Of a stretch of 64,000 bases of DNA, positions 1 to 64,000 are shown piece by piece. The position numbers and the translations under genes were made by a program. The notes beneath the pieces were generated by a model, which saw nothing but the letters and a program-made list of their open reading frames with translations, was not told the origin of the DNA and did not search any database. The DNA is taken from assembly GCF_003697845.1 (NCBI RefSeq), contig NZ_RDQE01000001.1, positions 248,001 through 312,000 on the forward strand, given 5' to 3'. How positions within the stretch are numbered: the first letter of the stretch is position 1; the number at the start of each line of letters is the position of its first letter. The stretch comes from Halobellus captivus (GTDB lineage: Archaea > Halobacteriota > Halobacteria > Halobacteriales > Haloferacaceae).

Positions 1-122
1 GTCGGTGAACCGCTCGCTCGCGCTCGCGGATGCTCACTACAGGCGAAGCCACGAACGATCCGGATTGCGGTGGCGTCGCCGGCGCTTCGCGCCGGCTTCA
101 AGCGAGAGCTCTGCTCTCACCC
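1..122. other. Noncoding, hairpin-rich left edge
   Basis: No credible gene is visible. The stretch holds two local hairpins: GCCGGCGC (78-85) pairing with GCGCCGGC (89-96) across a 3-base loop, and GAGAG (104-108) pairing with CTCTC (114-118). These run directly into the dispersed repeat that starts near 123. Open frames here have low-complexity Arg/Ala/Pro translations and occur on both strands, which is typical of GC-rich noncoding DNA. Confidence 0.5.
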
Positions 123-200
123 TGCGCCTGCGAGTGCCCGGGAGGGCACGAGCAGCCCGCGAGGCTGGGGAGGCGTGAGGTGCGGTGTGGGGTGGGACTC
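123..200 (+). repeat. Dispersed intergenic repeat, copy A (short form)
   Basis: Short form of the repeat also found near 1364, 10630 and 49893. It begins with GCCTGCGAG, followed by a hairpin with arms GTGCCC/GGGCAC (134-149) and then GAGC. The large second hairpin present in the other copies is missing. It ends with the conserved G-rich core (161-183), which contains GGGGAGGCGTGAGGTGC. The G-rich strand is the + strand, pointing toward the gene at 652. Runs of G downstream (GTGTGGGGTGGG) could favour a two-tetrad quadruplex. Function unknown. Confidence 0.75.
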
Positions 201-207
201 AAAGGGG

Positions 208-303
208 CAGTCGCGAGGAGCGCGCAGGCGACGTAAGCACCACAGGGAGCGAGCAACGCGAGCGACCGAGGAGCACAACGAGCGTGCGCGCTCCTCGCGA
301 CTG
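208..303 (+). repeat. Long inverted repeat, 18-bp perfect arms
   Basis: The left arm (208-225) reads CAGTCGCGAGGAGCGCGC and the right arm (286-303) is its exact reverse complement. They are separated by 60 bases of GC-rich sequence with no reading frame I trust. It follows directly on repeat copy A. Copy C also has a GCAGTC motif at the same relative place, so this may be an extended 3' part of the same element. An RNA from this region would fold into a strong stem. Confidence 0.7.
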
Positions 304-603
304 GGGCTTTGGGCGTGTTCTTCGCAGTCGACTTCACCGCGCCACCAACGAGGTCTCCTCGATCACACGATCCGTACTACAAGCACGCTCGATCTACCGG
401 ATGACCTTGGATAGTACGAGGTGAAACCAACGGGTCGTGAAGCGTTCTATGAGACTCTCCCGATCGCCTTCGTCCGAACATGATCGATCAGTATATATCA
501 TAATACATATTATTCCGTATCCAGTACCATGGTATCTCTTACATGGTGTTATCGTGTGTTTCAGACCATCTAAATGAATGAGATACGTTACCTCTTATCA
601 AAA
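304..603. other. AT-rich noncoding region with inverted repeats
   Basis: Composition drops sharply in AT content terms from about 480 onward: this is an AT-rich island with several TATA-like tracts (for example around 491-515). GTATCTC at 532-538 is the reverse complement of GAGATAC at 580-586. No tRNA or gene is recognisable. It probably carries regulatory DNA for the gene at 652, but this is inference. Confidence 0.4.
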
Positions 604-627
604 CATATTTGAAATATGAAAGTTTAT
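604..627 (+). promoter_or_regulatory. Palindrome and TATA box ahead of gene 652
   Basis: CATATTT-G-AAATATG (604-618) is a perfect 15-base palindrome. TTTAT at 623-627 follows and sits 27 bases before the ATG at 652, the spacing expected for a leaderless archaeal transcript. The palindrome lies just upstream of the TATA element, where a regulator or TFB would contact DNA. Operator role is inferred. Confidence 0.45.
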
Positions 628-651
628 CCCCGCTCGACACGAAGGGACGGT

Positions 652-921
652 ATGGTAGCACCAACTGACCGATCATCGGCCCGCACGTCCAGACTCACCA
701 CCACGTCACCCCCGCTCATCGACTCGCTCGCGGTACTCGCGGGATTCCTCGCGGTCGTGTTCGGTGCGCTCCTGGCCATCGAACACCCGGTCGCCGTCGC
801 GGCCGCGTTCACCGTCGTCGGCACCGCGGTAGTCGTTCGCCACCTGTTTTCCACGTGGATGACTTCGACGCGACCGGTCCGGACCGTCCGGTTCGGTCCG
901 CGCCGCCGCTACCGGCTGTAG
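652..921 (+). CDS. Small two-helix membrane protein, unknown function
   Basis: An 89-residue protein. A polar N-terminus rich in Ser/Thr is followed by two hydrophobic segments at about residues 25-43 and 45-63, then a strongly basic tail rich in Arg. The helices are joined by a very short turn (EHP), which suggests a hairpin with both ends on the same side, probably cytoplasmic because the tail is positive. I chose the ATG at 652 because a TATA element lies 27 bases upstream. An in-frame ATG at 616 would add 12 residues but falls inside the upstream palindrome. No family recognised. The neighbours give no functional hint. Confidence 0.6.
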   Translation: MVAPTDRSSARTSRLTTTSPPLIDSLAVLAGFLAVVFGALLAIEHPVAVAAAFTVVGTAVVVRHLFSTWMTSTRPVRTVRFGPRRRYRL

Positions 922-1038
922 GACCGCGTTTCACGGCCCGTAGAACGACGTTTCGACGAGAGACCGGTTCGAACGACGCGATCTTCCGGCTTTTCCGGCT
1001 TTCCCGGCCTTCCGCCCCGTAGCGGTGGTTCCGTCCGG

Positions 1039-1296
1039 TCAGCCCCAGTGCCAGAAGGAGTTCCGGTCCTCGTCGACCGGCTCGGTCCGCTCGCGGAGGT
1101 CGGCGACGTCGCCGGCGGTCGGTTCCGTGTCCTCGGGTAACGACTCCATACACTCGAAACAGAGGAAGAACTCGGAGCCGTCGGCGAGTTCCAGGGTCAT
1201 GCCCTGCGTCGACTCGAACGCGAAGTTCCAGAGGTCGCCGATCCCGCCGGCGATCCTGACGGACCGCTCACAGACATCACACGCCTCCGAGGCCAT
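1039..1296 (-). CDS. Small CXXC zinc-ribbon-like protein
   Basis: An 85-residue acidic protein with two CXXC motifs, C6-x2-C9 and C46-x2-C49, placed as in treble-clef or ribbon zinc-binding folds. The start is the ATG immediately before the first Cys motif. A longer reading frame upstream is only the translation of the intergenic repeat (copy B) and is rejected. Small haloarchaeal zinc-ribbon proteins of this shape are common and mostly uncharacterised. Nucleic-acid or protein binding is the usual guess. The G-rich core of repeat copy B ends about 70 bases before its start codon, on the same strand. Confidence 0.7.
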   Translation of the reverse strand: MASEACDVCERSVRIAGGIGDLWNFAFESTQGMTLELADGSEFFLCFECMESLPEDTEPTAGDVADLRERTEPVDEDRNSFWHWG

Positions 1297-1363
1297 GCCG
1301 GGCCTTGTCGGCCGGACGGTTAAGACGTGTCGGCCGCGGGCGGAGTCGACGGATCGGACGATC

Positions 1364-1497
1364 CCGCACCTCACGCCTCCCCAACCTCGGCCGGCGGCGG
1401 CCGCGGGACCGCACCGCGTCGCGGCCGCCGCCGACCTCCCTCGCGCGGGCCGGCTCGCGCCCTGGCGGGCGCTCACGGGCACGCGCCACCGCACCTA
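1364..1497 (-). repeat. Dispersed intergenic repeat, copy B (long form)
   Basis: Read on the minus strand it contains, in order, GTGAG, a hairpin with arms GCGCCC/GGGCGC (1457-1472), a GAGC motif, a second long GC hairpin built from CGGCGGCCGCG and its complement, and the conserved core at 1366-1388 (one base differs from the other copies, T for C after GAGG). Hairpin 1 has a different sequence from copies A and D but the same pairing. The core points toward the zinc-ribbon gene ending at 1039. Confidence 0.8.
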
Positions 1498-1531
1498 GCG
1501 ATAGGTACCACAATGGAGTTTTAGCGTCGGG

Positions 1532-2692
1532 CTATCCGCCGTCGACGTCGATCACGTGTGCGTCCGCGGGGTCGAACCCCACGACGACCGTCCCGGAGAG
1601 GGGGTCCTCGGTTCGCACGAGGAGTTCCCGGTCGCCCCACGCGAGGTGGATCCGCGTCGTCTCCCCGAGGAACTCGGCGCTCTCGACGGTCGCTTCGAGT
1701 CCGTTTTCGGTCCGGCCGACCCGCAGGTGCTGCGGGCGGACACAGAAGGCGATCCGGTCGCCGATGCCCGGGTCTCCGTCCGCACCGCGGTCGTTGCCGC
1801 CGACCGCGACGCGGAGGGTCGCGCCGTCGACGTCCACCGGGACGGAAACGGGTCCCTCCTGGTCTCCGTCCTCGTCCCCGTTCTCACCGTCGCCGGGTTC
1901 CCCCGCGACGGTCCCCTCGAACACGTTGTTGTCGCCGACGAACTCCGCGACGAACCGCGAGGCCGGCCGCCGATACACGGTTCGCGGCTCCGCCACCTGT
2001 TCGGGAGTGCCTCCGCGCATCACCGCGACCCGATCGGAGACGGAGAGCGCCTCCTCCTGGTCGTGGGTGACGTAGACGGTGGTGATCCCGAGCTCGCGCT
2101 GGATCTCCCGTACCTGGACTCGGAGGCGCTCGCGGAGGCGCGCGTCGAGCGCGCTCATCGGCTCGTCGAGGAGCAGGAGGTCGGGGCCGGGCGCGAGCGC
2201 CCGTGCCATCGAGACCCGCTGTTTCTGCCCGCCCGAGAGGCTCTCCGGGTCGCGCTCTTCGGTCCCCGGGAGGTCCACGAGGTCGAGCAGCTCGCGGACG
2301 CGCTCCGCGCGGCTCACGTCGCCGGGCGGGTCCGAGAAGCGCAGCCCGTACCCCACGTTCTCGCCGACGGTCATGTGCGGGAACAGCGCGTAGTTCTGGA
2401 ACACCACGCCCACGTTTCGCCCCTCCGGCGGCACGCCGGAGACGTCGCGCCCGCCGAAGCGGACCGTTCCCGCGGTGGGCTCCTCGAAGCCCGCGATCAG
2501 CCGGAGCGTCGTCGTCTTCCCGCAGCCGGAGGGACCGACCAGCGTGAAGAACTCACCCTCCCGGATCGCGAGGTCGACGTCCTCGACGGCGACCGCCCCG
2601 TCGTAGCGTTTTCCCACGCCCTCGAGTTCGACGGCGATCGGAGGTTCGCCTTCGCCTCTCCGTTCGTCTCGCTCAGATCCCATCGTACTCAC
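1532..2692 (-). CDS. ABC transporter ATPase, thiamine-type cluster
   Basis: The ATP-hydrolysing subunit of the importer encoded with the next two genes. Its 386 residues include Walker A GPSGCGKT (53-60), Q-loop in VVFQNYALFP, signature LSGGQ (152-156), Walker B LLLLDEP (172-178) and the H-loop in VTHDQEEAL. About 140 residues after the nucleotide-binding domain form a TOBE-like C-terminal domain, as in PotA, FbpC or MalK. E. coli ThiQ is much shorter and lacks it, so I withhold the thiQ symbol. The start overlaps the end of the permease by 20 bases. An internal Met4 is an alternative start. An acidic Gly/Asp/Glu-rich stretch interrupts the C-terminal domain. Confidence 0.9.
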   Translation of the reverse strand: MSTMGSERDERRGEGEPPIAVELEGVGKRYDGAVAVEDVDLAIREGEFFTLVGPSGCGKTTTLRLIAGFEEPTAGTVRFGGRDVSGVPPEGRNVGVVFQNYALFPHMTVGENVGYGLRFSDPPGDVSRAERVRELLDLVDLPGTEERDPESLSGGQKQRVSMARALAPGPDLLLLDEPMSALDARLRERLRVQVREIQRELGITTVYVTHDQEEALSVSDRVAVMRGGTPEQVAEPRTVYRRPASRFVAEFVGDNNVFEGTVAGEPGDGENGDEDGDQEGPVSVPVDVDGATLRVAVGGNDRGADGDPGIGDRIAFCVRPQHLRVGRTENGLEATVESAEFLGETTRIHLAWGDRELLVRTEDPLSGTVVVGFDPADAHVIDVDGG

Positions 2693-4490
2693 CCCCGAGC
2701 CGCTCGATCACGACGAAGCTCAGTCCGGTCACGACGAGGAGGACGCAGCCCATCGCGGTCGCGGGTCCGAGCCGCCGCCCGATGAACCGTTCGATCGCGA
2801 CCGGCATCGTGTAGGCGTCCGCGCCGGTCGCGAGCACCACCGTCGCCGTGAACTCGCCCATCGAGATGGCGACCGCGAACGCCGCGCCGGCGACGACGCC
2901 CGGCCAGACCAGGGGAAGCTCGACGTCCCGGAGCACGCGCGCCCGAGATGCGCCGAGCGCTCGCGCCGACTCGATCAGCGACCGGTCGAGCGAATCCAGG
3001 CCGGGCGCGACCGTGCGGACGACGAACGGGTAGCCCGCCACGGCGTGGGCGGCGACGATCGCCGCCGAGCCGGCGACCGCGATCCGCCAGCCGGCGACCT
3101 CGACGCCGAAGACGAGGCCGCGGAGCAGCCCGAGCCCGACGAGGATCCCCGAGACGGCGAAGGGGGCCATCGCGACCGCGTCGACGAGCTTCCGGCCGCG
3201 GTACCGGCGCGTGGTCACGACCGCGACGACGACTCCCATCGGGAGCGCGACGAGCGCCGACGCCGCCGCGAAGACGAGCGAGTTGCGGACGGCGGGCCAC
3301 GGCCGAACCTGGAACGCCGCGCCCGTGCGCTGGCGCTCTACGAGGAACCGGTAGTGGTCGAGCGTGAGCGCCCCGTCGCCCCCGGTGACGCTCGCGAGGA
3401 CCATGGAGGCGATGGGCGCGAGGAAGACCAGCGCCGCGACGACGCCGTAGACGCCGAGCCCGAGACGCGAGAGGAGCGCTCCCGCGGTCGGCGCGGACGG
3501 GACGAGCGGTCGCCGCGGGAGCGGCCGCACGCCCCGCGAGGTCACCGTGTGTCTCGCCTCGTACCGGAGGTACGCGCCGAGCACTGCCAGCGAGATGACG
3601 AGCTCGACGACCGCGAGCGCCGCCGCCTCCGCGTAGTTCAGGTCGCGCGCGAGTCGGAAGACGAACACCTCGACGGTCGCCAGCTCGAACCCGCCGAGCG
3701 CCAACACGATCGGGAACGTCCCGAAGGTGAACACGAACGTCAGCGCCGCCCCCATCAACACCGCGGGGTACACCTGCGGGGCGACGACGTCGAGGAACGA
3801 CCGGAGCGGCCCCGCGCCGAGGCTCCGGGCGGTCTCGACCGCGCCGGCGTCGACCGACTCCCAGGCGGCCGTCGTCACTCGCGCGACGAGCGGCGCGTTG
3901 TAGAAGGCGTGGGCGATCACGATCGCCTCCAGCGAGAACATGAGCTCGACGGGACCGAGCCCGACAGCGGCGAGGAGGGCGTTCAGCGTCCCGTTCCGGC
4001 CGAAGGTGGCGACGAACCCCACCGCGACCATGATCGACGGGAGCACGAAGGGGACGATGGTGAGCGAGCGCAGCGTCCGCCGGCCGGGGAACTCGAAGCG
4101 CGCGAGCAGGTAGGCGGCCGGGAGGCCGAGCGCGACGCTCGCGAGCGTCGAGAGCGCGGCCTGGTAGGCGGTGAACCCGACGATCCCGAGCCGGCGGTCG
4201 GGAGCGACGAGCGCCCGCACGACCGCGACCGGGTCCTCGCCCGCGAACAGCCGGGCGAGCTCGCCGAAGTAGAAGGGGTCCCGCAGGAGGTCGGCGAACA
4301 CGCCGAGCGTGACCGCGCCGTCGACGACGACGGACTCGACGAGCACGGTTCCCACCGGGTAGTAGAAGACCACGGCCAACACCGCGACCGTCGCGACCGT
4401 CAGGCCGGCCAGCGCGTGTCGTTCGACCCGGTCGCGGAGCCGCGTCGCCCGTTTTCGGCCGCTTTCGAGACCGCCGGATCCGTCGCTCAC
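2673..4490 (-). CDS. thiP: Thiamine ABC transporter permease, fused double unit
   Basis: Membrane subunit of a binding-protein-dependent importer. Its 605 residues carry two homologous permease halves in one chain, as in ThiP and FbpB. Each half has the cytoplasmic loop that docks on the ATPase: one around ETARSLGAGPL and one around ESARALGASRA, near residues 219-238 and 525-545. Each half also has several hydrophobic helices. The N-terminus begins with a basic, non-cleaved segment. It starts 10 bases after the binding protein gene ends and overlaps the ATPase gene, so the three form one operon. Assignment to thiamine rests mainly on the neighbouring ThiB homologue. Confidence 0.85.
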   Translation of the reverse strand: MSDGSGGLESGRKRATRLRDRVERHALAGLTVATVAVLAVVFYYPVGTVLVESVVVDGAVTLGVFADLLRDPFYFGELARLFAGEDPVAVVRALVAPDRRLGIVGFTAYQAALSTLASVALGLPAAYLLARFEFPGRRTLRSLTIVPFVLPSIMVAVGFVATFGRNGTLNALLAAVGLGPVELMFSLEAIVIAHAFYNAPLVARVTTAAWESVDAGAVETARSLGAGPLRSFLDVVAPQVYPAVLMGAALTFVFTFGTFPIVLALGGFELATVEVFVFRLARDLNYAEAAALAVVELVISLAVLGAYLRYEARHTVTSRGVRPLPRRPLVPSAPTAGALLSRLGLGVYGVVAALVFLAPIASMVLASVTGGDGALTLDHYRFLVERQRTGAAFQVRPWPAVRNSLVFAAASALVALPMGVVVAVVTTRRYRGRKLVDAVAMAPFAVSGILVGLGLLRGLVFGVEVAGWRIAVAGSAAIVAAHAVAGYPFVVRTVAPGLDSLDRSLIESARALGASRARVLRDVELPLVWPGVVAGAAFAVAISMGEFTATVVLATGADAYTMPVAIERFIGRRLGPATAMGCVLLVVTGLSFVVIERLGGEYDGI

Positions 4491-4500
4491 GGTTCCGGGT

Positions 4501-5742
4501 TCAGTTGCCCGCGAACTGCCGTTCCCACTCGGAGATCCATCCGTCGAGCGACCCTTGGAGCTGGTCGTACGTGAACGTGACCGGTTCGGCGGGCTCCTGG
4601 GCCAGCTCGGCGTAGTCCTCGGGGAGTTCCGCGGTGTCGGTCGCGGGGAACGCCACGTTGCGCTGGGCTATCTCCCCCTGTACGTCGGGTTCGAGCATGA
4701 ACGACATGAACTCCCGCGCGAGGTCGGGCTCGTCGGCGTCGGCGAAGACCGCCATCCCTTCCGGGGTCGCGTACGCCTGGTCGTTCAGGAATTGAATCCG
4801 GTGTTCCTCGAGATTTGCGCCCTCCATGTCCGCGAACACCTGGTCGGTGGAGTAGGAGACGACGATCGGTGCCTCCCCCTCCGACCACGAGGTGTACGCG
4901 TCGTCCCAGGAACCGAGCACGCGGACGTCGTTGTCCTGGAGCTCCGCCCAGTAGTCGAGGTAGTCGTAGTCGGGGTCGCCGTCGTCGCCCTCGACGGCCT
5001 CGCCCTCCCCGTCGCCGGCGACCCCCCCGTCGCCGAACCGGGCGACCGTGTGCAGCATGAACGCCCGGCCGGTCGAGGAGCCGCCGGGGTTCTGGGCGAT
5101 CAGGTCGCCGCGGTGCTCCTCCGCGAGCAGCCCCTCGAACGTCTCGGGAGCCTCCGTCTCGGTGCCGTCGTACACGAGGCTGACGTAGCCGGTGTCGAAC
5201 GGGACCGCCCGCTCGAAGGGGTCGAACCGGAGCCCCTCCCGGACCGCGTCGCTTCCCTCGACCTCGCCGGCGGACGCGAAGAGGTCGTCGTCGACCTCCT
5301 CGTCGACCCGGACCAGGTCCTCGGCGGTGAGCCCGACGTAGAGGTCGGCGTCGATAGACGCGCCGGAGGCGGCACGCTCGACGTAGTAGTTCACCTCGTT
5401 GTCGGGCGTCGCCCACTCCAACTCGGCGTCGACGCGCGACTCGAACTCCTCTTTCAGCCACTCGCCCGGGCTCACGGAGGGCGCGTCGATGAACGCCCCG
5501 TAGGTCGCGACCGTCAGCGTCGGCGTCTCGCTTTCGCCGTCGTCGTCCGCGCCCCCGCCGCTTCCCCCGTCGTCGCTTCCCCCGTCGTCGCTACCGTCGC
5601 CGTCGGTTTCCCCGTCGTCCGCCGTCCGCTCCGCGCTACAGCCCGCCAACCCCGCCACGCCCGCCGCACCCCCGAGCGCGAGGAACCGTCGCCGCGTGTG
5701 TCGGTCCGCCGATCGGTCGGTCTCGGTCGCGTCGTGTGTCAT
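4501..5742 (-). CDS. thiB: Thiamine-binding lipoprotein of ABC importer
   Basis: A 413-residue Tat-exported lipoprotein: TRRRFLALGG, then a hydrophobic stretch ending in LAGC, then a Asp/Gly/Ser-rich linker. The mature part matches the E. coli TbpA/ThiB pattern throughout: LTVATYGAF at the start, VPFDTGYVSLVYD, NPGGSSTGRAF, GSWDDAYTSWSEGEAPIVVSY, and the terminal GWISEWERQF. It should capture thiamine or its phosphates outside the cell and deliver them to the ThiP homologue. A 20-residue acidic Gly/Asp/Glu insertion near the middle is not in the bacterial protein. The ATG at 5742 has a TATA box 28 bases upstream. A longer upstream frame is antisense to a neighbouring gene and is rejected. Confidence 0.88.
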   Translation of the reverse strand: MTHDATETDRSADRHTRRRFLALGGAAGVAGLAGCSAERTADDGETDGDGSDDGGSDDGGSGGGADDDGESETPTLTVATYGAFIDAPSVSPGEWLKEEFESRVDAELEWATPDNEVNYYVERAASGASIDADLYVGLTAEDLVRVDEEVDDDLFASAGEVEGSDAVREGLRFDPFERAVPFDTGYVSLVYDGTETEAPETFEGLLAEEHRGDLIAQNPGGSSTGRAFMLHTVARFGDGGVAGDGEGEAVEGDDGDPDYDYLDYWAELQDNDVRVLGSWDDAYTSWSEGEAPIVVSYSTDQVFADMEGANLEEHRIQFLNDQAYATPEGMAVFADADEPDLAREFMSFMLEPDVQGEIAQRNVAFPATDTAELPEDYAELAQEPAEPVTFTYDQLQGSLDGWISEWERQFAGN

Positions 5743-5765
5743 TACCTGGTTGTTGTACTGGGTGG

Positions 5766-5773
5766 TTACATAA
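5766..5773 (-). promoter_or_regulatory. TATA box for thiB operon
   Basis: TTATGTAA on the minus strand, centred 28 bases upstream of the thiB ATG, predicts a leaderless mRNA. There is therefore no room for a THI-box riboswitch in the transcript, and any thiamine control must act on the DNA. Confidence 0.65.
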
Positions 5774-5851
5774 GGGATCCGTGTCGACGGCGGTATCGGA
5801 TCTGATACCGTTGCCGACACCGCTTTCCCCCGACGCGACCTCCGGACTCGT

Positions 5852-6673
5852 ATGACCGACGAACGGGCGGAACGAACTGACGGGGTCACGCGGCGACGGT
5901 TCCTCGCCGGGGGCGCGAGCGCCGCGGCGGTCGGGCTCGCCGGCTGTCTCGGCACCCGCGACGGGCCGGTGCCGGCACCGACGGTGACGAGCGACCGCAT
6001 CGACGACGGGTGGCGGCTGCTCGAGGAGTCCGAGAGCACGGTCTTCGAGGAGGCGTTCGGTCCGGTCACCGTGCGGGCGATCGAGCACACCCGCGCGTAC
6101 GAGTACGTCTCCGTCGCCGACGCGCTCTCGGGGACGTTCGACGCCGGCGGCTCGCCGGTCGTCTTCTTCTCGACCCGGATCGACCTCCGACCCGCGATCG
6201 ACACGCTCCCGGGCGGCGTCGGCCGCGATCGGCTGATGGGGGAGGTCGAGACCGCCGCGCTCGACGCGTTCCGGGGGCAGTTGCGGTCGAGCGGGATCGA
6301 GGGGATCGAGGTCGTCGAGGAGGGAACGACGACGGTCGAGACCGGCCACACCGCGACGGCGTGGCGGCTGACGGGCGAGTTCGCCTTCGAGGGCGAGCTC
6401 CCCCTGCCGGACGGGTCGACGACGACGATCGACGAGACCGCGGAGATCGAGGCTCGACTCGGCGTCTGGCACGACGGGACCGACGTGCTCGTCGCCGGCG
6501 GGGCGTACCCGACGGAGCCGCTCTCGGACGCGATAGACGAGGCGCTCCCCGACGCGATCGACGCCGAGACGGTGCTCGACGCGACGACCGACGAGGAGAC
6601 CGCGGCGGCGCTCTCGACCGAGCCCGAGACCTTCGACGAGGAGATCGACGCGCTGCTCGTCTCGGTGGAGTGA
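5852..6673 (+). CDS. Tat-exported lipoprotein, unknown function
   Basis: A 273-residue protein with a clear Tat lipoprotein signal (RRRFLAGG, hydrophobic run, LAGC with the lipid-attached Cys near residue 32). The remainder is acidic and mostly beta-rich in character, with no catalytic motif I recognise. It resembles the general layout of haloarchaeal lipoproteins grouped as DUF6517, but that is a weak memory-based suggestion. It is divergent from the thiamine transporter, 109 bases away, so the two could share regulation, though nothing in the sequence shows a link. The start is chosen for the RR motif at positions 14-16. Confidence 0.75.
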   Translation: MTDERAERTDGVTRRRFLAGGASAAAVGLAGCLGTRDGPVPAPTVTSDRIDDGWRLLEESESTVFEEAFGPVTVRAIEHTRAYEYVSVADALSGTFDAGGSPVVFFSTRIDLRPAIDTLPGGVGRDRLMGEVETAALDAFRGQLRSSGIEGIEVVEEGTTTVETGHTATAWRLTGEFAFEGELPLPDGSTTTIDETAEIEARLGVWHDGTDVLVAGGAYPTEPLSDAIDEALPDAIDAETVLDATTDEETAAALSTEPETFDEEIDALLVSVE

Positions 6674-6748
6674 CCCGCCCGATCGAGAGGCGCGTTCGGA
6701 GCCCGCCGAACCGACCCGTTTAATCGGCGGCCGCGACTGGCATTCGAT

Positions 6749-7495
6749 ATGAGTCGAACCCGTTTCTCCGAGTTCGAGGTGATCCCCGCGGTCGACGTCC
6801 AGGACGGCGAGGTCGTCCAGCTCGTCGGCGGCGAGCGCGGCACGGGCAAACGCTACGGCGACCCGGTCGAGGCGGCGTCGAACTGGGTCGACGCGGGCGC
6901 ACGAACGCTCCACCTGGTCGACCTCGACGGCGCGTTCGAGGGCGAGCGCGCCAACGCCGACGCGATCGAGGCGGTCGTCGACGCCGTCGACGAGGGGATC
7001 GGCCTCCAGCTCGGCGGGGGGATCCGGACCGCGGACGACGCCCGCGGGCTGCTGGACGCGGGCATCGATCGCGTGATCCTCGGTACCGCCGCGGTCGAGA
7101 ACCCGGATATCGTCGAGGAGATAAGCGGGACGCACCCGGGGAGCGTCGTCGTGGGACTCGACGCGAAGGAGGGAGAGGTCGTCGTCTCGGGCTGGACCGA
7201 GGGGACCGGCCTCGATCCCGCCGAGGCCGCCGCGCGCTACGAGGACCTGGGCACGGGCGCGGTCCTCTTCACGAACGTCGACGTCGAGGGCCAATTGTCG
7301 GGGATCGACCGCGAGGCGGTCTCGAGCGTGGTCGACGCGGTCGAGATCCCCGTGATCGCCTCGGGCGGCGTGGCAAGCGTCGACGACGTGGTCGCGCTGA
7401 AGGAGGCGGGCGCGGCGGCGGTCGTGGTGGGAACCGCGCTGTACGAGGGAGAGTTCACGCTGCGGGAGGCGCAGGCGGCCGCCGACGCGGTCTGA
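6749..7495 (+). CDS. hisA: HisA, phosphoribosylformimino-AICAR-P isomerase
   Basis: Catalyses the Amadori rearrangement of ProFAR to PRFAR in histidine biosynthesis. The 248-residue protein is a TIM barrel with internal half-barrel symmetry: VIPAVDVQDG near the start (catalytic Asp16), FTNVDVEGQL in the second half (second catalytic Asp), and phosphate loops QLGGGIRT and ASGGVAS. Length is normal. hisB lies 2.5 kb downstream, not in the same operon. The stop codon lies at the outer edge of an inverted repeat that may be a small mobile element. Confidence 0.96.
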   Translation: MSRTRFSEFEVIPAVDVQDGEVVQLVGGERGTGKRYGDPVEAASNWVDAGARTLHLVDLDGAFEGERANADAIEAVVDAVDEGIGLQLGGGIRTADDARGLLDAGIDRVILGTAAVENPDIVEEISGTHPGSVVVGLDAKEGEVVVSGWTEGTGLDPAEAAARYEDLGTGAVLFTNVDVEGQLSGIDREAVSSVVDAVEIPVIASGGVASVDDVVALKEAGAAAVVVGTALYEGEFTLREAQAAADAV

Positions 7496-7604
7496 TAGTG
7501 ATTACTGCGAATAGTTTCGTGAAGGGTGTCGAAAAACGCCGATTCGGTACCGTTCATCATCGATCCGGATCGTTACGGCGGTACGAACTCGCAGTAATCA
7601 CTAT
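7495..7604. mobile_element. MITE-like element with 16-bp terminal inverted repeats
   Basis: ATAGTGATTACTGCGA (7495-7510) and its perfect reverse complement (7589-7604) bracket 78 bases of noncoding DNA. If the ends are taken as GTGATTACTGCGA, the element is about 104 bases and is flanked on both sides by TA, the target duplication of IS630/Tc1-mariner type elements. It has no gene. The alternative is a transcription-end structure for hisA. The left arm begins inside the hisA stop codon. Confidence 0.55.
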
Positions 7605-7641
7605 GAGGCGGAGGGTCACCGCGAACCGGTCCCGTCGCCGG

Positions 7642-8421
7642 CTACTCCTCGGGACGCTCCCGCTGGACGACCAACACCGGACCGAGGAATCGCTCCGCCA
7701 CCTGTTCGGAGGGCATCCCGAAGACGAAGGTGGTGACCGACGGGTCCGTCTCGCCCATGACCACCGCGTCGTGGGACTCGCCGTGACCGGCGATCGCGTC
7801 GACCGCCGCATCCGCGTCCTCGACGACGACCTCGATCCGGTCGGGAGCCATCCCGCGCTCGACGAGATCGGCTCTCACGCCGTTCAGGAACGACTCGCCG
7901 TCCGCGATCGACTCGCCCTCGTTGAGGGCGTGGTACAGCGTCACCTCGACGTCCGACTCGGAGAACAGACCGGCGACGAGCCGCGTGTTCCGCCCGACGC
8001 CGACCGTTCCCCGGAGCGCGACGAGGACGGACTCGACGCGCTCGGTGCTGTTCGGAACGAGCACCGCCAGACAGTCGTGCTCGTAGATGAGCCGGTCCAC
8101 GGTCGTTCCCTCGTCGTGGGTGAACACGAGGCGTGTCTCGACGTCACTCCCGGCCGCGGCGAGGCGGTCGGCGAACTCACCCAGCTTCGACATCGCCGTC
8201 TCGCCGAACTGCTCGCGCGCCTGTTCGGCCGCCGTCTGCTCGGGTATCACGTGATACCCGAGCAGTACGACGTGCGCGCTCGCGAGCAGTTCGGGCGTGC
8301 CGTTCGGAAGCGACTCTCCCTCCAGTACCGCCAGCGGGACCAACACCGACGGTCGGCCGCTCTCCGTCGGGTCTTCAGTCTCGGGCTGTGCCCCGCCGTC
8401 TTCGGTGGGTGTCTCGGTCAT
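7642..8421 (-). CDS. Universal stress protein (UspA family), coupled to APC permease
   Basis: A 259-residue cytoplasmic protein with a disordered acidic N-terminus and Usp-like alternating beta-alpha sequence. VLVPLAVLEG opens the fold, and DAVVMGETDPS followed by GPVLVVQ near the end matches the second half of a Usp domain. The usual ATP-binding G-2x-G-9x-G-S/T pattern is not clear, so it may not bind ATP. Its ATG overlaps the stop of the permease gene (ATGA), so translation is coupled. Usp domains fused or adjacent to amino-acid permeases are common in haloarchaea and probably tune transport. Confidence 0.8.
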   Translation of the reverse strand: MTETPTEDGGAQPETEDPTESGRPSVLVPLAVLEGESLPNGTPELLASAHVVLLGYHVIPEQTAAEQAREQFGETAMSKLGEFADRLAAAGSDVETRLVFTHDEGTTVDRLIYEHDCLAVLVPNSTERVESVLVALRGTVGVGRNTRLVAGLFSESDVEVTLYHALNEGESIADGESFLNGVRADLVERGMAPDRIEVVVEDADAAVDAIAGHGESHDAVVMGETDPSVTTFVFGMPSEQVAERFLGPVLVVQRERPEE

Positions 8422-9890
8422 CAGAAGTCACCTTCGAGGTCGACGTCGATCGCGTAGTAGCGGTACCACACGTAACTCAGCGTCATCACCACGGATCCGA
8501 TCGCGATCGAGGCCGGCTGCATGAACGCGATGAGCGCGAAGCTCGCGAACGCGCCGACGCCGGCGACCACGAGCCCGGCCGGACAGCGGAACGACGGCGT
8601 GTACCAGTCGGGTCGCTCGCGCCGAAGCCGGATCAGCGCGACGCAGATCAGCCCGTACATCACGAGATGGAGGAACGAGGCGACCTCCGCGAGCAGCTCC
8701 ACCTGCCCGGTCGCGGCGAGGACGACGATCGGCCCGCCGGCGAGCCCCAGGGCGACGTGTGGCGTCCCGTACCGGAGGTTGATACGGCTCGCGGCCGCGG
8801 GAATGAGGTCGTCGCGGCTCACCGCGTACACGGCGCGCGACGCGCTGAGGATCGACGCGTTCGCGCTCGAGAACGTCGCCAACAGGCCGGCGATCACGAT
8901 GGCGATCGCTCCGGGAAACCCGATGAACTCACGCGCGACCTCGACCATGGCGGTCTCGCCGAACTCGCCGAGGCGGGCGCTACCGAACGCGCTCGTCGCG
9001 ACGAAGACCGTGACGACGTAGAACACGCCGACGACGAGGACGGACGCCACCATGGCCAGCGGGAGGTTTCGCGACGGGTCCTTGATGTCGCCGGCGACGG
9101 TCGCCACCTGTGCGAAGCCGAGATACGAGGTGAACACGAGCGCCGCCGTCTGGAGCACCGGCAACAGTCCGCCGGGCGGGAAGAAGCGCTCCGGCGTGCT
9201 CTCCGTCCCGAACACGCCGAGCGCGTCGAGGCTTCCGTAGCTCAGAAACAGCGTGAGGATGACGAGCAGGACCGTCACGATCCCGTTCTGGAGCGACGCG
9301 GTGTTCTCGGTCCCGAAGAGGCTGAGCGCCGTGAGCCCCACCCCGAAGGCCACTCCGAGGGGGACCGCCGGATCCACCGGGAGCGCGATCCCCGCCTCCA
9401 GGAACACCTGTCCGGCGTAGCTCCCGAGGCCGACGAGGTAGAACGCCGACGCGAACACGAGCCCGAGCCAGAGCCCGAGACCGACGATCGCGCCGGGAGC
9501 GGTGCCGAGCCCCCGCGAGATGAAGAAGTAGCCGCCGCCGCTTCGAGGCATCGCCGTCGCGAGCTCGGAGGTCGGCAGGGCCACGAGCAGCGCGACGACG
9601 GCACCGATGGCGAACGACAGCGACGCGGCCGGGCCGGCGTTCTCGGCCGCGAGCCCGGGGAACACGAAGATACCCGCGCCGATCATCGTCCCGATCCCGA
9701 TCGCGAGCCCCCCGGTGAGTCCGATCGTCCGTTCGAGCTCCCCCTCGCCGGTGTCGGCGTCGACGACGTCGGCGAGCGCGTCCGGAACGTCGACATCGGC
9801 GGCCGGACCGACGATCCCCGGTCCGGAGGCGTCGGAGTCCACGGAGTCGCCGGAACCGTCGGGGTCTCCCGAACCGTCTGGATCGTCCAT
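8421..9890 (-). CDS. APC-family amino acid permease
   Basis: A 489-residue membrane protein with about 12 hydrophobic segments. The signature of the amino acid-polyamine-organocation family is present: [18 protein letters not shown] in the first helix (the unwound substrate site), then PRSGGGYFF in helix 3 region. The first 60 residues are a disordered, Asp/Gly/Ser-rich extension. I chose the ATG at 9890 because a TATA-like CTATTTGC lies about 28 bases upstream. An ATG ten codons earlier is possible. Substrate cannot be told from sequence. It overlaps the downstream stress-protein gene by four bases. Confidence 0.9.
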
Positions 9891-9984
9891 GCCGCGAGGA
9901 ACGACAGCCGCGCGCGGCAAATAGCCATCGCCGTTCCGCTCGAAACGGTCGTCACATCCGAAACGGCCGTCCCACCCGCAACCG

Positions 9985-9991
9985 CCTTAAG
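9985..9991 (+). promoter_or_regulatory. TATA-like element for hisB
   Basis: CCTTAAG centred about 25 bases upstream of the hisB ATG. A GGAGGA sequence lies just 2 bases before the ATG, too close to act as a normal ribosome binding site, so a leaderless transcript is more likely. Confidence 0.45.
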
Positions 9992-10012
9992 AGCCCCCGC
10001 CGACGGAGGAGT

Positions 10013-10609
10013 ATGAGCGATCACGACCGGACCGCGGCCGTCTCCCGCGAGACGTCGGAGACCGCCATCGACCTCACCCTCGCGCTCGACGGCGACGGGG
10101 AGAGCGAGGTCGACACCGGGATCGGCTTTTACGACCACATGCTCGAGTCGTTCGCGAAACACGGCCTCTTCGACCTCACCGTCCGCTGTGACGGCGACAC
10201 CCACATCGACGACCACCACACCGTCGAGGACGTGGCGATCTGTCTCGGGGAGGCGTTCGAGGAGGCGCTCGGCGGCAAGCGCGGCATCCGGCGGTACGCC
10301 GACCGGCAGGTCCCGCTCGACGAGGCGGTCGCGAGCGTCGTCGTCGACGTGGCGGGACGGCCGTACTACGACTTCTCCGGCGAGTTCTCTCAAGAGCACG
10401 TCGGCGGGTTCACGAGCGTCATGGCCGACCACTTCGCGCTGTCGCTCGCGCACAACGCCGGACTCACGCTCCACGCCGCGGTCGAGACGGGCGACAACGC
10501 CCACCACGAGGTCGAGGCGCTGTTCAAGGCGCTCGCGCGCGCCCTCGACGACGCGACGCGGATCGACGAGCGACGCAGCGACACGCCGAGCACGAAGGGC
10601 GAACTGTAA
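10013..10609 (+). CDS. hisB: HisB, imidazoleglycerol-phosphate dehydratase
   Basis: Removes water from imidazole glycerol phosphate to give imidazole acetol phosphate in histidine synthesis. The 198-residue protein has the full set of manganese-binding histidine motifs: [31 protein letters not shown] and [15 protein letters not shown]. It is the monofunctional dehydratase, with no phosphatase domain. Length and ends are typical. Divergent from the APC permease gene. Confidence 0.97.
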
Positions 10610-10629
10610 CGTTCGTCGATCCTGCGGCG

Positions 10630-10765
10630 GCGCGCGCCTGCGAGCGGCCGCCACGGCGGCCGCGAGCCAGCACCGTGCGAGGGAGGTCGGCGGCGGCCGC
10701 CGAACCGAACGGCGGCCGCCGCCGGCCGAGGCTGGGGAGGCGTGAGGTGCGGGGCGGGGTGGAGC
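10630..10765 (+). repeat. Dispersed intergenic repeat, copy C (long form)
   Basis: Same order of parts as copies B and D. GCCTGCGAG is followed by hairpin 1, here with arms GCGGCCGCC/GGCGGCCGC (10644-10663), then CGAG, then hairpin 2 with arms CGGCGGCCGCCG on both sides of an AACCGAA loop. The conserved core GAGGCTGGGG... lies at 10728-10750, followed by GGGGCGGGGTGG. Pairing is conserved although both stems differ in sequence from B. The core points toward the gene at 10894. Confidence 0.8.
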
Positions 10766-10893
10766 GGGCTTCGGGAGCAGTCCCGGCAGGGTCGATCGCG
10801 TTGTACCGAGCGCGTCCTCACGTGCCGCCTGAAACCTCAAACGCGAGTTTGACCCTCCGTGGCAGCCATATCCCCTCGGCGGGACCACGGAGT

Positions 10894-11253
10894 ATGGTCC
10901 GATTGTCCCCGTCCGACCTCCTCCGGACGTCCTCGACGACCGACGACAGTACCCGCTGGCGACTCGAGAGCGAGGACCTCCACGTCCGCAACCACGACCC
11001 CGAAACCGCACACGACGTCCGGCTGACGATCCGCCGGGACGACGAGCGACGCCACCACGCGGAGTATCATCTGCTTCCCGACCAGTCAGGGAGCTCGGTG
11101 AACCTCCTCCAACCCGGAGCGTACGCCGTCACGGCCGCCGTCGACGACGGCGAGACGGAGACGGCGACGGTGTGCGTCTCCGACGAACCGGAGCAGACGA
11201 TCGTCGTCGAGGTCATCAACGGGTCGGTACGGATCTCCGAAGGGATCCACTAG
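10894..11253 (+). CDS. Small acidic protein, unknown function
   Basis: A 119-residue soluble protein. After a polar N-terminus the sequence alternates short hydrophobic strands (DVRLTIRRDD, YAVTAAVDDGE, QTIVVEVINGSVRIS), which looks like a single beta-sandwich domain of carboxypeptidase-regulatory or Ig-like type. There is no signal peptide or transmembrane helix. A CCATATCC element lies about 25 bases before the ATG, supporting this start over the longer frame that runs through repeat copy C. No family identified with confidence. Confidence 0.6.
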   Translation: MVRLSPSDLLRTSSTTDDSTRWRLESEDLHVRNHDPETAHDVRLTIRRDDERRHHAEYHLLPDQSGSSVNLLQPGAYAVTAAVDDGETETATVCVSDEPEQTIVVEVINGSVRISEGIH

Positions 11254-11333
11254 ATCCGCCGACCGATCGATCCCGAGCCGAGGCCCCCCGACCGATCCCT
11301 TTTATTCGTGCGAGTCGTTCCCAAGCACGATCC

Positions 11334-12233
11334 ATGGAGCTCCGCTGTGAGGGGTGTGCCGGCTGCTGTGTCGACTGGCGACCGCTCGATCCGGCGGCCG
11401 CCGGGTCCGACCGTGTCGGGCGCCGCCCCCCGCTCGACGACGTCTACGACCTCGTGCCGCTCATCCGCGACGAGGTGGTCGGCTTCCTCGACCGCGGGCT
11501 CGGCGACGCCATGGTGCCCCGTCTCTTCGAGCCCGCCGAAGGGGACGACCGCGTCCGGGTCGACGGGACCGACCTCGCGGCCGTCGACGACCGTCCGGTC
11601 TTCGTGATCGGCCTCCGAAAGCCGCCGAAGCCGGTCGCGCCGATCGGGACCGACACCGTCCGCTGGCTCGACGCGTGCGTCTTCCTCGACCCGATTACCC
11701 TCCAGTGTCGGATCCACGGCGACGACGTCTATCCCCGGACCTGCTCGGCGTACCCCGGTCACAACCTCGTGCTCGACGCGGAGACCGAGTGCGAGCGCGT
11801 CGAGGCCGCCGGCGGCGGCGAGCGCCTCCTCGACGACGAACCGCCCGACGACCTCCCCGCGCCGGCGTTCGGCCCGCAGGCGCTCGGATCGACCGTCTTC
11901 GCGTATCCCGACCCGGACGACCTCGATGGCGTGGTCGCACGGCTCCGCGACGGCGGGGCGACCGCCGACGATCGCGCCCGGTTCGTCGGGGCCGCCGCCG
12001 GCTCCCGGCCCGGATCGCTCTCCGTGGACCGCGACCGCATGGCCGACGCGCGGGCTCGAACCCGTGAGGGCGACTCGTGGGCGGGTGACGCGATCCGCGG
12101 CTGGCACGACCGATCGGGAGCCGACGGGCGGACCGTCGGCCTCGACGACGACGCCCGCGAGCGGCTGGTTCGCGAGCTGGAGGACGACGCCGGCGCACCG
12201 GGGACGCCGGGGTGGGACGACATCGGTTCGTAA
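11334..12233 (+). CDS. YkgJ-family cysteine cluster protein
   Basis: The first twelve residues contain CEGCAGCC, the CxxCxxCC signature of the YkgJ/UPF0153 family, which is thought to bind zinc or an iron-sulfur cluster. Further conserved cysteines are in CVFLD, QCRIHG and PRTCSAYPGHN, as in the family. Total length is 299 residues. The C-terminal third is a poorly conserved acidic extension. TTTATT at 11301-11306 provides a TATA element about 30 bases upstream. The molecular function of the family is not established. It is convergent with blh. Confidence 0.85.
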   Translation: MELRCEGCAGCCVDWRPLDPAAAGSDRVGRRPPLDDVYDLVPLIRDEVVGFLDRGLGDAMVPRLFEPAEGDDRVRVDGTDLAAVDDRPVFVIGLRKPPKPVAPIGTDTVRWLDACVFLDPITLQCRIHGDDVYPRTCSAYPGHNLVLDAETECERVEAAGGGERLLDDEPPDDLPAPAFGPQALGSTVFAYPDPDDLDGVVARLRDGGATADDRARFVGAAAGSRPGSLSVDRDRMADARARTREGDSWAGDAIRGWHDRSGADGRTVGLDDDARERLVRELEDDAGAPGTPGWDDIGS

Positions 12234-12277
12234 TCCGGGCTGGAACGGCATCGATCCGTGATCCCACGTCGGTCGAG

Positions 12278-13339
12278 TCAACCGAGTTCGCCCGGCCGCC
12301 ACACCCGCTGTCTCCCGTCGAGCCACGCGACGACGGCGACGTGCGGGAGCGTCAGGGCCGCGATGGCGACGAGCGAGACGGCGAGGACGTCACCGGGAGC
12401 GGCGACCCCCGACGGGACCGCCAGACCCACGCCGCCCACGACGAGGAACCCGCCGAGCGTGAGCGGCGCGGCGTCGCGAGCGAACCGGAAGAGCGCGCCG
12501 CGGACGTCTCCCTTGGCGAGCCGCTCCGTCGCGGCCGCGTCGACGAGCGTCAGCCGCCCGACGTGCCGGAGCGAGTGCCAGGCCGCGAAGTAGACGCCGA
12601 TCGCGAGGACGGGCGCGGAGAGCAGGAACCACGCCCACAGCACGCCCGTCTCGCCGGCATCCCGGAGCCATCCCCCGCGGTCCGCGCCGGCCCGCACGCG
12701 GCGGTATCCGAGTCCCATCGACAGCAGCGTCGCGCCCACCATGGCCGCACCGACCGCCAGCCGCGTCGGCGGGACGAAGAGCGGCGCGACGGCGGCGGCC
12801 GCGTCGGCGACGAACAGCCCGACCACCCACTCGGCCACCAGCCGGTACTCCCCGGGGTGACTCACGAGCGGGACGCCCATCGGAAGCCCGCCGCGGACGA
12901 GGAGCGTCAGCGCCCGTTCGCCGGGGGTCGGGAGGTGGTCGACGCCGGCGAGGACGAGCGCCGCCACGTCGCCCTGTCCCCAGTGAAGCCAGGTGAGCCC
13001 GACGAACCCGACGAACGCGACGACGGGTGCGACGAAGAACGCGACGACGACCGCGCCGCCGAGAACCGCGTACGCGACCGAGACGATCGCCACCGATCGC
13101 GGGAGCGACGTTCCGTCCCCTCCGGTCGCCCGCAGCGGAACCAAGTGATCGACCGCGCCGTGAGCCATCCCGACGACCAGCGTGCCGACCGCGAACGTCG
13201 CGACGCCGAGTTCGACCGAAAACAGGGGGGTAACGGCCCCGAACGGAACCAACACTCCCATCGCGATCGCGGGGTACCGTGCGAACCAGCGGTCGACGAT
13301 CGAGCGCGCGGCGCGGTCGCCGCTTCCGACGTCAGTCAT
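12278..13339 (-). CDS. blh: Brp/Blh beta-carotene 15,15'-dioxygenase
   Basis: An integral membrane enzyme that cleaves beta-carotene to two molecules of retinal, the chromophore of rhodopsins. Its 353 residues form about nine hydrophobic segments and carry the family's iron-binding histidines: GMAHGAVDHL (His60, His65), LTWLHWGQGD, AWHSLRHVGRL, and LPHVAVVAWLD near the end. In other haloarchaea brp/blh often lies next to an opsin or lycopene cyclase gene. Here neither is present; the neighbours are a YkgJ protein and serB. The organism probably makes retinal for a rhodopsin encoded elsewhere. Confidence 0.9.
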   Translation of the reverse strand: MTDVGSGDRAARSIVDRWFARYPAIAMGVLVPFGAVTPLFSVELGVATFAVGTLVVGMAHGAVDHLVPLRATGGDGTSLPRSVAIVSVAYAVLGGAVVVAFFVAPVVAFVGFVGLTWLHWGQGDVAALVLAGVDHLPTPGERALTLLVRGGLPMGVPLVSHPGEYRLVAEWVVGLFVADAAAAVAPLFVPPTRLAVGAAMVGATLLSMGLGYRRVRAGADRGGWLRDAGETGVLWAWFLLSAPVLAIGVYFAAWHSLRHVGRLTLVDAAATERLAKGDVRGALFRFARDAAPLTLGGFLVVGGVGLAVPSGVAAPGDVLAVSLVAIAALTLPHVAVVAWLDGRQRVWRPGELG

Positions 13340-13663
13340 CGACGGGATCGGGGTCGACGCCCGGTTCGATCGGCGTGACGGTTCGGTGGACCGCGTCGTC
13401 GGGTCGATCGGCCGCGTCGACGCGTCGCTCCCCCGCCGCAGTCCCTCTATTCTCGTTCCGACCGAGCATCCACGGCACTGCGAGCACGGGGAGGGTGAAG
13501 ACGCGGTGGAACCGGAGAGACGTCGGGGAACGGATCACCGCACCACCCGAACGGGAACGCCCATGTGGTGACGCCGGCGGCGGTCCCCATTAACGATCGG
13601 TCCAGAGGCCCTCATCAACGATCGGTCCAGGGTATCACGGCAGGGGCCGTGGGCGGCTGCCGT
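13340..13663. other. Intergenic region with 25-bp-period direct repeat
   Basis: This 324-base gap between blh and serB contains two direct copies of AACGATCGGTCCAG (13592-13605 and 13617-13630), with similar flanks, so the repeat unit is about 20 bases with a period of 25. It lies upstream of blh and downstream of serB on the minus strand. A 68-codon frame overlapping the blh start is weak. Possible operator pair for blh; otherwise unexplained. Confidence 0.45.
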
Positions 13664-14311
13664 TCATTCCGCTTCCGAGAGCACGCCGTGGGCCTCGAGC
13701 ACCTTCCCGAGACGGTACATCGAGGCGACCACCGCGTCACAGACCGGCCTGACCGCCGGCTTCGGGACGAACCCGACGGAGAGGCCCGCGACCTCGAGCA
13801 TCGGGAGGTCGTTCGCGCCGTCGCCGACCGCGACCGTCGACGCCATCGGGACGCCGAGTTCCGCGGCGAGCTCCTCCAACGCGTCGTCCTTGGTGCCCTC
13901 GATCAACGGCCCCTCCGCCTCGCCGGTGAGCTTCCCGTTCGCGATCGGCAGCCGGTTGGCGACGATCGTGTCGGCCTCGGCGCCCTCGCGTTCGAGCGCG
14001 CGCTCGACCCCGCGCTCGAAGCCCCCGGTGAGCACCGCGACGTGGTGGCCGTCCGCGCGGAGCCGTTTCATCAGTCGCGCCGCCCCCGGCCGGAGCCGAA
14101 CCGCGTCGAACGCCTGGTTCGCGGCCGTCTCGTCGAGGCCGCCGAGCAGCTCAGCGCGGCTGTAGAGGCTCTCCGCGTAGCTTATCTCGTCGTTCATCGC
14201 GCGTTCCGTGATCTCGGCGACCTCGTCGGCGACGCCCGCCCGCTCCGCGAGCAACACCGTCATCTCGGAGTCGGAGAGCGTGCCGTCGAAGTCGAACGCG
14301 ATCAGGCTCAT
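13664..14311 (-). CDS. serB: Phosphoserine phosphatase SerB
   Basis: Last step of the phosphorylated route to L-serine: hydrolysis of O-phosphoserine. The 215-residue HAD protein has motif I FDFDGTLSDSE (nucleophile Asp7, acid Asp9), motif II VLTGGF, a conserved Lys in EGTKDDALE and motif III VAVGDGANDLPML. The cap region contains RAELLGG and a Glu/Arg-rich stretch, as in SerB. Length is normal. serA lies at 61720 in the same window and a possible phosphoserine aminotransferase at 50111. Confidence 0.93.
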   Translation of the reverse strand: MSLIAFDFDGTLSDSEMTVLLAERAGVADEVAEITERAMNDEISYAESLYSRAELLGGLDETAANQAFDAVRLRPGAARLMKRLRADGHHVAVLTGGFERGVERALEREGAEADTIVANRLPIANGKLTGEAEGPLIEGTKDDALEELAAELGVPMASTVAVGDGANDLPMLEVAGLSVGFVPKPAVRPVCDAVVASMYRLGKVLEAHGVLSEAE

Positions 14312-14425
14312 GCCCGTCGTTGGTCCGGCAAGGGTCTTTAACCGCCTGATCGGCGGTCGAAGCCGAACTCGATCGATGCCGCCCGCTCCGGTGGGCTTTT
14401 GCCCGCTCCGGACGTCCTCGCCGAC

Positions 14426-14614
14426 ATGAACCGTGCCGAGATCGACGTCGACGACCTCCTGAAGGTCCTTCTCGGGCTCGCGATCGTGTGGCTTCTCCTG
14501 GAGATCCTCGGGACCGTGTTGGACCTGACCTTCGCGCTGCTCGACGCCCTGCCGACGCTTATCGTCCTCGTCATCGTCGTGCTGATCGTCTTACGGCTCG
14601 CCGATCGGATCTGA
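14426..14614 (+). CDS. Small two-helix membrane protein
   Basis: A 62-residue protein: a short polar N-terminus (MNRAEIDVDDL) followed by two hydrophobic helices, about residues 12-32 and 38-58, ending in LADRI. The pattern is like a family of tiny haloarchaeal membrane proteins (possibly DUF7554). The start at the ATG before NRAEID was chosen because the nine residues upstream lack conservation features. It is 15 bases from the next gene and could be co-transcribed with it. Function unknown. Confidence 0.65.
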   Translation: MNRAEIDVDDLLKVLLGLAIVWLLLEILGTVLDLTFALLDALPTLIVLVIVVLIVLRLADRI

Positions 14615-14629
14615 TCGCGCGTCCGAGCC

Positions 14630-15190
14630 GTGTTCAGCCTCAACGTCCCGATCCCGCCCGCTGTGGGGCGGCTCGCCGCCGATCTCCAGCCGAAACTCTC
14701 GGGGTTCGATCGGGTCCGCGACCGACACACGCTCGTGTGTAAGCGGTTCGGCGTCGCGGACGTGAGCGCCAGCGAGGACGTGGCCTCGGGCACGGTCGGC
14801 GACCCGCCATCGCGGCCGATCGCCCTCGACCGGCTCCGCGACCGGCTTCGGCGATCGGTCGCGTCGGTCGATCCCTTCGCGGTCGCGGTCGTCGGGGTCG
14901 ACGCGTTCGAGACGCCCGCGTCCGGCTCCGGGCCCGTCGTCTACCTCGTCGTCGAGAGCGACGGGCTCGTCCGACTTCACCGCCGGCTGTGCGCGGAGTA
15001 CGGCGCGATCGAGGGGATCGAGGGCGAGGCGTACGTCCCCCACGTCACGCTTGCGCGCGGCGGGGAGACGGCGGCCGCGAGCCGCCTCGTCGACGCCGGC
15101 GTCGAGTTCGAGCCGATCCGCTGGCGGGTCCACGCGTTGGACCTGTACGACCCCGAGTTCCGCGAGGTCGCGGCGACGCTCGAACTGTGA
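14630..15190 (+). CDS. 2H phosphoesterase, 2'-5' RNA ligase-like
   Basis: A 186-residue cytoplasmic protein with the two catalytic HxT/S motifs of the 2H superfamily: RHTLVCKRF (His33, Thr34-Leu35) and VPHVTLARGG (His138). Members hydrolyse or form 2'-5' or cyclic phosphodiester bonds in RNA or nucleotides. The start is GTG; there is no suitable ATG. It is different from the canonical ThpR at 56984, so this genome has at least two such enzymes. The first motif lacks the usual x-S/T spacing exactly (HTL), so activity should be treated as probable, not certain. Confidence 0.75.
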   Translation: MFSLNVPIPPAVGRLAADLQPKLSGFDRVRDRHTLVCKRFGVADVSASEDVASGTVGDPPSRPIALDRLRDRLRRSVASVDPFAVAVVGVDAFETPASGSGPVVYLVVESDGLVRLHRRLCAEYGAIEGIEGEAYVPHVTLARGGETAAASRLVDAGVEFEPIRWRVHALDLYDPEFREVAATLEL

Positions 15191-15294
15191 GACGGCGGGG
15201 GTGCGACGACCGAGGTCGCTCGGCGACCGAACGGCGCTCCACGACCGGGGTCCGTGGCGACGAGCTTAATCGGGCGAGCCCCCAACGACCGGTG

Positions 15295-18225
15295 ATGTCG
15301 GAACCGTCGGGCATGGAGGCGTTCGCCCGTCTCGGAGGCGACGTTCGGGAGGCACTCTCCGAGCGGGGCTTCTCGACGCCGACGGAGCCGCAGCGGAAGG
15401 CGATCCCGCCGCTGTCCGCGGGGCGGAACGCCCTCGTGTTGGCCCCCACGGGCACCGGAAAGACCGAGACCGCGATGTTGCCCGTGCTCGACGCGATCCA
15501 TCGCGCTCGCGACGCCCCCGGCGAGGAGCCGCGCGAGGGGATCTCGGCGCTGTACGTCACCCCGCTCCGCGCGCTCAACCGCGACATGATGGACCGGCTG
15601 GAGTGGTGGGGCGACCGGCTGGACGTCGAGGTCGCGGTCCGTCACGGCGACACGACCCGATACGAGCGGTCGAAACAGGCCGACGACCCGCCGGACGTGT
15701 TGATCACGACGCCCGAGACCCTCCAGGCGATCCTCACGGGGTCGAGGATGCGGGTCGCCCTGGACGACGTGGAACACGTCGTGATCGACGAGATCCACGA
15801 GCTGGCGTCGGCCAAACGCGGCGCCCAGCTCACCGTCGGCCTCGAGCGTCTCCGGCGCGTGGCCGGCCCGTTCCAGCGTATCGGGTTGAGCGCGACCGTC
15901 GGGTCGCCCGAGGAGGTCGGGCGGTTCCTCGTCGGGTGCGGCCGTCGGGACCCGGACCGTGAGGGCGACCGCGAGTTCGAGACGGTCGAGGTCGCGGCCG
16001 GGACCCGGACCGACGTGCGGGTGCTCGACCCCGAGATCACCGACCGCGACTCGCGGCTGGCCGGCGAGCTCGCGACCGACGAGACGACCGCGAGCCACGT
16101 CAGGACGATCCGCGGGATCGTCGCCGACCACGAGTCGACGCTGATCTTCGTCAACACGCGACAGACCGCGGAGGCGCTCGGGTCGCGGTTCAAGACGCTC
16201 GCGGCGGACGACCGGGACGGCGACCCCGAGGGCGACCCGGACGAGGGGGCGGCGACGATCGAGGTCCACCACGGCTCGCTCTCGAAGGAGGTCCGCGTCG
16301 ACGTCGAGGACCGGTTCAAGGCGGGCGAGGTCGACGGGCTCGTCTGTACGTCCTCGATGGAGCTCGGCATCGACGTGGGCCGCGTCGACCACGTGGTCCA
16401 GTACGGGAGTCCCCGCGAGGTCGCCCGGCTGCTCCAGCGGGTCGGGCGGGCGGGCCACCGGCGGGACCTGGTCTCCGAGGGGACCGTGGTGACACAGGGG
16501 GGCGACGACACCCTGGAGGCGATGGCGATCGCCCGGCGGGCCGGCGAGGGGCTCGTCGAGCCCGCGAGCATCCACCACGGCAGCCTCGACACGGTCGCCA
16601 ACCAGGTCGTCGGCGTGGTGATGGACGAGAGCGAGGTCCACGCCCGGGCGGTCTACGAGACGATCACGAGCGCGTATCCCTTCAGCGACCTGTCGGAGCC
16701 GACGTTTCAGGAGGTCGTTCGCGAACTCGACGGGAACCGCCTGCTGTGGCTCGACGAGGAAACCGACACCCTCGAGAAGTCCGGCGGCACCTGGCAGTAC
16801 TTCTACGCGAACCTCTCGATGATCCCCGACGAGTCCACCTACGAGGTGTACGACATGTCCTCGAGACGCGGGATCGGGACGCTCGACGAGCGCTTCGTCG
16901 TGAACTTCGCCGGGCCGGGCGAGACGTTCGTCCAGCGCGGCGAGATGTGGCGGATAACGGAGGTCGACGAGGAGGAGGAGCGCGTCGAGGTCACGCCGAT
17001 CGCCGACCCCGCCGGGGAGGTTCCCTCGTGGGTCGGCCGGGAGATCCCCGTGCCGAAGCCGGTCGCCGAGGAGGTCGGACGGATCCGCGGGGAGGTCGCG
17101 AGCGCGCTCGAGGCAGGCTCGACGCCGGCGGCGGTCGCGGGCGATCTGGCCGAACGGTACCCGACCGACGAGCGGACGGTTCGCGAGGCGATCGGGACGA
17201 TCGCGGACCACGTCGACGCGGGCCACCCCGTGCCGACCGACGAGCGGATCGCCATCGAGGGGAGCGCGCGGACCGTCGCGGTCAACGCGACGTTCGGCCA
17301 CGAGGTCAACGAGACGCTCGCGCGCCTGCTCGCCGCGCTCGTCGGCCAGCGCGCGGGGTCGTCCGTCGGGATGGACGTCGACCCCTACCGTGTCGAGTTC
17401 GAGGTGCCGGGCGGGGTCGGTCCCGGGACGTTCCGGGAGGTCCTCGAGACGACCGACCCGGCGGGCCTGGAGGCGTACCTCGAGATCGCCGTGAAGAACT
17501 CCGACGCGCTGAAGTTCACGCTCGCGCAGGTCGCGGCGAAGTTCGGGTCGGTCAAACGCTATCGCGAGGGTCGCGGGAAGTTCGGCGGCGACCGCCTGCT
17601 CGCGGCCCTGGAGGGAACGCCCGTCTACGACGAGGCGCTCCGGGAGGTGTTCCACGCCGACCTCGCGGTCGCGGAGACGGCCGACGTTCTCGAGGGAGTC
17701 CGGTCGGGACGGATCGGCCTCGAGACCGCCCGCGAGCGGACCCCGATCGGCACCGCCGGGCGGTCGGCCGGAACGGAGTTCCTCGTGCCGGAGAACGCCG
17801 ACGCCGACGTGATCGAGACGATCCGCGAACGGATCCGGAACGACCGGGTACGGCTGTTCTGTCTCCACTGTACGGACTGGGAGCGGACCACGAAGGTCAG
17901 GCGGGTCGGGGAACGACCGGAGTGTCCCGAGTGCGGCTCGACGCGGGTCGCGTCGCTGAACCCGTGGGACGAGGAGACCGTCGCGGCCGTCCGCGCGACC
18001 GACAAGGACGACGAGGAGGAGCGCCGCACCGAGCGGGCACATCGGGCGGCGAGTCTGGTCCAGACCCACGGGAAGCGCGCGGTGATCGCGATGGCCGCGC
18101 GCGGCGTCGGCCCGCACAACGCCGCCAGGATCATCAACAGGCTGCGCGAGGACGAGGACGAGTTCTACCGGGACGTGTTGCGCCAGGAGCGCGAGTACGC
18201 GCGAACGCAGTCGTTCTGGGACTGA
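15295..18225 (+). CDS. Lhr-type superfamily 2 DNA helicase
   Basis: A large ATP-dependent helicase (976 residues). Domains in order: Q-motif-like GFSTPTEPQRKAI; Walker A APTGTGKTE (50-58); DEIH box (165-168); LSATVG motif III; a second RecA domain with NTRQTAEALGSRF and QRVGRAGHRRD; winged helix and Lhr domain 4 (VEFEVPGGVGPGTF); then a C-terminal zinc-binding module (C856, C859, C877, C880) and a basic C-terminal helix. This core plus zinc-tail layout is shared by archaeal Lhr/Hel308-like helicases thought to act in DNA repair at stalled forks. The start follows a CTTAAT element by about 30 bases. A longer upstream frame overlaps the preceding gene and is rejected. Confidence 0.92.
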   Translation: MSEPSGMEAFARLGGDVREALSERGFSTPTEPQRKAIPPLSAGRNALVLAPTGTGKTETAMLPVLDAIHRARDAPGEEPREGISALYVTPLRALNRDMMDRLEWWGDRLDVEVAVRHGDTTRYERSKQADDPPDVLITTPETLQAILTGSRMRVALDDVEHVVIDEIHELASAKRGAQLTVGLERLRRVAGPFQRIGLSATVGSPEEVGRFLVGCGRRDPDREGDREFETVEVAAGTRTDVRVLDPEITDRDSRLAGELATDETTASHVRTIRGIVADHESTLIFVNTRQTAEALGSRFKTLAADDRDGDPEGDPDEGAATIEVHHGSLSKEVRVDVEDRFKAGEVDGLVCTSSMELGIDVGRVDHVVQYGSPREVARLLQRVGRAGHRRDLVSEGTVVTQGGDDTLEAMAIARRAGEGLVEPASIHHGSLDTVANQVVGVVMDESEVHARAVYETITSAYPFSDLSEPTFQEVVRELDGNRLLWLDEETDTLEKSGGTWQYFYANLSMIPDESTYEVYDMSSRRGIGTLDERFVVNFAGPGETFVQRGEMWRITEVDEEEERVEVTPIADPAGEVPSWVGREIPVPKPVAEEVGRIRGEVASALEAGSTPAAVAGDLAERYPTDERTVREAIGTIADHVDAGHPVPTDERIAIEGSARTVAVNATFGHEVNETLARLLAALVGQRAGSSVGMDVDPYRVEFEVPGGVGPGTFREVLETTDPAGLEAYLEIAVKNSDALKFTLAQVAAKFGSVKRYREGRGKFGGDRLLAALEGTPVYDEALREVFHADLAVAETADVLEGVRSGRIGLETARERTPIGTAGRSAGTEFLVPENADADVIETIRERIRNDRVRLFCLHCTDWERTTKVRRVGERPECPECGSTRVASLNPWDEETVAAVRATDKDDEEERRTERAHRAASLVQTHGKRAVIAMAARGVGPHNAARIINRLREDEDEFYRDVLRQEREYARTQSFWD

Positions 18226-18422
18226 CGAGGACGGGGGAGTCAGCTATCCGACACGTTCGTGACCGGCCGGATCGGTCGCGCGTTTCGGCCGGGATCCCTC
18301 CGCAAACGAATCACGATCGACGATCGAACGCGGGCGCGGGATTCGCGATCATAGATCAGTAACGACCATGATGGAAAGAAAATCGGTAGTAATAGGTCAT
18401 CGAGACGGATATACGCACAGAT

Positions 18423-18490
18423 CATTACCGTCCTCCTTCATGATCCGGTAATGGACGACTGACGGAGTGGATGAACCACATATTTATATA
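18423..18490 (+). promoter_or_regulatory. Inverted repeat and TATA box of peptide transporter
   Basis: CATTACCG (18423-18430) and CGGTAATG (18446-18453) form an 8-bp inverted repeat with a 15-base spacer. TATTTATATA (18481-18490) is a strong TATA box; transcription should begin near 18511. The inverted repeat lies about 30 bases upstream of it, an activator-like position. It could also be a weak terminator for the helicase gene. Confidence 0.55.
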
Positions 18491-18517
18491 CTTCCTTGCG
18501 AAACGATGGGTTGATCC

Positions 18518-20254
18518 ATGGTTAGGTCAGAAGCGGACATGAAACGGCGCGACTTCCTGAAAGCGACTACCGCCGGCGGAACGGTCGGCATCACGGCCCT
18601 CGCCGGGTGTTCCGGCGGCGGTGGCGGTGGCGGTGGCGGCGACGACGGATCCGGTGACGACGGGTCCAGCGGCGACGGCTCCGGCGACGACGGCGGCTCC
18701 GGCGACGACGACGGCTCCAGCGGCGGCGGCAGCAACCTCCCGACGTACACCTACGTCAACAACGCGCAGAGCTACAACCCGCCGCGACACGACGCGATCA
18801 ACCTCATCGCGAGCCAGTTCGACGAGGAGCTCGGTCTCGACATCGAGGTCGACGTGCTCGAGTGGGGGACGCTCTTCAGTCGGGTCTCCGAGGAGTACGA
18901 CTACAGCTTCGCGACGTGGCACACGTTCTTCGTGACGGAGCCGGTCACCGAGCTGAACAACCTACTCAACTCCGGCAACACGGACCCGGGCCAGGGGAAC
19001 TACTCCGGCTACGAGAACGAGGACCTCGACGGGATGATGGCCGACTACTTGGGCGAGCCGGACGACGACACCCGGATCGACCTGGCACACGACATCCAGC
19101 GGACGGTCGTGGACGACGTGCCGATGATGCCGATCACCCACATGCCCATGCTCGGCGTCTACAACAACAACCAGGTCGACAACCTGGAGGCGGACCTCGC
19201 GAACGGGTTCAACTCCTACTGGACGATGGTCAACCTGGAGATGCAGGGCGGCGAGACCGTCCTGAAGGGGTACTGGCCGGAGACGCTCTCGACGATGAAC
19301 GTGCTCGGTCACAACGGCGAGAACAAGCACGTCTACCAGTTCAACATGATGTACGACTATCTGGTCCAGCTCGACAACAACGCCGAGGTGGCTACGGACG
19401 TCAGCCTCGCGACGGACTTCGAGCGCGTCGACGAGACCACGATGGAGTACACCATCCGGACGGACCACTCGTGGCACGACGGCGAGGACGTCACCGCCGA
19501 GGACGTCGCCTTCTCGTACAACTACATCGTCGACAACGAGGTGCCGTACTACTCGCCCCAGACGCGGTTCCTCGAGGGAGCCGAGGTCGTCGACGAGGAG
19601 ACGGTCCGGATCAACATGTCCGAGACGTACGGGCCCTTCAATCTCGGTATCGCGAGCATCATCCCGATCATCCCCGAGCACAAGTGGGCCGACCGCGACA
19701 ACCCGAGCCAACAGAACATCGAGGAACCCGTCGGCAGCGGTCCGATGATGTTCGACTACTGGGAGCAGGGCAGCGAGTTCGGCATGACTCGGTTCGACGA
19801 CCACTTCGCTCCCGTCGACTTCGAGCGCCGGTTCTGGCGCGTCATTCCCGAGGCGTCGACGGTGTGGTCGAACCTCCTCAGCGGCGACCTCAACTACGAG
19901 CCGTTCGGTCGGCTCGACCGCCAGCTCAACGAGAACCAGGACGAGGACAACATCAGCGTCAACTCCGAGCTCGCCCCGACGTTCTGGCACTTCACCGCGA
20001 ACGAGCGAGAGGAGGGACTCGACGATCCCGTGCTCCGGCGGGCGCTGTACGAGTCCATCCCGCGGACGCCGATCGTCGACCAGATCCTGTTCGGCTTCCC
20101 GGAGAAGGGCTTCAACATCATGTCGCCCGCGTTCGGTCCGCTCCACACGGAGGACGTGACGGAGTACGAAGAGAGCGTCGAAGCGGCGCGTAGCCGCCTC
20201 GAGGAGGCCGGCTACAGCTACACCGACGCCGGCGCGCTCCAGGCACCCGAATAA
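18518..20254 (+). CDS. Peptide-type substrate-binding lipoprotein, circularly permuted
   Basis: Tat lipoprotein (KRRDFLKAT, then LAGC, Cys31), a Gly/Asp/Ser linker (32-72), then an SBP_bac_5 domain. The segment order is unusual. Residues 73-242 correspond to what is normally the C-terminal part of the family (INLIASQFDEELGLDIEVDV, DYSFATWH, GNYSGYENEDLDGMM, VPMMPITH). Residues 250-570 correspond to the normal N-terminal and middle part (MYDYLVQLD, DHSWHDGEDVTAEDVAFSY, EPVGSGPM, LRRALYESIPR, AARSRLEEAGY). The natural last and first parts thus appear joined around 243-250. Nothing else is missing and total length is normal. It should bind oligopeptides or similar solutes for the ABC genes that follow. 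ATG at 18539 is an alternative start. Confidence 0.85.
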   Translation: MVRSEADMKRRDFLKATTAGGTVGITALAGCSGGGGGGGGGDDGSGDDGSSGDGSGDDGGSGDDDGSSGGGSNLPTYTYVNNAQSYNPPRHDAINLIASQFDEELGLDIEVDVLEWGTLFSRVSEEYDYSFATWHTFFVTEPVTELNNLLNSGNTDPGQGNYSGYENEDLDGMMADYLGEPDDDTRIDLAHDIQRTVVDDVPMMPITHMPMLGVYNNNQVDNLEADLANGFNSYWTMVNLEMQGGETVLKGYWPETLSTMNVLGHNGENKHVYQFNMMYDYLVQLDNNAEVATDVSLATDFERVDETTMEYTIRTDHSWHDGEDVTAEDVAFSYNYIVDNEVPYYSPQTRFLEGAEVVDEETVRINMSETYGPFNLGIASIIPIIPEHKWADRDNPSQQNIEEPVGSGPMMFDYWEQGSEFGMTRFDDHFAPVDFERRFWRVIPEASTVWSNLLSGDLNYEPFGRLDRQLNENQDEDNISVNSELAPTFWHFTANEREEGLDDPVLRRALYESIPRTPIVDQILFGFPEKGFNIMSPAFGPLHTEDVTEYEESVEAARSRLEEAGYSYTDAGALQAPE

Positions 20255-20289
20255 AACGCGAACGGGTGTATCAGCCACCCTGCGGCGCA

Positions 20290-20299
20290 ATATTTAAAA
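20290..20299 (+). promoter_or_regulatory. TATA box for permease-ATPase operon
   Basis: ATATTTAAAA lies 31-40 bases before the permease ATG, in the 75-base gap after the binding-protein gene. It suggests that the four membrane and ATPase genes have their own promoter, allowing the binding protein to be expressed at a different level. Confidence 0.6.
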
Positions 20300-20329
20300 C
20301 AACCACAAGGATATTAGTGACTAAGTAAC

Positions 20330-21313
20330 ATGGGAAAAGCTAGCTTCGTTGTCAGACGCACGCTCCAACTCGTCGTGACGTTGTGGGCGGTCGGAACGGT
20401 GTTGTTCGGGCTGTTCAGGCTCATGCCCGGCGACCCGACGTCGTACGTCGTCTCCTCACAGATGACACAGGAGGCCCGCCAACAGCTCATCGAGAGCTAC
20501 GGCCTCAACGACGCGTTACACGTCCAGTACATCCGGTTCCTCGAGAACCTCGTCGTGTTGAACTTCGGTCAGTCGTTCCACTCGAACCAACCCGTCACCG
20601 ACATCATCGCGACGTACATGCCGAACACGCTCGTGTTGATGTTGACGGCGTTCATCGTCGCGTACGCCCTCGGCATCACGCTCGGCGTGTTGTCGGGGTG
20701 GTACCGCGGGTCCCGGTTCGAGCGGAGCACGGTCATCACCGCGTTGACCGCCCGGAGCGTGCCGACCTTCTACGTCGGGCTCATCGTTCTGTGGATCTTC
20801 GGCGCCGAACTGGGCGTCATCCCGATGAGCGGGATGACCAGTTTGGGGACGGGGGGACAGAGCACGGGATTCCTCGATATGGTCTTTACGCTTGACTTCC
20901 TCCGTCACCTCATCGCACCGGCGGCCGTTCTGGGGTTCTACTACATGGGATACCCACTGCTGATCATGCGGACCAGCATGCTCGAGGTCCTCTCCGAGGA
21001 CTTCATCGACGTCTGCCGCGCCAAGGGGCTCAAGGAGCGGACGATCATGTTCAAACACGCCGCCCGCAACGCGCTCTTGCCGATCATCACGGCGGCCGCG
21101 ATCGCCCTCGGTTACGCCGTGGGCGGGAGCGTCCTCATCGAGACGGTGTTCGCGTGGCCGGGTATCGGCCGAGAGATGGTCCGTGCAGTCCTTCGGCGGG
21201 ACTTCCCGGTCGCGCAAGGCACGTTCATCGTGCTCGCGTCCACCATCATCTTCCTGAACTTCGTGGCCGACCTCGCGTACGGCTACCTCGATCCCCGGGT
21301 GACTTACGACTAG
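20330..21313 (+). CDS. dppB: ABC peptide transporter permease, DppB type
   Basis: First membrane subunit of the importer. Its 327 residues show the DppB/OppB layout: an N-terminal helix (RRTLQLVVTLWAVGTVLF), the conserved extracellular LMPGDPTSYV motif, further helices, and the ATPase-docking loop CRAKGLKERTIMFKHAARNALLP near residue 225-247. The end DLAYGYLDPRVTYD is the standard DppB C-terminus. Four bases separate it from the next gene. Substrate is inferred from family only. Confidence 0.93.
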   Translation: MGKASFVVRRTLQLVVTLWAVGTVLFGLFRLMPGDPTSYVVSSQMTQEARQQLIESYGLNDALHVQYIRFLENLVVLNFGQSFHSNQPVTDIIATYMPNTLVLMLTAFIVAYALGITLGVLSGWYRGSRFERSTVITALTARSVPTFYVGLIVLWIFGAELGVIPMSGMTSLGTGGQSTGFLDMVFTLDFLRHLIAPAAVLGFYYMGYPLLIMRTSMLEVLSEDFIDVCRAKGLKERTIMFKHAARNALLPIITAAAIALGYAVGGSVLIETVFAWPGIGREMVRAVLRRDFPVAQGTFIVLASTIIFLNFVADLAYGYLDPRVTYD

Positions 21314-21317
21314 ACCA

Positions 21318-22295
21318 ATGGCCCAAGAAGAACAATCAACTCGGTCGATATACACCGATCTCGACGACAGCACCGACGAGGAGATCAACAAGTGGGAGCG
21401 GACGTTCCGTCTCTGGCGGGAGACGCTGAAGGAACACTGGGGTATGCTGACCGACGAGCTGTCGGTCAAGCTCTCGATGCTCACCGTTGCGGGATTCATG
21501 CTCATCGCGATCTTCGCGCCGTTCATCGCGACCCACCAGCCGCTCCAGCGCCAGTTCCAGGGCGACGCCGGGATCATACAGGACAAGTGGGCGGAACCCT
21601 CACTGCTCGGCGGGGACACCGAGTATCTACTCGGAACGACCGCGGAGGGGTTCGACATCTTCAGCCAGCTCGTGTACGGCACGCGCGCCGCGCTGTTGGT
21701 CGGGCTCATCGCCGCGTTCTTCACCGCGGGTATCGGGACGCTCGTCGGGCTCGTCGCGGGCTACTACGGCGGCAAGGTCGACGACGCGCTGATGCGGATC
21801 GTCGACTTCCTGTACGGGATGCCGCTCCTGCCGACGGTCATCGTCCTGGTCGCGGTGCTCGGACCCGACCTCTGGAACATCATCCTCGCGCTGATCATTC
21901 TCCAGTGGCGCTCGACCGCCCGCGTCATCCGCTCGCAGTCGCTGTCGTTACGCGAGCGACCGTTCGTGAAGGCCGCGGAGGTCGCCGGGGCGGGCGACTG
22001 GCACATCATCAGCAGACACCTCGCGCCCAACGTGCTCCCGATGACGTTCCTCTACGGTTCGTTCGGGATCGCGTGGGCCATCCTCGCCGAGGCGGGCATC
22101 TCGTTCATCGGACTCGGCGACCCCAACACGGTCTCGTGGGGAACGATGCTGCAGGCCTCCCGGGCCTACTCGGCGCTCTCGTTCGGCGCCTGGTGGTGGT
22201 TCGTGCCGCCGGGGATCTGTATCGGCCTGCTCGTCATCAGCGGCTTCCTCATCGGCCGTGGCTACGAAGAGATCACTAACCCCAAGATACAATGA
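21318..22295 (+). CDS. dppC: ABC peptide transporter permease, DppC type
   Basis: Second membrane subunit, 325 residues. It has an extended N-terminal cytoplasmic segment before the first helix (LSVKLSMLTVAGFMLIAIFA), then LLGTTAEGFDIFSQLVYGTR, the family's conserved entry motif, and the ATPase-docking loop EVAGAGDWHIISRHLAPNVLP. The end contains AEAGISFIGLGDPNTVSWG and RGYEEITNPK, matching DppC. The stop overlaps the ATPase gene start by four bases, supporting one operon. Confidence 0.93.
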   Translation: MAQEEQSTRSIYTDLDDSTDEEINKWERTFRLWRETLKEHWGMLTDELSVKLSMLTVAGFMLIAIFAPFIATHQPLQRQFQGDAGIIQDKWAEPSLLGGDTEYLLGTTAEGFDIFSQLVYGTRAALLVGLIAAFFTAGIGTLVGLVAGYYGGKVDDALMRIVDFLYGMPLLPTVIVLVAVLGPDLWNIILALIILQWRSTARVIRSQSLSLRERPFVKAAEVAGAGDWHIISRHLAPNVLPMTFLYGSFGIAWAILAEAGISFIGLGDPNTVSWGTMLQASRAYSALSFGAWWWFVPPGICIGLLVISGFLIGRGYEEITNPKIQ

Positions 22296-23332
22296 GTCAA
22301 CTGGAAGTCGAAGACCTCGAAGTCTACTACGAAACGGAAGAAGGGCCGGCACAGGCGGTCGACGGCGTCTCCTTCGAAGTCGAAGAGGGCGAGAACATCG
22401 GCATCGTTGGCGAGTCCGGCTGTGGGAAGACCACGCTCGCGAAGGCGATCATCGGGATCCTTCCCGACGCCGGCTACATCAACAACGGGAGCATCAACTT
22501 CAAGGGCGACGACCTGACGGAGATGACCAACGCCCAACGGCGTCGCCTCAAGTGGGAGGAGATCTCCATGATCGCCCAGTCGGCGATGAACTCGCTGGAC
22601 CCGGTGTACACCATCCGGGAGCAGATCGTCGAAGCCATCGAGACGCATCGTCCTGGGACCGGTCGCGTCGAGTCCGGCGAGATCGTGACCCAGATGTTCG
22701 AACTCGTCGGACTCGACCCGGAGCGCGCCGACGACTACCCACACCAGTTCTCCGGCGGGATGCGTCAACGGGCCATGATCGCGATGGCGCTCGCGCTCGA
22801 GCCGTCGCTGATGCTGGCCGACGAGCCGACCACGGCGCTCGACGTGATCATGCAGGACCAGATCCTCAAGCGGATGAGCTCGATCCAGGAGGAGATCAAC
22901 TCCTCGATGCTCGTGATCACCCACGACGTGAGCGTCGTGGCCGAGACCTGCGACCGCGTCATCGTGATGTACGCGGGAAAGATCGCGGAGGAAGGTCCCG
23001 TCGAAGAGATCTTCAACCAGCCGTATCACCCGTACACGATCGGATTGAAGCGTGCGTTCCCGAACATCAGGAAGAGCAGCCAGGACCTGCTCTCGATCTC
23101 GGGATACCCGCCCGAACTCATCGATCCGCCACAGGGGTGCCGGTTCGCCGAGCGATGTCCGATGGCGACCGACAGGTGCCGCGAGGAGGAGCCGGAGGCG
23201 CACTACGAGAACGGGCTCCGCTCGTACTGCCACTACGCCGACGAGATCGACACCGAGCTCCGGCCGTACGCCGACGATCCGGGGACGTGGGATCAAGCGG
23301 CCGCCGCGACCGACGGAGGTGTCGAGGAATGA
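22292..23332 (+). CDS. dppD: ABC peptide transporter ATPase, DppD type
   Basis: First of two ATPases, 346 residues: Walker [10 protein letters not shown], signature SGGMRQRAMIAMAL, Walker B PSLMLADEPTTALDV, H-loop ITHDVSVV. The C-terminal oligopeptide-transporter extension is present, with Pro-rich GYPPELIDPPQGCRFAERCPM and further cysteines that in related proteins bind an iron-sulfur cluster. It ends with an ATGA overlap with the next ATPase. Confidence 0.94.
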   Translation: MSQLEVEDLEVYYETEEGPAQAVDGVSFEVEEGENIGIVGESGCGKTTLAKAIIGILPDAGYINNGSINFKGDDLTEMTNAQRRRLKWEEISMIAQSAMNSLDPVYTIREQIVEAIETHRPGTGRVESGEIVTQMFELVGLDPERADDYPHQFSGGMRQRAMIAMALALEPSLMLADEPTTALDVIMQDQILKRMSSIQEEINSSMLVITHDVSVVAETCDRVIVMYAGKIAEEGPVEEIFNQPYHPYTIGLKRAFPNIRKSSQDLLSISGYPPELIDPPQGCRFAERCPMATDRCREEEPEAHYENGLRSYCHYADEIDTELRPYADDPGTWDQAAAATDGGVEE

Positions 23333-24423
23333 GCGGCAACGAGGTCCTCCTCGAGGTCGACGACCTGAAGAAACACTTCAAGGTCAATCAGGGCTGGATC
23401 GCCAGCCTGGTGGAGTCCTTCGGCAGGGGGGAACCCGACTACGTCCACGCGGTCGACGGCGTCAGCTTCGAGCTTCGCGAGGGTGAGACCCTCGGGCTCG
23501 CCGGCGAGTCCGGCTGCGGGAAGACGACCACCGGGATGTCGCTGGTGAAGCTTCACGACCCGACCGCCGGCGACATCGTCTACGACGACACGCGACTCTC
23601 GGAGGCGAGCGACGCGGAGATCAAGCAGTTCCGCCAGAACGCACAGATGATCTTCCAGGACCCCTTCGAGAGCCTGAACCCGCGGATGACGGTGTACGAC
23701 ACCGTCGCCGAGCCGCTTCGGATCCACGACATCCGCAACGAGACGGCGCGGGTCCAGCGCGCGCTGGAGTTCGCGGAGCTGCTTCCCGCCGAACACTACT
23801 TCGATCAGTACCCCCACGAGCTGTCCGGCGGGCAGCGACAGCGGGTCGCGATCGCGCGGGCGCTCGTGCTCGACCCCGACTTCATCGTCGCGGACGAGCC
23901 GGTGTCGATGCTCGACGTGAGTCTCCGTGCGGGGGTGCTCTCGCTTCTCGACCGGATGACCGACGAGTTCGGCCTCTCGGTGGTCTACATCAGTCACGAC
24001 CTCTCGCTGCTCCGGCACATGTGTGACCGGCTGGCGATCATGTACATGGGCAAGATCGTCGAGAAGGGACCGACCGACCAGATCATCGAGAACCCGCAAC
24101 ACCCGTACACGCAGGCGCTCATCAACGCCGTTCCCGTTCCCGACCCCGCCGTGGGTCGCGAGCGGGTCGAGCTTCAGGGAGAGGTCGGCGACGTCATCGA
24201 CATCCCGACCGGGTGTCGGTTCAAGAACCGGTGTTCGGAGTACATCGGCGACGTCTGTGACCAGGTCGTCCCGCCGCTGGAGGCGAAGACGGACTTCGAA
24301 CAGGACGTCGCCTGTCACCTCTACGACAGCGCGGAGGGGTACGACCCCTATCAGGAGATGACCGGGAGTCCGAGCGCGGCAGAGACGGGCGACGAGCCCG
24401 AATCCACGCCCGCGGACGACTGA
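23329..24423 (+). CDS. dppF: ABC peptide transporter ATPase, DppF type
   Basis: Second ATPase, 364 residues: Walker [11 protein letters not shown]-loop [10 protein letters not shown], signature [15 protein letters not shown], Walker [16 protein letters not shown]-loop ISHDLSLL. The C-terminal extension has [19 protein letters not shown] with the conserved cysteines. An insertion after the first strand ([20 protein letters not shown]) is typical of haloarchaeal DppF. The start is the ATG overlapping the dppD stop; the longer frame upstream is a shifted translation of dppD. Confidence 0.94.
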
Positions 24424-24463
24424 TTTCCGTGTCCCGTCGACGGCTCGTCTCCGTCGATAAGGG

Positions 24464-25924
24464 CTAGGTTCCCTTCTCGATAGGTGCTTCCAGCAGGAGC
24501 CCCGGCGCGGTCACCGCGAACGGGATCTGTGATTTGTGCTTCTCACAGACGCCCGTCACCGTCCCGCGAGCATCGCCGATCCGCGAGACGCTACGGAGCA
24601 CGTCCGGCGTGTACTCTAGGAACATCCCGTCGACGCGGCCGTTCCGTTCCCCGTCGTCGAGACGGTAGGCCTCGGCGATCGGGAACTCCGCGGACCCGCA
24701 CTCCGGCCGATCCTCGGTCATGTCGTCGATGTCCTTCGCATATAGGGCGCTCGCCGGAAAGACGCCCGCCCGCTGGACGCGCTCGAACTCGTCGCGGAGC
24801 CACGGCTTCTTGAACCGCTCGACGTACACGTCGGCGTCGGCTTCGAGCTCCGCCGCCGTCGCGTCGCTGGCGTCAACGTCCAGGTGCCGGGCGTGGATCC
24901 GGGGCGGTTCGGTGAACCCGAGGCTGGGAACGCTGTTTCCGCTCGGATACGTGTCCTCCTCGGCGGCGGTGGTCGTGTTGTGGAGGCGACGCCGGACCCG
25001 GCCGTCGGAGACCAGTCGCGTCGGCGCGGTCGGTTTCACCTCGGCGTCGTACGCACGAGCCGCGAAGGACCCGGCGTGAACCGTGTCCTCGATCGAAAGC
25101 GTCTCCGGGCCGATCCGGTCGCCGACCTCGTAGGGGCTCATTCCCATGTAGTCGGCGTCGGCCTCGAGGTAGTGAGACACGAAGTGGAAGAGCTGGCCGG
25201 CCGCCTGCGGGCTCAACGCGACCGTCGTCTCGCCGGACGGGACGTCGACGGGATCGGCATCGGCGAGCGTGCGCGCGTCCGCCGCAGCGGATTCGATGGC
25301 GTCCGGAATCTCCTCGAGGAAGGCCGCTCCCTCGGTCGAGCCCGCGTGACGTCTCACTTTCGCCCCGTCGGCGAGCGTGAGGCTGAACTCCACTCTCGCC
25401 CGGTCGAGCGTCGTTTGGATGACGCTTCCGGTGGTGGTTCCGACGGCCTCCTCGATATGGGCGTCGACGTAGTTCGCCCACCGGCGGTCGAGATCGAGGT
25501 CGGCGGCGGCCGCGAAGCCCGCCTCGACGGCCGCGACCTTCTCGTCGACGTCGACCGACTCGATCCCCTCCTCGGACCAGCCGCCGTGGGTCGCTCGGTG
25601 GGTGGTGTAGGCGTCGAAGCGGCCGGGCTGGTCCTGGGCGAGCACCTCGCCGCTGCGGATCGCGCGGTCGGCGACGTCGGTGAGACTCTCCTCGTCGATC
25701 GAGTTGGTGTACCGGTAGTCGGCCGCGCCGTTCGCGAAGACCCGGAGCCAGACGCCGGTCTCGGTGAACTCGGTCGCGCTCCGCGGGCCATCGCCCGTGA
25801 CGACCGCGTCCGTCTTCTCCTGGTAGACGCCGCCGACCTCCGCGTACGACACCGCGTCGTTCGCCTCCAAGCTGTCGAGCAACCAGTCCATCGCGTCCAA
25901 CACGTCCTCGCGTTCGTCGGTCAT
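24464..25924 (-). CDS. TldD/PmbA-family protein with altered metalloprotease motif
   Basis: A 486-residue homologue of the TldD/TldE protease partners. The first part shows GVWLRVFANGAADYRYTNSID and a central segment DRARVEFSLTLADGAKV. Then comes the position of the zinc site: AAGQLFHFVSHYLEAD, where active TldD has HExxxH followed by LEGD. The first His is Phe246 and the catalytic Glu is His247, while the second His251 and the following Leu-Glu are kept. The C-terminus has TVTGVCEKHKSQIPFAV like the family's closing motif. It may be a TldE-like non-catalytic partner or a divergent enzyme. ATG at 25951 is an alternative start. Convergent with the peptide transporter. Confidence 0.82.
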   Translation of the reverse strand: MTDEREDVLDAMDWLLDSLEANDAVSYAEVGGVYQEKTDAVVTGDGPRSATEFTETGVWLRVFANGAADYRYTNSIDEESLTDVADRAIRSGEVLAQDQPGRFDAYTTHRATHGGWSEEGIESVDVDEKVAAVEAGFAAAADLDLDRRWANYVDAHIEEAVGTTTGSVIQTTLDRARVEFSLTLADGAKVRRHAGSTEGAAFLEEIPDAIESAAADARTLADADPVDVPSGETTVALSPQAAGQLFHFVSHYLEADADYMGMSPYEVGDRIGPETLSIEDTVHAGSFAARAYDAEVKPTAPTRLVSDGRVRRRLHNTTTAAEEDTYPSGNSVPSLGFTEPPRIHARHLDVDASDATAAELEADADVYVERFKKPWLRDEFERVQRAGVFPASALYAKDIDDMTEDRPECGSAEFPIAEAYRLDDGERNGRVDGMFLEYTPDVLRSVSRIGDARGTVTGVCEKHKSQIPFAVTAPGLLLEAPIEKGT

Positions 25925-26011
25925 AACGGTGTGATCGCCGCTCTCACACATGAAACCCGTGACTTCCGGAAGGACTGTTCGGCGATCCGTGAACTCGAGG
26001 CGTCGTGCGGA

Positions 26012-26254
26012 TCAGCGTTCGTTTCTCCGGCGTTGTTCCTCCGCTTCCGCCTCGTACTGCCTCGCCACTCGTTTCTCTTGGAGCTTCTTTCTGTACTCCC
26101 AGTACCCGGCACCGAGGATGAGAGCGGCGAACACGACGCCCTGAAACAGCGCGCCGTCGGACGCGAAGTACGCGAACGCGGCGGCCGCAAAGAGCAGCGA
26201 GAGCCCGAGCGTCGCCCTCGCCCATCGCTGTTTCGGGAGGCGAGGGAGATCCAT
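26012..26254 (-). CDS. Small membrane protein, two helices
   Basis: An 80-residue protein: basic N-terminus (LPKQRWAR), two hydrophobic segments at about residues 14-31 and 35-52, then a charged helical tail rich in Lys, Arg and Glu (EYRKKLQEKRVARQYEAE) that probably forms a cytoplasmic coiled coil. No family recognised. It is transcribed in the same direction as the glutaredoxin gene upstream, 69 bases away. Codon use matches its neighbours. Confidence 0.6.
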   Translation of the reverse strand: MDLPRLPKQRWARATLGLSLLFAAAAFAYFASDGALFQGVVFAALILGAGYWEYRKKLQEKRVARQYEAEAEEQRRRNER

Positions 26255-26323
26255 GCCGACGGATCCGTCTCGGAACGTATCAACGTTGGCCTTCGGAAAC
26301 GACGACCGTTCGTCCCGGTGCGT

Positions 26324-26578
26324 CTAGCTCGCGTTGCCGTACGTCTCCTCGAGGTATTCGACGATGTCGTCGCTCTCGGGCATCGCGTCGATCCCGTTCG
26401 CCTCGTCGACGAGGACGGGCACGCCCGTCTGGCCGCTTACCTCCTCGACCTCGGTCCGCTCTCCGTGCGGGCGCGGGACCATGATCGACTCGTACTCGAG
26501 GTCGAGCTCGGCGAGCGTCTCCTTGACCTTCGCACAGTACGGGCAACCCTCCAGTTCGTAGAGTTTCAGGTCCGTCAT
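26324..26578 (-). CDS. Glutaredoxin-like protein
   Basis: An 84-residue thioredoxin-fold protein with the redox motif C12-P-Y-C15 after the first strand (LKLYELEGCPYC) and the conserved cis-proline region TGVPVLVDE. The end (SDDIVEYLEETYGN) matches the glutathione-type helix of glutaredoxins and glutathione transferase N-domains. Haloarchaea use gamma-glutamylcysteine in place of glutathione, so the partner thiol is probably that. The ATG before TDLKLYE is chosen; a longer frame starts in noncoding sequence. Confidence 0.85.
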   Translation of the reverse strand: MTDLKLYELEGCPYCAKVKETLAELDLEYESIMVPRPHGERTEVEEVSGQTGVPVLVDEANGIDAMPESDDIVEYLEETYGNAS

Positions 26579-26700
26579 CGCCCGAGGATAGGGGCTCGGC
26601 AGGTAAAGAACCTCCGCGGTCGGTGGAGGGACGCGCACGGGCGGATCGTGGCCGCCGTCGACCGCGGCGGTCGGGGACTACGCGCCGCTCGATGGAGGCG

Positions 26701-28080
26701 CTACAGGATCACGTCGCGAGTCTGGAGCACGTAGTAGACGACGAGCAGCGCCGCGATGGCGTACTGGCCGAGGTCGACGTCGTCGTACTCGCCGGTCGCG
26801 ACCTTGATCAGCGGGTACGCGACGATCCCGGCCGCCAGGCCGTCGGCGATCGAGTAGGCGAACGGCATCACGGTGACGGTGAGTCCGGCGGACACCGCCC
26901 ACGCCGGGTCGGACCAATCGACCTCGGTGACCCCCTGGAGCATCATCACGCCGACGACGATGACGGCGATGAAGGAGGCGTACGCGGGGATGGCCGCGAC
27001 GACGGGTACCGCGAGAAGCGAGAGGAGGAAGCCGGCGGCGACGACGAGCGCGGTGAGACCGGTGCGACCGCCCTCCTCGACCCCGGCCGACGACTCGATG
27101 TACGTCGTCACCGTGGAGGTGCCGAGCATCGCGCCGACGGTGGTGCCGACCGCGTCGGCCATCAGCGGCTCGTCCATCTCCGGGAGGTCGCCGTCCTCGT
27201 CGAGGAAGTCGCCGAACTGCGAGACGCCGATGAGCGTCCCGGCGGTGTCGAAGAAGTCGACGAAGAAGAACGTGAAGACGACGAGCGTGAAGGTGAGCGG
27301 TTCGATGTCGGCGAGCCCCTCGAGGAACGCGCCCGCGAGCGGGGTGATGTCGTACTGGGCGGCCGGCAGCGACTCGGGCGTGACGACGCCGCGCTCGAAG
27401 ACCCCGCCGAGCGTGAGCAGCCAGCCGGAGAGCGCGGTGGTCAGGATGCCGAGGATGACCGCGCCCGTGATCCCGCGGGCCCACAGCGCGAAGGTCAACC
27501 CCAGCCCGAGGATCCCGAGGATCGACCACGGGTTTCCGAACACCGCGCCGAGCGTGACGAGCGTCGCGTCGTCGGGAACGACGAGCCGGAGCTCCTGAAG
27601 CCCGATGAACAGGAGGAACAGTCCGATACCCGCGCCGACCGAACGCTTGACGGGCTCGGGGAACAGCCGGATCACGTACTTGCGTGCGCCGACCGCGGTC
27701 AACGCGATGAACAACAGCCCCTCGACGAAGACGGCGGCGAGCGCCGTCTGCCACGGGATGCCCAGACCGATCACCACGGTGAACGCGAAGAACGCGTTGA
27801 GTCCCATTCCGGGCGCGAGCCCGAACGGCCGGTTGGCGTAGACGGCCATCACCAGCGTCCCGGCCGCGGACGCGAGGATCGTCGCGATGGCGATCATCTG
27901 GACCACCTCGATGAACTCGTATCCCGGGATCTGGATCGCCTCCGCGAGGATGAACGGGTTCACCACGATGATGTACGACATGGCGAGGAACGTCGTGATC
28001 CCCGCAACCAACTCGGTCCGGAAGTCCGATCCGTGCCCCTCGACGTCGAACCGTGCCGTCAACGTGTCTACGATCCCCAT
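26701..28080 (-). CDS. NCS2 (AzgA-type) purine permease
   Basis: A 459-residue membrane transporter of the hypoxanthine/guanine/adenine subgroup of NCS2. Recognisable segments: DFRTELVAGITTFLAMSYIIVVNPFIL near the start, the substrate-site helix GLNAFFAFTVV, FFVDFFDTAGTLIGVSQ, ESSAGVEEGGRTGLTALVVA in the second half. Proton-coupled uptake of purine bases is the likely role. The gene for a helix-turn-helix phosphoribosyltransferase lies just upstream on the same strand, and a palindrome separates them, so purine-responsive control is plausible. Confidence 0.92.
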   Translation of the reverse strand: MGIVDTLTARFDVEGHGSDFRTELVAGITTFLAMSYIIVVNPFILAEAIQIPGYEFIEVVQMIAIATILASAAGTLVMAVYANRPFGLAPGMGLNAFFAFTVVIGLGIPWQTALAAVFVEGLLFIALTAVGARKYVIRLFPEPVKRSVGAGIGLFLLFIGLQELRLVVPDDATLVTLGAVFGNPWSILGILGLGLTFALWARGITGAVILGILTTALSGWLLTLGGVFERGVVTPESLPAAQYDITPLAGAFLEGLADIEPLTFTLVVFTFFFVDFFDTAGTLIGVSQFGDFLDEDGDLPEMDEPLMADAVGTTVGAMLGTSTVTTYIESSAGVEEGGRTGLTALVVAAGFLLSLLAVPVVAAIPAYASFIAVIVVGVMMLQGVTEVDWSDPAWAVSAGLTVTVMPFAYSIADGLAAGIVAYPLIKVATGEYDDVDLGQYAIAALLVVYYVLQTRDVIL

Positions 28081-28110
28081 TGGTTACTCGTGGATACTCC
28101 CGGTGTCAGA

Positions 28111-28158
28111 CATAAGTATTACTACCTGAAATAAGCAGATATACACAAATGTGCATAT
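28111..28158 (-). promoter_or_regulatory. TATA box and palindromic operator candidate of purine permease
   Basis: On the minus strand TACTTATG (around 28111-28118) stands about 35 bases before the permease ATG. Farther upstream, ATATACACA and TGTGCATAT (28139-28158 on +) form a near-perfect palindrome (8 of 9 pairs) with a 2-base centre. Its place about 60-78 bases upstream of the start and its symmetry fit a dimeric regulator. Confidence 0.55.
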
Positions 28159-28244
28159 AGATCTCGTCGAGCTGTCGTTTCATCGTCAAAAACTGGTCGA
28201 ACGTGCGAACGGCGTGGTCCGCGACGACGCGATCGGCCCGGTTC

Positions 28245-28958
28245 CTACTCGAAGGTCGTCAGCGCGCCGACGGGGGCGTCGGTGATCTCGCGGGCCCGGC
28301 GCATGCCCTCGTCGCCGACGGCGATGAGCGTGAACACGCCGCCGACGTCGGCGTCGGCCTGTAACGCGATGTCTAAGAGGAGCTCCTGGGTCTCGCCCGA
28401 TCGGATCAGGTCGTCGACAACGAGGACGGTGTCGCCCGCCTCGATGGCGCGTTTCGGCAGGTAATAGGTGAGTTCGATGCCGGAGGCGAGCCGCTGGCGC
28501 GACTCGATGAACTCCTCGACCGCGGTCTCCTTCGACTTCTTGGCGTACGCCAGCCGGGCGTCGAAGAAGGAGGCCATCGCCGCACCGAGAGTGATCCCGT
28601 CGGTCGCGGCGGTGAGCACCACGTCGGGCGAGGCGAACTCGAACGTCTCGGCCGCGACTGGCGCGACCAGGTCGAGGAAGGACTGATCGAAGACGACGCC
28701 GCTGTTGTCCACGTATCCCTCGTCGTCGAAGGCGACGCGGGCGACCAGTTCGTCGGCGAGCGCGTCGCGGCCGACCTCGGAGACGACCTCGCGCGCCCGG
28801 TCGGCGCCGGGGAGCACGTGGCCGTTCACGTACCGGTTCAGATCGCCCGCCGGCAGCCCCGTGAGCGTCGACAGCTCCTCGTACGTCCGCGTCTCCTTCA
28901 ACGTCCGCAACACGGCGACCGCCTGTAACTGGAGGGCCGCCTTCTCTGCGCGGTTCAT
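28245..28958 (-). CDS. HTH-phosphoribosyltransferase regulator, probably purine-sensing
   Basis: A 237-residue protein with two parts. Residues 24-60 form a helix-turn-helix like XRE domains (TYEELSTLTGLPAGDLNRYVNG). Residues 85-237 form a phosphoribosyltransferase domain with the PRPP-binding signature VLVVDDLIRSGET (178-190) and an ATDGITLGAAM loop. This layout recalls bacterial PurR and archaeal GfcR, where PRPP or a purine is the signal. It is different in its N-terminus from GfcR as I remember it. Placed upstream of an NCS2 purine permease with a palindrome between them, it probably controls that gene. It could instead be a true salvage enzyme. Confidence 0.85.
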   Translation of the reverse strand: MNRAEKAALQLQAVAVLRTLKETRTYEELSTLTGLPAGDLNRYVNGHVLPGADRAREVVSEVGRDALADELVARVAFDDEGYVDNSGVVFDQSFLDLVAPVAAETFEFASPDVVLTAATDGITLGAAMASFFDARLAYAKKSKETAVEEFIESRQRLASGIELTYYLPKRAIEAGDTVLVVDDLIRSGETQELLLDIALQADADVGGVFTLIAVGDEGMRRAREITDAPVGALTTFE

Positions 28959-29041
28959 GTTAATGATCGTGATCGCACAAGTATGAATACATCGAAGTTC
29001 CGTCGCGTGAGTGTATCCACGAACGACGAACTCCGAGGCGG

Positions 29042-29884
29042 CTATCGCTCGCGGACGACGACGAACTCCGCGAGGTCACGGAGGTACTCGATCGCCTCCG
29101 TTTCGGGCGGGTTCGCGTCCTCGAGCGCGGCGAGCGCGAGCTCGGACTGCTCTCGCGCGCGTTCGTCGACCTCAGCCGGCGAGAGCGAGGTCACCTGGAC
29201 GACCGACGGCCGGTCCATCTCGGCGTCCTGGCCCGTGGGCTTGCCGAGGTCGTCGGCGTCGGCGGTGGCGTCGAGCACGTCGTCGCGCATCTGGAAGGCG
29301 ACGCCGACGCGCTCTGCGTACTCGCCGAACGACTCGATCGCGGCCGGCTCCGCGCCGCCCGCGACCGCGCCGAGCTCCGCGGCCGCGCGGAACAGCGCGC
29401 CGGTCTTCCGGCGAGCGAGCTCCATGTACTCGGCCTCCGTGGTCGGGCGGGCGGCGAGCTCCGTCGCCTCCCCCTCGCCGAGTTCGACCATCGCCTCGGC
29501 GACGGTCCGCATCGCCCGCTCGTCGGCCGAGAAGAGCGCGAACGCCTCCCCGAGGAGCCCGTCGCTCGTGATCATCGCCGGACCGTAGCCGAACTCGGCC
29601 CACGCGGAGGGGGTCCCGCGACGGACGTCCGAGCGGTCGATGATGTCGTCGATCACGAGCGAGGCGTTGTGGACGAACTCGATGCCGGCCGCGAAGTCGA
29701 CGGCGTCGTCCGGGTCGCCGTCGAACGCCTCGCAGGCGAGGATCGTCACCGCCGGGCGCACGCGCTTGCCGCCCGCGAGCACGACGTGCGCGAGCTCGTC
29801 GGACAGCTCCTCGGGCTCGACGCGGTCGATGACCCCCTCGATCCGCTCCTCGACCAGCGCGACCCGGCGCTCCAGGTACTCCAT
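29042..29884 (-). CDS. Isoprenyl diphosphate synthase (IdsA-like)
   Basis: Builds C15-C25 prenyl diphosphates for archaeal lipids, carotenoids and quinones by successive addition of isopentenyl diphosphate. The 280-residue protein has LAGGKRVRP (substrate-binding Lys-Arg), the first aspartate-rich motif DDIID (79-83) with downstream DVRRGTPS, and the second one DDVLD (201-205) with GKPTGQD. It is shorter than the usual 330-350 residues and the C-terminal helix is trimmed. The residue before the first motif and the lack of a bulky residue at -5 would set chain length, but I cannot predict it. The genome likely carries more than one such enzyme. Confidence 0.88.
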   Translation of the reverse strand: MEYLERRVALVEERIEGVIDRVEPEELSDELAHVVLAGGKRVRPAVTILACEAFDGDPDDAVDFAAGIEFVHNASLVIDDIIDRSDVRRGTPSAWAEFGYGPAMITSDGLLGEAFALFSADERAMRTVAEAMVELGEGEATELAARPTTEAEYMELARRKTGALFRAAAELGAVAGGAEPAAIESFGEYAERVGVAFQMRDDVLDATADADDLGKPTGQDAEMDRPSVVQVTSLSPAEVDERAREQSELALAALEDANPPETEAIEYLRDLAEFVVVRER

Positions 29885-29984
29885 CTACTGAGGGGAGGGG
29901 ACGGCCGCGCAAAGGCCTAACGGAACGGCGGCCGGGGGAGCGGAAGGGGGACGAACGTCAACGCGCGTCCGACGTTCGGTACGA

Positions 29985-30653
29985 CTACTGGAACCGGATC
30001 CCGAGGTCGTGAAGCCGCTCGTTGTTGTTCGCGACGTTGATCAAAAGCGGGGTGAGCCCCTCGATCTCGGGGGCGTTCGCGATCCCGCCGGCGTCGAGCG
30101 CGCGGAGCCCCTCGATCCCCTCGGCGACGTCCGTCACGATCCCCTTCGCGTCCTCGTCGTCGCCGATCACGAGCGTGTCGATCCCGAGGTCGGCGTCGAG
30201 GTTCGCGAGGCGCGCGGCCGCGAGGTTGTGGAACGCGCCGACGACCGCGACGCCCTCGGGTGCCGCGTCCGCCACGATCCGGGTGACTGACCCCGCGCCG
30301 GGCTTGTGGTAGTGGAAGCCGTCGTCGTCGCGTTTCATCCCGGTGGCCGGCGAGACGAGGACGTCCCCCTCCTCGAGCGCGTCCGCGACCTCCTCGACCG
30401 TGTCGCCGACGTGGTACGGCGGGACCGCGAGCACGATCACGTTCGCCCGCTCGGCGGCCGCGACGTTCTCGAACCCGCGTACCTCGCGGTCGAGCCCGCG
30501 GCTGTCGAGTTCCGTGGTGTACTCTCCGGCTTTCGTCTCGGCCTTCTCGGCGTCTCGCGACCCGATCAGGACCTCGTGGGACGTGTCGGCGGCGAGGCGG
30601 AGCGCGAGCCCCTCCCCGATGTCGCCGGTGCCGCCGAGTATCGCGATGTCCAT
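29985..30653 (-). CDS. npdG: F420-dependent NADP reductase NpdG
   Basis: Transfers hydride between reduced coenzyme F420 and NADP. The 222-residue protein begins with the nucleotide-binding loop ILGGTGDIGEGLALRL and the following GSRDAEKAE, whose Ser-Arg recognises the 2'-phosphate of NADP. Further family motifs are AVPPYHVGDTVEEV, SPATGMKRD, VGAFHNLAAARL and the C-terminal APEIEGLTPLLINVA. Length is typical. It is transcribed away from the MazG-like gene. Confidence 0.92.
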   Translation of the reverse strand: MDIAILGGTGDIGEGLALRLAADTSHEVLIGSRDAEKAETKAGEYTTELDSRGLDREVRGFENVAAAERANVIVLAVPPYHVGDTVEEVADALEEGDVLVSPATGMKRDDDGFHYHKPGAGSVTRIVADAAPEGVAVVGAFHNLAAARLANLDADLGIDTLVIGDDEDAKGIVTDVAEGIEGLRALDAGGIANAPEIEGLTPLLINVANNNERLHDLGIRFQ

Positions 30654-30784
30654 GGGATCCGTCGGCGCGTTACGACCTTAGGAGTTGCGTGACCGGCCGT
30701 CCTCGCCACCGGCGGGATCGCCCACGCGACCGCCGACCGACGACGTTCGGTGCGCCTATACGCCGCCCGCCCCATCCGGTCGCC

Positions 30785-31090
30785 ATGGACGAGCAGGACC
30801 GCGTTTCGGCGTTCGTCGACGAACACGGGCTGGAGGCCGACCTCGCGTACCGCGTGCTCGACCTCGAGAGCGAGGTCGGCGAGGTCGCAAAGGAGGTGAC
30901 GACTTCGACCGGCTACGGGTCGAACCCCGAGGACGCGGCGATCGCAGCCGACGAGATCGGCGACTGTCTGTTCGCGCTGCTGGCGGTCGCCGAGGCCGCC
31001 GACGTCGACGCCGGCGACGCGCTCGACGTGGCACTCGAGAAGTACGAGGCGCGGATCGACGAGACCGGCGGGGCCGGCTCGGGGGAGTAG
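30785..31090 (+). CDS. MazG-like nucleotide pyrophosphohydrolase
   Basis: A 101-residue all-helical protein. Residues LDLESEVGEVAKEV followed by ADEIGDCLFALLAVAEAADVD show the EXXE...EXXD magnesium-binding pattern of the MazG/dUTPase-2 superfamily, which hydrolyses nucleoside triphosphates to monophosphates. The small single-domain form is common in archaea; substrate cannot be told. The ATG follows closely after an ATACGCC element. Convergent with the ribose-1-phosphate kinase gene. Confidence 0.85.
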   Translation: MDEQDRVSAFVDEHGLEADLAYRVLDLESEVGEVAKEVTTSTGYGSNPEDAAIAADEIGDCLFALLAVAEAADVDAGDALDVALEKYEARIDETGGAGSGE

Positions 31091-31129
31091 GGCGACGACC
31101 GGGAACGCGCTCCGCGTTCGCCCCTCCGC

Positions 31130-32158
31130 TCACGCCCGTATCTCGATCAGCAGGTCCGCCTCCGGCGACTCGCCCATGATCGACCGAACCCGCTCCCACG
31201 AGAGGTCCGCACGGGCGGTGACGGTCCCGGCCGCGATCGCACCGCAGGCGTTGGCGACGAGGAGCGGGACCTGATACTCGCGCGGGTCGTGGCCGAACCC
31301 GCCGTCCGCCATCTCGGGCTCCCTGAGCGCTGCGCCGAGGAATCCCGCCGCGAACGCGTCGCCCGCGCCGGCCGTGTCGACCGCGTCGACGTCGAACCCG
31401 GGATGCGAGACGTCGCCGTTCGGGGTGTGAACCGTCGCGCCGTCGCCGCCGTGTTTGATCGCCACGACGCGGTCGTCGGGCGCGCGTGGGTCGATGTCGG
31501 TCGCGTCGGCCAGCGCGTCCGCCTCGCGGTCGTTCACGAAGATCAGGTCCGACGCGTGAAGCGCCGCGTCGTATCCACGATCGGTCACCCGCCGGCCGGG
31601 ATCGAAGCTCCGCGTCGGCCCGAGTTCCGCGGCGGTCGTCGCCAGCGCGGCCGCGGTCTCGGGCTGTTGGCCCGTCAGGTGGAGGTGATCGGCGGCGGCG
31701 AGCGTCTCGCGGTCGAGGTCGCCGGCCGAGAACGCCTCGTTCGCGCCGTCGTTGGCGAGCATCAACAGCTCGCCGTCCCCGTCGACGATCACGTACGTGA
31801 CCGAGGTGGGCTCGTCGGCGGCGACGAGCACGTGGCCGGGGTCGACGCCCGCGCTCGCGAGCTCACGCAGGGCGAGCGCGCCGGACTCGTCGCCGCCGAC
31901 GCTCCCGAAGACGACCGACTGCCCGCCGAGTCCCACGACGCCGACCGCCACGTTGGCGGCGCTGCCGCCGCCCGACTGTTCGAGACGCTCGATCCGCGTC
32001 TCCCCGTCGCGCTCCGGCAGCTCGTCAACGTGGATCGTCACGTCCCAGTTGATGTGGCCCGCCGAGATCACCGCCGGCGGCCCGCGTCCGTTCTCGGGTT
32101 CGAGGTCCGGGTCGTTCGTGGGCTCGACCTCCCGCTCTTCGGATCCCTCGCCGCTCAT
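31130..32158 (-). CDS. PfkB-family kinase, probable ribose-1-phosphate kinase
   Basis: A 342-residue ribokinase-fold enzyme. GGGSAANVA (63-71) and the anion-hole signature DTAGAGDAF (261-269, catalytic Asp267) are intact. In the known haloarchaeal nucleoside pathway, an ATP-dependent PfkB kinase converts ribose 1-phosphate to ribose 1,5-bisphosphate; the next gene upstream is the isomerase for that product and the two overlap by ATGA. This supports ribose-1-phosphate as substrate over other sugars or nucleosides. The N-terminal 30 residues are an acidic extension. The longer frame upstream is antisense to the isomerase and is rejected. Confidence 0.85.
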   Translation of the reverse strand: MSGEGSEEREVEPTNDPDLEPENGRGPPAVISAGHINWDVTIHVDELPERDGETRIERLEQSGGGSAANVAVGVVGLGGQSVVFGSVGGDESGALALRELASAGVDPGHVLVAADEPTSVTYVIVDGDGELLMLANDGANEAFSAGDLDRETLAAADHLHLTGQQPETAAALATTAAELGPTRSFDPGRRVTDRGYDAALHASDLIFVNDREADALADATDIDPRAPDDRVVAIKHGGDGATVHTPNGDVSHPGFDVDAVDTAGAGDAFAAGFLGAALREPEMADGGFGHDPREYQVPLLVANACGAIAAGTVTARADLSWERVRSIMGESPEADLLIEIRA

Positions 32159-33111
32159 GGCTCGGCCCACGGCTCCGCGGCCCCCTCGCCGAACAGCTCG
32201 CGCATCAGCGTCACGATGCTCTCGGGCGGGAACTGCCCGTGTTCGGTCACGATCGCGTCCATGTACCGCGGCGGCGTCACGTCGAACGCGGGGTTCTCGA
32301 CCGCGATCTCGCCGATCCCCGCACGGGTCTCCGGGTCGATCACCTCCGCCTCGTCGCGCATCTCGATCTCCACGGTGTGGCCCGTCAGCGTCTCCGGATG
32401 GAGCTTGATCGTCTGTGCGGCGGTCATGATCGGGACGCCGCGTTCGCGCGCGTTGACGGCGAGTCCCGAGGTGCCGATCTTGTTGATGACGCCGCCGTCG
32501 GCGGCGATCGAGTCGGCCCCGACGAGGACGTGGTCCGCCTCGTTCAGGTAGCGTCGCGCCGCGGAGTCGACGATGAGCGTGACCGGAACGCCCATCCCCC
32601 GGAGCTGTTCGGCGGTGATGTGTCCCTGGTTCCGCGGACGAGTCTCCTTGACTATCGCCTCGATCTCCTTGCCCCCTTCGACGGCCGCCTCGATGCACGC
32701 GAGCGCGTCCGTCGAGTGACAGTGGGTCATCACCGTGTCGCCGTCGGCGAGGCGGTTCGCGCCCACGCGGCCGAGGTCCTCCTGGGCGCGGTCGAGCTGT
32801 GCGACGAACTCCGCGACTGCGTCAGTCACGCTCTCTCGGAGGGCATCGACGTTCCGGCCGTCCATCCGCCGGAGGACGTACCGGAGCGCGTTCGGCAGCG
32901 AGACGGCCGTCGGGCGGGTCTCGCGAAGCCGTCTGGCGGCCGCACGCATCGACGCGCGGAACGCCGCGGGCGAGTCGGCCTCGGCCTCGCGCGCCTGCGT
33001 GCCGAGCGCCTCCGCGGCACCGGCCGCGATCGTCGCCGCGCCGCGGATCTCCATCGACGCGATCGCCTCCGCGGTCTCCTCGACGTCGGGGGCGAGTCGG
33101 TGGTCGGTCAT
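32155..33111 (-). CDS. Ribose-1,5-bisphosphate isomerase
   Basis: Converts ribose 1,5-bisphosphate to ribulose 1,5-bisphosphate. The 318-residue protein belongs to the eIF2B-alpha/MtnA/R15P isomerase superfamily. The two catalytic residues known from Thermococcus kodakarensis (Cys133, Asp202) match Cys131 in MTHCHSTDAL and Asp200 in LVGADSIAADGG. Conserved KETRPRNQGH and NKIGTSGLAV motifs bind the phosphate groups. ATG at 33111 preferred over one nine codons upstream. In haloarchaea without Rubisco, ribulose bisphosphate goes through a phosphatase and aldolase; both candidates are the next two genes. Confidence 0.92.
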   Translation of the reverse strand: MTDHRLAPDVEETAEAIASMEIRGAATIAAGAAEALGTQAREAEADSPAAFRASMRAAARRLRETRPTAVSLPNALRYVLRRMDGRNVDALRESVTDAVAEFVAQLDRAQEDLGRVGANRLADGDTVMTHCHSTDALACIEAAVEGGKEIEAIVKETRPRNQGHITAEQLRGMGVPVTLIVDSAARRYLNEADHVLVGADSIAADGGVINKIGTSGLAVNARERGVPIMTAAQTIKLHPETLTGHTVEIEMRDEAEVIDPETRAGIGEIAVENPAFDVTPPRYMDAIVTEHGQFPPESIVTLMRELFGEGAAEPWAEP

Positions 33112-33211
33112 GTCGATACCGTTTCCCGCGGGACGCATATAAACCCCGCTCGGCCGTCCGGCGTTCGACTCGCTCCCCCGCCTCGCTCCTCGACCCGCCC
33201 AGCCCTCCGGC

Positions 33212-33856
33212 TCAACCGTCTTCCGGCTGCTGGCCGTAGCTCTCGAAGCGTTCCTCGACGACCGCGAGCTGCTCGTCCGTGAGGAGGTTCGGCTCCCCGA
33301 TCGACGAGGAGCGAACGTAGAGCCGGCAGAGGTCCTCGACGTGGTGCGTGTTCTCGATCGCCGTCTCCAGATCCGGGCCGGTCACCACGAGCCCGTGGTT
33401 CGCGAGGATCGCGGCGTCCGAGTCGGTGGCGGCCATCGCGGCGACGACGTTGGCGGCGAGTTCCTCGGTCCCGTACGGCGCGTAGTCGGCGATCGGCACC
33501 TCCCGACCCACCGCGACGATCATGTAGTGGACCGGCGGGAGCGACAGCCCGAGCGTCGCCATCGTCGTCGCCCACGGCGAGTGGGTGTGGACGATCGCGC
33601 CGGGTCCCGCGTGGTCGTAGATCCCCGTGTGCATCGGCACCTCGCTCGAGGGGGCCATCCGACCCGCCCGGCGGTCGCCGTCGAGGCCGACGACCGGCAC
33701 GTCCGCCGCGTCGAAGGCGTCGTACGCCACGCCGGTGGGCGTGACGGCGAAGGCGTCGCCGTCGCGAACGCTCAGGTTTCCGGTCCGCCCGGGCGTCAGC
33801 TCCGCGAGCGCCGGCGCGTACTCCACGACCGCCTCCCGCTCGGGACGGAGGGTCAC
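33212..33856 (-). CDS. Class II aldolase, probable ribulose-1-phosphate aldolase
   Basis: A 214-residue zinc aldolase of the fuculose/rhamnulose-phosphate family. Zinc ligands and acid/base match FucA: Glu72 in SSEVPMH, His90 and His92 in IVHTHSPW, His154 in [13 protein letters not shown] near residue 26-30 holds the phosphate. In the haloarchaeal pathway, this type of enzyme cleaves ribulose 1-phosphate to dihydroxyacetone phosphate and glycolaldehyde. The start is GTG, overlapping the stop of the HAD gene (GTGA). A fuculose or other sugar-phosphate substrate is the alternative; the neighbours argue for ribulose 1-phosphate. Confidence 0.87.
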
Positions 33857-34569
33857 GCGAGCACCTCCGGCAGCGCCGCCAGGTCATCGATCCGGTGGTC
33901 GGGTCGCCGCGGACCGGTCAGGTCGTCCGCCGCCGGGTCCTCGCCCGTCCCGCCCGTGAAGAGGACCGTCTCCATGCCGACGGCGTTTCCTCCCTCCACG
34001 TCGGCGACGACGTTATCTCCGACCATGACGGCCTCGCTCGGTCGGGCGTCGAGCGCGGAGAGCGCCGCCGCGAACGGGAGCGCGCTCGGCTTCTCGCGGC
34101 CGACCTCCTCCGAGGTGACGAGCCGGTCGATCCGGTCGTCGATCCCGAGACCGGACAGCTTCCGCAGCTGGACTCGCGTCGTGAGGTTCGTCACGACGAC
34201 GACCGTGAGTCCGGCCTCACGGAGCGCGTCGAGCGTCCCCTCGACCCCGTCGAAGATCTCCATCTCCGCCACGTACCCGTTCCAGTACGCCTCGCCGATC
34301 GCGAACGCGTCCGCGGCGTCGTGGACGCCGGCGTGGAGCCGGAGCGCCCGCTTGAAGTAGACGAACCGCTCGTGGGAGGCGGCCGTCCCGCGGAGTTCGC
34401 GCTTCGCGTCCGCCCGTGCCCTCGCGTACAGTTCGTCGAACCGTTCGCGGTCGAGGTCGTACCCGCGATCGCGAAACGCCGAGAGCGCCGCCCGCTTGCC
34501 CGCCTCGTTACAGGGGTCGTACGGGTAGAGGGTGTTGTCGAGGTCGAAACAGACCGCTTCGTACTCCAT
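33853..34569 (-). CDS. HAD hydrolase, probable ribulose-1,5-bisphosphate phosphatase
   Basis: A 238-residue HAD phosphatase with motif [13 protein letters not shown] (nucleophile Asp9, acid Asp11), motif [12 protein letters not shown], a catalytic Lys in [11 protein letters not shown] and motif [16 protein letters not shown]. An alpha-helical C1 cap lies between motifs I and II. The overlap with the aldolase gene and the nearby isomerase make removal of the 5-phosphate of ribulose bisphosphate its likely task. It is the first gene of the operon. Sequence alone does not fix the substrate; many close HAD relatives are promiscuous. Confidence 0.82.
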
Positions 34570-34628
34570 GTCCGACCCTCGCGGGGCGGCGACTTAAGCG
34601 TGGTTCGGGAGGACGGTCGGTGCCGGAA

Positions 34629-35078
34629 CTACTCTCCGGCGTCGAGGTCGTATTTGAACGAGTAGCAGTACTTCTCGTAGCCGACGTCCTCGTAGAAGCG
34701 ATGGGCGTCCTCCCGCCACAGTCCCGACTCGAGCTCGACCGTCTCACAGTCGCGGTCGCCCGCCCACTCGTGAATAAAGGAGAGCAGAGCCGAGCCGTGC
34801 CCCTCGGACCGCCGTGACTCGGTCGTCACCAGGTCGTGGACGAAGGCGTGTTTTCCCAAGTAGAAGTTCGTGTCGACGGTGACGCCGGCGACGGCGACGA
34901 GTTCCGACCCGTCGTACCGGCCGAAGAGGCGATACCCCTCCTCGCGCATTCGTTCGTGGGCCACCTCCATCTCAGCCCGGTCGAGGTGCTCCCGTAGTTC
35001 GCGGAGTATCGGGTACGCCGCGTCGAGCTCCGCGTCGGTCGTGAGCTCGCGGACGTCGCTCGCGTCGGAGTCGTCCAT
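34629..35078 (-). CDS. GNAT-family acetyltransferase
   Basis: A 149-residue N-acetyltransferase. The acetyl-CoA loop is seen as TESRRSEGHGSALLSFI (motif A, R/Q-x-x-G-x-G/A), followed by VELESGLWREDAHRFYEDVGYEK (motif B). The first part has ELDAAYPILRELR as in many small GNATs. The substrate is unknown. ATG at 35078 has an ATACTTACTT TATA-like element about 30 bases upstream, which lies in a short tandem repeat. The longer upstream frame is not supported. Confidence 0.82.
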   Translation of the reverse strand: MDDSDASDVRELTTDAELDAAYPILRELREHLDRAEMEVAHERMREEGYRLFGRYDGSELVAVAGVTVDTNFYLGKHAFVHDLVTTESRRSEGHGSALLSFIHEWAGDRDCETVELESGLWREDAHRFYEDVGYEKYCYSFKYDLDAGE

Positions 35079-35380
35079 GTCGAACGGAACGCGTCTCGCC
35101 CGCAGCAAGTAAGTATCGGCCCGCCGGCAGACGGTATCGGCCCGCCGGCAGCAGCAGGCGGATTCGAGATCGAGGCCGGAGCGTCCCCGGACGTTTATCA
35201 CTGAAAACGCGGCCAGTCGGCCCGTGCGTTGATCACGGACCCGGATCGGGCGAGGCGGGCGTCCGGCGACCCGACCGGGACGCGTTCCAGCCGGCTGTTC
35301 GCCACCACGTCTCCCGTATACCGGCGGGACGGGCGTATGTCGTCGACGCCTCCGGCCGTACTGACGCTGACGCCTCGGCC
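35079..35380. other. Intergenic region with 21-bp tandem repeat
   Basis: The 302-base gap between the acetyltransferase start and cheF end holds two tandem copies of GTATCGGCCCGCCGGCAG (35113-35130 and 35134-35151, period 21). The first copy overlaps the TATA-like element of the acetyltransferase. The rest shows no gene, RNA or strong structure that I recognise. Confidence 0.5.
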
Positions 35381-36253
35381 TCACTGCTCGTTCATCGCCT
35401 CGCTGGCGACGTTGCGCCCGCGTGAGTTGAGCGCTACCTCGCGGCGAACCCGCACCTCCTCGACGACCTCCAGTTCGATCAGTCGTTCGAACGTCTCCTC
35501 GACCTCGTCGACGTCGCTGCCCAGAAATGCGGGGATCTCGAACGGCGAGACCCCCGAGTACAGCGCCATCAACACCTCCCGATCGCGACTCGAGAGATCG
35601 ACGTTCGTCGAGCTTCGCTCCTCGCCCTTCCGGAGCCACGACTCGACGAACCGCATCCGCCGCGGCGTCCCGGCGAGATGCGTCTCGATGCTCGTGTCTC
35701 CGTCGTCGGTGTGTGACACCTCGATCACGGGTTTCTTCGCCCCGTCGACGGTCCGTCTCGCGGCGTCGAGCCCGCTGATGTCGTCGAGGTCGAACTCCAC
35801 GAACGCGCCGCCTTCGAGCGCGGCACCGAGGCCGTTCTCGTCGATCTTCACGCGGGCCTGCTCCCAGCCGGTGTCCTGGACGACGCCGCCCTCGACGGCC
35901 GGGTGTTTCGCCAACAACGTCCGCTGGTCGAGCAGCGCGCGATACACGTCGCGTTCGAACGACTCGTGTTCGGCGGCGGCGACCAGAAGCACCTGCTCGC
36001 CGAGATCGAAGCTCACGTAGTTCGAGACCCGAGCTATCGACTGGTTGGCGTCGTGACGGCCGCCCAATCCCTCGAGTCTCGAGAGTGGAACCGTCCGTTT
36101 CCCGTCGTTGCCCGCGAGGATCAGCCGCCGGTTCGACAACAGCACCCGGCCGGGCGTCCAGGAGACGTCGTTGATGGCTCTCCCCTCGCGGACGGCGACC
36201 GCGAACCGTGCCTGGGTGTCCGTGACTTTGTACTCGCCGTCACCAGTCGCCAT
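35381..36253 (-). CDS. cheF: CheF, chemotaxis-archaellum adaptor
   Basis: Archaea-specific adaptor (DUF439) that links phosphorylated CheY to the archaellum motor. The 290-residue protein has the family pattern: an N-terminal SNRRLILAGNDGKRTVPL segment, a middle domain FVEFDLDDISGLDA, and a C-terminal winged-helix-like part (SSRDREVLMALYSGVSPFEIPAFLG). It directly follows the HEAT-repeat gene with zero spacing (stop then start). In Halobacterium salinarum, two CheF proteins and a HEAT protein interact as one module, which matches this gene order. Confidence 0.9.
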   Translation of the reverse strand: MATGDGEYKVTDTQARFAVAVREGRAINDVSWTPGRVLLSNRRLILAGNDGKRTVPLSRLEGLGGRHDANQSIARVSNYVSFDLGEQVLLVAAAEHESFERDVYRALLDQRTLLAKHPAVEGGVVQDTGWEQARVKIDENGLGAALEGGAFVEFDLDDISGLDAARRTVDGAKKPVIEVSHTDDGDTSIETHLAGTPRRMRFVESWLRKGEERSSTNVDLSSRDREVLMALYSGVSPFEIPAFLGSDVDEVEETFERLIELEVVEEVRVRREVALNSRGRNVASEAMNEQ

Positions 36254-37462
36254 CTAGACACCACCTGCCCGGAGCTTCGAGACCGCCGAGAACACCCGTT
36301 TACGGACCGCGGAGCTCTCGTCGTCGGTCAGACCTTCCAGGCGATTCAGCGTCTCCTGTCCGCCCACCTGGCCGAGCACGAACACCGCCTTCGCACGGAC
36401 GTCATCCGGATGCTCGGTGCCGAGTCGATCGAGCAGTCGGTCCTCGACGACCGGCCCGCCGAGGTTCGTGAGGCTCGTCGCCGCGAACTGGGCTGTCTGT
36501 GGGTCGTCGTCGCCGAGCGCGTCCGCAAGCGCCTCGACGGCCGGCTCGGAATCGGCGTCGGCGACGCGCCCCAGGATCCACGCCGCGTTCCGACGTTGCC
36601 GGCTCTGTGTTCCATCAGTGAGGATCTCGACGAGGGGCTCGACGACCGTCGCATCGTCGGCGGCCTTCAACTCGGAGACCACGCGGTCCCGGACCGCGTG
36701 GCTGTGTTCGGTCGGCACGTTCGAGAGCAGCTCGATGACCGAATACACCGCCGCGTTCCTGACGATCGCGCTCTCGTCACCGAGCGCGCGCGCGAGCGGC
36801 TCCACCGGCTTCGGGTTGCTCGCGTTTCCGAGCGCCCCCGCGGCGATGCGGCGAAGCGACTCGTCCGGATCCTCGAGCAGGTCGATGAGCGGATCGAGCG
36901 CGCGGTCGGTCCCGACGGCTCCGAGCGCGTTCGCTGCCGCCCGGCGGACGCGCGGGTCGTCGTCGAGGCGCTCGATCAGCCCGGGAACCGCCCGCGAGTC
37001 GGCGAACGTCCCGCACGCGTGACACGCCCGGAGCCGCACGCGCGGATCCGGATCCGAGAGAGCTCCGACGACCGCTGGCAGTGCGCTCGGCTCGTCGAGA
37101 CGAGCGAGGGCGTTCGCCGCCGCGATGCGGAGTTCGGCGCGTTCCGCCTCGAGCGCGCGGGCGAACTTCCGGGCGGTGACCCACTCGGCCTCCGATCCGC
37201 TGCCGCCGGTGAGTTCCGCCAGTAGCTGTTCGAGCGCCTCCTGGCCGACCTCGTCGAGGGCGTCGACCGCGGCTCCGCGCACTCCCGGGTCCTCGTCGGT
37301 CGTCGCCGCGCGCAGGAGTCCGTCGACCGTCGCCTGGTCGTCCGCGTCGGCGAGTTCGCCGAGGAACTCCACCGCACGCTTCCGGACCGCGGTGCTATCG
37401 CTCGCTAGCGCGTCCCTGAGTCGGTCGACGTTCCCCTCGCGAGAGTGCTGGTACAGCGACAT
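36254..37462 (-). CDS. HEAT-repeat protein of the chemotaxis cluster
   Basis: A 402-residue protein made almost entirely of PBS-lyase type HEAT repeats. About ten units of roughly 31 residues can be seen, each with a pattern like DPDPRVRLRACHACG or DESLRRIAAGALGN. There is no signal, membrane segment or catalytic motif. It is probably a protein-binding scaffold. The ortholog in Halobacterium salinarum (OE2401F, from memory) binds CheF and Che proteins. The start overlaps the cheR stop (ATGA), and cheF follows immediately. Confidence 0.87.
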   Translation of the reverse strand: MSLYQHSREGNVDRLRDALASDSTAVRKRAVEFLGELADADDQATVDGLLRAATTDEDPGVRGAAVDALDEVGQEALEQLLAELTGGSGSEAEWVTARKFARALEAERAELRIAAANALARLDEPSALPAVVGALSDPDPRVRLRACHACGTFADSRAVPGLIERLDDDPRVRRAAANALGAVGTDRALDPLIDLLEDPDESLRRIAAGALGNASNPKPVEPLARALGDESAIVRNAAVYSVIELLSNVPTEHSHAVRDRVVSELKAADDATVVEPLVEILTDGTQSRQRRNAAWILGRVADADSEPAVEALADALGDDDPQTAQFAATSLTNLGGPVVEDRLLDRLGTEHPDDVRAKAVFVLGQVGGQETLNRLEGLTDDESSAVRKRVFSAVSKLRAGGV

Positions 37463-38265
37463 CAGCGCCTCCGGAACACCCGTCGGCGTTTGTCGATCGG
37501 TTCGTACCCGTCGCCGCGGTCCGGCGGGACGCTCTCGGTCATCCCGACGACGAGGACGCCGCCCGCCGCGAGCGACGCCTCGAGGGTGTCGAAGAGCGAT
37601 CCCTTGTGGTCCGCGTCGATGTAGATGAGGAGGTTCCGACACAACACCGCATCGAAGGGGCCCCGCGACCCGTCGCTGATCAGGTCGTGGGTGTCGAACG
37701 TCACGAGCCGGCGTGGCGCCTCGCGAACGCGGAACGCGTCGCCCTCGCGGTCGACGTAGCGGTTCGGATCCGAGAGCGGCTCGAGTTCCTCGGCGATGTC
37801 CGTCGTTCGCGTGGTATGGTACATACCCTCCCTTGCGTGAGCGAGCGCCTCCTCGCTGATGTCCGAGCCGAGCACTTCCACGCGGGACTCGTCTATCGCG
37901 TCGTCGTCGCACGCGAGCATCGCGAGCGAGTACGCCTCCCGGCCGTCGGCACACGGTGCCGACCAGACACGGACTCGCCGATTCTCGTGGGTGAGATCAC
38001 GCAATACGTTCCGCATCACCTCCCACATCTCGGGATTGCGGAAGAACTCCGTCACGTTGATCGTGAGCGCGTCCATGAGCGCCTCGCGCTCGTCCGCCTC
38101 CTCGCGGAGCAGCCGTCGGTACTCGCGGTGCGACTCGGTCCCGCGCCGACGCATCCGGGCGGTGATACGTCGGTCGAGGTACGACTCGTTGTAGTAGCCG
38201 GGCTCGAACGGTACCGAATCGTCGATCTGTCTGAGGACGCCCTCGAAGGCCGTCTCGCCGGTCAT
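37462..38265 (-). CDS. cheR: CheR, receptor methyltransferase
   Basis: Methylates glutamates on chemotaxis transducers using S-adenosylmethionine. The 267-residue protein shows the N-terminal all-helical domain (LDRRITARMRRRG), the FFRNPEMWEVM region, and the SAM-binding core VWSAPCADGREAYSLAML, EVLGSDISEEAL and FDAVLCRNLLIYID. The usual SAPCStGEE motif here is SAPCADGRE, a mild variation. It overlaps cheA and the HEAT gene by four bases or fewer. Confidence 0.94.
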   Translation of the reverse strand: MTGETAFEGVLRQIDDSVPFEPGYYNESYLDRRITARMRRRGTESHREYRRLLREEADEREALMDALTINVTEFFRNPEMWEVMRNVLRDLTHENRRVRVWSAPCADGREAYSLAMLACDDDAIDESRVEVLGSDISEEALAHAREGMYHTTRTTDIAEELEPLSDPNRYVDREGDAFRVREAPRRLVTFDTHDLISDGSRGPFDAVLCRNLLIYIDADHKGSLFDTLEASLAAGGVLVVGMTESVPPDRGDGYEPIDKRRRVFRRR

Positions 38266-40394
38266 AGGCTCACCACGTCCAGGACGGCCACGACGTCGCC
38301 GTCGCCGAGCACGGCCGTCCCGCTGAGTCCGGGCGTCCCGGACAGCGGGCCGTCGAGCGGCTTCACGACCACCTCCTCCTGGTCCAACACGCCGTCACAG
38401 TGGAGCGCCACCTTTCGGGTCTCCTCACGTATCCGGACGAGCATTCCCTCGTCGGCGGCCGTCGCAGCACCGCCCGCGTCCGAGCCGTCGTCGTTCTCGG
38501 CGGATCCGCCGTCGGTCGCCGCGGTGGCTCCCGGACCGAACGCCGCGGTTTCGGGTTCGGCGGCGGCGAGCCGGTCCGCGAGTCGGATGACCGGGTAGAG
38601 GTCGTTCTCGTGACGGACCACCTCGTCGCCGTGGACCGTCTCCACGTCGTCCGCGCGGGACACCTCCCCGATCGACTTGATCGGGATCCCGTACTCCGTG
38701 CCGCCCACGTCGACGAACATCACCTTCACGATGGCGACGGTGACCGGAAGCCGGAAGCGCACCGTCGTCCCCTCGCCGGGCTCGCTGTCGACCGAGACGG
38801 AGCCGTCGAGGTCGCGGGCGGTCGTCCGCACCACGTCCATCCCGACGCCCCGTCCGGAGACGTCGGTGACCTCCTCGGCGGTCGAAAAGCCGGGATGGAA
38901 GACCAGGTCGTAGGCCTCGCCGTCGGTCATCGCCTCCACGGTCTCGCGGTCCTCGACCCCCTCCTCGACCGCCTCGTCGCGGAGCCGGTCTGCCTCGAGG
39001 CCGGCGCCGTCATCGGCGACCTCGATGACGACGTGGTCGCGCTCGCGCTCCGCCGTGAGTTCGACGCGTCCTTGGGGGTCCTTGCCGGCGGTCTCGCGCT
39101 CCTCGGGGGGTTCGATCCCGTGGTCGACCGCGTTCCGCAACACGTGGACGAGCGGGTCGCGCATCTCCGTGAGGATCGTCCGGTCGAGCTCGACGTCGTC
39201 GCCCTCGATGTCGAAGGACACGCGCTTGTCGAGGTCGCGGGCGACGTCCCGGACCAGCCGCGGGAACGAGTCGGACACCTGTGAGAACGGAATGAGCCGC
39301 ATGTCCATGGCGGTGTCCTGGAGACTGGACGCGAGCTTGTCGAGCTCGTCGAGCGTCTCGGGCTCGGTCCCGGTGCCCTCCAGTTCTCGCCGGAGCTTGA
39401 TCCGACTCGTCACGAGCTGTTCGACCAGCCCGTACAGCTCGTCGACCTGGTCGACGTCGACCCGGATCGACTTGATCTCCTCGCGATCGGTCGCCTCCGA
39501 AGGTTCCGAATCGTGGACCGCGTCTTCCCCCGGTTCGGTCCCGTTCGCGTCCTCGGCAGTGGAACCGTCCGGTTCGGCGTCGTCCGGGTCCGGCTCGGAA
39601 CGGTCACCCACGAGCGTGGTCCGTACCGTTGCCACCTGCGTGAGCGCCTCGAGGCCCTCGGTGACGACCGCCGGGTCGGCGTCGGCGACGAAGGCGTCGA
39701 AGCTCCCGTCATACTCGCCGTTTTCCAGCGCTTCCGCGTCCGGGCGGGTGAGGTACTCGCCGAACTCCTCCTCGAGCGCCCGGAGGACGAGTGTCGCGTC
39801 GACGCCCGGCATCGCCGTCTCGCCCAGGGTCACCTCGGCGTAAACCGCGTCCGTGAACCCAGTCATCGCTGCCGGCGGTTCCGGAACGTCGATCCCGGCG
39901 TCGCCGTCAGCGGTGTCGTCGGGCTCTTCGGTCTCCGTGTCTGCGCCCTCGGCGGCGTCAGCATCGGCAGCTTCGTCGGCGTCCTCGTCAGTATTCTCAT
40001 CGGTGTCGGGATCGACGGTTCCGTGCTCCTCGACCGCCCGAAGCCGTGATTCGAGGTCCGACGGGTCCGTCGACACCTCCCCGGTCTGCTCGATCTCCGC
40101 GACCATCGCCTCGACCGCGTCGACCCCCTCGAAGAGCAGGTCCATCAGTTCGGGCGTGACCTCCCGGTCGCCGCCACGGACCGCGTCGAGCAGGTCCTCG
40201 AGGGCGTGCCCGAACGAGGAGACGTCCTCGTACCCCATCGCGGCGGCGTTGCCCTTCAGGGTGTGTGCGACCCGGAACACGTCGTCCATCGCCGCGTCGT
40301 CCTCGGGATCCGCCTCGAGCGCGAGCAACGCGTTGTTGAGGTCGGTGACCCCGTCCTCCGCCTCCGCGACGAACGCTGCACGGTGGGAGTCCAT
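38262..40394 (-). CDS. cheA: CheA, chemotaxis histidine kinase
   Basis: Autophosphorylates and passes phosphate to CheY and CheB. The 710-residue chain holds: P1 HPt domain with His44 in FRVAHTLKGNA; acidic linker; a P2 response-regulator binding segment (around TGFTDAVYAEVTL); another acidic linker; P3 dimerisation helices (DVDQVDELYGLVEQLV); P4 ATPase with HVLRNAVDHGIEPPEER (N-box), VADDGAGLE and GRGVGMDVV; and P5, a CheW-like coupling domain up to the end. All catalytic motifs are intact. The two linkers are long and very Asp/Glu-rich. It overlaps both cheB and cheR. Confidence 0.95.
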   Translation of the reverse strand: MDSHRAAFVAEAEDGVTDLNNALLALEADPEDDAAMDDVFRVAHTLKGNAAAMGYEDVSSFGHALEDLLDAVRGGDREVTPELMDLLFEGVDAVEAMVAEIEQTGEVSTDPSDLESRLRAVEEHGTVDPDTDENTDEDADEAADADAAEGADTETEEPDDTADGDAGIDVPEPPAAMTGFTDAVYAEVTLGETAMPGVDATLVLRALEEEFGEYLTRPDAEALENGEYDGSFDAFVADADPAVVTEGLEALTQVATVRTTLVGDRSEPDPDDAEPDGSTAEDANGTEPGEDAVHDSEPSEATDREEIKSIRVDVDQVDELYGLVEQLVTSRIKLRRELEGTGTEPETLDELDKLASSLQDTAMDMRLIPFSQVSDSFPRLVRDVARDLDKRVSFDIEGDDVELDRTILTEMRDPLVHVLRNAVDHGIEPPEERETAGKDPQGRVELTAERERDHVVIEVADDGAGLEADRLRDEAVEEGVEDRETVEAMTDGEAYDLVFHPGFSTAEEVTDVSGRGVGMDVVRTTARDLDGSVSVDSEPGEGTTVRFRLPVTVAIVKVMFVDVGGTEYGIPIKSIGEVSRADDVETVHGDEVVRHENDLYPVIRLADRLAAAEPETAAFGPGATAATDGGSAENDDGSDAGGAATAADEGMLVRIREETRKVALHCDGVLDQEEVVVKPLDGPLSGTPGLSGTAVLGDGDVVAVLDVVSL

Positions 40395-41482
40395 CAGGCT
40401 CCACCCCCGAGGATCGCGCCGGCGACGTCGTCGAGATCACACACCGAATCGATCACGCCGGTTCCGACCGCGCGTTTCGGCATCCCGTAGACGACGCAGG
40501 TGTCCTCGCTCTGGGCCACCGTCCGCGCCCCGGCGTCGGCCATCGCCCGGACGCCCGCGGAGCCGTCGTCGCCCATTCCGGTGAGGACCACGCCGACGAG
40601 CGGGTCCGAGACCGCCCCCACGGCCGACCGCATCGTCACGTCGACGGCGGGCGTCACCGACGGCGCGTCACCGTCGACAGCGTCGCAGTCGGCGAGTTTC
40701 ACGCGCAGCCGACCCGCGCGGTAGCTGCCGACCTCCATGTGCCGGCCACCGGGGGCGACGAGCGCCTCGCCGGCTCCGATCCGGTCCCCGTCCGTCGCCT
40801 CCCGGACGTCGTACGCGGAGGCCGAGTCGAGCCGCTCGGCGAACCGCGTGGTGAACGCCTCGGGCATGTGCTGGACGACGAGCACCCGACAGTCGGCCAT
40901 CGGGAGCGCGGAGAGCACCCGCTCGACCGCCTTCGGGCCGCCGGTCGACGCGCCGATGACGGCGGTCAGGGGTCGCTCGAGGTCGACGTCCGACGGCGAG
41001 TCCGTCCTCGACTCGCTCCGTGGCTTCCAGTCGCGCGTCGCGGCCTCGAGGTCCGCGTCGGCGACCGACCGAACCGCCTCGACGAGCCGGTCGGCCTCCC
41101 GTGAGACGCCGGTGGACACCTCGCCGCCGGGCTTCGCGAAGAAGTCGACCGCGCCGCGCTCGAGCGCCTCGAAGGTCACCTCGGCGCCCTCGGCGGTGTG
41201 CGCCGACAGCATCAACACGGGCGTCGGCGTCTCCGCCATCAGTCGCTCGACGGCCTCGAGTCCGCCCATTCCGGGCATCTCGACGTCCATGGTCACCACG
41301 TCCGGCCGCGTCTCGGCGACCACCGACAGCGCCTCCGTCCCGTCGCCGGCCTCGCCGACGACGGTCACCCCCGCGTCGGTCAGGAGATCGCCGATCAGCC
41401 CTCGCATGAACGGCGAGTCGTCGACGACGACCACCCGCGTGGCGTCGCGTCGGCCACCACGTCGATCCGTCGTCCTACTCAT
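40394..41482 (-). CDS. cheB: CheB, receptor methylesterase/response regulator
   Basis: Removes methyl groups from (and deamidates) transducers when phosphorylated by CheA. The 362-residue protein has an N-terminal receiver domain (VVVVDDSPFMRGLI; phosphorylated Asp66 in VTMDVEMPGMGG) and a C-terminal esterase with the Ser-His-Asp triad in VIGASTGGPKAVE, VVQHMPEAFT and LTGMGDDGS. The start at 41482 has a TATA box 28 bases upstream; an ATG nine codons earlier is less likely. It is first in the operon cheB-cheA-cheR-HEAT-cheF and divergent from cheW. Confidence 0.95.
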   Translation of the reverse strand: MSRTTDRRGGRRDATRVVVVDDSPFMRGLIGDLLTDAGVTVVGEAGDGTEALSVVAETRPDVVTMDVEMPGMGGLEAVERLMAETPTPVLMLSAHTAEGAEVTFEALERGAVDFFAKPGGEVSTGVSREADRLVEAVRSVADADLEAATRDWKPRSESRTDSPSDVDLERPLTAVIGASTGGPKAVERVLSALPMADCRVLVVQHMPEAFTTRFAERLDSASAYDVREATDGDRIGAGEALVAPGGRHMEVGSYRAGRLRVKLADCDAVDGDAPSVTPAVDVTMRSAVGAVSDPLVGVVLTGMGDDGSAGVRAMADAGARTVAQSEDTCVVYGMPKRAVGTGVIDSVCDLDDVAGAILGGGA

Positions 41483-41506
41483 GTTCGAAACCGCTCCCAG
41501 AACGAG

Positions 41507-41560
41507 CATAAACCCACGGACCCAGGAATCACCGGTGATAATTCAGGGGACACCGTTATT
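41507..41560. promoter_or_regulatory. Divergent cheB/cheW promoters
   Basis: TTTATGC on the minus strand (41507-41513) is 28 bases before cheB, and GTTATT on the plus strand (41555-41560) is 27 bases before cheW. Both transcripts would be leaderless. The two TATA boxes are about 45 bases apart, so the promoters could influence each other. Confidence 0.6.
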
Positions 41561-41584
41561 GGTCGCCTCGGTGCGAGTGGGGGT

Positions 41585-42067
41585 ATGCCAGCCACGCAGT
41601 CGGACGCGGAACACACGAAGGTACTGGAGTTCGGTCTCGGCGACGGCACGTACTGTCTGGACATCGGGGTCATCGACGAGATCGTCGACGCCGGCGAGCT
41701 CACGCGAATCCCCAACTCCCCGGACCACGTCGAGGGCGTGATGGACCTTCGAGGGCGGACGACCACGATCGTCGACCCGAAGACGCTCTTTTCGATCGAG
41801 GGGACGGGTCCCCGCGAACGGATCGTCGTGTTCGACGACGACCGGGTCTCGGAGGGCGGAACCGTCGGCTGGATCGTCGACGAGGTGTTCCAGGTCAGGG
41901 ACGTCACACCGGACGACGTCGATCGGGGGACCACCGCCGACGACGAGGGCGTCCACGGGATCGTCAAGTCCGACGATCGGTTCGTCGTCTGGGTCGCCCC
42001 GGACGTCGATGCCCCGACCGAGAGCACGATAGCGGATCTGACCGACGGGGAGACGACTGAGGCGTAG
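41585..42067 (+). CDS. cheW: CheW, chemotaxis coupling protein
   Basis: Couples transducers to CheA. The 160-residue beta-barrel protein has the CheW core: KVLEFGLGDGTYCLDIGVIDEIVD, the conserved RIPNSPDHVEGVMDLRGRTTTIVD and the second half RIVVFDDDRVSEGGTVGWIVDEV, WVAPDV near the end. Length is as expected. Divergent from cheB; cheY, cheC and cheD are not present in the window. Confidence 0.93.
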   Translation: MPATQSDAEHTKVLEFGLGDGTYCLDIGVIDEIVDAGELTRIPNSPDHVEGVMDLRGRTTTIVDPKTLFSIEGTGPRERIVVFDDDRVSEGGTVGWIVDEVFQVRDVTPDDVDRGTTADDEGVHGIVKSDDRFVVWVAPDVDAPTESTIADLTDGETTEA

Positions 42068-42155
42068 TCGGTTTCGTTGACCCGTCGCTCGTCCGGGTTC
42101 TCACGGCTGAAAAACGGGGGCCAACGCTTATCGGGTCGCCGGGAATGGTCCACGT

Positions 42156-42851
42156 ATGCGAGTCTCCAGCGGAGTTCCCGGGTTCGACGAGCTCGTCGAC
42201 GGGGGATTCCCGTCCGATCGGCTGTACGTGGTGAGCGGTCCCCCCGGCAGCGGCAAGACGACGTTCTGCTCGCAGTTCGCGGCCCAGGGTGCCCGAAACG
42301 GGGACGACGTGCTGTACGTCAGCATGCACGAGACGAAGGAGGGGATCCGCCGCGACATGGGCGGGTACGACTTCGGGTTCGACCGCGCGCTCGACACCGA
42401 CCGGGTGACCTTCCTCGACTCCTTCTCGGCGGACGGTCGGCGGTTCTTCGGGCTCCCGGGCGAGCGACGGGACCGTTCGGGCGTCACGAACCGGCTTACC
42501 GGGTTCGTCAACTCCCGCGACATCGACCGGGTCGTCTTCGACTCGACGATGCTGTTGCGGTTCCTGCTCGACGACGACGAGGACACGATGATCCAGCTGC
42601 TCTCCTCGCTGAAGCGCACGGACGCGACGACGATGCTCATCTCCGAGATGACCGACCCCGACGCCTACTCCGAGGAACACTACCTCGCACACGGCGTCGT
42701 CTTCCTCCACAACTACCTGGAGGACGAGGGGATGCGCCGGGGGATACAGGTGCTGAAGATGCGGGGGACCGACGTGAACACCGACATCCAGGACGTCGAG
42801 TTCACCGACGGGGGTATCCGCGTCGGGTCGGCGGCGACGGTGACCCGGTGA
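42156..42851 (+). CDS. KaiC/RAD55-like RecA-fold ATPase
   Basis: A 231-residue single-domain RecA-superfamily protein. It has Walker A GPPGSGKT (28-35), the KaiC-type start SSGVPGFDELVDGGFP, and a Walker B-like RVVFDSTMLL. Small KaiC-like proteins are often annotated as HTR-like in haloarchaeal chemotaxis and archaellum regions; ArlH is a related ATPase, but this protein lacks the features needed to call it ArlH. A CTTATC element lies 26 bases upstream. It overlaps the next gene by one base (TGATG). Confidence 0.82.
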   Translation: MRVSSGVPGFDELVDGGFPSDRLYVVSGPPGSGKTTFCSQFAAQGARNGDDVLYVSMHETKEGIRRDMGGYDFGFDRALDTDRVTFLDSFSADGRRFFGLPGERRDRSGVTNRLTGFVNSRDIDRVVFDSTMLLRFLLDDDEDTMIQLLSSLKRTDATTMLISEMTDPDAYSEEHYLAHGVVFLHNYLEDEGMRRGIQVLKMRGTDVNTDIQDVEFTDGGIRVGSAATVTR

Positions 42852-43237
42852 TGTACGACCGGACCTTCGGAACGGACTGGAAGGAGGGGGAACTGACCCG
42901 CGAGGCGGCCATCGACCGGGCGTTCGCGCTCGGAGTGGCCGCCGGCTGCGGCAGAAGGCGTCCCGACGAGCTCGACCGGATCCTCGAGGCGTTTCCCGGC
43001 GCGTACGAACGAAGCATGGTCGAACTCGCCTACGACGAGGGGCGAACGAAGGCGCTCGAGGTCCCTATCGAGGAACCCGAGGCGGTCTGGGAGGAACTGG
43101 TCGACGGGGTCGGAACGCCGCGAACCGCGCCGTTGCCGGCGGCGTTTCCCGGAGCTCTCAGTGAACTGACGGTCACTCGGTCGCCGCGAACCGGGCCCCC
43201 GTCGTCGCTTGACCTGCCGAGGTTCCTGCGAAAGTGA
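42851..43237 (+). CDS. Conserved small protein next to KaiC-like ATPase
   Basis: A 128-residue protein beginning MYDRTFGTDWKEGELTREAA. The first 90 residues are helical and acidic and may form a compact domain (AFALGVAAGCGRRRPDELDRILEAFPGAYERSMVELAYDEGRTKAL). The last 40 are Pro-rich and probably disordered. Its TGATG overlap with the KaiC-like gene indicates coupled translation and shared function. No family is recognised with confidence. The longer upstream frame is a shifted reading of the ATPase gene. Confidence 0.7.
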   Translation: MYDRTFGTDWKEGELTREAAIDRAFALGVAAGCGRRRPDELDRILEAFPGAYERSMVELAYDEGRTKALEVPIEEPEAVWEELVDGVGTPRTAPLPAAFPGALSELTVTRSPRTGPPSSLDLPRFLRK

Positions 43238-43250
43238 TCCCTCGGAAGGG

Positions 43251-43257
43251 TTTTATC
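43251..43257 (+). promoter_or_regulatory. TATA box for gene 43281
   Basis: TTTTATC, 27 bases before the ATG, gives a leaderless transcript. It shows that the gene at 43281 has a promoter separate from the KaiC-like pair. Confidence 0.6.
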
Positions 43258-43280
43258 GGGGTCGCCCCGTTGTGTGAGAC

Positions 43281-43889
43281 ATGAGTCCGCTTCCCGACGC
43301 TGTCGTTTCCGCCGACAGCGTCCTCGTTAGCGGACCACCGATGAGCGGGAAGTACGACCTCTTCAATCGACTGCTCGCGGCGTGGTCGGACGCCGCCGTC
43401 GTCATCTCGACCGGTCGGACCGCCGAGAAGGTCCGGGCCGACCACGACCGGCTCGTCGGGAACGGCGGCGACGACCTCGTCGTCATCGACTGTGTCACCC
43501 ACCAACAGGGGGACAAACGAGACGACACGCCGACGACGAAGTACGTGAGCGGTCCCGGCGATCTCACGGAGATCGGGATCAAGTTCACCGACGTGGTCGA
43601 GGCCTCGACCGGACGCGAGCGGGCGGTCGGCGTCTACTCGCTGTCGGAGCTTCTGATGTACTGGGACCCCGACCGGATCTATCAGTTCACCCGCGTGATG
43701 ACCTCACAGTCCTCGGGACAAGGGTGGCCGTTCGTGGGCGTCGTCGGCTCGACCGCCCACGACGAGCAGGTAATCCACACGCTGTACGAGCCGTTCGATC
43801 TGGTCGTCGAGACCCGCGTCGAGGGCGATGAACGACAGTTCCGGGTCCTCGACCGCATGGAGCAGCCCTCCGGCTGGGAGCCCTTCTGA
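43281..43889 (+). CDS. RecA-fold protein with altered Walker A
   Basis: A 202-residue protein that keeps the KaiC/RAD55-like fold pattern: an early P-loop GPPMSGKYDLF (18-28), then strands AAVVISTGRTAEKV, DDLVVIDCV, and GVYSLSELLMYWD, ending FDLVVETRVEGDERQFRVLDRM. The Ser/Thr that should follow GK in the P-loop is Tyr25, and a Walker B acidic residue is not evident at the expected strand, so nucleotide hydrolysis is doubtful. It resembles haloarchaeal RecA-like families grouped as DUF7504/DUF7090, from memory. It lies next to the chemotaxis block, which suggests a signalling or motility role. Confidence 0.75.
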   Translation: MSPLPDAVVSADSVLVSGPPMSGKYDLFNRLLAAWSDAAVVISTGRTAEKVRADHDRLVGNGGDDLVVIDCVTHQQGDKRDDTPTTKYVSGPGDLTEIGIKFTDVVEASTGRERAVGVYSLSELLMYWDPDRIYQFTRVMTSQSSGQGWPFVGVVGSTAHDEQVIHTLYEPFDLVVETRVEGDERQFRVLDRMEQPSGWEPF

Positions 43890-43906
43890 GCGCGCCCGGC
43901 GTCACC

Positions 43907-44548
43907 TCATCCGACCAGATCGAACTCGATCCCGACCGGCGGGGTGTCGAGGATCCCCCAGTAGACGAACCGGTGGGATCCCGGTCCGAGCGGCGGGCAG
44001 ACGGCGAGTTCACGGTCCGGCACGGCCGACGCGATCGCCGACTCCTCGAGGTCGACCGACCAGCTGTAGGTGTCGCCCGCTTCGAGCGTGTCGTCCTCGC
44101 GGGGGAGGTCGACGGCCTCCCCGGTCGTCGAGCCGCGCACGTCGAGCCACCCCTCGCCGGTCTCACGCTGTATCGAGTACGCCTGTTCGCCGCGGGTATC
44201 GACGGATCCGTCGCCGGTGTTCCGGAGCACGAGCCGGAGCGACTGGCCGTACGTCTCGGCGGTTCCCTCCGTGGAGAGCTCCAGACGTGTGCCCCCTTCG
44301 TCCCCGCCGTCCGCCCCCGTCCCGTCCCCGCCTCCCGTCTCTATCGTCCGCGACTCGACGGGGCCCTCGAACGGCGCCTCGAGCCGAACGAACCCCTCGT
44401 CGGGACACGACAGCGTCTCCGGCGTTCCCTCGGGTCCCTGCGGGCCGTCCCCGGCGGCGGCGTCGAGACAGCCGGCCGTCGCGGTCGCCCCGACGGCGAC
44501 GGCGGCCGTGCCGGCTCGACACAACAGGTCCCGCCGTGATCGCATCAT
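43907..44548 (-). CDS. Tat lipoprotein, unknown function
   Basis: A 213-residue exported lipoprotein: RSRRDLLCRAGTAAVAVG, hydrophobic stretch, TAGC with the lipid-attached Cys at about residue 27. The mature part is acidic, with a Gly/Asp-rich insertion, and beta-rich segments (GQSLRLVLRNTGDGSVDTRG, GDTYSWSVDLEES, GSHRFVYWGIL) that resemble an Ig-like or Big_2-like extracellular domain of haloarchaeal lipoproteins. Start is one of two adjacent ATGs (44548 or 44545). Convergent with the RecA-fold gene; no functional context. Confidence 0.75.
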   Translation of the reverse strand: MMRSRRDLLCRAGTAAVAVGATATAGCLDAAAGDGPQGPEGTPETLSCPDEGFVRLEAPFEGPVESRTIETGGGDGTGADGGDEGGTRLELSTEGTAETYGQSLRLVLRNTGDGSVDTRGEQAYSIQRETGEGWLDVRGSTTGEAVDLPREDDTLEAGDTYSWSVDLEESAIASAVPDRELAVCPPLGPGSHRFVYWGILDTPPVGIEFDLVG

Positions 44549-44664
44549 GTGTCCGATACGGTCGCGACGGGTTTCAACCCCGCGAGTGGCGTCGACGCTC
44601 CAGCGGTCCGGTCCGGGCGCTCGCGTTCGGAACCGCTTTCCCGTCGGCCGGCCCATGACCGCGT

Positions 44665-46026
44665 ATGGAGCTGTTCGGATCCAGCGGCATTCGCGGGGTC
44701 GCACTCCGGTATCTCACGCCGGAGCTCGTTCTCGACATCGCGAAGGCGGCCGGGTCGACCTGGGACGCCGACCGGGTCGCCGTCGCCCGCGACACCCGGA
44801 CCACCGGCGAGCTGTTCGCCAACGCCGCCGCCAGCGGGCTTGCCGCCGTCGGTCGTGACGTCGACCGGCTCGGCGTCGTCCCCACGCCCGCGGTCGGCAA
44901 CTACTGTGAGTCCGCGGGCGTCCCGTGCGTGCTCGTCACCGCCTCGCACAACCCGCCCGAGTTCAACGGGATCAAGCTCGTCGGCAACGACGGCGTCGAG
45001 CTCTCAGTCGACGTGTTGGAGCGGATAGAGCGCCGCGTGCTCGACGACGAGTACGACCACACCGACTGGCGGACCGCCGGCAGCGAGACCACCGTCGAGG
45101 GAGTCGTCAACGACTACGCCGACCAGCTGATCGCCGCCGTCGACCGCGAGGCGATCGCCGACGCCGGACTCACCGTCGCGGTCGACCCCGGCCACGGCGC
45201 CGCGTCGGTGAGCTCGCCGCGGATCTACCGCGAGCTCGGCTGTGAGGTGCTGACGGTGAACGCCACCCCTGACGGCCACTTCCCCGGCAGGGACTCCGAG
45301 CCCGTCCCGGAGAACCTGACGGCGCTCTCGCGGCTCGTCGCCACCTCCGACGCCGACGTGGGGATCGCCCACGACGGCGACGCCGACCGGGCCGTCTTCG
45401 TCGACGAGACCGGATCGGTGGTCGACGGCGACACCTCCTTCGCGGCGCTGGCCGACGACGCCCTGGAGCCGGGCGACGCCGTCGTCAGCGCGGTCAACGT
45501 CTCCCAGCGGCTCGTCGACGTCTGTGACGCCAACGGCGCCGACCTCGAGTTGACCCCGATCGGCGCGACCAACATCATCACGCGGACCCGGGAGCTGAAG
45601 CGGGAAGGCGTCCGCGTCCCGATCGCCGGCGAGGGCAACGGCGGGGTGTTCTTTCCCCCGTACCGGCTCTCGCGGGACGGGGCGTACATCGGCGCGCGCT
45701 TCCTCGAACTGCTCGCCGACGCCGACGGCCTCGCCAGCGAGGCGATCGCTCCCTACACCGACTACCACTTCGTGCGCGTCAACGTCGAGTACGAGGACGG
45801 CGACGAGCGCGAGGACATGCTGTCGGCGGCGCGGGCGTTCGTCGAGACCGCCGAGGCGACCCCGAACACGACCGACGGCTACCGGCTCGATTACGGCGAC
45901 GCGTGGGTACTCGTCCGACCCTCCGGGACGGAGCCGAAGATCCGGGTCTACGCCGAGTCCGCCGACGCCGACCGCGCCGAGCGGCTGGCGGAGGAGATGC
46001 GGACCGCCGTCGAGAGCGGACGATAG
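44665..46026 (+). CDS. glmM: Phosphohexomutase, phosphoglucosamine mutase type
   Basis: Interconverts hexosamine or hexose 6- and 1-phosphates. The 453-residue protein has all four phosphohexomutase domains: active-site phosphoserine Ser94 in VTASHNPPEFNG, metal loop HDGDADRAV, sugar-binding EGNGG and the C-terminal phosphate loop RPSGTEPKIRVY. The start FGSSGIRG and the short size fit archaeal GlmM/ManB. Substrate could be glucosamine, mannose or glucose phosphate; GlmM is the most likely by similarity, but archaeal members are often promiscuous. Confidence 0.88.
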   Translation: MELFGSSGIRGVALRYLTPELVLDIAKAAGSTWDADRVAVARDTRTTGELFANAAASGLAAVGRDVDRLGVVPTPAVGNYCESAGVPCVLVTASHNPPEFNGIKLVGNDGVELSVDVLERIERRVLDDEYDHTDWRTAGSETTVEGVVNDYADQLIAAVDREAIADAGLTVAVDPGHGAASVSSPRIYRELGCEVLTVNATPDGHFPGRDSEPVPENLTALSRLVATSDADVGIAHDGDADRAVFVDETGSVVDGDTSFAALADDALEPGDAVVSAVNVSQRLVDVCDANGADLELTPIGATNIITRTRELKREGVRVPIAGEGNGGVFFPPYRLSRDGAYIGARFLELLADADGLASEAIAPYTDYHFVRVNVEYEDGDEREDMLSAARAFVETAEATPNTTDGYRLDYGDAWVLVRPSGTEPKIRVYAESADADRAERLAEEMRTAVESGR

Positions 46027-46301
46027 GACCGATCTCTGGAAGTCGTGATTTTGGAAGTTGTGACCAGAGAGGCGTTCGTGATCCGAGATGCGTCAGCAAC
46101 GCGTGCCCGCGAGCGCCCGCGAGGGCGCGAGACTGACCGCGCGAGGTCGCCGGCGCGTCGCGTCGGCTGCCAGAGGCGCAGAGCGCCTCGCTGCCGGGAG
46201 GCGTTCCCCGTAGTCACGTCTTCCGTGGTGTACAGTCGAGAGACCGGAGCTTTGGAGACGTTCGTCGCACCAGAACGAGAGACGACCGACACCGAACCGC
46301 G
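46027..46301. other. Intergenic region with degenerate repeat copy
   Basis: The 275-base gap after glmM contains at 46101-46150 a sequence like the first half of the dispersed repeat: GCGTGCCCGCGAG, then a hairpin GCGCCC/GGGCGC (46113-46128), then GCGAG and GACTG. The conserved G-rich core is absent. A further stem GCCAGAGGCGCAGAGCGCCTC (around 46170-46190) could form. No gene is seen. Confidence 0.45.
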
Positions 46302-46967
46302 TCAGTCCAGCGCCGAGAGCGCCTCCGCCGCCTCCCGCGCGGCCCGCAGGTGCTCGCGTGCGCGTCGCGGGTCCTCGGTCTCCTCCGCCGCGCGGGCAAA
46401 GCGGGTCAGCGTCCGCGTCAGTGACTCCCGAGCCGGACCCACGCCGGAGGCGTCAACCTCGGTGCCGGGAGCGGGCGGTTCGGGATCGGCGCTCCCCGTC
46501 ATCCCTTCCGCGCTCCGGGACGTTCCCGCCGCGTCGCCGATCGAGCCGCGGGCGAGGTCCCCCGCGGGATCCGGTCCGACCTCGTCGCTCGCGGCGGTCG
46601 AGCCGGTGTCGTCGTCCGCGACGACGCCGTTGGCCGCGGCGGTCTCGGGACTCCTCGCTCCGGACGTTTCCGCCTCCCCTGCGATCGCCCCCGCGGTCCC
46701 GTCGCTCTCGTCGTCCCCGCCGGCCGGGACCGTCCCCTCCGCGGGCACCTCGTATCCGTCCTCCGTCGCGTGACACGTCGGGCAGAACTCCCGGCCGTCG
46801 TGTCGGAAGATCGGGTCGCCACACGTCTCGCAGTGGCGGTTCGTCATCGTCGCGCCCTGTAGGAGGAGCTCGGACATCCGCTGGGTGTGTTCGCGCTTCT
46901 CCTCGTCCTCCGCGAACTTCTCGCGGAGCTTCTCGCGTTCGGCCTCCTTGTCGAACTCGTCGCTCAT
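46302..46967 (-). CDS. Sjogren's autoantigen 1-type zinc-ribbon protein
   Basis: A 221-residue protein. The first 75 residues match the archaeal Auto_anti-p27 (SSSCA1) family: a charged helix (EAEREKLREKFAEDEEKR), MSELLLQGATMTNRHC and a zinc ribbon with CETCGDP and FCPTCH. A long Gly/Ser/Asp/Ala-rich disordered linker follows, then a C-terminal helix of about 35 residues (ESLTRTLTRFARAAEETED...AREAAEAL). Function of the archaeal family is unknown; the ribbon suggests nucleic-acid or protein contacts. Confidence 0.85.
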   Translation of the reverse strand: MSDEFDKEAEREKLREKFAEDEEKREHTQRMSELLLQGATMTNRHCETCGDPIFRHDGREFCPTCHATEDGYEVPAEGTVPAGGDDESDGTAGAIAGEAETSGARSPETAAANGVVADDDTGSTAASDEVGPDPAGDLARGSIGDAAGTSRSAEGMTGSADPEPPAPGTEVDASGVGPARESLTRTLTRFARAAEETEDPRRAREHLRAAREAAEALSALD

Positions 46968-47052
46968 GCGTGGTCGAACGCCCTTCACGAGCAAAAGTCC
47001 GGTGGGCTCGGTCGGCGAAGTGCGGCCCTCGACGCGAACGCCGGACCCGCCC

Positions 47053-47478
47053 TCAGTCCTCGGTGCGGGTCCGGTCGGCGTCGGGGTCGAGCTCGCCGCG
47101 GTGGATCTTCGCGCCGTCCTGGGCGACCTGCCGGCCGAGCACGGCACACTTGATCCGCATCGGGGAGATGTCGACGCCGAGCATCTCGGTGACGTCGTCC
47201 GTGTCGAGCGCGTCGAGTTCGTCGACGGTCATTCCACGGAGCCGCTCGGAGAGCATGCTCGCGGAGGCCATCGAGATGGCACAGCCGTCGCCGGTGAACG
47301 CGACCGTCTCGATGGTCTCGCCGTCGTCGGCGAGGGCGATATCGACCTTGATCGTGTCCCCACAGGAGGGGTTCTCGCCGACGTGCGTGAAGTCCGGGTC
47401 CTCGAGTTCCCCGTAGTTGCGCGGGTTCTTGTAGTGGTCGAGGATCTGCTGTCGGTACATGTCCGAGCCCGTTCCCAT
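47053..47478 (-). CDS. sufU: SufU-type iron-sulfur cluster scaffold
   Basis: Accepts sulfur from a cysteine desulfurase and helps assemble Fe-S clusters. The 141-residue protein starts YRQQILDHYKNPRNYGELEDPD and keeps the three cysteines and acidic residue: Cys39 and Asp41 in ENPSCGD, Cys66 in GDGCAIS, Cys111 in RIKCAVL. This is the SufU/IscU fold; the zinc-binding form (SufU) partners with SufS, which is encoded 900 bases upstream on the same strand. A TATA-like TTTTGAA is about 28 bases before the chosen ATG. Confidence 0.92.
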   Translation of the reverse strand: MGTGSDMYRQQILDHYKNPRNYGELEDPDFTHVGENPSCGDTIKVDIALADDGETIETVAFTGDGCAISMASASMLSERLRGMTVDELDALDTDDVTEMLGVDISPMRIKCAVLGRQVAQDGAKIHRGELDPDADRTRTED

Positions 47479-47574
47479 ACTGTATCCGGGTACGCCTGTC
47501 GCGTTCAAAAGCGTTCCGTCGGGGCCGTCACGTCGCCGAATCGCTCGTCCTCGCCGGTCGACCGACGGTCGTGA

Positions 47575-48195
47575 TCACTCCTCCGACCGGAGCGGCGTCG
47601 GGCGCGCGTTGGTCTTCGGCTCGGACGGAGCGGCGGTCGATCGACGGGTCGAACGGGACCGCTCGCCGCCGACTCCCTCGAGGTGGTCACGGAGCACGCC
47701 GAGCAGACGGTCGTACTGGCCGCGGGTCGACCGCTTCCGGACGTACGCGGTCGCACCGGCCTCGAACGCCCGCGCCTCGACGACCGGGTCGTGACAGATG
47801 GTGTGGAACAGGAACGGCGTCCGAATTCCTCGCTTCCGGGCGGTTTCGAGCAGTTCGACCCCGGTGCCGTCCGGGAGCCGCTGTTCGGTGATCACGAAGT
47901 CGACGTCGGCGAACGCGTCGCGTGCCTCCGACACCCGATCGACCGACCTGACCGAGACACCCGTCTCGAACCGCTCGAGGAACGTCACGAGCACCTCCGC
48001 CGACTCGGGGTCCGGCTCCACGTGGAGGACGTCGATCCGCGAGGAACGCCCCGCCCCGTTCCCCGGAGGATCCGTCACCTCGGTCGCGAAGTGGCGGTCG
48101 TCTCCGCGGTTTGCGGAGTCTGCGGGGTCTGCGGAATCTGCAGGGTTCGTTCGTGTGGCGGTTCCGGTCGTTCGTCGGTCTCGATCGTCGGTCAT
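47575..48195 (-). CDS. Receiver-domain protein with Glu at the phosphorylation site
   Basis: A 206-residue protein with a disordered N-terminus (about 50 residues, with a short ADSADPADSA repeat) and C-terminus, and a receiver (CheY-like) domain at about 55-170. Strand 1 reads IDVLHVEPDPESA, where the acidic pair is only partly kept. The phosphoacceptor site reads FVITEQRLPDGTG: Asp is replaced by Glu104, with the Leu-Pro following intact. The Lys of strand 5 (AYVRKRS, Lys154) is kept. It therefore cannot be phosphorylated in the normal way and may mimic the phosphorylated state. It lies between sufS and sufU on the same strand. Confidence 0.82.
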   Translation of the reverse strand: MTDDRDRRTTGTATRTNPADSADPADSANRGDDRHFATEVTDPPGNGAGRSSRIDVLHVEPDPESAEVLVTFLERFETGVSVRSVDRVSEARDAFADVDFVITEQRLPDGTGVELLETARKRGIRTPFLFHTICHDPVVEARAFEAGATAYVRKRSTRGQYDRLLGVLRDHLEGVGGERSRSTRRSTAAPSEPKTNARPTPLRSEE

Positions 48196-48231
48196 GATGT
48201 GGTTTCGGGTCGGCGCGTCCTCGGAGTCGAC

Positions 48232-48247
48232 TACTACGTGTGTAGTA
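48232..48247. promoter_or_regulatory. Palindrome upstream of pseudo-receiver gene
   Basis: TACTAC (48232-48237) and GTAGTA (48242-48247) form a perfect inverted repeat around GTGT, about 40-50 bases before the ATG at 48195. An operator or upstream element is possible. The repeat unit is short, so chance cannot be excluded. Confidence 0.35.
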
Positions 48248-48371
48248 CTCGTTCTTCTCGGATTCGAAATTCGTTTACGACTACAATAAACATTGTGCGA
48301 TCCGAGTTGTCATGGCTCGAGAGGGCCGGATTCGAGCGGTACGGGAACGAGCCACACGCGACCGAAGCCGA

Positions 48372-49649
48372 TCAGGCGAACAGGTCTCTGGCTTCCCGGA
48401 CCGCGTCGACGAGGGCGTCGACCTCCTCGACGGTGTTGTAGAGGTAGAAGGACGCGCGCACGGAGGCGGCGACGCCGAGTTCGTCGTGGAGGGGCTGGGT
48501 ACAGTGGTCGCCCGCCCGGATCGCGACGCCGTAGTCGTTGAGGACGCTCGAGAGGTCGTGGGCGTGGACCCCGTCGACGTTGAAGGCGACGAGACCGCCC
48601 CGTTCGTCGCCCGGCGGGCCGTATATCTCCACGCCGCCGAGGTCGGTCAGGCGGTCGTAGGCGTACTCGGCGAGCAGGCTCTCGTGTTCCTCGATCCGCT
48701 CCATGCCCACGTCCTCGAGGTACTCGATCGCGGCCGCGAGGCCGATCCCCTGGGCGATCGAGGGGGTTCCCGCCTCGAACTTCCACGGGAGGTCCTCCCA
48801 GGTCGACTCCTCGAAGGTCACCTTCCGGATCATCTCGCCGCCGTAGAGGTACGGCCCCATCGACTCGAGCAGCTCCCGGCGGCCGTAGAGCGCGCCGATG
48901 CCGGTCGGCCCGCACATCTTGTGGCCGGAAAAGGCGAGGAAGTCGGCGTCGAGGTCCGCCACGTCGACCGGGCGGTTCGGCACCGACTGGGCCGCGTCCG
49001 CGAAGATCAGCCCGTCGTGGTCGTGGACGAGCTCGGCCAGCTCGCGGATCGGGTTCACGGTCCCGAGCGTGTTCGAGACGTGGACGGCGGACACCATCTC
49101 GGTGTCGCCGTCGATCTTCGCCTCGGCGTCGGCCATGTCGAGTCGGCCGTCGTCGGTCACTTCAATGAACCGCACCTCCGCGCCGGTCTTCTTGCCGATC
49201 TGTTGCCAGGTGACGAGCGAGGCGTGGTGTTCCATCTGCGTGAGCACGACGTTGTCGCCGGGGCCGAGCTCCGCGAGCCCCCACGCGTACGCGACGAGGT
49301 TCATCGCCTCCGTCGTGTTCTTCGTGAAGATCACCTCCTCGCGGCCGTTCGCGCCGATGAAGTCGGCGACGACGTCGTGGGCCTCCTCGTATGCGACGGA
49401 GGCCTCCTGGCTCAGCTGGTGGATCCCGCGGTGGACGTTGGAGTTGTAGCTCCGGTAGTAGTCCGAGATCGCGTCGACGACCGGGTCCGGGGTGTGCGAG
49501 GTCGCCGCGTTGTCGAGGTACACGAGGTCGACGTCGTCACCCTCGTCCTCTCCGGGCGAGGTGGGATCGCCGCCGACCAGCCGCTCGAGGATCGGGAAGT
49601 CGTCGCGGATCGCTTCCACGTCGAACGGGTACTGTTCTTGAACTCCCAT
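48372..49649 (-). CDS. sufS: Cysteine desulfurase SufS
   Basis: Pyridoxal-phosphate enzyme that removes sulfur from L-cysteine as a persulfide for Fe-S cluster assembly. The 425-residue class V aminotransferase-fold protein has VYLDNAATSHTP, YNSNVHRGIHQLS, EHHASLVTWQQI, FADAAQSVPN, the PLP lysine Lys244 in AFSGHKMCGPTG and the persulfide cysteine Cys383 in RAGDHCTQPLH. An acidic insertion (residues 27-41) is a halophilic feature. ATG at 49649 rather than the longer frame, which starts in noncoding sequence. Partner SufU is at 47053. Repeat copy D lies 250 bases upstream. Confidence 0.93.
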   Translation of the reverse strand: MGVQEQYPFDVEAIRDDFPILERLVGGDPTSPGEDEGDDVDLVYLDNAATSHTPDPVVDAISDYYRSYNSNVHRGIHQLSQEASVAYEEAHDVVADFIGANGREEVIFTKNTTEAMNLVAYAWGLAELGPGDNVVLTQMEHHASLVTWQQIGKKTGAEVRFIEVTDDGRLDMADAEAKIDGDTEMVSAVHVSNTLGTVNPIRELAELVHDHDGLIFADAAQSVPNRPVDVADLDADFLAFSGHKMCGPTGIGALYGRRELLESMGPYLYGGEMIRKVTFEESTWEDLPWKFEAGTPSIAQGIGLAAAIEYLEDVGMERIEEHESLLAEYAYDRLTDLGGVEIYGPPGDERGGLVAFNVDGVHAHDLSSVLNDYGVAIRAGDHCTQPLHDELGVAASVRASFYLYNTVEEVDALVDAVREARDLFA

Positions 49650-49892
49650 TGTCGGCCAGAGGGCCCCGAGCACTAACACACCTTCGGTCCGGTACGTGTT
49701 GCCCGTATCGCTGACGTACTCGGCGTATACCGCGGGCGTTGGTTCGGAGAGCGGTCGAAGGGTGATCGCGGTCGGGCACGTACCGGTCGTTCACGGGTTT
49801 GACGGGACTGCTGCCGACCCAGCCGCTCGGCTGTACGTCTCCGAAGGCATGGCCGCCGAGAACACCGCCGAAGTCCCACCCGTCCGCGGCCG
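49650..49892. other. Upstream region of sufS
   Basis: The 243 bases between sufS and repeat copy D carry the sufS promoter, but no convincing TATA box is visible near the expected place. The sequence is GC-rich and without recognisable genes or structure. Confidence 0.35.
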
Positions 49893-50022
49893 CACAGCAC
49901 CTCACGCCTCCCCAGCCTCGGCCGGCGGCAGCCGCGGGACCGCACCGCATCGCGGCCGCCGCCGACCTCCCTCGCGCGGTCCGCTCGTGCCCTCCCGGGC
50001 ACTCGCAGGCACGCGCCACGCA
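49893..50022 (-). repeat. Dispersed intergenic repeat, copy D (long form)
   Basis: On the minus strand: GCCTGCGAG, hairpin 1 with arms GTGCCC/GGGCAC (49987-50002, same as copy A), then the GCGGACC... segment and GAGGTCGG, hairpin 2 with GGCGGCCGCG arms, and the conserved core at 49897-49919. It sits between divergent sufS and the aminotransferase gene at 50111. The core points toward sufS. Confidence 0.8.
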
Positions 50023-50110
50023 TGACGAGGTCGGCCTCGATCGCTCCGCTGAGCCGTATCAAAAGTACCATACCGTCTCCCGACCCGGTGTACGGTATCG
50101 GGTGACTCCA

Positions 50111-51223
50111 GTGACGACGAAACGCGAATACCGAGACGACTACGACGACGAGACCCTGTACATCCCGGGGCCGACGGAGGTCCGCGACGACGTCATCGAG
50201 GCGATGGCCCGGCCGATGTTCGGCCACCGCATGGACCGGATGACGGACCTCTATACGACCATCGTCGAGGACACGAAGGAGTTCCTCGGCACCGACAACG
50301 AGGTCGTGATCCTGACCGCCTCCGGCACCGAGTTCTGGGAGGCGTCGACGCTCAACCTCGTCGACGAGAACATTCTCGTTCCGACTTGTGGGAGCTTCAG
50401 CGAGCGCCACGCCAACGTCGCCGAGCGGCTCGGCAAGGACGTCGACCGCCTGGAGTACGAGTGGGGCGAGGCGGTCAAACCCGAGGACATCCGCGAACGC
50501 CTCGAGTCGTCGGACAAACACTACGACGTGGTCGCGACCGTGATGAACGAGTCCTCGACCGGCGTCCGGAACCCGATCGAGGAGATCGGCGACGTGGTCT
50601 CCGACTATCCGGACACGTACTTCGTCGTCGACGCGGTCTCCGCGCTTGGCGGCGACTACGTCGACATCGACGCCCACGGGATCGACGTCATCTTCGCGTC
50701 CAGCCAGAAGGCGTTCGCGATGCCGCCGGGGCTCGCGGTCTGTGTCGTCAGCGACGACGCCTATGACCGCGAGGTCGAGAAGGGCACCTCCTCGTGGTAC
50801 GGCGGCTTCCGCCGGACGATCGACTACTACGACCGGAAGGGCCAGACCCACTCGACGCCCGCCATCCCGATCATGTTGGCGTACCGCAAACAGATGAAAC
50901 ACATGCTCGAGGAGGGCCACCACGCCCGCGACGAGCGCCACCGCGAGATGACGGAGTACGTCCACGAGTGGGCCGGCGACCACTTCGCGATGTTCCCCGA
51001 GGAGGGCTACGAGTCGCAGACCGTCGCCTGTATCGAGAACACGCGGGGGATCGACGTGGCCGAAACCATCGAGACGGTGAGCGAGGAGTACGACATGGCC
51101 TTCTCGAACGGCTACGGCTCGCAGCTCGGCGAGGAGACCTTCCGTATCGGCCACATGGGCGAACACACCGTCGAGAGCGTGAAGGAGCTCACCGACGCCA
51201 TCGAGGACGTGGCGGGACTCTAG
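50111..51223 (+). CDS. Class V aminotransferase, possible phosphoserine aminotransferase
   Basis: A 370-residue PLP enzyme of the serine-pyruvate/alanine-glyoxylate type. TLYIPGPTEVRDDVIEAMARPMFGHR is the family opening, FVVDAVSALGG contains the PLP-pairing Asp, and FASSQKAFAMPPGLA holds the Schiff-base Lys. The end is GQLGEETFRIGHMG-like. In haloarchaea enzymes of this group carry out several transaminations. Since serA and serB are in the window, it could be the phosphoserine transaminase. The start is GTG at 50111; GTG at 50102 is also in frame, and no ATG is suitable. Confidence 0.85.
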   Translation: MTTKREYRDDYDDETLYIPGPTEVRDDVIEAMARPMFGHRMDRMTDLYTTIVEDTKEFLGTDNEVVILTASGTEFWEASTLNLVDENILVPTCGSFSERHANVAERLGKDVDRLEYEWGEAVKPEDIRERLESSDKHYDVVATVMNESSTGVRNPIEEIGDVVSDYPDTYFVVDAVSALGGDYVDIDAHGIDVIFASSQKAFAMPPGLAVCVVSDDAYDREVEKGTSSWYGGFRRTIDYYDRKGQTHSTPAIPIMLAYRKQMKHMLEEGHHARDERHREMTEYVHEWAGDHFAMFPEEGYESQTVACIENTRGIDVAETIETVSEEYDMAFSNGYGSQLGEETFRIGHMGEHTVESVKELTDAIEDVAGL

Positions 51224-51309
51224 GGACGGATACCCGTTTTCGGACGGATACGGGCTTCCGACCGACGCTCGCGACAAGATACTTGAATCCTCCCTCGGTG
51301 CTTCGAACC

Positions 51310-52545
51310 ATGGACCGCGATTCCCTCCGCGCGGCGCTCGAGCGATGGACCGACTCGGGAGTGGTCGACGAGGAGACCGCGACGCGGATCCGGGAGTTCG
51401 AACGGGAGCGGGAGGACCGGACCCCCGAAGCGGAAGAGGACGGCGAAGCGTCGGCGGACGACGACGAAGGATCCGACGAGCGTGGAGAGGCGGCCGACGA
51501 CGGAAGCCTCCTCGAGGAGAACCGGGTCGTCGTCGCGCTGGCGCTGATGGGCGGGGTCCTCGTCGCGGTCGGCGTCGGCGCGTACCTCTACGAGCGCTGG
51601 GAGTCGGTCCCGGTCCTCGCGCGGGTCGTGCTCCTCGTGGGGATACCCGTCGCCGCCGCGGGCGGCGGCGTGCGGCTGCGGGAGAACTCCCCCCGAACCG
51701 CACACGGGCTGTGGCTGCTCGCGGCGCTCTTCACCGGCGTGACGCTCTTCCGGCTCGCCGAGCTGACGGCGACGGTCGACGTCGACGCCGCGGAGCCGTG
51801 GCTGCTGGCGGCGTGGACCGGAGTCGCGGTCGCGATCGCCGCCGGTCTCGACTCGCGACCGATCGGGGGCGCGGGGGCGACCCTCGGCGCCGCGACCCTC
51901 CTGTCGGCGACCGATCCGGCGGAGTTCGTGCTCCTGTTCGGAGCCTACGGCGGGCTCGTCTACGCGGCCGGACTGTCCGCCGACGGCGATACCGACGGAC
52001 CCACCGCCGACGGCGACTCGGGTCTCCCGCGGTTCGCGGCGACGCTCCGCTGGGTCGGCGGCGCGTTCGCGGTGGCCGCGCTCGTGCCGATCGTCGCGGT
52101 CGGGTCGCCGCCGGAGGGCCTCTCCGCCGGGACGGTCCTGCTCGTCGCGGCGAGTTTCGTCGCGAGCGCGGTCGCGGTCGGCCGCGCCGGCGACGACCCG
52201 CTCGCTCGATACGCGAGCGCGCCCGCGGTCGTGGTCCCCGCGGCGGCCGTGACCGTCTGGGCCTTCGCCGGCCGCGTCGGCGACTTCGCGGGGTCACTCG
52301 TCGCGCTCGGCTGCCTGCTCGGCGTCGTGTTGGCGCTCGTCGTCGGGGCGGTCGGCCTCCGGGAGGCCGCGCCGGCGAACGTGGCCGCGCTCGGCTTCGT
52401 GCTCGGCGTGCTCGCCTTCCTCGTCGGGCCGGTCGGGGACGCGATCTCCGGATCGCTGGCGCTCGTCGTCGCCGGAACGGTCCTGCTCGCCGCGGGGCTC
52501 GGCGCCGAACGCGGTCGTCGAGCGGTGCTCGCGCGGATCGGATGA
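51310..52545 (+). CDS. DUF2157-type multi-helix membrane protein
   Basis: A 411-residue membrane protein. An N-terminal soluble part (MDRDSLRAALERWTDSGVVDEETATRIREFE, the DUF2157 start) and an acidic linker (residues 37-68) are followed by about 12 hydrophobic segments rich in Ala, Gly, Val and Leu. No catalytic motif. DUF2157 proteins are widespread in bacteria and archaea and of unknown function. A TATA-like GATACTTGAATC lies about 30 bases before the ATG. Confidence 0.8.
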   Translation: MDRDSLRAALERWTDSGVVDEETATRIREFEREREDRTPEAEEDGEASADDDEGSDERGEAADDGSLLEENRVVVALALMGGVLVAVGVGAYLYERWESVPVLARVVLLVGIPVAAAGGGVRLRENSPRTAHGLWLLAALFTGVTLFRLAELTATVDVDAAEPWLLAAWTGVAVAIAAGLDSRPIGGAGATLGAATLLSATDPAEFVLLFGAYGGLVYAAGLSADGDTDGPTADGDSGLPRFAATLRWVGGAFAVAALVPIVAVGSPPEGLSAGTVLLVAASFVASAVAVGRAGDDPLARYASAPAVVVPAAAVTVWAFAGRVGDFAGSLVALGCLLGVVLALVVGAVGLREAAPANVAALGFVLGVLAFLVGPVGDAISGSLALVVAGTVLLAAGLGAERGRRAVLARIG

Positions 52546-52587
52546 CCACTCTCGGGGGGAGCGTCGAGGACCGGCGATTCGGGGAGA

Positions 52588-53289
52588 TCAGACCGCGCCT
52601 GCGACCGCGTCGATCGCGGTCTCCCACAGCGAGACGCCGAACACGACGCTGGCGGCGAAGTCGAGCGCGAAGAAGCCGAACAGCCCCGCCCCGACGAAGT
52701 GCGCCTTCCGGAGGTCGAACCGGTGGGAGAAGCGGTGGAAGAAGTACGCGTTCGCGACGCTCACTGGGACGATAGCGAGCATCTCGCCGGTCCAGATGGC
52801 GGTCGGAAACGCGCCGTACTGGGTGGCCAGCGAGATGGTGACGAGTTGGGTCTTGTCGCCGAACTCGCCGAACGCCATCATCGCGAAGATGGGGAGGAAG
52901 CCGCCGAACCGGTTCGGCACCCGCCAGCCGAGCAGGGGGACCCGCACGTCGAGTTCGCCCCCGTCGGTCATCGGACCGGTGGTCGCCTCCGGGTCCGCGG
53001 CGTCGGGATCGGGGGCGCTCCGGAAGAGCAGGTACGCGAAGACGACGAACAACACCGCCGTCAGCGCGTCGAGATAGATCCCCGGCAACGCCGCGGTTAT
53101 CGCCCGACCGAACCGGATCTCGAGGACCGTCCAGCCGGCGAAGGCCGCCGTGGCCGCGCTCACGACGACGGCGGGGCGGTACCGCGTCGAGAGCCCGGCG
53201 ATCAGCAGTTGGACCTTCTCGCCGGGGAGGACCGCGAGCTGCGCGCCGGCGGCGATGAACAGGACGGTCAGCCACGTGGTCTCGGTCAT
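52588..53289 (-). CDS. GDT1/TMEM165-family cation transporter homologue
   Basis: A 233-residue membrane protein of UPF0016, which moves Mn2+ or Ca2+ out of the cytosol. The family has two repeats, each with the motif E-x-G-D-K/R-T/S. The second is intact: GEFGDKTQLV (142-147 region). The first is altered: LPGEKVQLLI, with Gly23-Glu24-Lys25 in place of EfGDKT, so the first acidic-motif Asp is replaced by Glu and the Glu upstream is missing. Six hydrophobic segments and a charged central loop (residues 92-120) match the family. Convergent with the DUF2157 gene. Confidence 0.85.
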   Translation of the reverse strand: MTETTWLTVLFIAAGAQLAVLPGEKVQLLIAGLSTRYRPAVVVSAATAAFAGWTVLEIRFGRAITAALPGIYLDALTAVLFVVFAYLLFRSAPDPDAADPEATTGPMTDGGELDVRVPLLGWRVPNRFGGFLPIFAMMAFGEFGDKTQLVTISLATQYGAFPTAIWTGEMLAIVPVSVANAYFFHRFSHRFDLRKAHFVGAGLFGFFALDFAASVVFGVSLWETAIDAVAGAV

Positions 53290-53428
53290 GCGTTACTCGT
53301 GGGGGGACGGACCGAACCGTTCCGATCGACGAACGCGATCGGTGAACCGACGCCGGAACGGAATGAACGATCGGTCAACAGGAGAGTTAGACACGACTAA
53401 AGAAGAGTTTTGGTTCCGCGGATCCGGC

Positions 53429-53728
53429 TCACAGCCAGAGGAGCTGGGCGTGTCTGGTCCCGTCGAACTCCAGAACCGCGTCCTCGTCGACGAGTCCGGC
53501 CTCGATCGCGACGCCGACCGCCTCCGAACCGACGAGATTTCCCACCTGCGCGCGATGGAGCGCGGCGACGACCGCCTCGGCGTCGGCCTCGACCGCGTCG
53601 TCGCCGCCGTAGAACTCCTCGCTCACCGAGAGGCTGGCGCGACCGTTGTCGTAGGTCTCGCCGAGGCAGCCGGCGTCACAGACGGAGACGAGGGTCCCTT
53701 CGGGCGTCTCCCGCTCGCGAAGCAGCAT
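53429..53728 (-). CDS. DUF424 family protein
   Basis: A 99-residue archaea-specific protein. The sequence LVSVCDAGCLGETYDNGRASLSVSEEFYGGD, then AVVAALHRAQVGNLVGSEAVGVAIEAGLVD, is characteristic of DUF424, which has a conserved pair of cysteines at about 17 and 21. The family is nearly universal in archaea and usually near translation-related or nucleotide genes; its function is unknown. It directly follows the TPR gene stop (adjacent codons). Confidence 0.88.
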   Translation of the reverse strand: MLLRERETPEGTLVSVCDAGCLGETYDNGRASLSVSEEFYGGDDAVEADAEAVVAALHRAQVGNLVGSEAVGVAIEAGLVDEDAVLEFDGTRHAQLLWL

Positions 53729-54610
53729 CTAGAAGCCCTCTGGACCCTCACCCTGAAGCTCGCGTTCCGGCTCGCCCGCCTCGGGACTTGCGCCGCGACC
53801 GCCCGCGCCGCCACGACCGGGCTGGCCGCCGCGACCGCCCTGACCGCCCGGACCGGGCGCGCGTCCGGTCTGCTCCTCGACCAGCTCCTCTTCGGCCTCG
53901 CGACGGATCTCCTCGGCGCGGTCGGCGACCTCCTCGGCCCGCTCGTGTTCGCCCGCCTCCTCCAGCGCGCGGGCCTTCTCCTCCAACACGCCGGCGTCGC
54001 GGTAGCCGAGGCGGATCGCGTTGTCGAAGCAGTTGACGGCGTCCTCGTGGAGACCGCGCTCGACGAGCAGGAACCCGCGGTTGTACCACGCCTGTGCGAA
54101 GCGCGGGTCGATCTCGACGGCGCGCTCGGCGTGTTCGAGCGCCTGCTCGTGGCGGCCGAACTCCCAGAGCGCGTACGCGAGGTTGGTCTCGGCGGTCGCG
54201 GCGTGCTCGGAGTCGTCGTCGATGCGCAACGCCTCCTGGTAGGCGCCGATCGCCTCGTCGTACTCCTCGAGTTCCGCGTGGGCCGCGCCCTTGTTCACCC
54301 ACGCCTCCTGGGCCTCCAGTGAGTCCTCGTCGGCGAACCGGGCGGCACGCTCGAACGTCTCGGTCGCCTCCTCGAACCGGTTTATCCCCATGTAGGAGAG
54401 CCCGACGTCGATCAGTCGCTCGACGTCGACGACGTCGCTCTCGACGTTCCGGCGGTCGAGCACGTCCGTGAGCACCCGCGAGTCGACGGGATCGACGGTG
54501 GTCGGGTCCGCGTCCAGCTCCTCGGGATCGAGGGTGAACTCCTCGTAGTCGGCGTCGACGCCCTGGCCCGCGGAGAACTCGTGGCGGTCCGCGTCGCGCT
54601 CGTCGGTCAT
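53729..54610 (-). CDS. TPR-repeat protein with Gly/Arg-rich tail
   Basis: A 293-residue soluble protein. About five tetratricopeptide repeats occupy residues 60-230 (for example AWVNKGAAHAELEEYDEAIGAYQEAL and AWYNRGFLLVERGLHEDAVNCFDNAI). It ends in a disordered tail with GGQGGRGGQPGRGGAGGRG followed by acidic residues. RGG-like tails bind RNA or mediate assembly in other proteins; here that is inference. It is first in a two-gene unit with DUF424. ATG at 54610 preferred over one seven codons upstream. Confidence 0.85.
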   Translation of the reverse strand: MTDERDADRHEFSAGQGVDADYEEFTLDPEELDADPTTVDPVDSRVLTDVLDRRNVESDVVDVERLIDVGLSYMGINRFEEATETFERAARFADEDSLEAQEAWVNKGAAHAELEEYDEAIGAYQEALRIDDDSEHAATAETNLAYALWEFGRHEQALEHAERAVEIDPRFAQAWYNRGFLLVERGLHEDAVNCFDNAIRLGYRDAGVLEEKARALEEAGEHERAEEVADRAEEIRREAEEELVEEQTGRAPGPGGQGGRGGQPGRGGAGGRGASPEAGEPERELQGEGPEGF

Positions 54611-54696
54611 ATACCCGGATCTGTCGGTCACGGCGGGTAAGCGTTACGTCGGCGGGACGAACGATCGTCATGTGGAAAGTTACCACGAGGCAGGCT

Positions 54697-54710
54697 AAAA
54701 CGGTCGTTTT
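54697..54710. promoter_or_regulatory. Palindrome in divergent TPR/S49 intergenic region
   Basis: AAAACG-GT-CGTTTT, a perfect 14-base palindrome, lies 49 bases before the S49 start and 87 before the TPR start. A GTTATGTG TATA-like sequence follows (54724-54731), about 28-35 bases ahead of the S49 ATG. Operator use is inferred. Confidence 0.4.
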
Positions 54711-54758
54711 CGCCTACCCGGAGCGTTATGTGATCGGACCGAGTGCTGTTACTCGGTA

Positions 54759-55754
54759 ATGTCAACAGACAAGCTCTCCACGGCCATCACGCCGCGACGA
54801 CGGGTCGCGGCCGTCGTGTTGGCCGCCGCGTTGCTCGGGGCAGTCGTCGCACCGAGCGTGTACGCGGCGACCAACGAAACGACCGATACGGTGGCCGTCG
54901 TCGAAATCGAAGGCCCCGTGAACACGGCCCTCGCCGACGACGTCGAAAGCGAACTCGCAGCGATCCGCGGCAACGACTCCGTCGGTGCCGTCGTCCTGAA
55001 GATCGACACGCCCGGCGGCGCGCCGGTCGCGTCCGAACGCATGTACAAGGCGGTCCAGCGCACGAGCCAGCAGATGCCGGTGATCGCGAGCGTCCAGGCG
55101 ATGAGCGCTTCCGGCGGCTACTACGCGATGGCGCCCGCCGACGACATCTACGTCCTGCCGACCTCGCAGGTCGGGAGCATCGGACTGAACGCACCCAGCC
55201 CGCAGACGATCGCGCCCGTCACCGGGCCGAGCGGCCCGGACAAGGCCGGCGGCAACGAGATCCAGGGATGGGCCGAACAGCAGACGCTCGCCGACACCTT
55301 CGTCGACGCGATGATGGCCGAACGCGGCGACGAGTTCGAGATGCCCCGCGAGGAGGTCGCACAGGCGGACGTCTATCTCGGCACGGAGGCGGTGCAGAAC
55401 GGCTTCGCCGACGAGATCGGCTCGCTCAACGAGGCGGTCCACGAGGCCGCGACTCGCGCCGATCTCGGCGACTATCGGGTCGACACCCGCGAGACCGGGC
55501 CCGATACCGGCCTCCCGATCCTGCTCCGAACCGATTCGCAGGTCGTCGCGGTGTACGCGAACGACCCGGGTTACGCCGACGTCGAGCCGATGCCCTCCAC
55601 GTACGTCCACCTCGAGGCGGTCCCGCACGTCGACACGGTGGAGCGGTTCTCCGGGAGCGATCTCGGAGTCGACGAAGCGACCGCCGACGGAGGCGGAACC
55701 GGTCCCGCCGCGAACGACACCGCGGCCTCCCTGAACGGGGGTGTCTCCGCGTGA
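54759..55754 (+). CDS. S49 (SppA/ClpP-like) membrane-associated serine peptidase
   Basis: A 331-residue extracytoplasmic protease with an N-terminal signal or anchor (basic RRR, then VAAVVLAAALLGAVVAPSVYA). The ClpP/crotonase fold is seen with VVLKIDTPGGAPVASERMYK, the nucleophile Ser118 in MSASGGYYAMAPAD, and the general-base Lys, probably Lys162 in SGPDKAGGN. The C-terminal 150 residues are of unknown fold. Such enzymes digest signal peptides or membrane proteins. It overlaps the next gene by GTGA, so the two proteins likely act together. Confidence 0.87.
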   Translation: MSTDKLSTAITPRRRVAAVVLAAALLGAVVAPSVYAATNETTDTVAVVEIEGPVNTALADDVESELAAIRGNDSVGAVVLKIDTPGGAPVASERMYKAVQRTSQQMPVIASVQAMSASGGYYAMAPADDIYVLPTSQVGSIGLNAPSPQTIAPVTGPSGPDKAGGNEIQGWAEQQTLADTFVDAMMAERGDEFEMPREEVAQADVYLGTEAVQNGFADEIGSLNEAVHEAATRADLGDYRVDTRETGPDTGLPILLRTDSQVVAVYANDPGYADVEPMPSTYVHLEAVPHVDTVERFSGSDLGVDEATADGGGTGPAANDTAASLNGGVSA

Positions 55755-56818
55755 GCCGTCTCGGCGTCCTCGCGGTCGCGTTCCTCGTGACGTTCGCGAC
55801 GATCGCCGGCGGCGCGGCGATCGCCGGCTACGCGACCGCCGATAGCGCGGCACCCGCACCGGAGATCGAGAACGAACACTACCAGTCGGCGGACGCGATC
55901 GAGGACGACGACCCTGGCGAGGCGAACGTGACGATGGAAAGCGACGCGGAGTCACAGACGATCGTCATCGACCCCGGAATCGAGGCAGCCGGCGGCAGCG
56001 TGGCGGCCAGCCCGCTGGCGCTCATCGGGTTCGGCGGCCCCGAGGTCACGGACCGCGACGTTCGGCCGCTGGCGAACGCTCTCATCGAGAACGGCCACGA
56101 CGTCCGGATCTACACGCCCGACCCGAGCAGTCAGCAGCACCTGACCCGACCGGGCGAGACGGGCCCCACGCCGCTCGGCGAGGACCTCGCCGAGGCGGAC
56201 GCGTTCGTCACGTTCCGGACCGACTACGACGAGGACCAGCTCTCGGAGATCGAGACGTTCGTCGAGGAGGACGGTCGAGTCCTGCTGGCGACCGAGCCCG
56301 ACACCGCGTTCGACGAGCCGGGGGCGGCATCGCTCGACGCCACGCTCGGGACCACCACGGAGCCGGGGTACGTGTACAACATGAACGAGAACGACCTCAA
56401 CTACCAGCGGGTGTACGCGGAGCCGACCGGCGACTCCGCGCTGACCGAGGGGGTCGACCGCGCGATGTTCTCGACGGCGACCCCCGTCGGGACGGTCGCC
56501 GACGGCGGCGACGAGTTCCGCCCGATCGACGGCAGCGAGCTGTCGACGACGCGGGCGGCGACCGACGCACCTCTCCTGGTCCGTGACGGCGGCGTCGTGG
56601 CGGTGGGCGACGGCGACTTCCTCTCGCCGGAGAACGCCCAGCGCGCCGACAACGACGTGCTGATCGGGAACCTGGCGGACTTCCTCGTGGAGAACGACCG
56701 GGACCCGGAGACGCAGCCGCCGGAGACGCAACCGGAGGAACCGACAGGCCCGACGGGCCCGACCCAGCCGCCGACGCAACCGACCCAGCCGAGCGAGCCG
56801 ACGAACGAGACGGCCTGA
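55751..56818 (+). CDS. Secreted/anchored partner of S49 peptidase, Pro/Thr-rich tail
   Basis: A 355-residue extracellular protein with an N-terminal signal or anchor (LGVLAVAFLVTFATIAGGAAIAGYA). The middle shows a Rossmann-like domain of DUF4350 or glutamine-amidotransferase-like type: LALIGFGGPEVTDRDVRPLANALIENGHDVRIYT, then ADAFVTFRTDYDEDQLSEIETFVEEDGRVLLAT. No catalytic Cys or His is obvious. The last 35 residues are Pro/Thr/Glu-rich, a likely glycosylated stalk. The start is GTG, overlapping the peptidase stop. Function unknown; a substrate-recognition or regulatory role for the peptidase is inferred. Confidence 0.78.
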   Translation: MSRLGVLAVAFLVTFATIAGGAAIAGYATADSAAPAPEIENEHYQSADAIEDDDPGEANVTMESDAESQTIVIDPGIEAAGGSVAASPLALIGFGGPEVTDRDVRPLANALIENGHDVRIYTPDPSSQQHLTRPGETGPTPLGEDLAEADAFVTFRTDYDEDQLSEIETFVEEDGRVLLATEPDTAFDEPGAASLDATLGTTTEPGYVYNMNENDLNYQRVYAEPTGDSALTEGVDRAMFSTATPVGTVADGGDEFRPIDGSELSTTRAATDAPLLVRDGGVVAVGDGDFLSPENAQRADNDVLIGNLADFLVENDRDPETQPPETQPEEPTGPTGPTQPPTQPTQPSEPTNETA

Positions 56819-56983
56819 GGATCGCCGTCCGGGTCGTCGTCGAACCGCACTCGAATCCGTTTTTTCGGTCGAACGACGCTCGAGAGTCCCCGACGCGTCG
56901 ACGTCGATGATCGCCGACGGGGACCGACGGTGGTGGCTCGGCGGAAGTTATGACTACCCGGCGACCGGATCCCGCAGGCGTCC

Positions 56984-57601
56984 ATGTCATCGTCGCCCTC
57001 GACGTCCGTCCGGGCGTTCCTCGCCGTCGAACTGCCCGACGACCTCGCGGAGCCGATCGCCGAGACCCAGTCGTCCCTCGAGGGGGCGGCGGGGATCCGG
57101 ACCACCGATCCGAAGCAAGCGCACCTCACCCTGAAGTTCCTCGGCGACGTCGCCGTCGACGACCTCGACGACGTGCGCGCCGCGGTCGAGCGCTCGGTCG
57201 ACCGCGCCGGCGTCACTCCCTTCGACTGTGCGATCGAGGGACTCGGCGTCTTTCCCTCGCTCGAGTACGTCTCGGTCGTCTGGGTCGGGGTGGAGGAAGG
57301 GGCCGACGATCTGACGCGGCTCCACGAGGCGTTGGAGGCGGAGACGACGGCGCTCGGGTTCGACCCCGAGGACCACGACTTCACCCCGCACGTCACCGTC
57401 GCGCGGATGGACGACGCGCGCGGGAAGGACCTGGTTCAGCGGGTCGTCCGCGAGGAACGCCCGGAGATCGGGAGCTTCACCGTGGAGGAGGTCGCGCTGA
57501 TCGAGTCGACGCTGACCGACGAGGGGCCGATCTACGAGCCGATCAGGCGGTTCGCGCTCGGATCCAAGTCGGGGATCGACGACGAGGTGTCGCGGACGTG
57601 A
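56984..57601 (+). CDS. thpR: RNA 2',3'-cyclic phosphodiesterase ThpR
   Basis: A 205-residue 2H-family enzyme (also called LigT). Both catalytic motifs are intact: QAHLTLKFLG (His47) and TPHVTVARMD (His136). The start RAFLAVELPDDLAE and the final SFTVEEVALIESTL are typical. It hydrolyses 2',3'-cyclic ends or 2'-5' bonds, in RNA processing and repair. It is distinct from the second 2H protein at 14630. Confidence 0.93.
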   Translation: MSSSPSTSVRAFLAVELPDDLAEPIAETQSSLEGAAGIRTTDPKQAHLTLKFLGDVAVDDLDDVRAAVERSVDRAGVTPFDCAIEGLGVFPSLEYVSVVWVGVEEGADDLTRLHEALEAETTALGFDPEDHDFTPHVTVARMDDARGKDLVQRVVREERPEIGSFTVEEVALIESTLTDEGPIYEPIRRFALGSKSGIDDEVSRT

Positions 57602-57606
57602 AGCGA

Positions 57607-58194
57607 CTACGCTACGGCCGATATCGCGGCCTCGACGCCGGCTTCGGCCGCGTCTCGGTCGCCACCACGACCGACCAACACGACGGCGTTTCCATCGACC
57701 CGTCCGCTCCAAAGCAGGTAGGTCACGCCACCGGTCTCACCGCCGACGAACGTGACGTCGCGATCCTCGACGACCGTCGTGTATTGCCTGTCCGTCTGTG
57801 AACCGAACACCTCACGCAGATACGTTTCCGCCGCCGTCGCTGACTCCGCCGGAGTCACGACGAGACGATCCGCGTCGACATCCGGTGTAGGTGCGGCATC
57901 GACGGCGTCGATGGTGTCGTCCTCCGGCGTCGCCTCCTCGAGTGGTTGATACTCGAAGGAGGGACGCGGATCGATCCGATCGATCCGGTCGTAGTGCTCC
58001 GAGAGCGACGAAATGAGTCCCGAGTACGCACTGAACGAGTCGTCCGTTTCCTGCGTCCCGTCGTAGTCGTCCGAAGAACCATCGCCCGTTTCCTGGTCGT
58101 CGACCTCCTCGCTCCGATCGCGAAAGTAGAGTTCAGCACCGCCAACGACACCGGTCAAGGCGAGAACAGCCAACAGATCTCGACGATGAGTCAT
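57607..58194 (-). CDS. Small exported/anchored protein of accessory pair
   Basis: A 195-residue protein with an N-terminal Tat-like or anchor segment (RRDLLAVLALTGVVGGAEL), then an acidic Asp/Glu/Ser-rich linker. The C-terminal half has alternating hydrophobic strands (DADRLVVTPAES, RQYTTVVEDRDVTFVGGETGGVTYLLW, NAVVLVGRGG) that look like a small beta-rich or ferredoxin-like domain. No family recognised. It overlaps the larger gene upstream by ATGA, so it is made together with it. Its composition, less GC-rich than the surroundings, suggests recent acquisition. Confidence 0.7.
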   Translation of the reverse strand: MTHRRDLLAVLALTGVVGGAELYFRDRSEEVDDQETGDGSSDDYDGTQETDDSFSAYSGLISSLSEHYDRIDRIDPRPSFEYQPLEEATPEDDTIDAVDAAPTPDVDADRLVVTPAESATAAETYLREVFGSQTDRQYTTVVEDRDVTFVGGETGGVTYLLWSGRVDGNAVVLVGRGGDRDAAEAGVEAAISAVA

Positions 58195-60074
58195 TCGGAT
58201 GCACCTCCAGAGAACCCAGTCAATTCTGCCGGGTCGAGATCGTACGCCTCCGCGTTCACCGATGATACCGTCTGTCGTTCCACGTCCCGCCATGCGCCGC
58301 CGATCGCGAGATAGTGTTCCTTGGCCGCCGAGTAGAGGGTGTCACCGATCGTCGCATAATCCTCGGCGAGATCCGAGGCCCCGTCGATCACGTCCCAGAT
58401 CCTTCCTGAACGCAGATTGCTCATCCGATCGTAATACTCGGCCGCACCCAGGTACGCCATCGCGCCCATGTGGTTGTAGGACGCCATCAACGAGTGATAC
58501 TGAACCATATCACCCGGCGTCAGCGCCCAGTCCTCCGCCAGTACGGTCTTCGCCTGGATCCGATCGATCAACGGGAGACGAACCGTATCGTATGCGTGAA
58601 ACAGCGCGGCGATCCGCGCACGGAGGTCGAACACAGCGTCAAGCTGTGACGCGGCGAGATCGATCGTCTCCGCGAGTAGAAACGTCTCGGTGGCCGATAC
58701 CCCGACTGCAGCAGTCTGAGTAAAATTCGGCGAGGTGGTGAGGCGGTCCGCCATGGTGGCGTAACCGTCGGCGAAGTCAGCGCCTGCCTCAACGACACCG
58801 TATCCGGTGACGGCCGTCGAGACGAGTTCCGTCTCGTGGTCGCCGAAGTCTTCGATCGACTCGACAGCATCTAGCTGTGTCTCGATCGTCTCGGCAGTGG
58901 CACAACTCGCGGTCATCATGCCGAATGCCCGTTCGTACGGACGCTCGGACTCCGAGATCGACCAACTGATCGAATCCCGAAGGAGGTCCGCCCCGGCGCC
59001 AATGGCGCTCGGAGGAGACACTTTGAAAAGGGCATACGTTTCCAGAACACCGGTCGTAATTTCGAGGAAACGGTTCAGTAACTCGAGTCCACGCATGTTC
59101 TCCCGGCGTGATTCGGCCTCCGCCCGCCGACGGTCCCAATCGAGACGTGGAGTCGTTCGACTCGCGAGATGCGTGAGAAACGCGTCGACGGCCTCTGTCG
59201 GTGAAACGAGGTCGAATTCAGGGGTAGTCACCGCAAACTGACCGGATTCCGTTTCCGGAACATTCCGTATCACGTAGTAACGAGCGTCGTTTACCGTTAC
59301 TTCCTCGTACTCACCGGCGGAAAAGTCGAGATCCGGAACGGACGGCTCGGTGTCGTCGTCGGGCGGTTCGGGGTCATCGCTCGGGGGATCGGCGGGCGTC
59401 CCATCCGATTCTTCGGAATCGTCGGCCGTGACCGAGAGGTCATCCCAGTAGACGGTGAAGTCATCGCTCTTCAACTCCAAGGCGGACAGATCGTCCTCGT
59501 GGTCGACGACATCGCGCGTTACGGTAACGCTCGAGTTGCCATCGATCACACACTCGTGTGTAACCTTCCCGTCCGCACGGCGATAGGTGACCGTGAACTT
59601 CGTCCATTCGCCCGGCGTGTACTCGCCGACGACCTCCCCGTTCGATGCGACGGTGCCATCAGGTCGAAATCGGAGGAGGCCCGCGGCCGAGCCCTCGGAC
59701 CACGAGGAGCTCGCGACCGTTCGAAACCTGATCCCGCCGCTCTGATCCTCGTGGCATCCGACCGATCCGTCACCACGCTTGAACGATCCACGGACCGTCA
59801 TCGTGTCGGCAGTCTCGACTGGCGCACGGGCGAGAGCCCGCCAACAGGCACCGTGTGACCCGCTCATGCGATACGCCTGAGACCCGCTCGGGGATGATTC
59901 CGAGACGACCTCCTGATCGGTATTTCCGGCAAGCACGAAGTACGACGGAACGGTTCCGGTAGAATAGTCCTCGAAATCATCGGCGAAGATCGAGTCATCC
60001 GTCTGTCTGACACCTGTTGAGTCGCCGGACGAATCAAACATCGACCGATCAGCCACGGTCTCACTGTGGGTCAT
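58191..60074 (-). CDS. Large accessory protein, ConA-like domain plus helical domain
   Basis: A 627-residue protein without an evident signal peptide. Residues 29-200 look like a concanavalin/LamG-type beta-sandwich (DDFEDYSTGTVPSYF, CWRALARAPVETADTMTVRGSFKRG, EWTKFTVTYRRADGKVTHECVIDG). A Asp/Pro/Ser-rich linker (about 205-245) follows. The last 330 residues are predominantly helical, with alternating polar and hydrophobic runs (LAASQLDAVFDLRARIAALFHAYD, MVQYHSLMASYNHMGAMAYLGAAEYYD). It lacks any known catalytic signature. GC content and codon use differ from the neighbours. It forms an overlapping operon with the small anchored protein. ATG at 60095 is an alternative but lies too close to the TATA box. 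Confidence 0.75.
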   Translation of the reverse strand: MTHSETVADRSMFDSSGDSTGVRQTDDSIFADDFEDYSTGTVPSYFVLAGNTDQEVVSESSPSGSQAYRMSGSHGACWRALARAPVETADTMTVRGSFKRGDGSVGCHEDQSGGIRFRTVASSSWSEGSAAGLLRFRPDGTVASNGEVVGEYTPGEWTKFTVTYRRADGKVTHECVIDGNSSVTVTRDVVDHEDDLSALELKSDDFTVYWDDLSVTADDSEESDGTPADPPSDDPEPPDDDTEPSVPDLDFSAGEYEEVTVNDARYYVIRNVPETESGQFAVTTPEFDLVSPTEAVDAFLTHLASRTTPRLDWDRRRAEAESRRENMRGLELLNRFLEITTGVLETYALFKVSPPSAIGAGADLLRDSISWSISESERPYERAFGMMTASCATAETIETQLDAVESIEDFGDHETELVSTAVTGYGVVEAGADFADGYATMADRLTTSPNFTQTAAVGVSATETFLLAETIDLAASQLDAVFDLRARIAALFHAYDTVRLPLIDRIQAKTVLAEDWALTPGDMVQYHSLMASYNHMGAMAYLGAAEYYDRMSNLRSGRIWDVIDGASDLAEDYATIGDTLYSAAKEHYLAIGGAWRDVERQTVSSVNAEAYDLDPAELTGFSGGASE

Positions 60075-60096
60075 CGGACCACCTTCTGCCACCATT

Positions 60097-60116
60097 GAAC
60101 ACGGTGTTCATATAGC
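60097..60116 (-). promoter_or_regulatory. TATA box and palindromic operator candidate of accessory pair
   Basis: CTATAT on the minus strand (60111-60116) predicts a start site near 60088. GAACAC-G-GTGTTC (60097-60109) is a perfect 13-base palindrome directly downstream of the TATA box, where a bound dimer would block RNA polymerase. This is the most convincing repressor-type site in the window. Confidence 0.6.
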
Positions 60117-60178
60117 AGGAATATAGTCGGGGAGTATTAATTTATTCGCTGATATAATTGTGTCCACCGAAGTGTAGA

Positions 60179-61450
60179 TCAGACTTCACCACCGGATTCG
60201 GGACCCACGACCGGATACTCGATCCGGACCCGCCTCACTCGCGTCGGGGTCGCGCCGGTGACGACGAGCACCACGTCGCCGACCGCGACGCGGTCGCCCT
60301 CCTCGGGGAGTCGACCGACGCGCTCCGTGACCAGCCCGGCGACGGTCTCGAACCCGGCGTCGGTCGGGAGGTCGAGCCCGAGGACCTCGTTGAGGTACGC
60401 GACGGTGGTCCAGCCGCGCGCGACCGTGACGCCGGGTTCGACCACGTCGACGTGGTCGGTCTCGCGGCGTCCGACCAGTTCGCCGACGACCTCCTCGACG
60501 ACGTCCTCCAGGGTGGCGAGACCGACGACCGCGCCGAACTCGTCGACGACGAGAACCATGCGCGCGCCCGTCTCGCGCATCTCGGCGAACAACTCGTCGA
60601 CCGGCTTGGTCTCGGGGACGAACGTCGGCTCCGTGAGAACGCTCGCGAGGTCCTCGCTAGCCTCGTCGGCACGGATCGCGTCCCGAACGTCGACGATCCC
60701 CACCACGTCGTCGCGGTTCTCGCCGTAGACGGGCAGCCGCGTGAGGTGTTCGGCGGCGGCCGTCGAGACGACCCCGCGGGGCGTCGTCGTGTCGGGGACC
60801 GCGACCATGTCGGTGCGGGGGACCATCACCGCGGTGACGCGGGTGGCTCCGAGGTCGAGGACGCCGCGGATCATCGCGCCCTCGTCGGGAGCGAGCGCGC
60901 CCGTCTCCTCGCCGGAGAGCACGAGCGCCCCGATCTCCTCGCGGCTCAGGTACGACTCGATGGCCGTGTCGCCGCCGACGATCCGGGTGACGACCCCGCT
61001 CGCGGCCTCGAAGACGTAGAGGACCGGCCGGAGGAGTCGCTGAACCGCGACGACCGGGCGGGCGACCCGGAGCGCGTGTCGCTCCGCGTTCGCGACCGCG
61101 TACGACTTCGGCGCGATCTCGCCGAAGACGATGACGAAGAAGGAGGTGAAGACGGTCGATCCCGTGGCGGCCTGCCCGGCGGGGAGGTACTGGACGAGCA
61201 CCGCGGTCGCGACGGAGGCGGCCGCGATGTTCGCGACGTTGTTGCTCACGAGCGCGGTGACGAGGAACTGGTGGGGGTTCTCCCGGAGCGACGAGAGCGC
61301 CGCGCTTCCGGGGACCGCGTCGGCGACGAGCGCGTCGACGCGGTGTTTCGCGACCGAGAACACGGCGAGTTCCGAACTCGAGAAGAAGGCGCTGATCCCG
61401 GTCAGTGCGAGGATCGCGGCGGCCCCGAGAAACGAGAGCGTGAGGTCCAT
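60179..61450 (-). CDS. CNNM/CorC-family protein (hemolysin-related), CBS domains
   Basis: A 423-residue membrane protein of the DUF21-CBS-CorC_HlyC layout, linked to Mg2+ or Co2+ efflux. The N-terminal DUF21 region has four hydrophobic segments (LSFLGAAAILALTGISAFFSSSELAVFS, VTALVSNNVANIAAASVATAV, STVFTSFFVIVFGEIAPKSYAVAN). Two CBS domains follow (VMVPRTDMVAVP; VPETKPVDELFAEMRETGARMVLVVDEFGAVVGLATLEDVVEE), then the CorC domain (GWTTVAYLNEVLGLDLP). The ATG at 61450 begins directly at the first helix; a longer frame upstream is poor. Serves no visible neighbour. Confidence 0.9.
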   Translation of the reverse strand: MDLTLSFLGAAAILALTGISAFFSSSELAVFSVAKHRVDALVADAVPGSAALSSLRENPHQFLVTALVSNNVANIAAASVATAVLVQYLPAGQAATGSTVFTSFFVIVFGEIAPKSYAVANAERHALRVARPVVAVQRLLRPVLYVFEAASGVVTRIVGGDTAIESYLSREEIGALVLSGEETGALAPDEGAMIRGVLDLGATRVTAVMVPRTDMVAVPDTTTPRGVVSTAAAEHLTRLPVYGENRDDVVGIVDVRDAIRADEASEDLASVLTEPTFVPETKPVDELFAEMRETGARMVLVVDEFGAVVGLATLEDVVEEVVGELVGRRETDHVDVVEPGVTVARGWTTVAYLNEVLGLDLPTDAGFETVAGLVTERVGRLPEEGDRVAVGDVVLVVTGATPTRVRRVRIEYPVVGPESGGEV

Positions 61451-61719
61451 ACGGCCACATGCGCGTCGACCCGAAAGGGTGTATCGGCGGGGAACGGCCG
61501 CGGACGACGGTGGGAGCCACACGGATCGACGTCGCGTCGACACCACGACACCGTGACCGCGGTTCACGGAGATACGCATGGACGAGGTGTTTCCACCCGA
61601 AGTGAAGGGGTAGTGTAACCACGATCTCGGATCGTAAATGACGCATTATCGAAAAGTTCGGACAGGCAAAACGGCGCGATGAAGAAAGGGTTAACACCGC
61701 CCCGAGGGTCGATACGGAC
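61451..61719. other. Divergent region between CNNM gene and serA
   Basis: The 269-base gap contains the divergent promoters. An AT-rich patch near 61645-61690 with TAAATGACGCATTATCG and AAAGGGTTAACACC precedes the serA start. No operator-like palindrome or gene was found. Confidence 0.35.
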
Positions 61720-63324
61720 ATGAAGGTACTCGTCACGGATCCGATCGCCGACCCGGGCCTCGAACGGCTCCGGGAGGCCGGTCACGAGGTGGAGACGGAC
61801 TACGACGTCGAGGGCGAGGCGCTTTTGGACGCCGTCCGCGACGCCAACGCGCTCATCGTGCGGTCGGGGACCGCGGTCACGGAGGCCGTCTTCGAGGCCG
61901 CGAGCGAGCTCGTCATCGTCGGCCGCGCCGGCATCGGCGTCGACAACATCGACATCGACGCTGCGACCGACCACGGCGTCATCGTCGCCAACGCGCCCGA
62001 GGGGAACGTCCGGGCGGCCGCCGAGCACACGGTCGCGATGACGTTCGCGGTCGCACGGTCGATCCCGCAGGCGCACGGCCGGCTGAAGGACGGCGAGTGG
62101 GCGAAAGGCGAGTTCCTCGGCACGGAACTGAACAACAAGACCCTCGGGATCGTCGGGCTCGGCCGCGTCGGCCAGGAGGTCGCGAAGCGGCTCGACTCGC
62201 TCGGGATGGATCTCGTCGTCTACGACCCGTACATCTCCGAGGAGCGCGCCGCGCAGTTCGGCGCGGACCTCGTCGACGACCTTCACGAGACGCTCTCCCG
62301 CGCCGACGTGGCGACGGTCCACACCCCCCTCCTCCCCGAGACCGAGGGGATGATCGGCGAGGACGAGCTCGCCCAGCTGGAGGGCGGCTACCTGATCAAC
62401 TGCGCCCGCGGCGGCATCGTCGACGAGGACGCGCTCGCGGCCGCCGTCGACGACGGCGTCGTGGCGGGGGCCGCGCTCGACTCGTTCGCCGAGGAGCCGC
62501 TGCCCGACGACTCGCCGCTTCTCGACGTCGAGGACGTCGTCGTCACCCCGCACCTCGGGGCGTCGACGGAGGCGGCCCAGGAGAACGTCGCCGTCGACAC
62601 CGCGGAGGCGGTGATCGCGGCGTTCAACGGCGAGCCGGTGCTCACCGCGCTCAACGCGCCCTCGGTCGACGAGACGGCGTTCCCGCGGATCGAGCCGTAC
62701 ATCGCCGTCGCGGAGACCGCCGGCAAGGTCGCCGCCCAGCTGCTCGACGGCCGGATCACGGGGGTCGAGGTGACCTACGAGGGAGACATCGCCGCCGAGG
62801 ACGTCGAGCTCGTCACGGCGTCGGCGCTGAAGGGCGTCTTCGAGCCGCTCGAGTGGCAGGTGAACGCGGTCAACGCCCCGCGGCTCGCCGAGGAGCGCGG
62901 CATCGAGGTGACCGAGTCGAAGACCCGCCAGACCGAGGACTTCCAGAGCATCGTGCGGGTCTCCGTCCACAACGGCGACGACTCCATCGCCGTCGAGGGG
63001 ACGCTGTTCGCGGGCGAGGACCCGCGGATCGTCCGTATCGACGGCTTCCGCGTCGACGCCGTCCCGTACGGCCACATGCTCGTCGCGCGCAACACGGACG
63101 AGCCGGGCGTCATCGGGCTCATCGGCACCGTCCTCGGCGACCACGACGTCAACATCGCGGGGATGTTCAACGGTCGCGAGACGCAGGGCGGCCAGGCCCT
63201 GACCGTGTACAACCTCGATCACCCGGTCCCCGAGGCGGCCATCGAGGCACTCCTCGCCGACGACCGTATCGTCGAGGTCACCGAGATCACCCTCGACGGT
63301 GCCGACGAGCGGCAGGCGGAGTAG
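61720..63324 (+). CDS. serA: D-3-phosphoglycerate dehydrogenase SerA
   Basis: First step of serine synthesis: 3-phosphoglycerate to 3-phosphohydroxypyruvate using NAD. The 534-residue enzyme is the long form. Substrate- and NAD-binding domains hold GLGRVG (146-151), catalytic Arg230 in NCARGG, Glu259 in FAEEPLP and His278 in TPHLGAST. Then comes the ASB (allosteric substrate-binding) domain with VEVTYEGDIA, and a C-terminal ACT domain (GVIGLIGTVLGDHDVNIAGMFNGRE) that senses serine. All parts are intact. Confidence 0.95.
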   Translation: MKVLVTDPIADPGLERLREAGHEVETDYDVEGEALLDAVRDANALIVRSGTAVTEAVFEAASELVIVGRAGIGVDNIDIDAATDHGVIVANAPEGNVRAAAEHTVAMTFAVARSIPQAHGRLKDGEWAKGEFLGTELNNKTLGIVGLGRVGQEVAKRLDSLGMDLVVYDPYISEERAAQFGADLVDDLHETLSRADVATVHTPLLPETEGMIGEDELAQLEGGYLINCARGGIVDEDALAAAVDDGVVAGAALDSFAEEPLPDDSPLLDVEDVVVTPHLGASTEAAQENVAVDTAEAVIAAFNGEPVLTALNAPSVDETAFPRIEPYIAVAETAGKVAAQLLDGRITGVEVTYEGDIAAEDVELVTASALKGVFEPLEWQVNAVNAPRLAEERGIEVTESKTRQTEDFQSIVRVSVHNGDDSIAVEGTLFAGEDPRIVRIDGFRVDAVPYGHMLVARNTDEPGVIGLIGTVLGDHDVNIAGMFNGRETQGGQALTVYNLDHPVPEAAIEALLADDRIVEVTEITLDGADERQAE

Positions 63325-63410
63325 CCGTTCGGACCCACGCGCCGACGTGCGGGACGTTCTCACGGCGCGTCGCGAAAACTTTAGACGGGGGAGCGGCCTA
63401 CCTCGGGGCA

Positions 63411-64000
63411 ATGAGTCGCGGCCCCGAACTGATAATCACGGAGAAGGACAACGCCGCCCGGCGGATCGCCGAGATCCTGAGCGGCGGCTCCGCGACGGCG
63501 GAGCGGAAGAACGACGTCAACGTGTACAAGTGGGGCGGCAAGCGGTGCATCGGGCTGTCGGGCCACGTCGTCGGCGTGGACTTCCCGCCGGAGTACAGCG
63601 ACTGGCGCGACGTCGAGCCCGTCGAGCTGATCGACGCGCCGGTCCGGAAGACACCGACCCAGGAGGGGATCGTGAGCGCGCTCCGGACGCTCGCGCGCAA
63701 CGCCTCGCGGGTCACCATCGCCACCGACTACGACCGCGAGGGCGAGCTGATCGGCAAGGAGGCCTACGAGCTGGTTCGTGAAGTGAACGAGGACGCCCCG
63801 ATCGACCGCGTCCGGTTCTCCTCGATCACGGAGAACGAGGTCCGGGAGGCCTTCGCGGACCCCGACGACCTCGACTTCGACCTCGCGGCCGCCGGCGAGG
63901 CCCGCCAGGTGATCGACCTGACGTGGGGGGCGGCGCTCACACGCTTCCTCTCGCTTTCGGCCCGCCAGCTCGGAAACGACTTCATCTCGGTTGGACGGGT
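63411..64000 (+). CDS. topA: DNA topoisomerase I (partial)
   Basis: The N-terminal 196 residues of a type IA topoisomerase, which relaxes negative supercoils; the rest lies beyond the window. Visible features are the TOPRIM start LIITEKDNAARRIAEILS (Glu11), WGGKRCIGLSGHVVGVDFP, and the TOPRIM magnesium motif VTIATDYDREGELIG (Asp106-Tyr-Asp108-Arg-Glu110), followed by RVRFSSITENEVREAF. The frame remains open to the last base. The start is the ATG after the TATA-like CTTTAGAC. Confidence 0.92.
   Translation, partial: MSRGPELIITEKDNAARRIAEILSGGSATAERKNDVNVYKWGGKRCIGLSGHVVGVDFPPEYSDWRDVEPVELIDAPVRKTPTQEGIVSALRTLARNASRVTIATDYDREGELIGKEAYELVREVNEDAPIDRVRFSSITENEVREAFADPDDLDFDLAAAGEARQVIDLTWGAALTRFLSLSARQLGNDFISVGR

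Follow-up and report, generated by a model that had tools for sequence, protein, structure and literature searches.

The ERIC and BOX/RUP repeats of bacteria are dispersed, intergenic, polar, palindromic, and modular, occur in many truncated copies, and encode no protein. The archaeal element described here shares all of these traits, but is set apart by features, rather than by sequence comparison, in having one ornate multi-helix fold of ~280 nt, conserved tandem G•A motifs, and stems that covary across both paralogues and orthologues. It resembles REP/REPIN-RAYT systems in being an intergenic folded repeat present in tens to hundreds of copies per genome; REPs, however, are 20–40 bp long, whereas our element has four helical domains in ~260–290 nt, its stems differ wholesale between copies, and it shows no Y1/RAYT linkage. 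Like the MITEs of haloarchaeal insertion sequences, it is short, non-coding, and gained and lost at orthologous sites, but terminal inverted repeats are not clear, and we saw neither a duplicated target nor a parent element. A large multi-helix fold and a conserved unpaired core are also features of the large ornate bacterial RNAs OLE, ROOL, and GOLLD; to our knowledge none of these is scattered over a genome in as many as 195 copies, as the element is, and the element has no Rfam match. ORF-less group II introns and SINE-like retroelements likewise conserve an RNA fold among mobile copies, but we rejected retrotransposition or a group II intron derivation, as reverse transcriptase was found in 0 of 20 genomes (including ones with 142–195 copies) and no Rfam intron matched.

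The stretch of DNA analyzed (the window; 64 kb, C1:248001-312000 of a home genome of 3.59 Mb in 37 contigs) holds four copies of the element, A to D (Table 1). The 17-mer core GGGGAGGCGTGAGGTGC is exact in all four, at 167 (+), 1366 (-), 10734 (+), and 49897 (-), against a chance expectation of 0.40 matches when up to three mismatches are allowed, confirming the original prediction of four dispersed copies with an invariant G-rich core. The arms of the first hairpin were as described there; the boundaries given for copy A were too narrow, as this copy includes the whole of P4 and ends, after a 3' tail, at ~320. Copy A has no P3, CGCGAGG being joined directly to CGAGGCTGGGG. Copy B, at what we call site B, is flanked by an ABC-transporter ATPase gene on one side and a zinc-ribbon gene on the other, and copy D is followed by a remnant of the 3' tail, CTTCGGCGGTGTTC, reaching to ~49860.

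Table 1. Element copies in the window, with the parts of copy A, and copies elsewhere whose P4 interior is flipped
Feature	Coordinates	Strand	Description
Copy A	67..320	+	Full-length element without P3; from sequence and comparison with genome copies
Copy A, head	67-75	+	GCGGTGGCG
Copy A, two extra hairpins	75-120	+	Before P2
Copy A, P2 hairpin	127..155	+	CTGC-GA-GTGCCC-GGGA-GGGCAC-GA-GCAG, tandem G-A mismatches
Copy A, invariant core	161..183	+	GAGGCTGGGGAGGCGTGAGGTGC
Copy A, P4 domain	200..311	+	Complete; CAAAG-GGG-CAGTCGCGAGGAGCGCG...CTCCTCGCGACTG-GGG-CTTTG
Copy B	1364..1494	-	P1, P2, P3, and core; P4 missing
Copy C	10624..10760	+	P1, P2, P3, and core; P4 shortened; downstream of hisB
Copy D	49897..50021	-	P1, P2, P3, and core; P4 deleted
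Flipped P4 interior	L176:18934-19046		
Flipped P4 interior	L176:10931-11044		
Flipped P4 interior	L203:1544-1654		

At its full ~260–290 nt, the element comprises P1, P2, P3, the invariant core GAGGNTGGGGAGGNNTGAGG, and a long P4, in the order GCGGTGGCG, P1 (CGCG/CGCG), P2, AGGGA, P3, core, G-rich linker, and P4. P2 is a hairpin broken by a tandem GA opposite GA, P3 is a hairpin whose sequence is very variable between copies, and the linker between the core and P4 contains GTGCGG repeats. P4, typically 111–116 nt long, has the form CAAAG-GGG-CAGYCGCGAGG...CCTCGCGRCTG-GGG-CTTTG and encloses a conserved motif, GTAAGSACC...GAGGASCGCAGCGAG, together with a second GA/GA hairpin. Some copies carry extra hairpins at fixed places, and elements of other genera follow the same plan with GAAAG/CTTTC rather than CAAAG/CTTTG as the closing helix of P4 (closing pair G-C, not C-G). 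The P1–P3 structure was drawn by hand and then tested for covariation; an RNAalifold model on a MAFFT alignment, in which the 5' arm paired with the core, was rejected as no compensation was seen there.

The 3' part of the element and the DNA that follows it show variants. Home-genome copies L012, L016, L021, L045, L060, and L070 have a different 3' module, GCGGATTCACAGATCGACTG...ACGCCAGCAGACGCCGAGCAC...CCTCCAGGTTTTTCGAGG, in place of P4, with GATGAAAAAGGTGGAT coming next in some. Many elements (L104, L113, L123 [site B, hisA flanks], and copies in the closed relative G176) are followed by tandem units of ~50 bp, TTTATAAGCGAGCGGCTGGGGCTTTGGAGGTGTTCACCG...GATC, each with a TATA-like box and an SD-like GGAGGTG. 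After hisA in L123, an AT-rich stretch with a gene for a small putative membrane protein lies between the element tail and the next TTTATAA unit.

The core occurs at 74 places in the home genome with up to two mismatches, compared with 2 for a reversed control; a covariance model based on 49 of the copies likewise finds 74. Extending the search to relatives, we found the family in Halorubrum and other haloarchaea: among 242 genomes of the class, all nearly complete, 53 carry the core pattern (control counts 0–2), including all 30 Halorubrum genomes, with 15–195 copies each. Outside Halorubrum the distribution is patchy, with 1–142 copies in scattered species of other genera and a range from 0 to 142 within one genus; the covariance model adds weak, more diverged matches (with rough E-values) in two pattern-negative genomes. 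Phage records gave no match to the element, and plasmid records gave five weak ones. No Rfam 15 family matched in the window, and Rfam matches up to E = 5 at loci of two relatives that carry full-length copies all lay outside the elements, far below gathering scores. Elements can also be paired and cores repeated in tandem: a tail-to-tail pair in Halorussus and a head-to-head pair in Halobaculum form long intergenic inverted repeats (L185 and L183), and at G185:C3:123163-123262, in another genus, six core copies stand in tandem at a 16-base spacing. The original prediction held that such sequences are often misannotated as proteins; we found one instance, Halar_0093 of archaeon DL31, a hypothetical-protein annotation across part of an element (P4; L182:1087-1620).

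The fold is retained across this diversity. In 106 distinct aligned copies, 91.3% of P1–P3 pairs are standard, and 289 cells are double-changed compared with 86±7 after shuffling (0 of 500 shuffles as high), a signal that is lost when the partner is slid by one to three columns. For P4 the figures are 92.2% standard pairs and 248 double changes against 66±7 (0/500); its structure comes from a prediction on that same alignment, and alignment A3 was fitted to the structure, so that the percentages are biased upward, with the slide controls showing how far the covariation signal exceeds this bias. An alignment-free test of P3 gave a score of 5.65 for true left and right ends and 2.25 for arms swapped between copies (maximum of 200 shuffles, 2.82). 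The covarying hairpins proposed around an invariant core are thus strongly supported in a larger alignment, with significant double changes far above the shuffled controls, and selection on the fold across copies, the structural part of our account, is close to proven.

Palindromes can also arise without function, perfected by template switching and by gene conversion between arms or copies, with no selection on the fold. Recombination of the palindrome type does occur: whole P3 cassettes differ by species at the same site, and in 3 of 50 aligned copies the P4 interior is the reverse complement of that of other copies, as if flipped between the arms (Table 1). Such correction would, however, turn the tandem mismatch of P2 into GA/TC, yet 102 of 108 rows retain GA/GA, and of the six that do not, four are Watson-Crick (GA/TC, TC/GA, or AA/TT). 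It would also erase G•T and A•C equally, yet on the plus strand G•T outnumbers A•C by 72 to 12 in P1 and P2 (p = 1e-11) and by 52 to 15 in P4, outside six columns with alignment slippage. We therefore regard functionless palindromes as very improbable. As a double-stranded palindrome, or one perfected by template switching, would give neither the retained GA/GA nor the excess of G•T, it is the G-rich, plus strand that folds, as a single strand. The original prediction left the choice between an RNA and a DNA structure; the folding strand likely acts as RNA, judging from these mismatches, and single-stranded DNA is still a candidate because G•T is the milder mismatch in DNA as well. The small RNA also suggested there stays a candidate.

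None of 186 copies tested lies inside a predicted gene (gene calls from codon usage), in agreement with the intergenic location first noted in the window. The core was also said to point toward the next gene on the same strand, and a cis-acting leader or riboswitch for that gene was proposed. The four window copies are compatible with this orientation, copy A provided that the 89-aa ORF at 652 is a real gene, and site B precedes the zinc-ribbon gene in many species. Genome-wide, the next gene is co-stranded for only 26 of 66 copies in the home genome and 69 of 179 over three sets (p = 0.003, in the direction opposite to a leader), and no gene family recurs downstream. Copies are enriched in convergent gaps (62/176, compared with 27/324 background gaps; OR 6.0, p = 3e-13) and depleted in divergent ones. 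Because of this orientation and placement we reject a general leader role, and consider a cis-acting leader the least probable of the explanations weighed. The preference for convergent gaps suggests tolerance where promoters are absent. A replication-polar DNA motif was likewise rejected: among the 191 copies listed on the closed G176 chromosome, the strands are interleaved, with 103 runs compared with 96 expected and a weak arc excess (p = 0.03).

Comparison of orthologous sites shows that copies are gained and lost. At least 12 other Halorubrum species have a copy at site B; H. aquaticum, H. cibi, and H. persicum have none there, and H. salsamenti has one that is partly deleted. Five species carry a copy before hisA, where about a dozen have none, and Halolamina salifodinae has an insertion at a site that is empty in H. 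rubra and H. pelagica. Plain compensatory change in P3 separates some species at site B (GTCAGTCGCC/GGCGACTGAC vs. GTCGGTCGCC/GGCGACCGAC), and in others a different cassette has taken its place, so that copies seem to exchange parts. Mobility is seen here as gain and loss, not as a mechanism. Alignments of filled and empty sites give ends that are not base-exact, and in some clades a TTTATAA-type motif flanks the element on either side; by eye, the element ends show a weak GCGGTG...CACCGC similarity, and the neighborhoods of copies gave no parent element. The description of the repeat as REP/MITE-like is supported for dispersal and for gain and loss; terminal inverted repeats, target duplication, and a transposase were not established.

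In our best reading, to which we give about an even chance, each copy is a unit of a non-autonomous mobile element that encodes a folded RNA of ~260–290 nt. Transcription would depend on a TATA-like box at a constant distance in most Halorubrum clades, and the folded RNA would be recognized in trans by a protein; such recognition would let copies spread and force each of them to retain the fold, while stem sequences drift or swap between copies. Copies would persist mainly where they are least harmful, between the 3' ends of convergent genes. The TATA-like box lies 9–21 bases before GGTGGCG in 33 of 46 copies in G176 and in 28 of 53 copies in other relatives, and in G176 a similar TTTATAA stands ~40 bases after the 3' end of P4 in 40 of 54 copies. 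It could serve as a promoter, mark a preferred site, or belong to the element itself.

Several points weaken this reading. The home genome has a TATA-like box at -21 to -9 in 0 of 57 copies, and elsewhere the spacing of the box would, by usual archaeal distances, start the RNA near P2 and lose the 5' strand of P1. No mobilizing enzyme was found: the neighbors of copies include no recurrent protein family and no partner gene in cis, and Y1 domains number 0 in G185, which has 142 copies, as well as in G170 and G018, and 1 in G000. Finally, at least 12 species share one site, which would equally suit a stable host RNA.

The last point bears on the possibility that the copies form a gene family for a regulatory or structural non-coding RNA from which the host cell benefits, with mobility secondary. 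Retention of the fold with compensatory changes at that orthologous site, the RNA-like tolerance of G•T, and the fixed TATA-like box in several clades all fit such an RNA. Copy numbers that vary more than tenfold within Halorubrum and from none to 142 in another genus do not, nor do the many empty sites and the many truncated copies, of which B, C, and D are examples from the window, and we consider a host RNA unlikely, although it is the strongest of the alternatives. In another alternative, RNA is uninvolved and a transposase or recombinase recognizes, in trans, the folded single strand of a mobile DNA element, as in REP/RAYT or attC. Such an element would also be dispersed, intergenic, gained, and lost, and would be consistent with the inverted P4 interiors and with the paired elements, head to head in Halobaculum and tail to tail in Halorussus. 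Against it stand the excess of G•T over A•C, which is more RNA-like even if G•T is milder in DNA too, the copy-bearing genomes that lack Y1 transposases, and the absence of a partner gene near copies; a RAYT-type mover was rejected, as Y1 transposases do not track copy number. We judge a folded-DNA element to be slightly less likely than a host RNA.

Returning to the mobile element with a folded RNA, a bolder form would place it in an undescribed class among archaeal mobile elements, in essence an ornate RNA gene that stands by itself. It would spread through recognition of its own folded RNA, encoding no protein and using no reverse transcriptase, reach nearly 200 copies, and exchange whole hairpin cassettes between copies while keeping the fold. 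We advance this tentatively, at somewhat less than an even chance. If most copies are full length, nearly 200 copies would make up as much as ~2% of a genome.

A large, structured, RNA-like family that reaches 195 copies in a genome of a common archaeal genus has no Rfam entry and is absent from the literature we searched, where no paper treats this repeat and none contains the core sequence. Annotators could cease naming such stretches hypothetical proteins. The family poses the question of its mover and, for structure work, supplies thousands of natural variants that covary; if transcribed, its members would rank with the most repeated non-coding RNA genes of any prokaryote.

Follow-up and report, generated by a model that had tools for sequence, protein, structure and literature searches.

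We analysed a window of 64,000 nucleotides from Halobellus captivus (the whole stretch of DNA under study), in which a permease gene and an HTH-phosphoribosyltransferase (HTH-PRTase) gene lie in the same direction, the regulator upstream, with a palindrome between them. This arrangement had been proposed in a sequence-only reading and was borne out in each part: the permease is of the NCS2 type, the upstream regulator-like gene encodes both a four-helix HTH and an intact PRPP motif, and the near-perfect palindrome lies between the two genes with a single mismatch. The features of the locus, by window position, are as follows.

26701..28080, minus strand: NCS2-type permease gene (PF00860; 117.2 bits, cut-off 27, E 9.4e-34), 459 aa, the presumed target; syntenic in most orthologous loci.
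28111..28121, minus strand: TATA-like element TAATACTTATG, 18 bp downstream of the box; inferred by analogy with the CTTAT-type boxes of orthologous promoters.
28139..28158, no strand assigned: palindrome ATATACACA-AA-TGTGCATAT, two 9-base arms with one mismatch.
28140-28157, minus-strand reading: box TATGCACATTTGTGTATA, the inner 18 bp of the palindrome; two mismatches against TANNCACGTTCGTGNNTA; 59 bp before the permease ATG.
28198..28205, minus strand: half-site CACGTTCG, whose CAC lies upstream of the palindrome's CAC by 52 bp, or about five helical turns; this spacing is seen again in other permease promoters.
28245..28958, minus strand: HTH-PRTase regulator gene (NF006328/PRK08558; 350.9 bits, cut-off 184), a proposed archaeal PurR-like repressor.
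28389..28427, minus strand: codons of the PRPP loop VLVVDDLIRSGET (residues 178-190), conserved in orthologues; D182 aligned to D203 of Bacillus subtilis PurR.
28827..28850, minus strand: codons of residues 37-44, predicted from the AlphaFold2 model to form the recognition helix of the XRE-like HTH.
28976..28979, minus strand: TGTG, the secondary half-site at position +52 relative to the start of the regulator-gene box.
29014..29031, minus strand: degenerate box (four mismatches, one of its halves intact), 55 bp upstream of the ATG of the regulator gene; autoregulation is proposed.

No second match to the palindrome at up to three mismatches occurs in the window, where 0 of 100 shuffles gave one, or anywhere in the 3.59-Mb genome. 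One window match to the box with two mismatches, at 14724-14741, lies inside an open reading frame and was treated as chance.

The HTH-phosphoribosyltransferase protein

The regulator, a protein of 237 aa, has an XRE-like four-helix HTH fused to a type I PRTase domain with an intact PRPP loop. Pfam detected the PRTase domain (PF00156) alone, and the full-length match to NF006328 (residues 1-236) far exceeds the curated cut-off of that model. In the AlphaFold2 model (pLDDT 88.2 overall) we observed a four-helix N-terminus followed by a PRTase fold, with a pLDDT of 91.7 over residues 1-75. When these residues were searched alone, they matched mostly XRE-type HTH chains (2o38_B, Z 7.2, rmsd 2.9, 65 aligned), but the modest Z score makes this weak evidence for so small a domain, and the best Foldseek E value was 0.42. 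For the whole protein, the closest solved structure both by sequence (E 1e-10, residues 55-214) and by Foldseek is B. subtilis PurR; the top Foldseek match was PurR with cPRPP (1p4a_B, E 1.8e-13), the closest fold having an HTH. In structural alignment with VIA-align, scores differed by only a few units between XPRT (Z 22), PurR (Z 19.7; 194 aligned, rmsd 4.8) and APRT (Z 20). Of the alignments listed, that of PurR was the only one to begin at residue 1 of the regulator.

Across 17 orthologues, the recognition-helix segment (residues 34-50) has a mean identity of 99.3%, compared to 80.7% in the PRTase part. Both the PRPP loop and the flexible loop are conserved in the same set, and V181 to T190 of the PRPP loop are invariant. 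Four named Halorubrum genomes have loci that are 100% identical over the best segment of the regulator protein. In a phylum sample of 294 genomes, the NF006328 family scored above cut-off in 46, all within the same order as the window. Sulfolobus acidocaldarius, a control genome far from the haloarchaea, also scored above this cut-off, as did the Haloferax volcanii genome.

A box upstream of purine genes and its second half-site

Comparing the regulator and permease promoters of orthologous loci, we observed that CACGTTCGTG recurs with outer TA steps. The box consensus used in searches was TANNCACGTTCGTGNNTA, which spans 18 bp with 14 set positions. With up to three mismatches, it was found upstream of the permease in 43 of the 74 named loci that have a measurable gap between the genes, where permuted consensuses would give about 1, often at 57-62 bp or about 111 bp from the permease start, compared with 59 bp in the window. 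Upstream of the regulator gene, it was present in 43/80 named orthologues, mostly at 55-58 bp and again with about 1 expected from permuted consensuses. A lack of conservation of the palindrome would have refuted the original proposal, which was not refuted on this ground; such conservation across loci is better evidence against chance than the uniqueness of the palindrome. At one locus (L025), about four box-like units (CACGCTCATGAGAAAT...) stand in tandem upstream of the regulator gene.

In the Halobellus genome, the pattern CACRNNYGTGNNTA gave 17 matches (5 for the control), and those near gene starts precede purL, folD, purF, purS-purQ and the permease. The purL gene has a second, weaker box 43 bp away, and the purS-purQ box has a divergent formyltetrahydrofolate-deformylase-like gene on its other side. 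A search that allowed mismatches added purK. The earlier reading had suggested looking for the palindrome at other purine genes; in this genome the box precedes purL, purF, purS/Q, folD and purK. With up to three mismatches there are 144 matches, compared to 56 for the reversed control, which is too noisy to define a regulon alone. Six two-mismatch sites (L208, L211, L213, L215, L216 and L218) lie inside open reading frames and were treated as chance, and for five further sites (L206, L207, L210, L212 and L214) no convincing target was found.

In 118 genomes that carry the regulator, we counted 168 exact cores CACGTTCGTGNNTA (11 for the reversed-pattern control), and in 27 genomes without it 7 (control 5). 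Searches with 16 purine or one-carbon query proteins placed none of these 7 close to a match. We sampled every third or fourth of the 139 matches listed among 164, excluding the Halobellus genome and the regulator-less genomes (n = 40). Of these cores, 34 lie upstream of purine, one-carbon or purine-transport genes. De novo purine genes account for 25 (purS 12, purF 6, purL 3, purB/purH 2, purD 1, purK 1), transport and regulator genes for 4 (NCS2 permease 2, xanthine-type permease 1, regulator 1), and the one-carbon genes are folD (3), gcvT (1) and serA (1). The gcvT (L269) and serA (L256) boxes suggest that the supply of one-carbon units from glycine and serine belongs to the regulon. No target was assigned to 4/40 sampled cores (L248, L249, L260 and L268), and 2/40 are ambiguous. 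These last two are exact cores at L263 (around 1506, by a QueT-family transporter gene) and L272 (around 1510, by a 5'-nucleotidase-like gene), and the regulon could include deazapurine uptake and the breakdown of nucleotides.

The box is accompanied by a second element at a fixed distance. A CACR lies at exactly +46 from the box start in 34/39 purS promoters and in 25/33 purF promoters, which puts it 42 bp, or roughly four helical turns, away from the box's CACG. The TATA-like motif lies at +38 in purS promoters and at +61 in purF promoters, so the constant spacing tracks the box and not the promoter. Regulator promoters have a YGTG at +52/+53 in 30 of the 43 with a box, again 42-43 bp from its counterpart, and 19/54 permease promoters have CACR at +56, where the 52-bp distance corresponds to five turns. 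The secondary half-site abuts the TATA element, on its upstream side in purF and on its downstream side in purS. From spacing by whole turns we infer, without binding data, that two units bind cooperatively to the same face of the DNA, next to or across TATA.

Joint loss of regulator and box

We compared purine promoters between genomes with and without the regulator. For purS, the regulator set comprised 43 genomes (18 among the 30 best-scoring and the next 25 by score); for purF, it comprised 44 of the 118 regulator genomes, namely 27 from the search or the Halobellus genome itself and 17 chosen for family spread after the match list had been seen. All 27 regulator-less genomes were included in both comparisons. 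At up to three mismatches, the box was found upstream of purS in 39/43 genomes with the regulator and in 0/27 without (null expectations of about 0.9 and 0.4), at a fixed gap of 58-60 bp in the 39. The corresponding purF counts were 34/44 and 0/27 (null of about 1 and 0.6). At the same threshold, the box was missing in 4/43 regulator genomes before purS and in 10/44 before purF. Three of the four lacking the purS box belong to one genus, g39, in which the regulator is diverged; boxes were present around the regulator-permease pair in each of the four g39 genomes whose regulator locus was read (other genes were not read).

In 22 of the 27 regulator-less genomes, purF lies directly behind a ribosomal protein gene, which from its translated C-terminus we take to be rpl37e, and has no promoter of its own (the purF loci read in regulator-less genomes were L163-L185, L065, L071, L072 and L081). 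Purine synthesis in these 22 genomes thus seems tied to a ribosomal protein operon, and because of this arrangement purS provides the cleaner and fairer test. In regulator-less genomes, the region upstream of purS keeps its TATA-like element and lacks the box alone. The secondary half-site shows the same pattern, with a CACR near this position in 37/43 purS promoters with the regulator compared to 1/27 without. Two of three genomes of the regulator-less genus g35 (L326 and L329) have half a box at the expected purS place, as if it had decayed recently.

Presence and absence of the regulator both occur inside the families f1, f3, f4 and f8 (taxonomy codes), so that, if these families are natural groups, four or more changes are likely. 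The genomes are related and the box counts are not independent events; independent losses were not tallied on a species tree. Judged from these comparisons of promoters and gene content, the link between regulator and box appears strong. The PurR-like purine control unit proposed for the permease locus is supported and can be widened to a whole regulon, as the box lies upstream of purine genes genome-wide and is lost together with the regulator.

Proposed mechanism, alternatives and known regulators

We hold with good confidence that a PurR-like purine regulator, acting through the box and the second half-site, controls purine synthesis in most haloarchaea, a reading in which binding, direction of control and ligand are inferred. 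The sequence data themselves establish how the protein is built from its domains, what the box is, which genes are its targets, how its elements are spaced and that regulator and box are lost jointly. In the proposed mechanism, the protein, presumably a dimer, would bind the box TANNCACGTTCGTGNNTA through its XRE-like HTH, and a second contact at the half-site, roughly four (or five) helical turns from the box, would complete an operator beside or across the TATA box. Since the secondary element abuts TATA, occupancy should impede TBP/TFB and so block the basal transcription machinery; repression is therefore likely, in the absence of expression data. The putative targets would be purF, purL, purS/Q, purD, purK, purB and purH, the one-carbon genes folD, gcvT and serA, purine permeases and the regulator itself.

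The PRTase domain may serve as a repurposed ligand pocket through which purine status is read as PRPP or a purine nucleotide. The presence of D120 in the PPi loop, where PurR has K, may speak against PRPP. In Halobacterium, purine-gene expression is reported to be negatively correlated with purine levels, with an unidentified factor or some other mechanism given as the cause (PMC4540570; PMC3794607), and a trmB mutant is described in which purine-gene expression is high, purines are low and PRPP is presumed lacking (PMC4540570). In our inference, this picture fits a purine co-repressor better than induction by PRPP as in Bacillus.

We weighed this reading against several alternatives. The protein could be a working adenine (or other purine) phosphoribosyltransferase with a vestigial HTH, the box being owned by another regulator. 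The equivalog name and score of NF006328, the conserved PRPP and flexible loops and a fold near the XPRT and APRT enzymes (Z 20-22) would all fit an enzyme. However, the recognition segment of the HTH is the most conserved part measured, and an enzyme leaves unexplained why the box flanks the regulator gene and vanishes with it in several families; we consider this explanation improbable. An active salvage enzyme that doubles as the regulator and senses its own substrates is harder to dismiss, as nothing in the sequence excludes catalysis and the same closeness to XPRT/APRT applies, but it still appears unlikely. A xanthine-type permease was a target in just one sampled genome (L262), and this genome has a separate gene for an HPT-like enzyme, so salvage need not rest on the regulator protein; nor do any activity data back this alternative.

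The same box and regulon could also serve an activator rather than a repressor. In purF and purS the main box is placed upstream of TATA, and archaeal TrmB is reported to activate from such a position (PMC10817205). Against this stand the secondary half-site, which adjoins TATA on either side depending on the gene and disappears from purS promoters along with the regulator, and the published drop of purine-gene expression with purine level (PMC4540570); we would give activation only a minor chance. Control by TrmB itself at the box sites is very hard to credit. TrmB does affect purine genes in Halobacterium (PMC3794607), but its motif TACT-N7-8-GAGTA is unlike the box and was hardly seen in the 200-bp purS upstream regions (0/43 at zero mismatches, 2/43 at one), and the published work itself concludes that a TrmB-independent regulator acts (PMC3794607; PMC4540570).

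The repressor reading bears on a gap left by two Halobacterium salinarum studies, which concluded that purine synthesis genes answer to purine levels via an unknown TrmB-independent factor, and one of which reported being unable to identify a PurR homologue from sequence (PMC3794607; PMC4540570). We did not find an earlier description of the regulator or the box in the open PMC literature; preprints and most subscription papers were outside its scope. A candidate protein, its operator and a target list for most haloarchaea now make the question of purine control testable in a laboratory strain.

Among known systems, GfcR (PRK02277), a haloarchaeal HTH-PRTase regulator of sugar metabolism, shares the fusion of HTH and PRTase domain; the box described here is instead tied to purine genes. 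Assignment of the regulator to the GfcR type (NF002620, PRK02277) was rejected at 19.2 bits against a cut-off of 115, compared to 350.9 bits for NF006328, in agreement with the prior impression that its N-terminus differs from that of haloarchaeal GfcR. The regulator is a full-length member of NF006328, 'adenine phosphoribosyltransferase', which is an enzyme by curated naming with catalysis inferred from the name only, yet the present evidence points to a transcription regulator and suggests that this large family is misnamed as a salvage enzyme. H. salinarum TrmB also affects purine genes but is another protein with another motif.

The closest parallel is B. subtilis PurR (TIGR01743; PDB 1p4a, 1o57 and 7rmw). 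Both proteins combine an HTH with a type I PRTase domain, and both systems use an operator of two spaced elements. The Bacillus PurR regulon, like the haloarchaeal one, takes in purine genes, one-carbon genes and permeases. By score the haloarchaeal regulator is no member of the PurR family (46.9 bits against a TIGR01743 cut-off of 258.7). PurR has an N-terminal domain of its own, a winged helix, whereas the regulator probably has an XRE-like four-helix HTH, although the N-terminal matches are weak. The PRPP-loop aspartate D203 of PurR corresponds to D182 (D182/D183 align with D203/D204), and loss of D203 is reported to weaken PRPP competition about 100-fold (PMC8789054). The PPi-loop difference at D120 sets the proteins apart, as do the operators: an 18-bp box CACGTTCGTG with 42 or 52 bp spacing in haloarchaea, and a pair of 14-bp PurBoxes with a 16-17 bp spacer in Bacillus (PMC8789054). 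On one strand, the centre of the purF and purS boxes reads CGAACG, and PurBoxes are described with a central CGAA (PMC8789054); because the HTH types seem different, this likeness is probably a coincidence. On this comparison, bacteria and archaea would have arrived at the same control logic independently. In conclusion, we lean towards the view that PurR was invented twice, the haloarchaeal version being a fusion of an XRE-type HTH to a phosphoribosyltransferase, carried by a misnamed family, that would govern a full purine and one-carbon regulon through composite operators phased by whole helical turns around TATA, and would be the missing TrmB-independent regulator.
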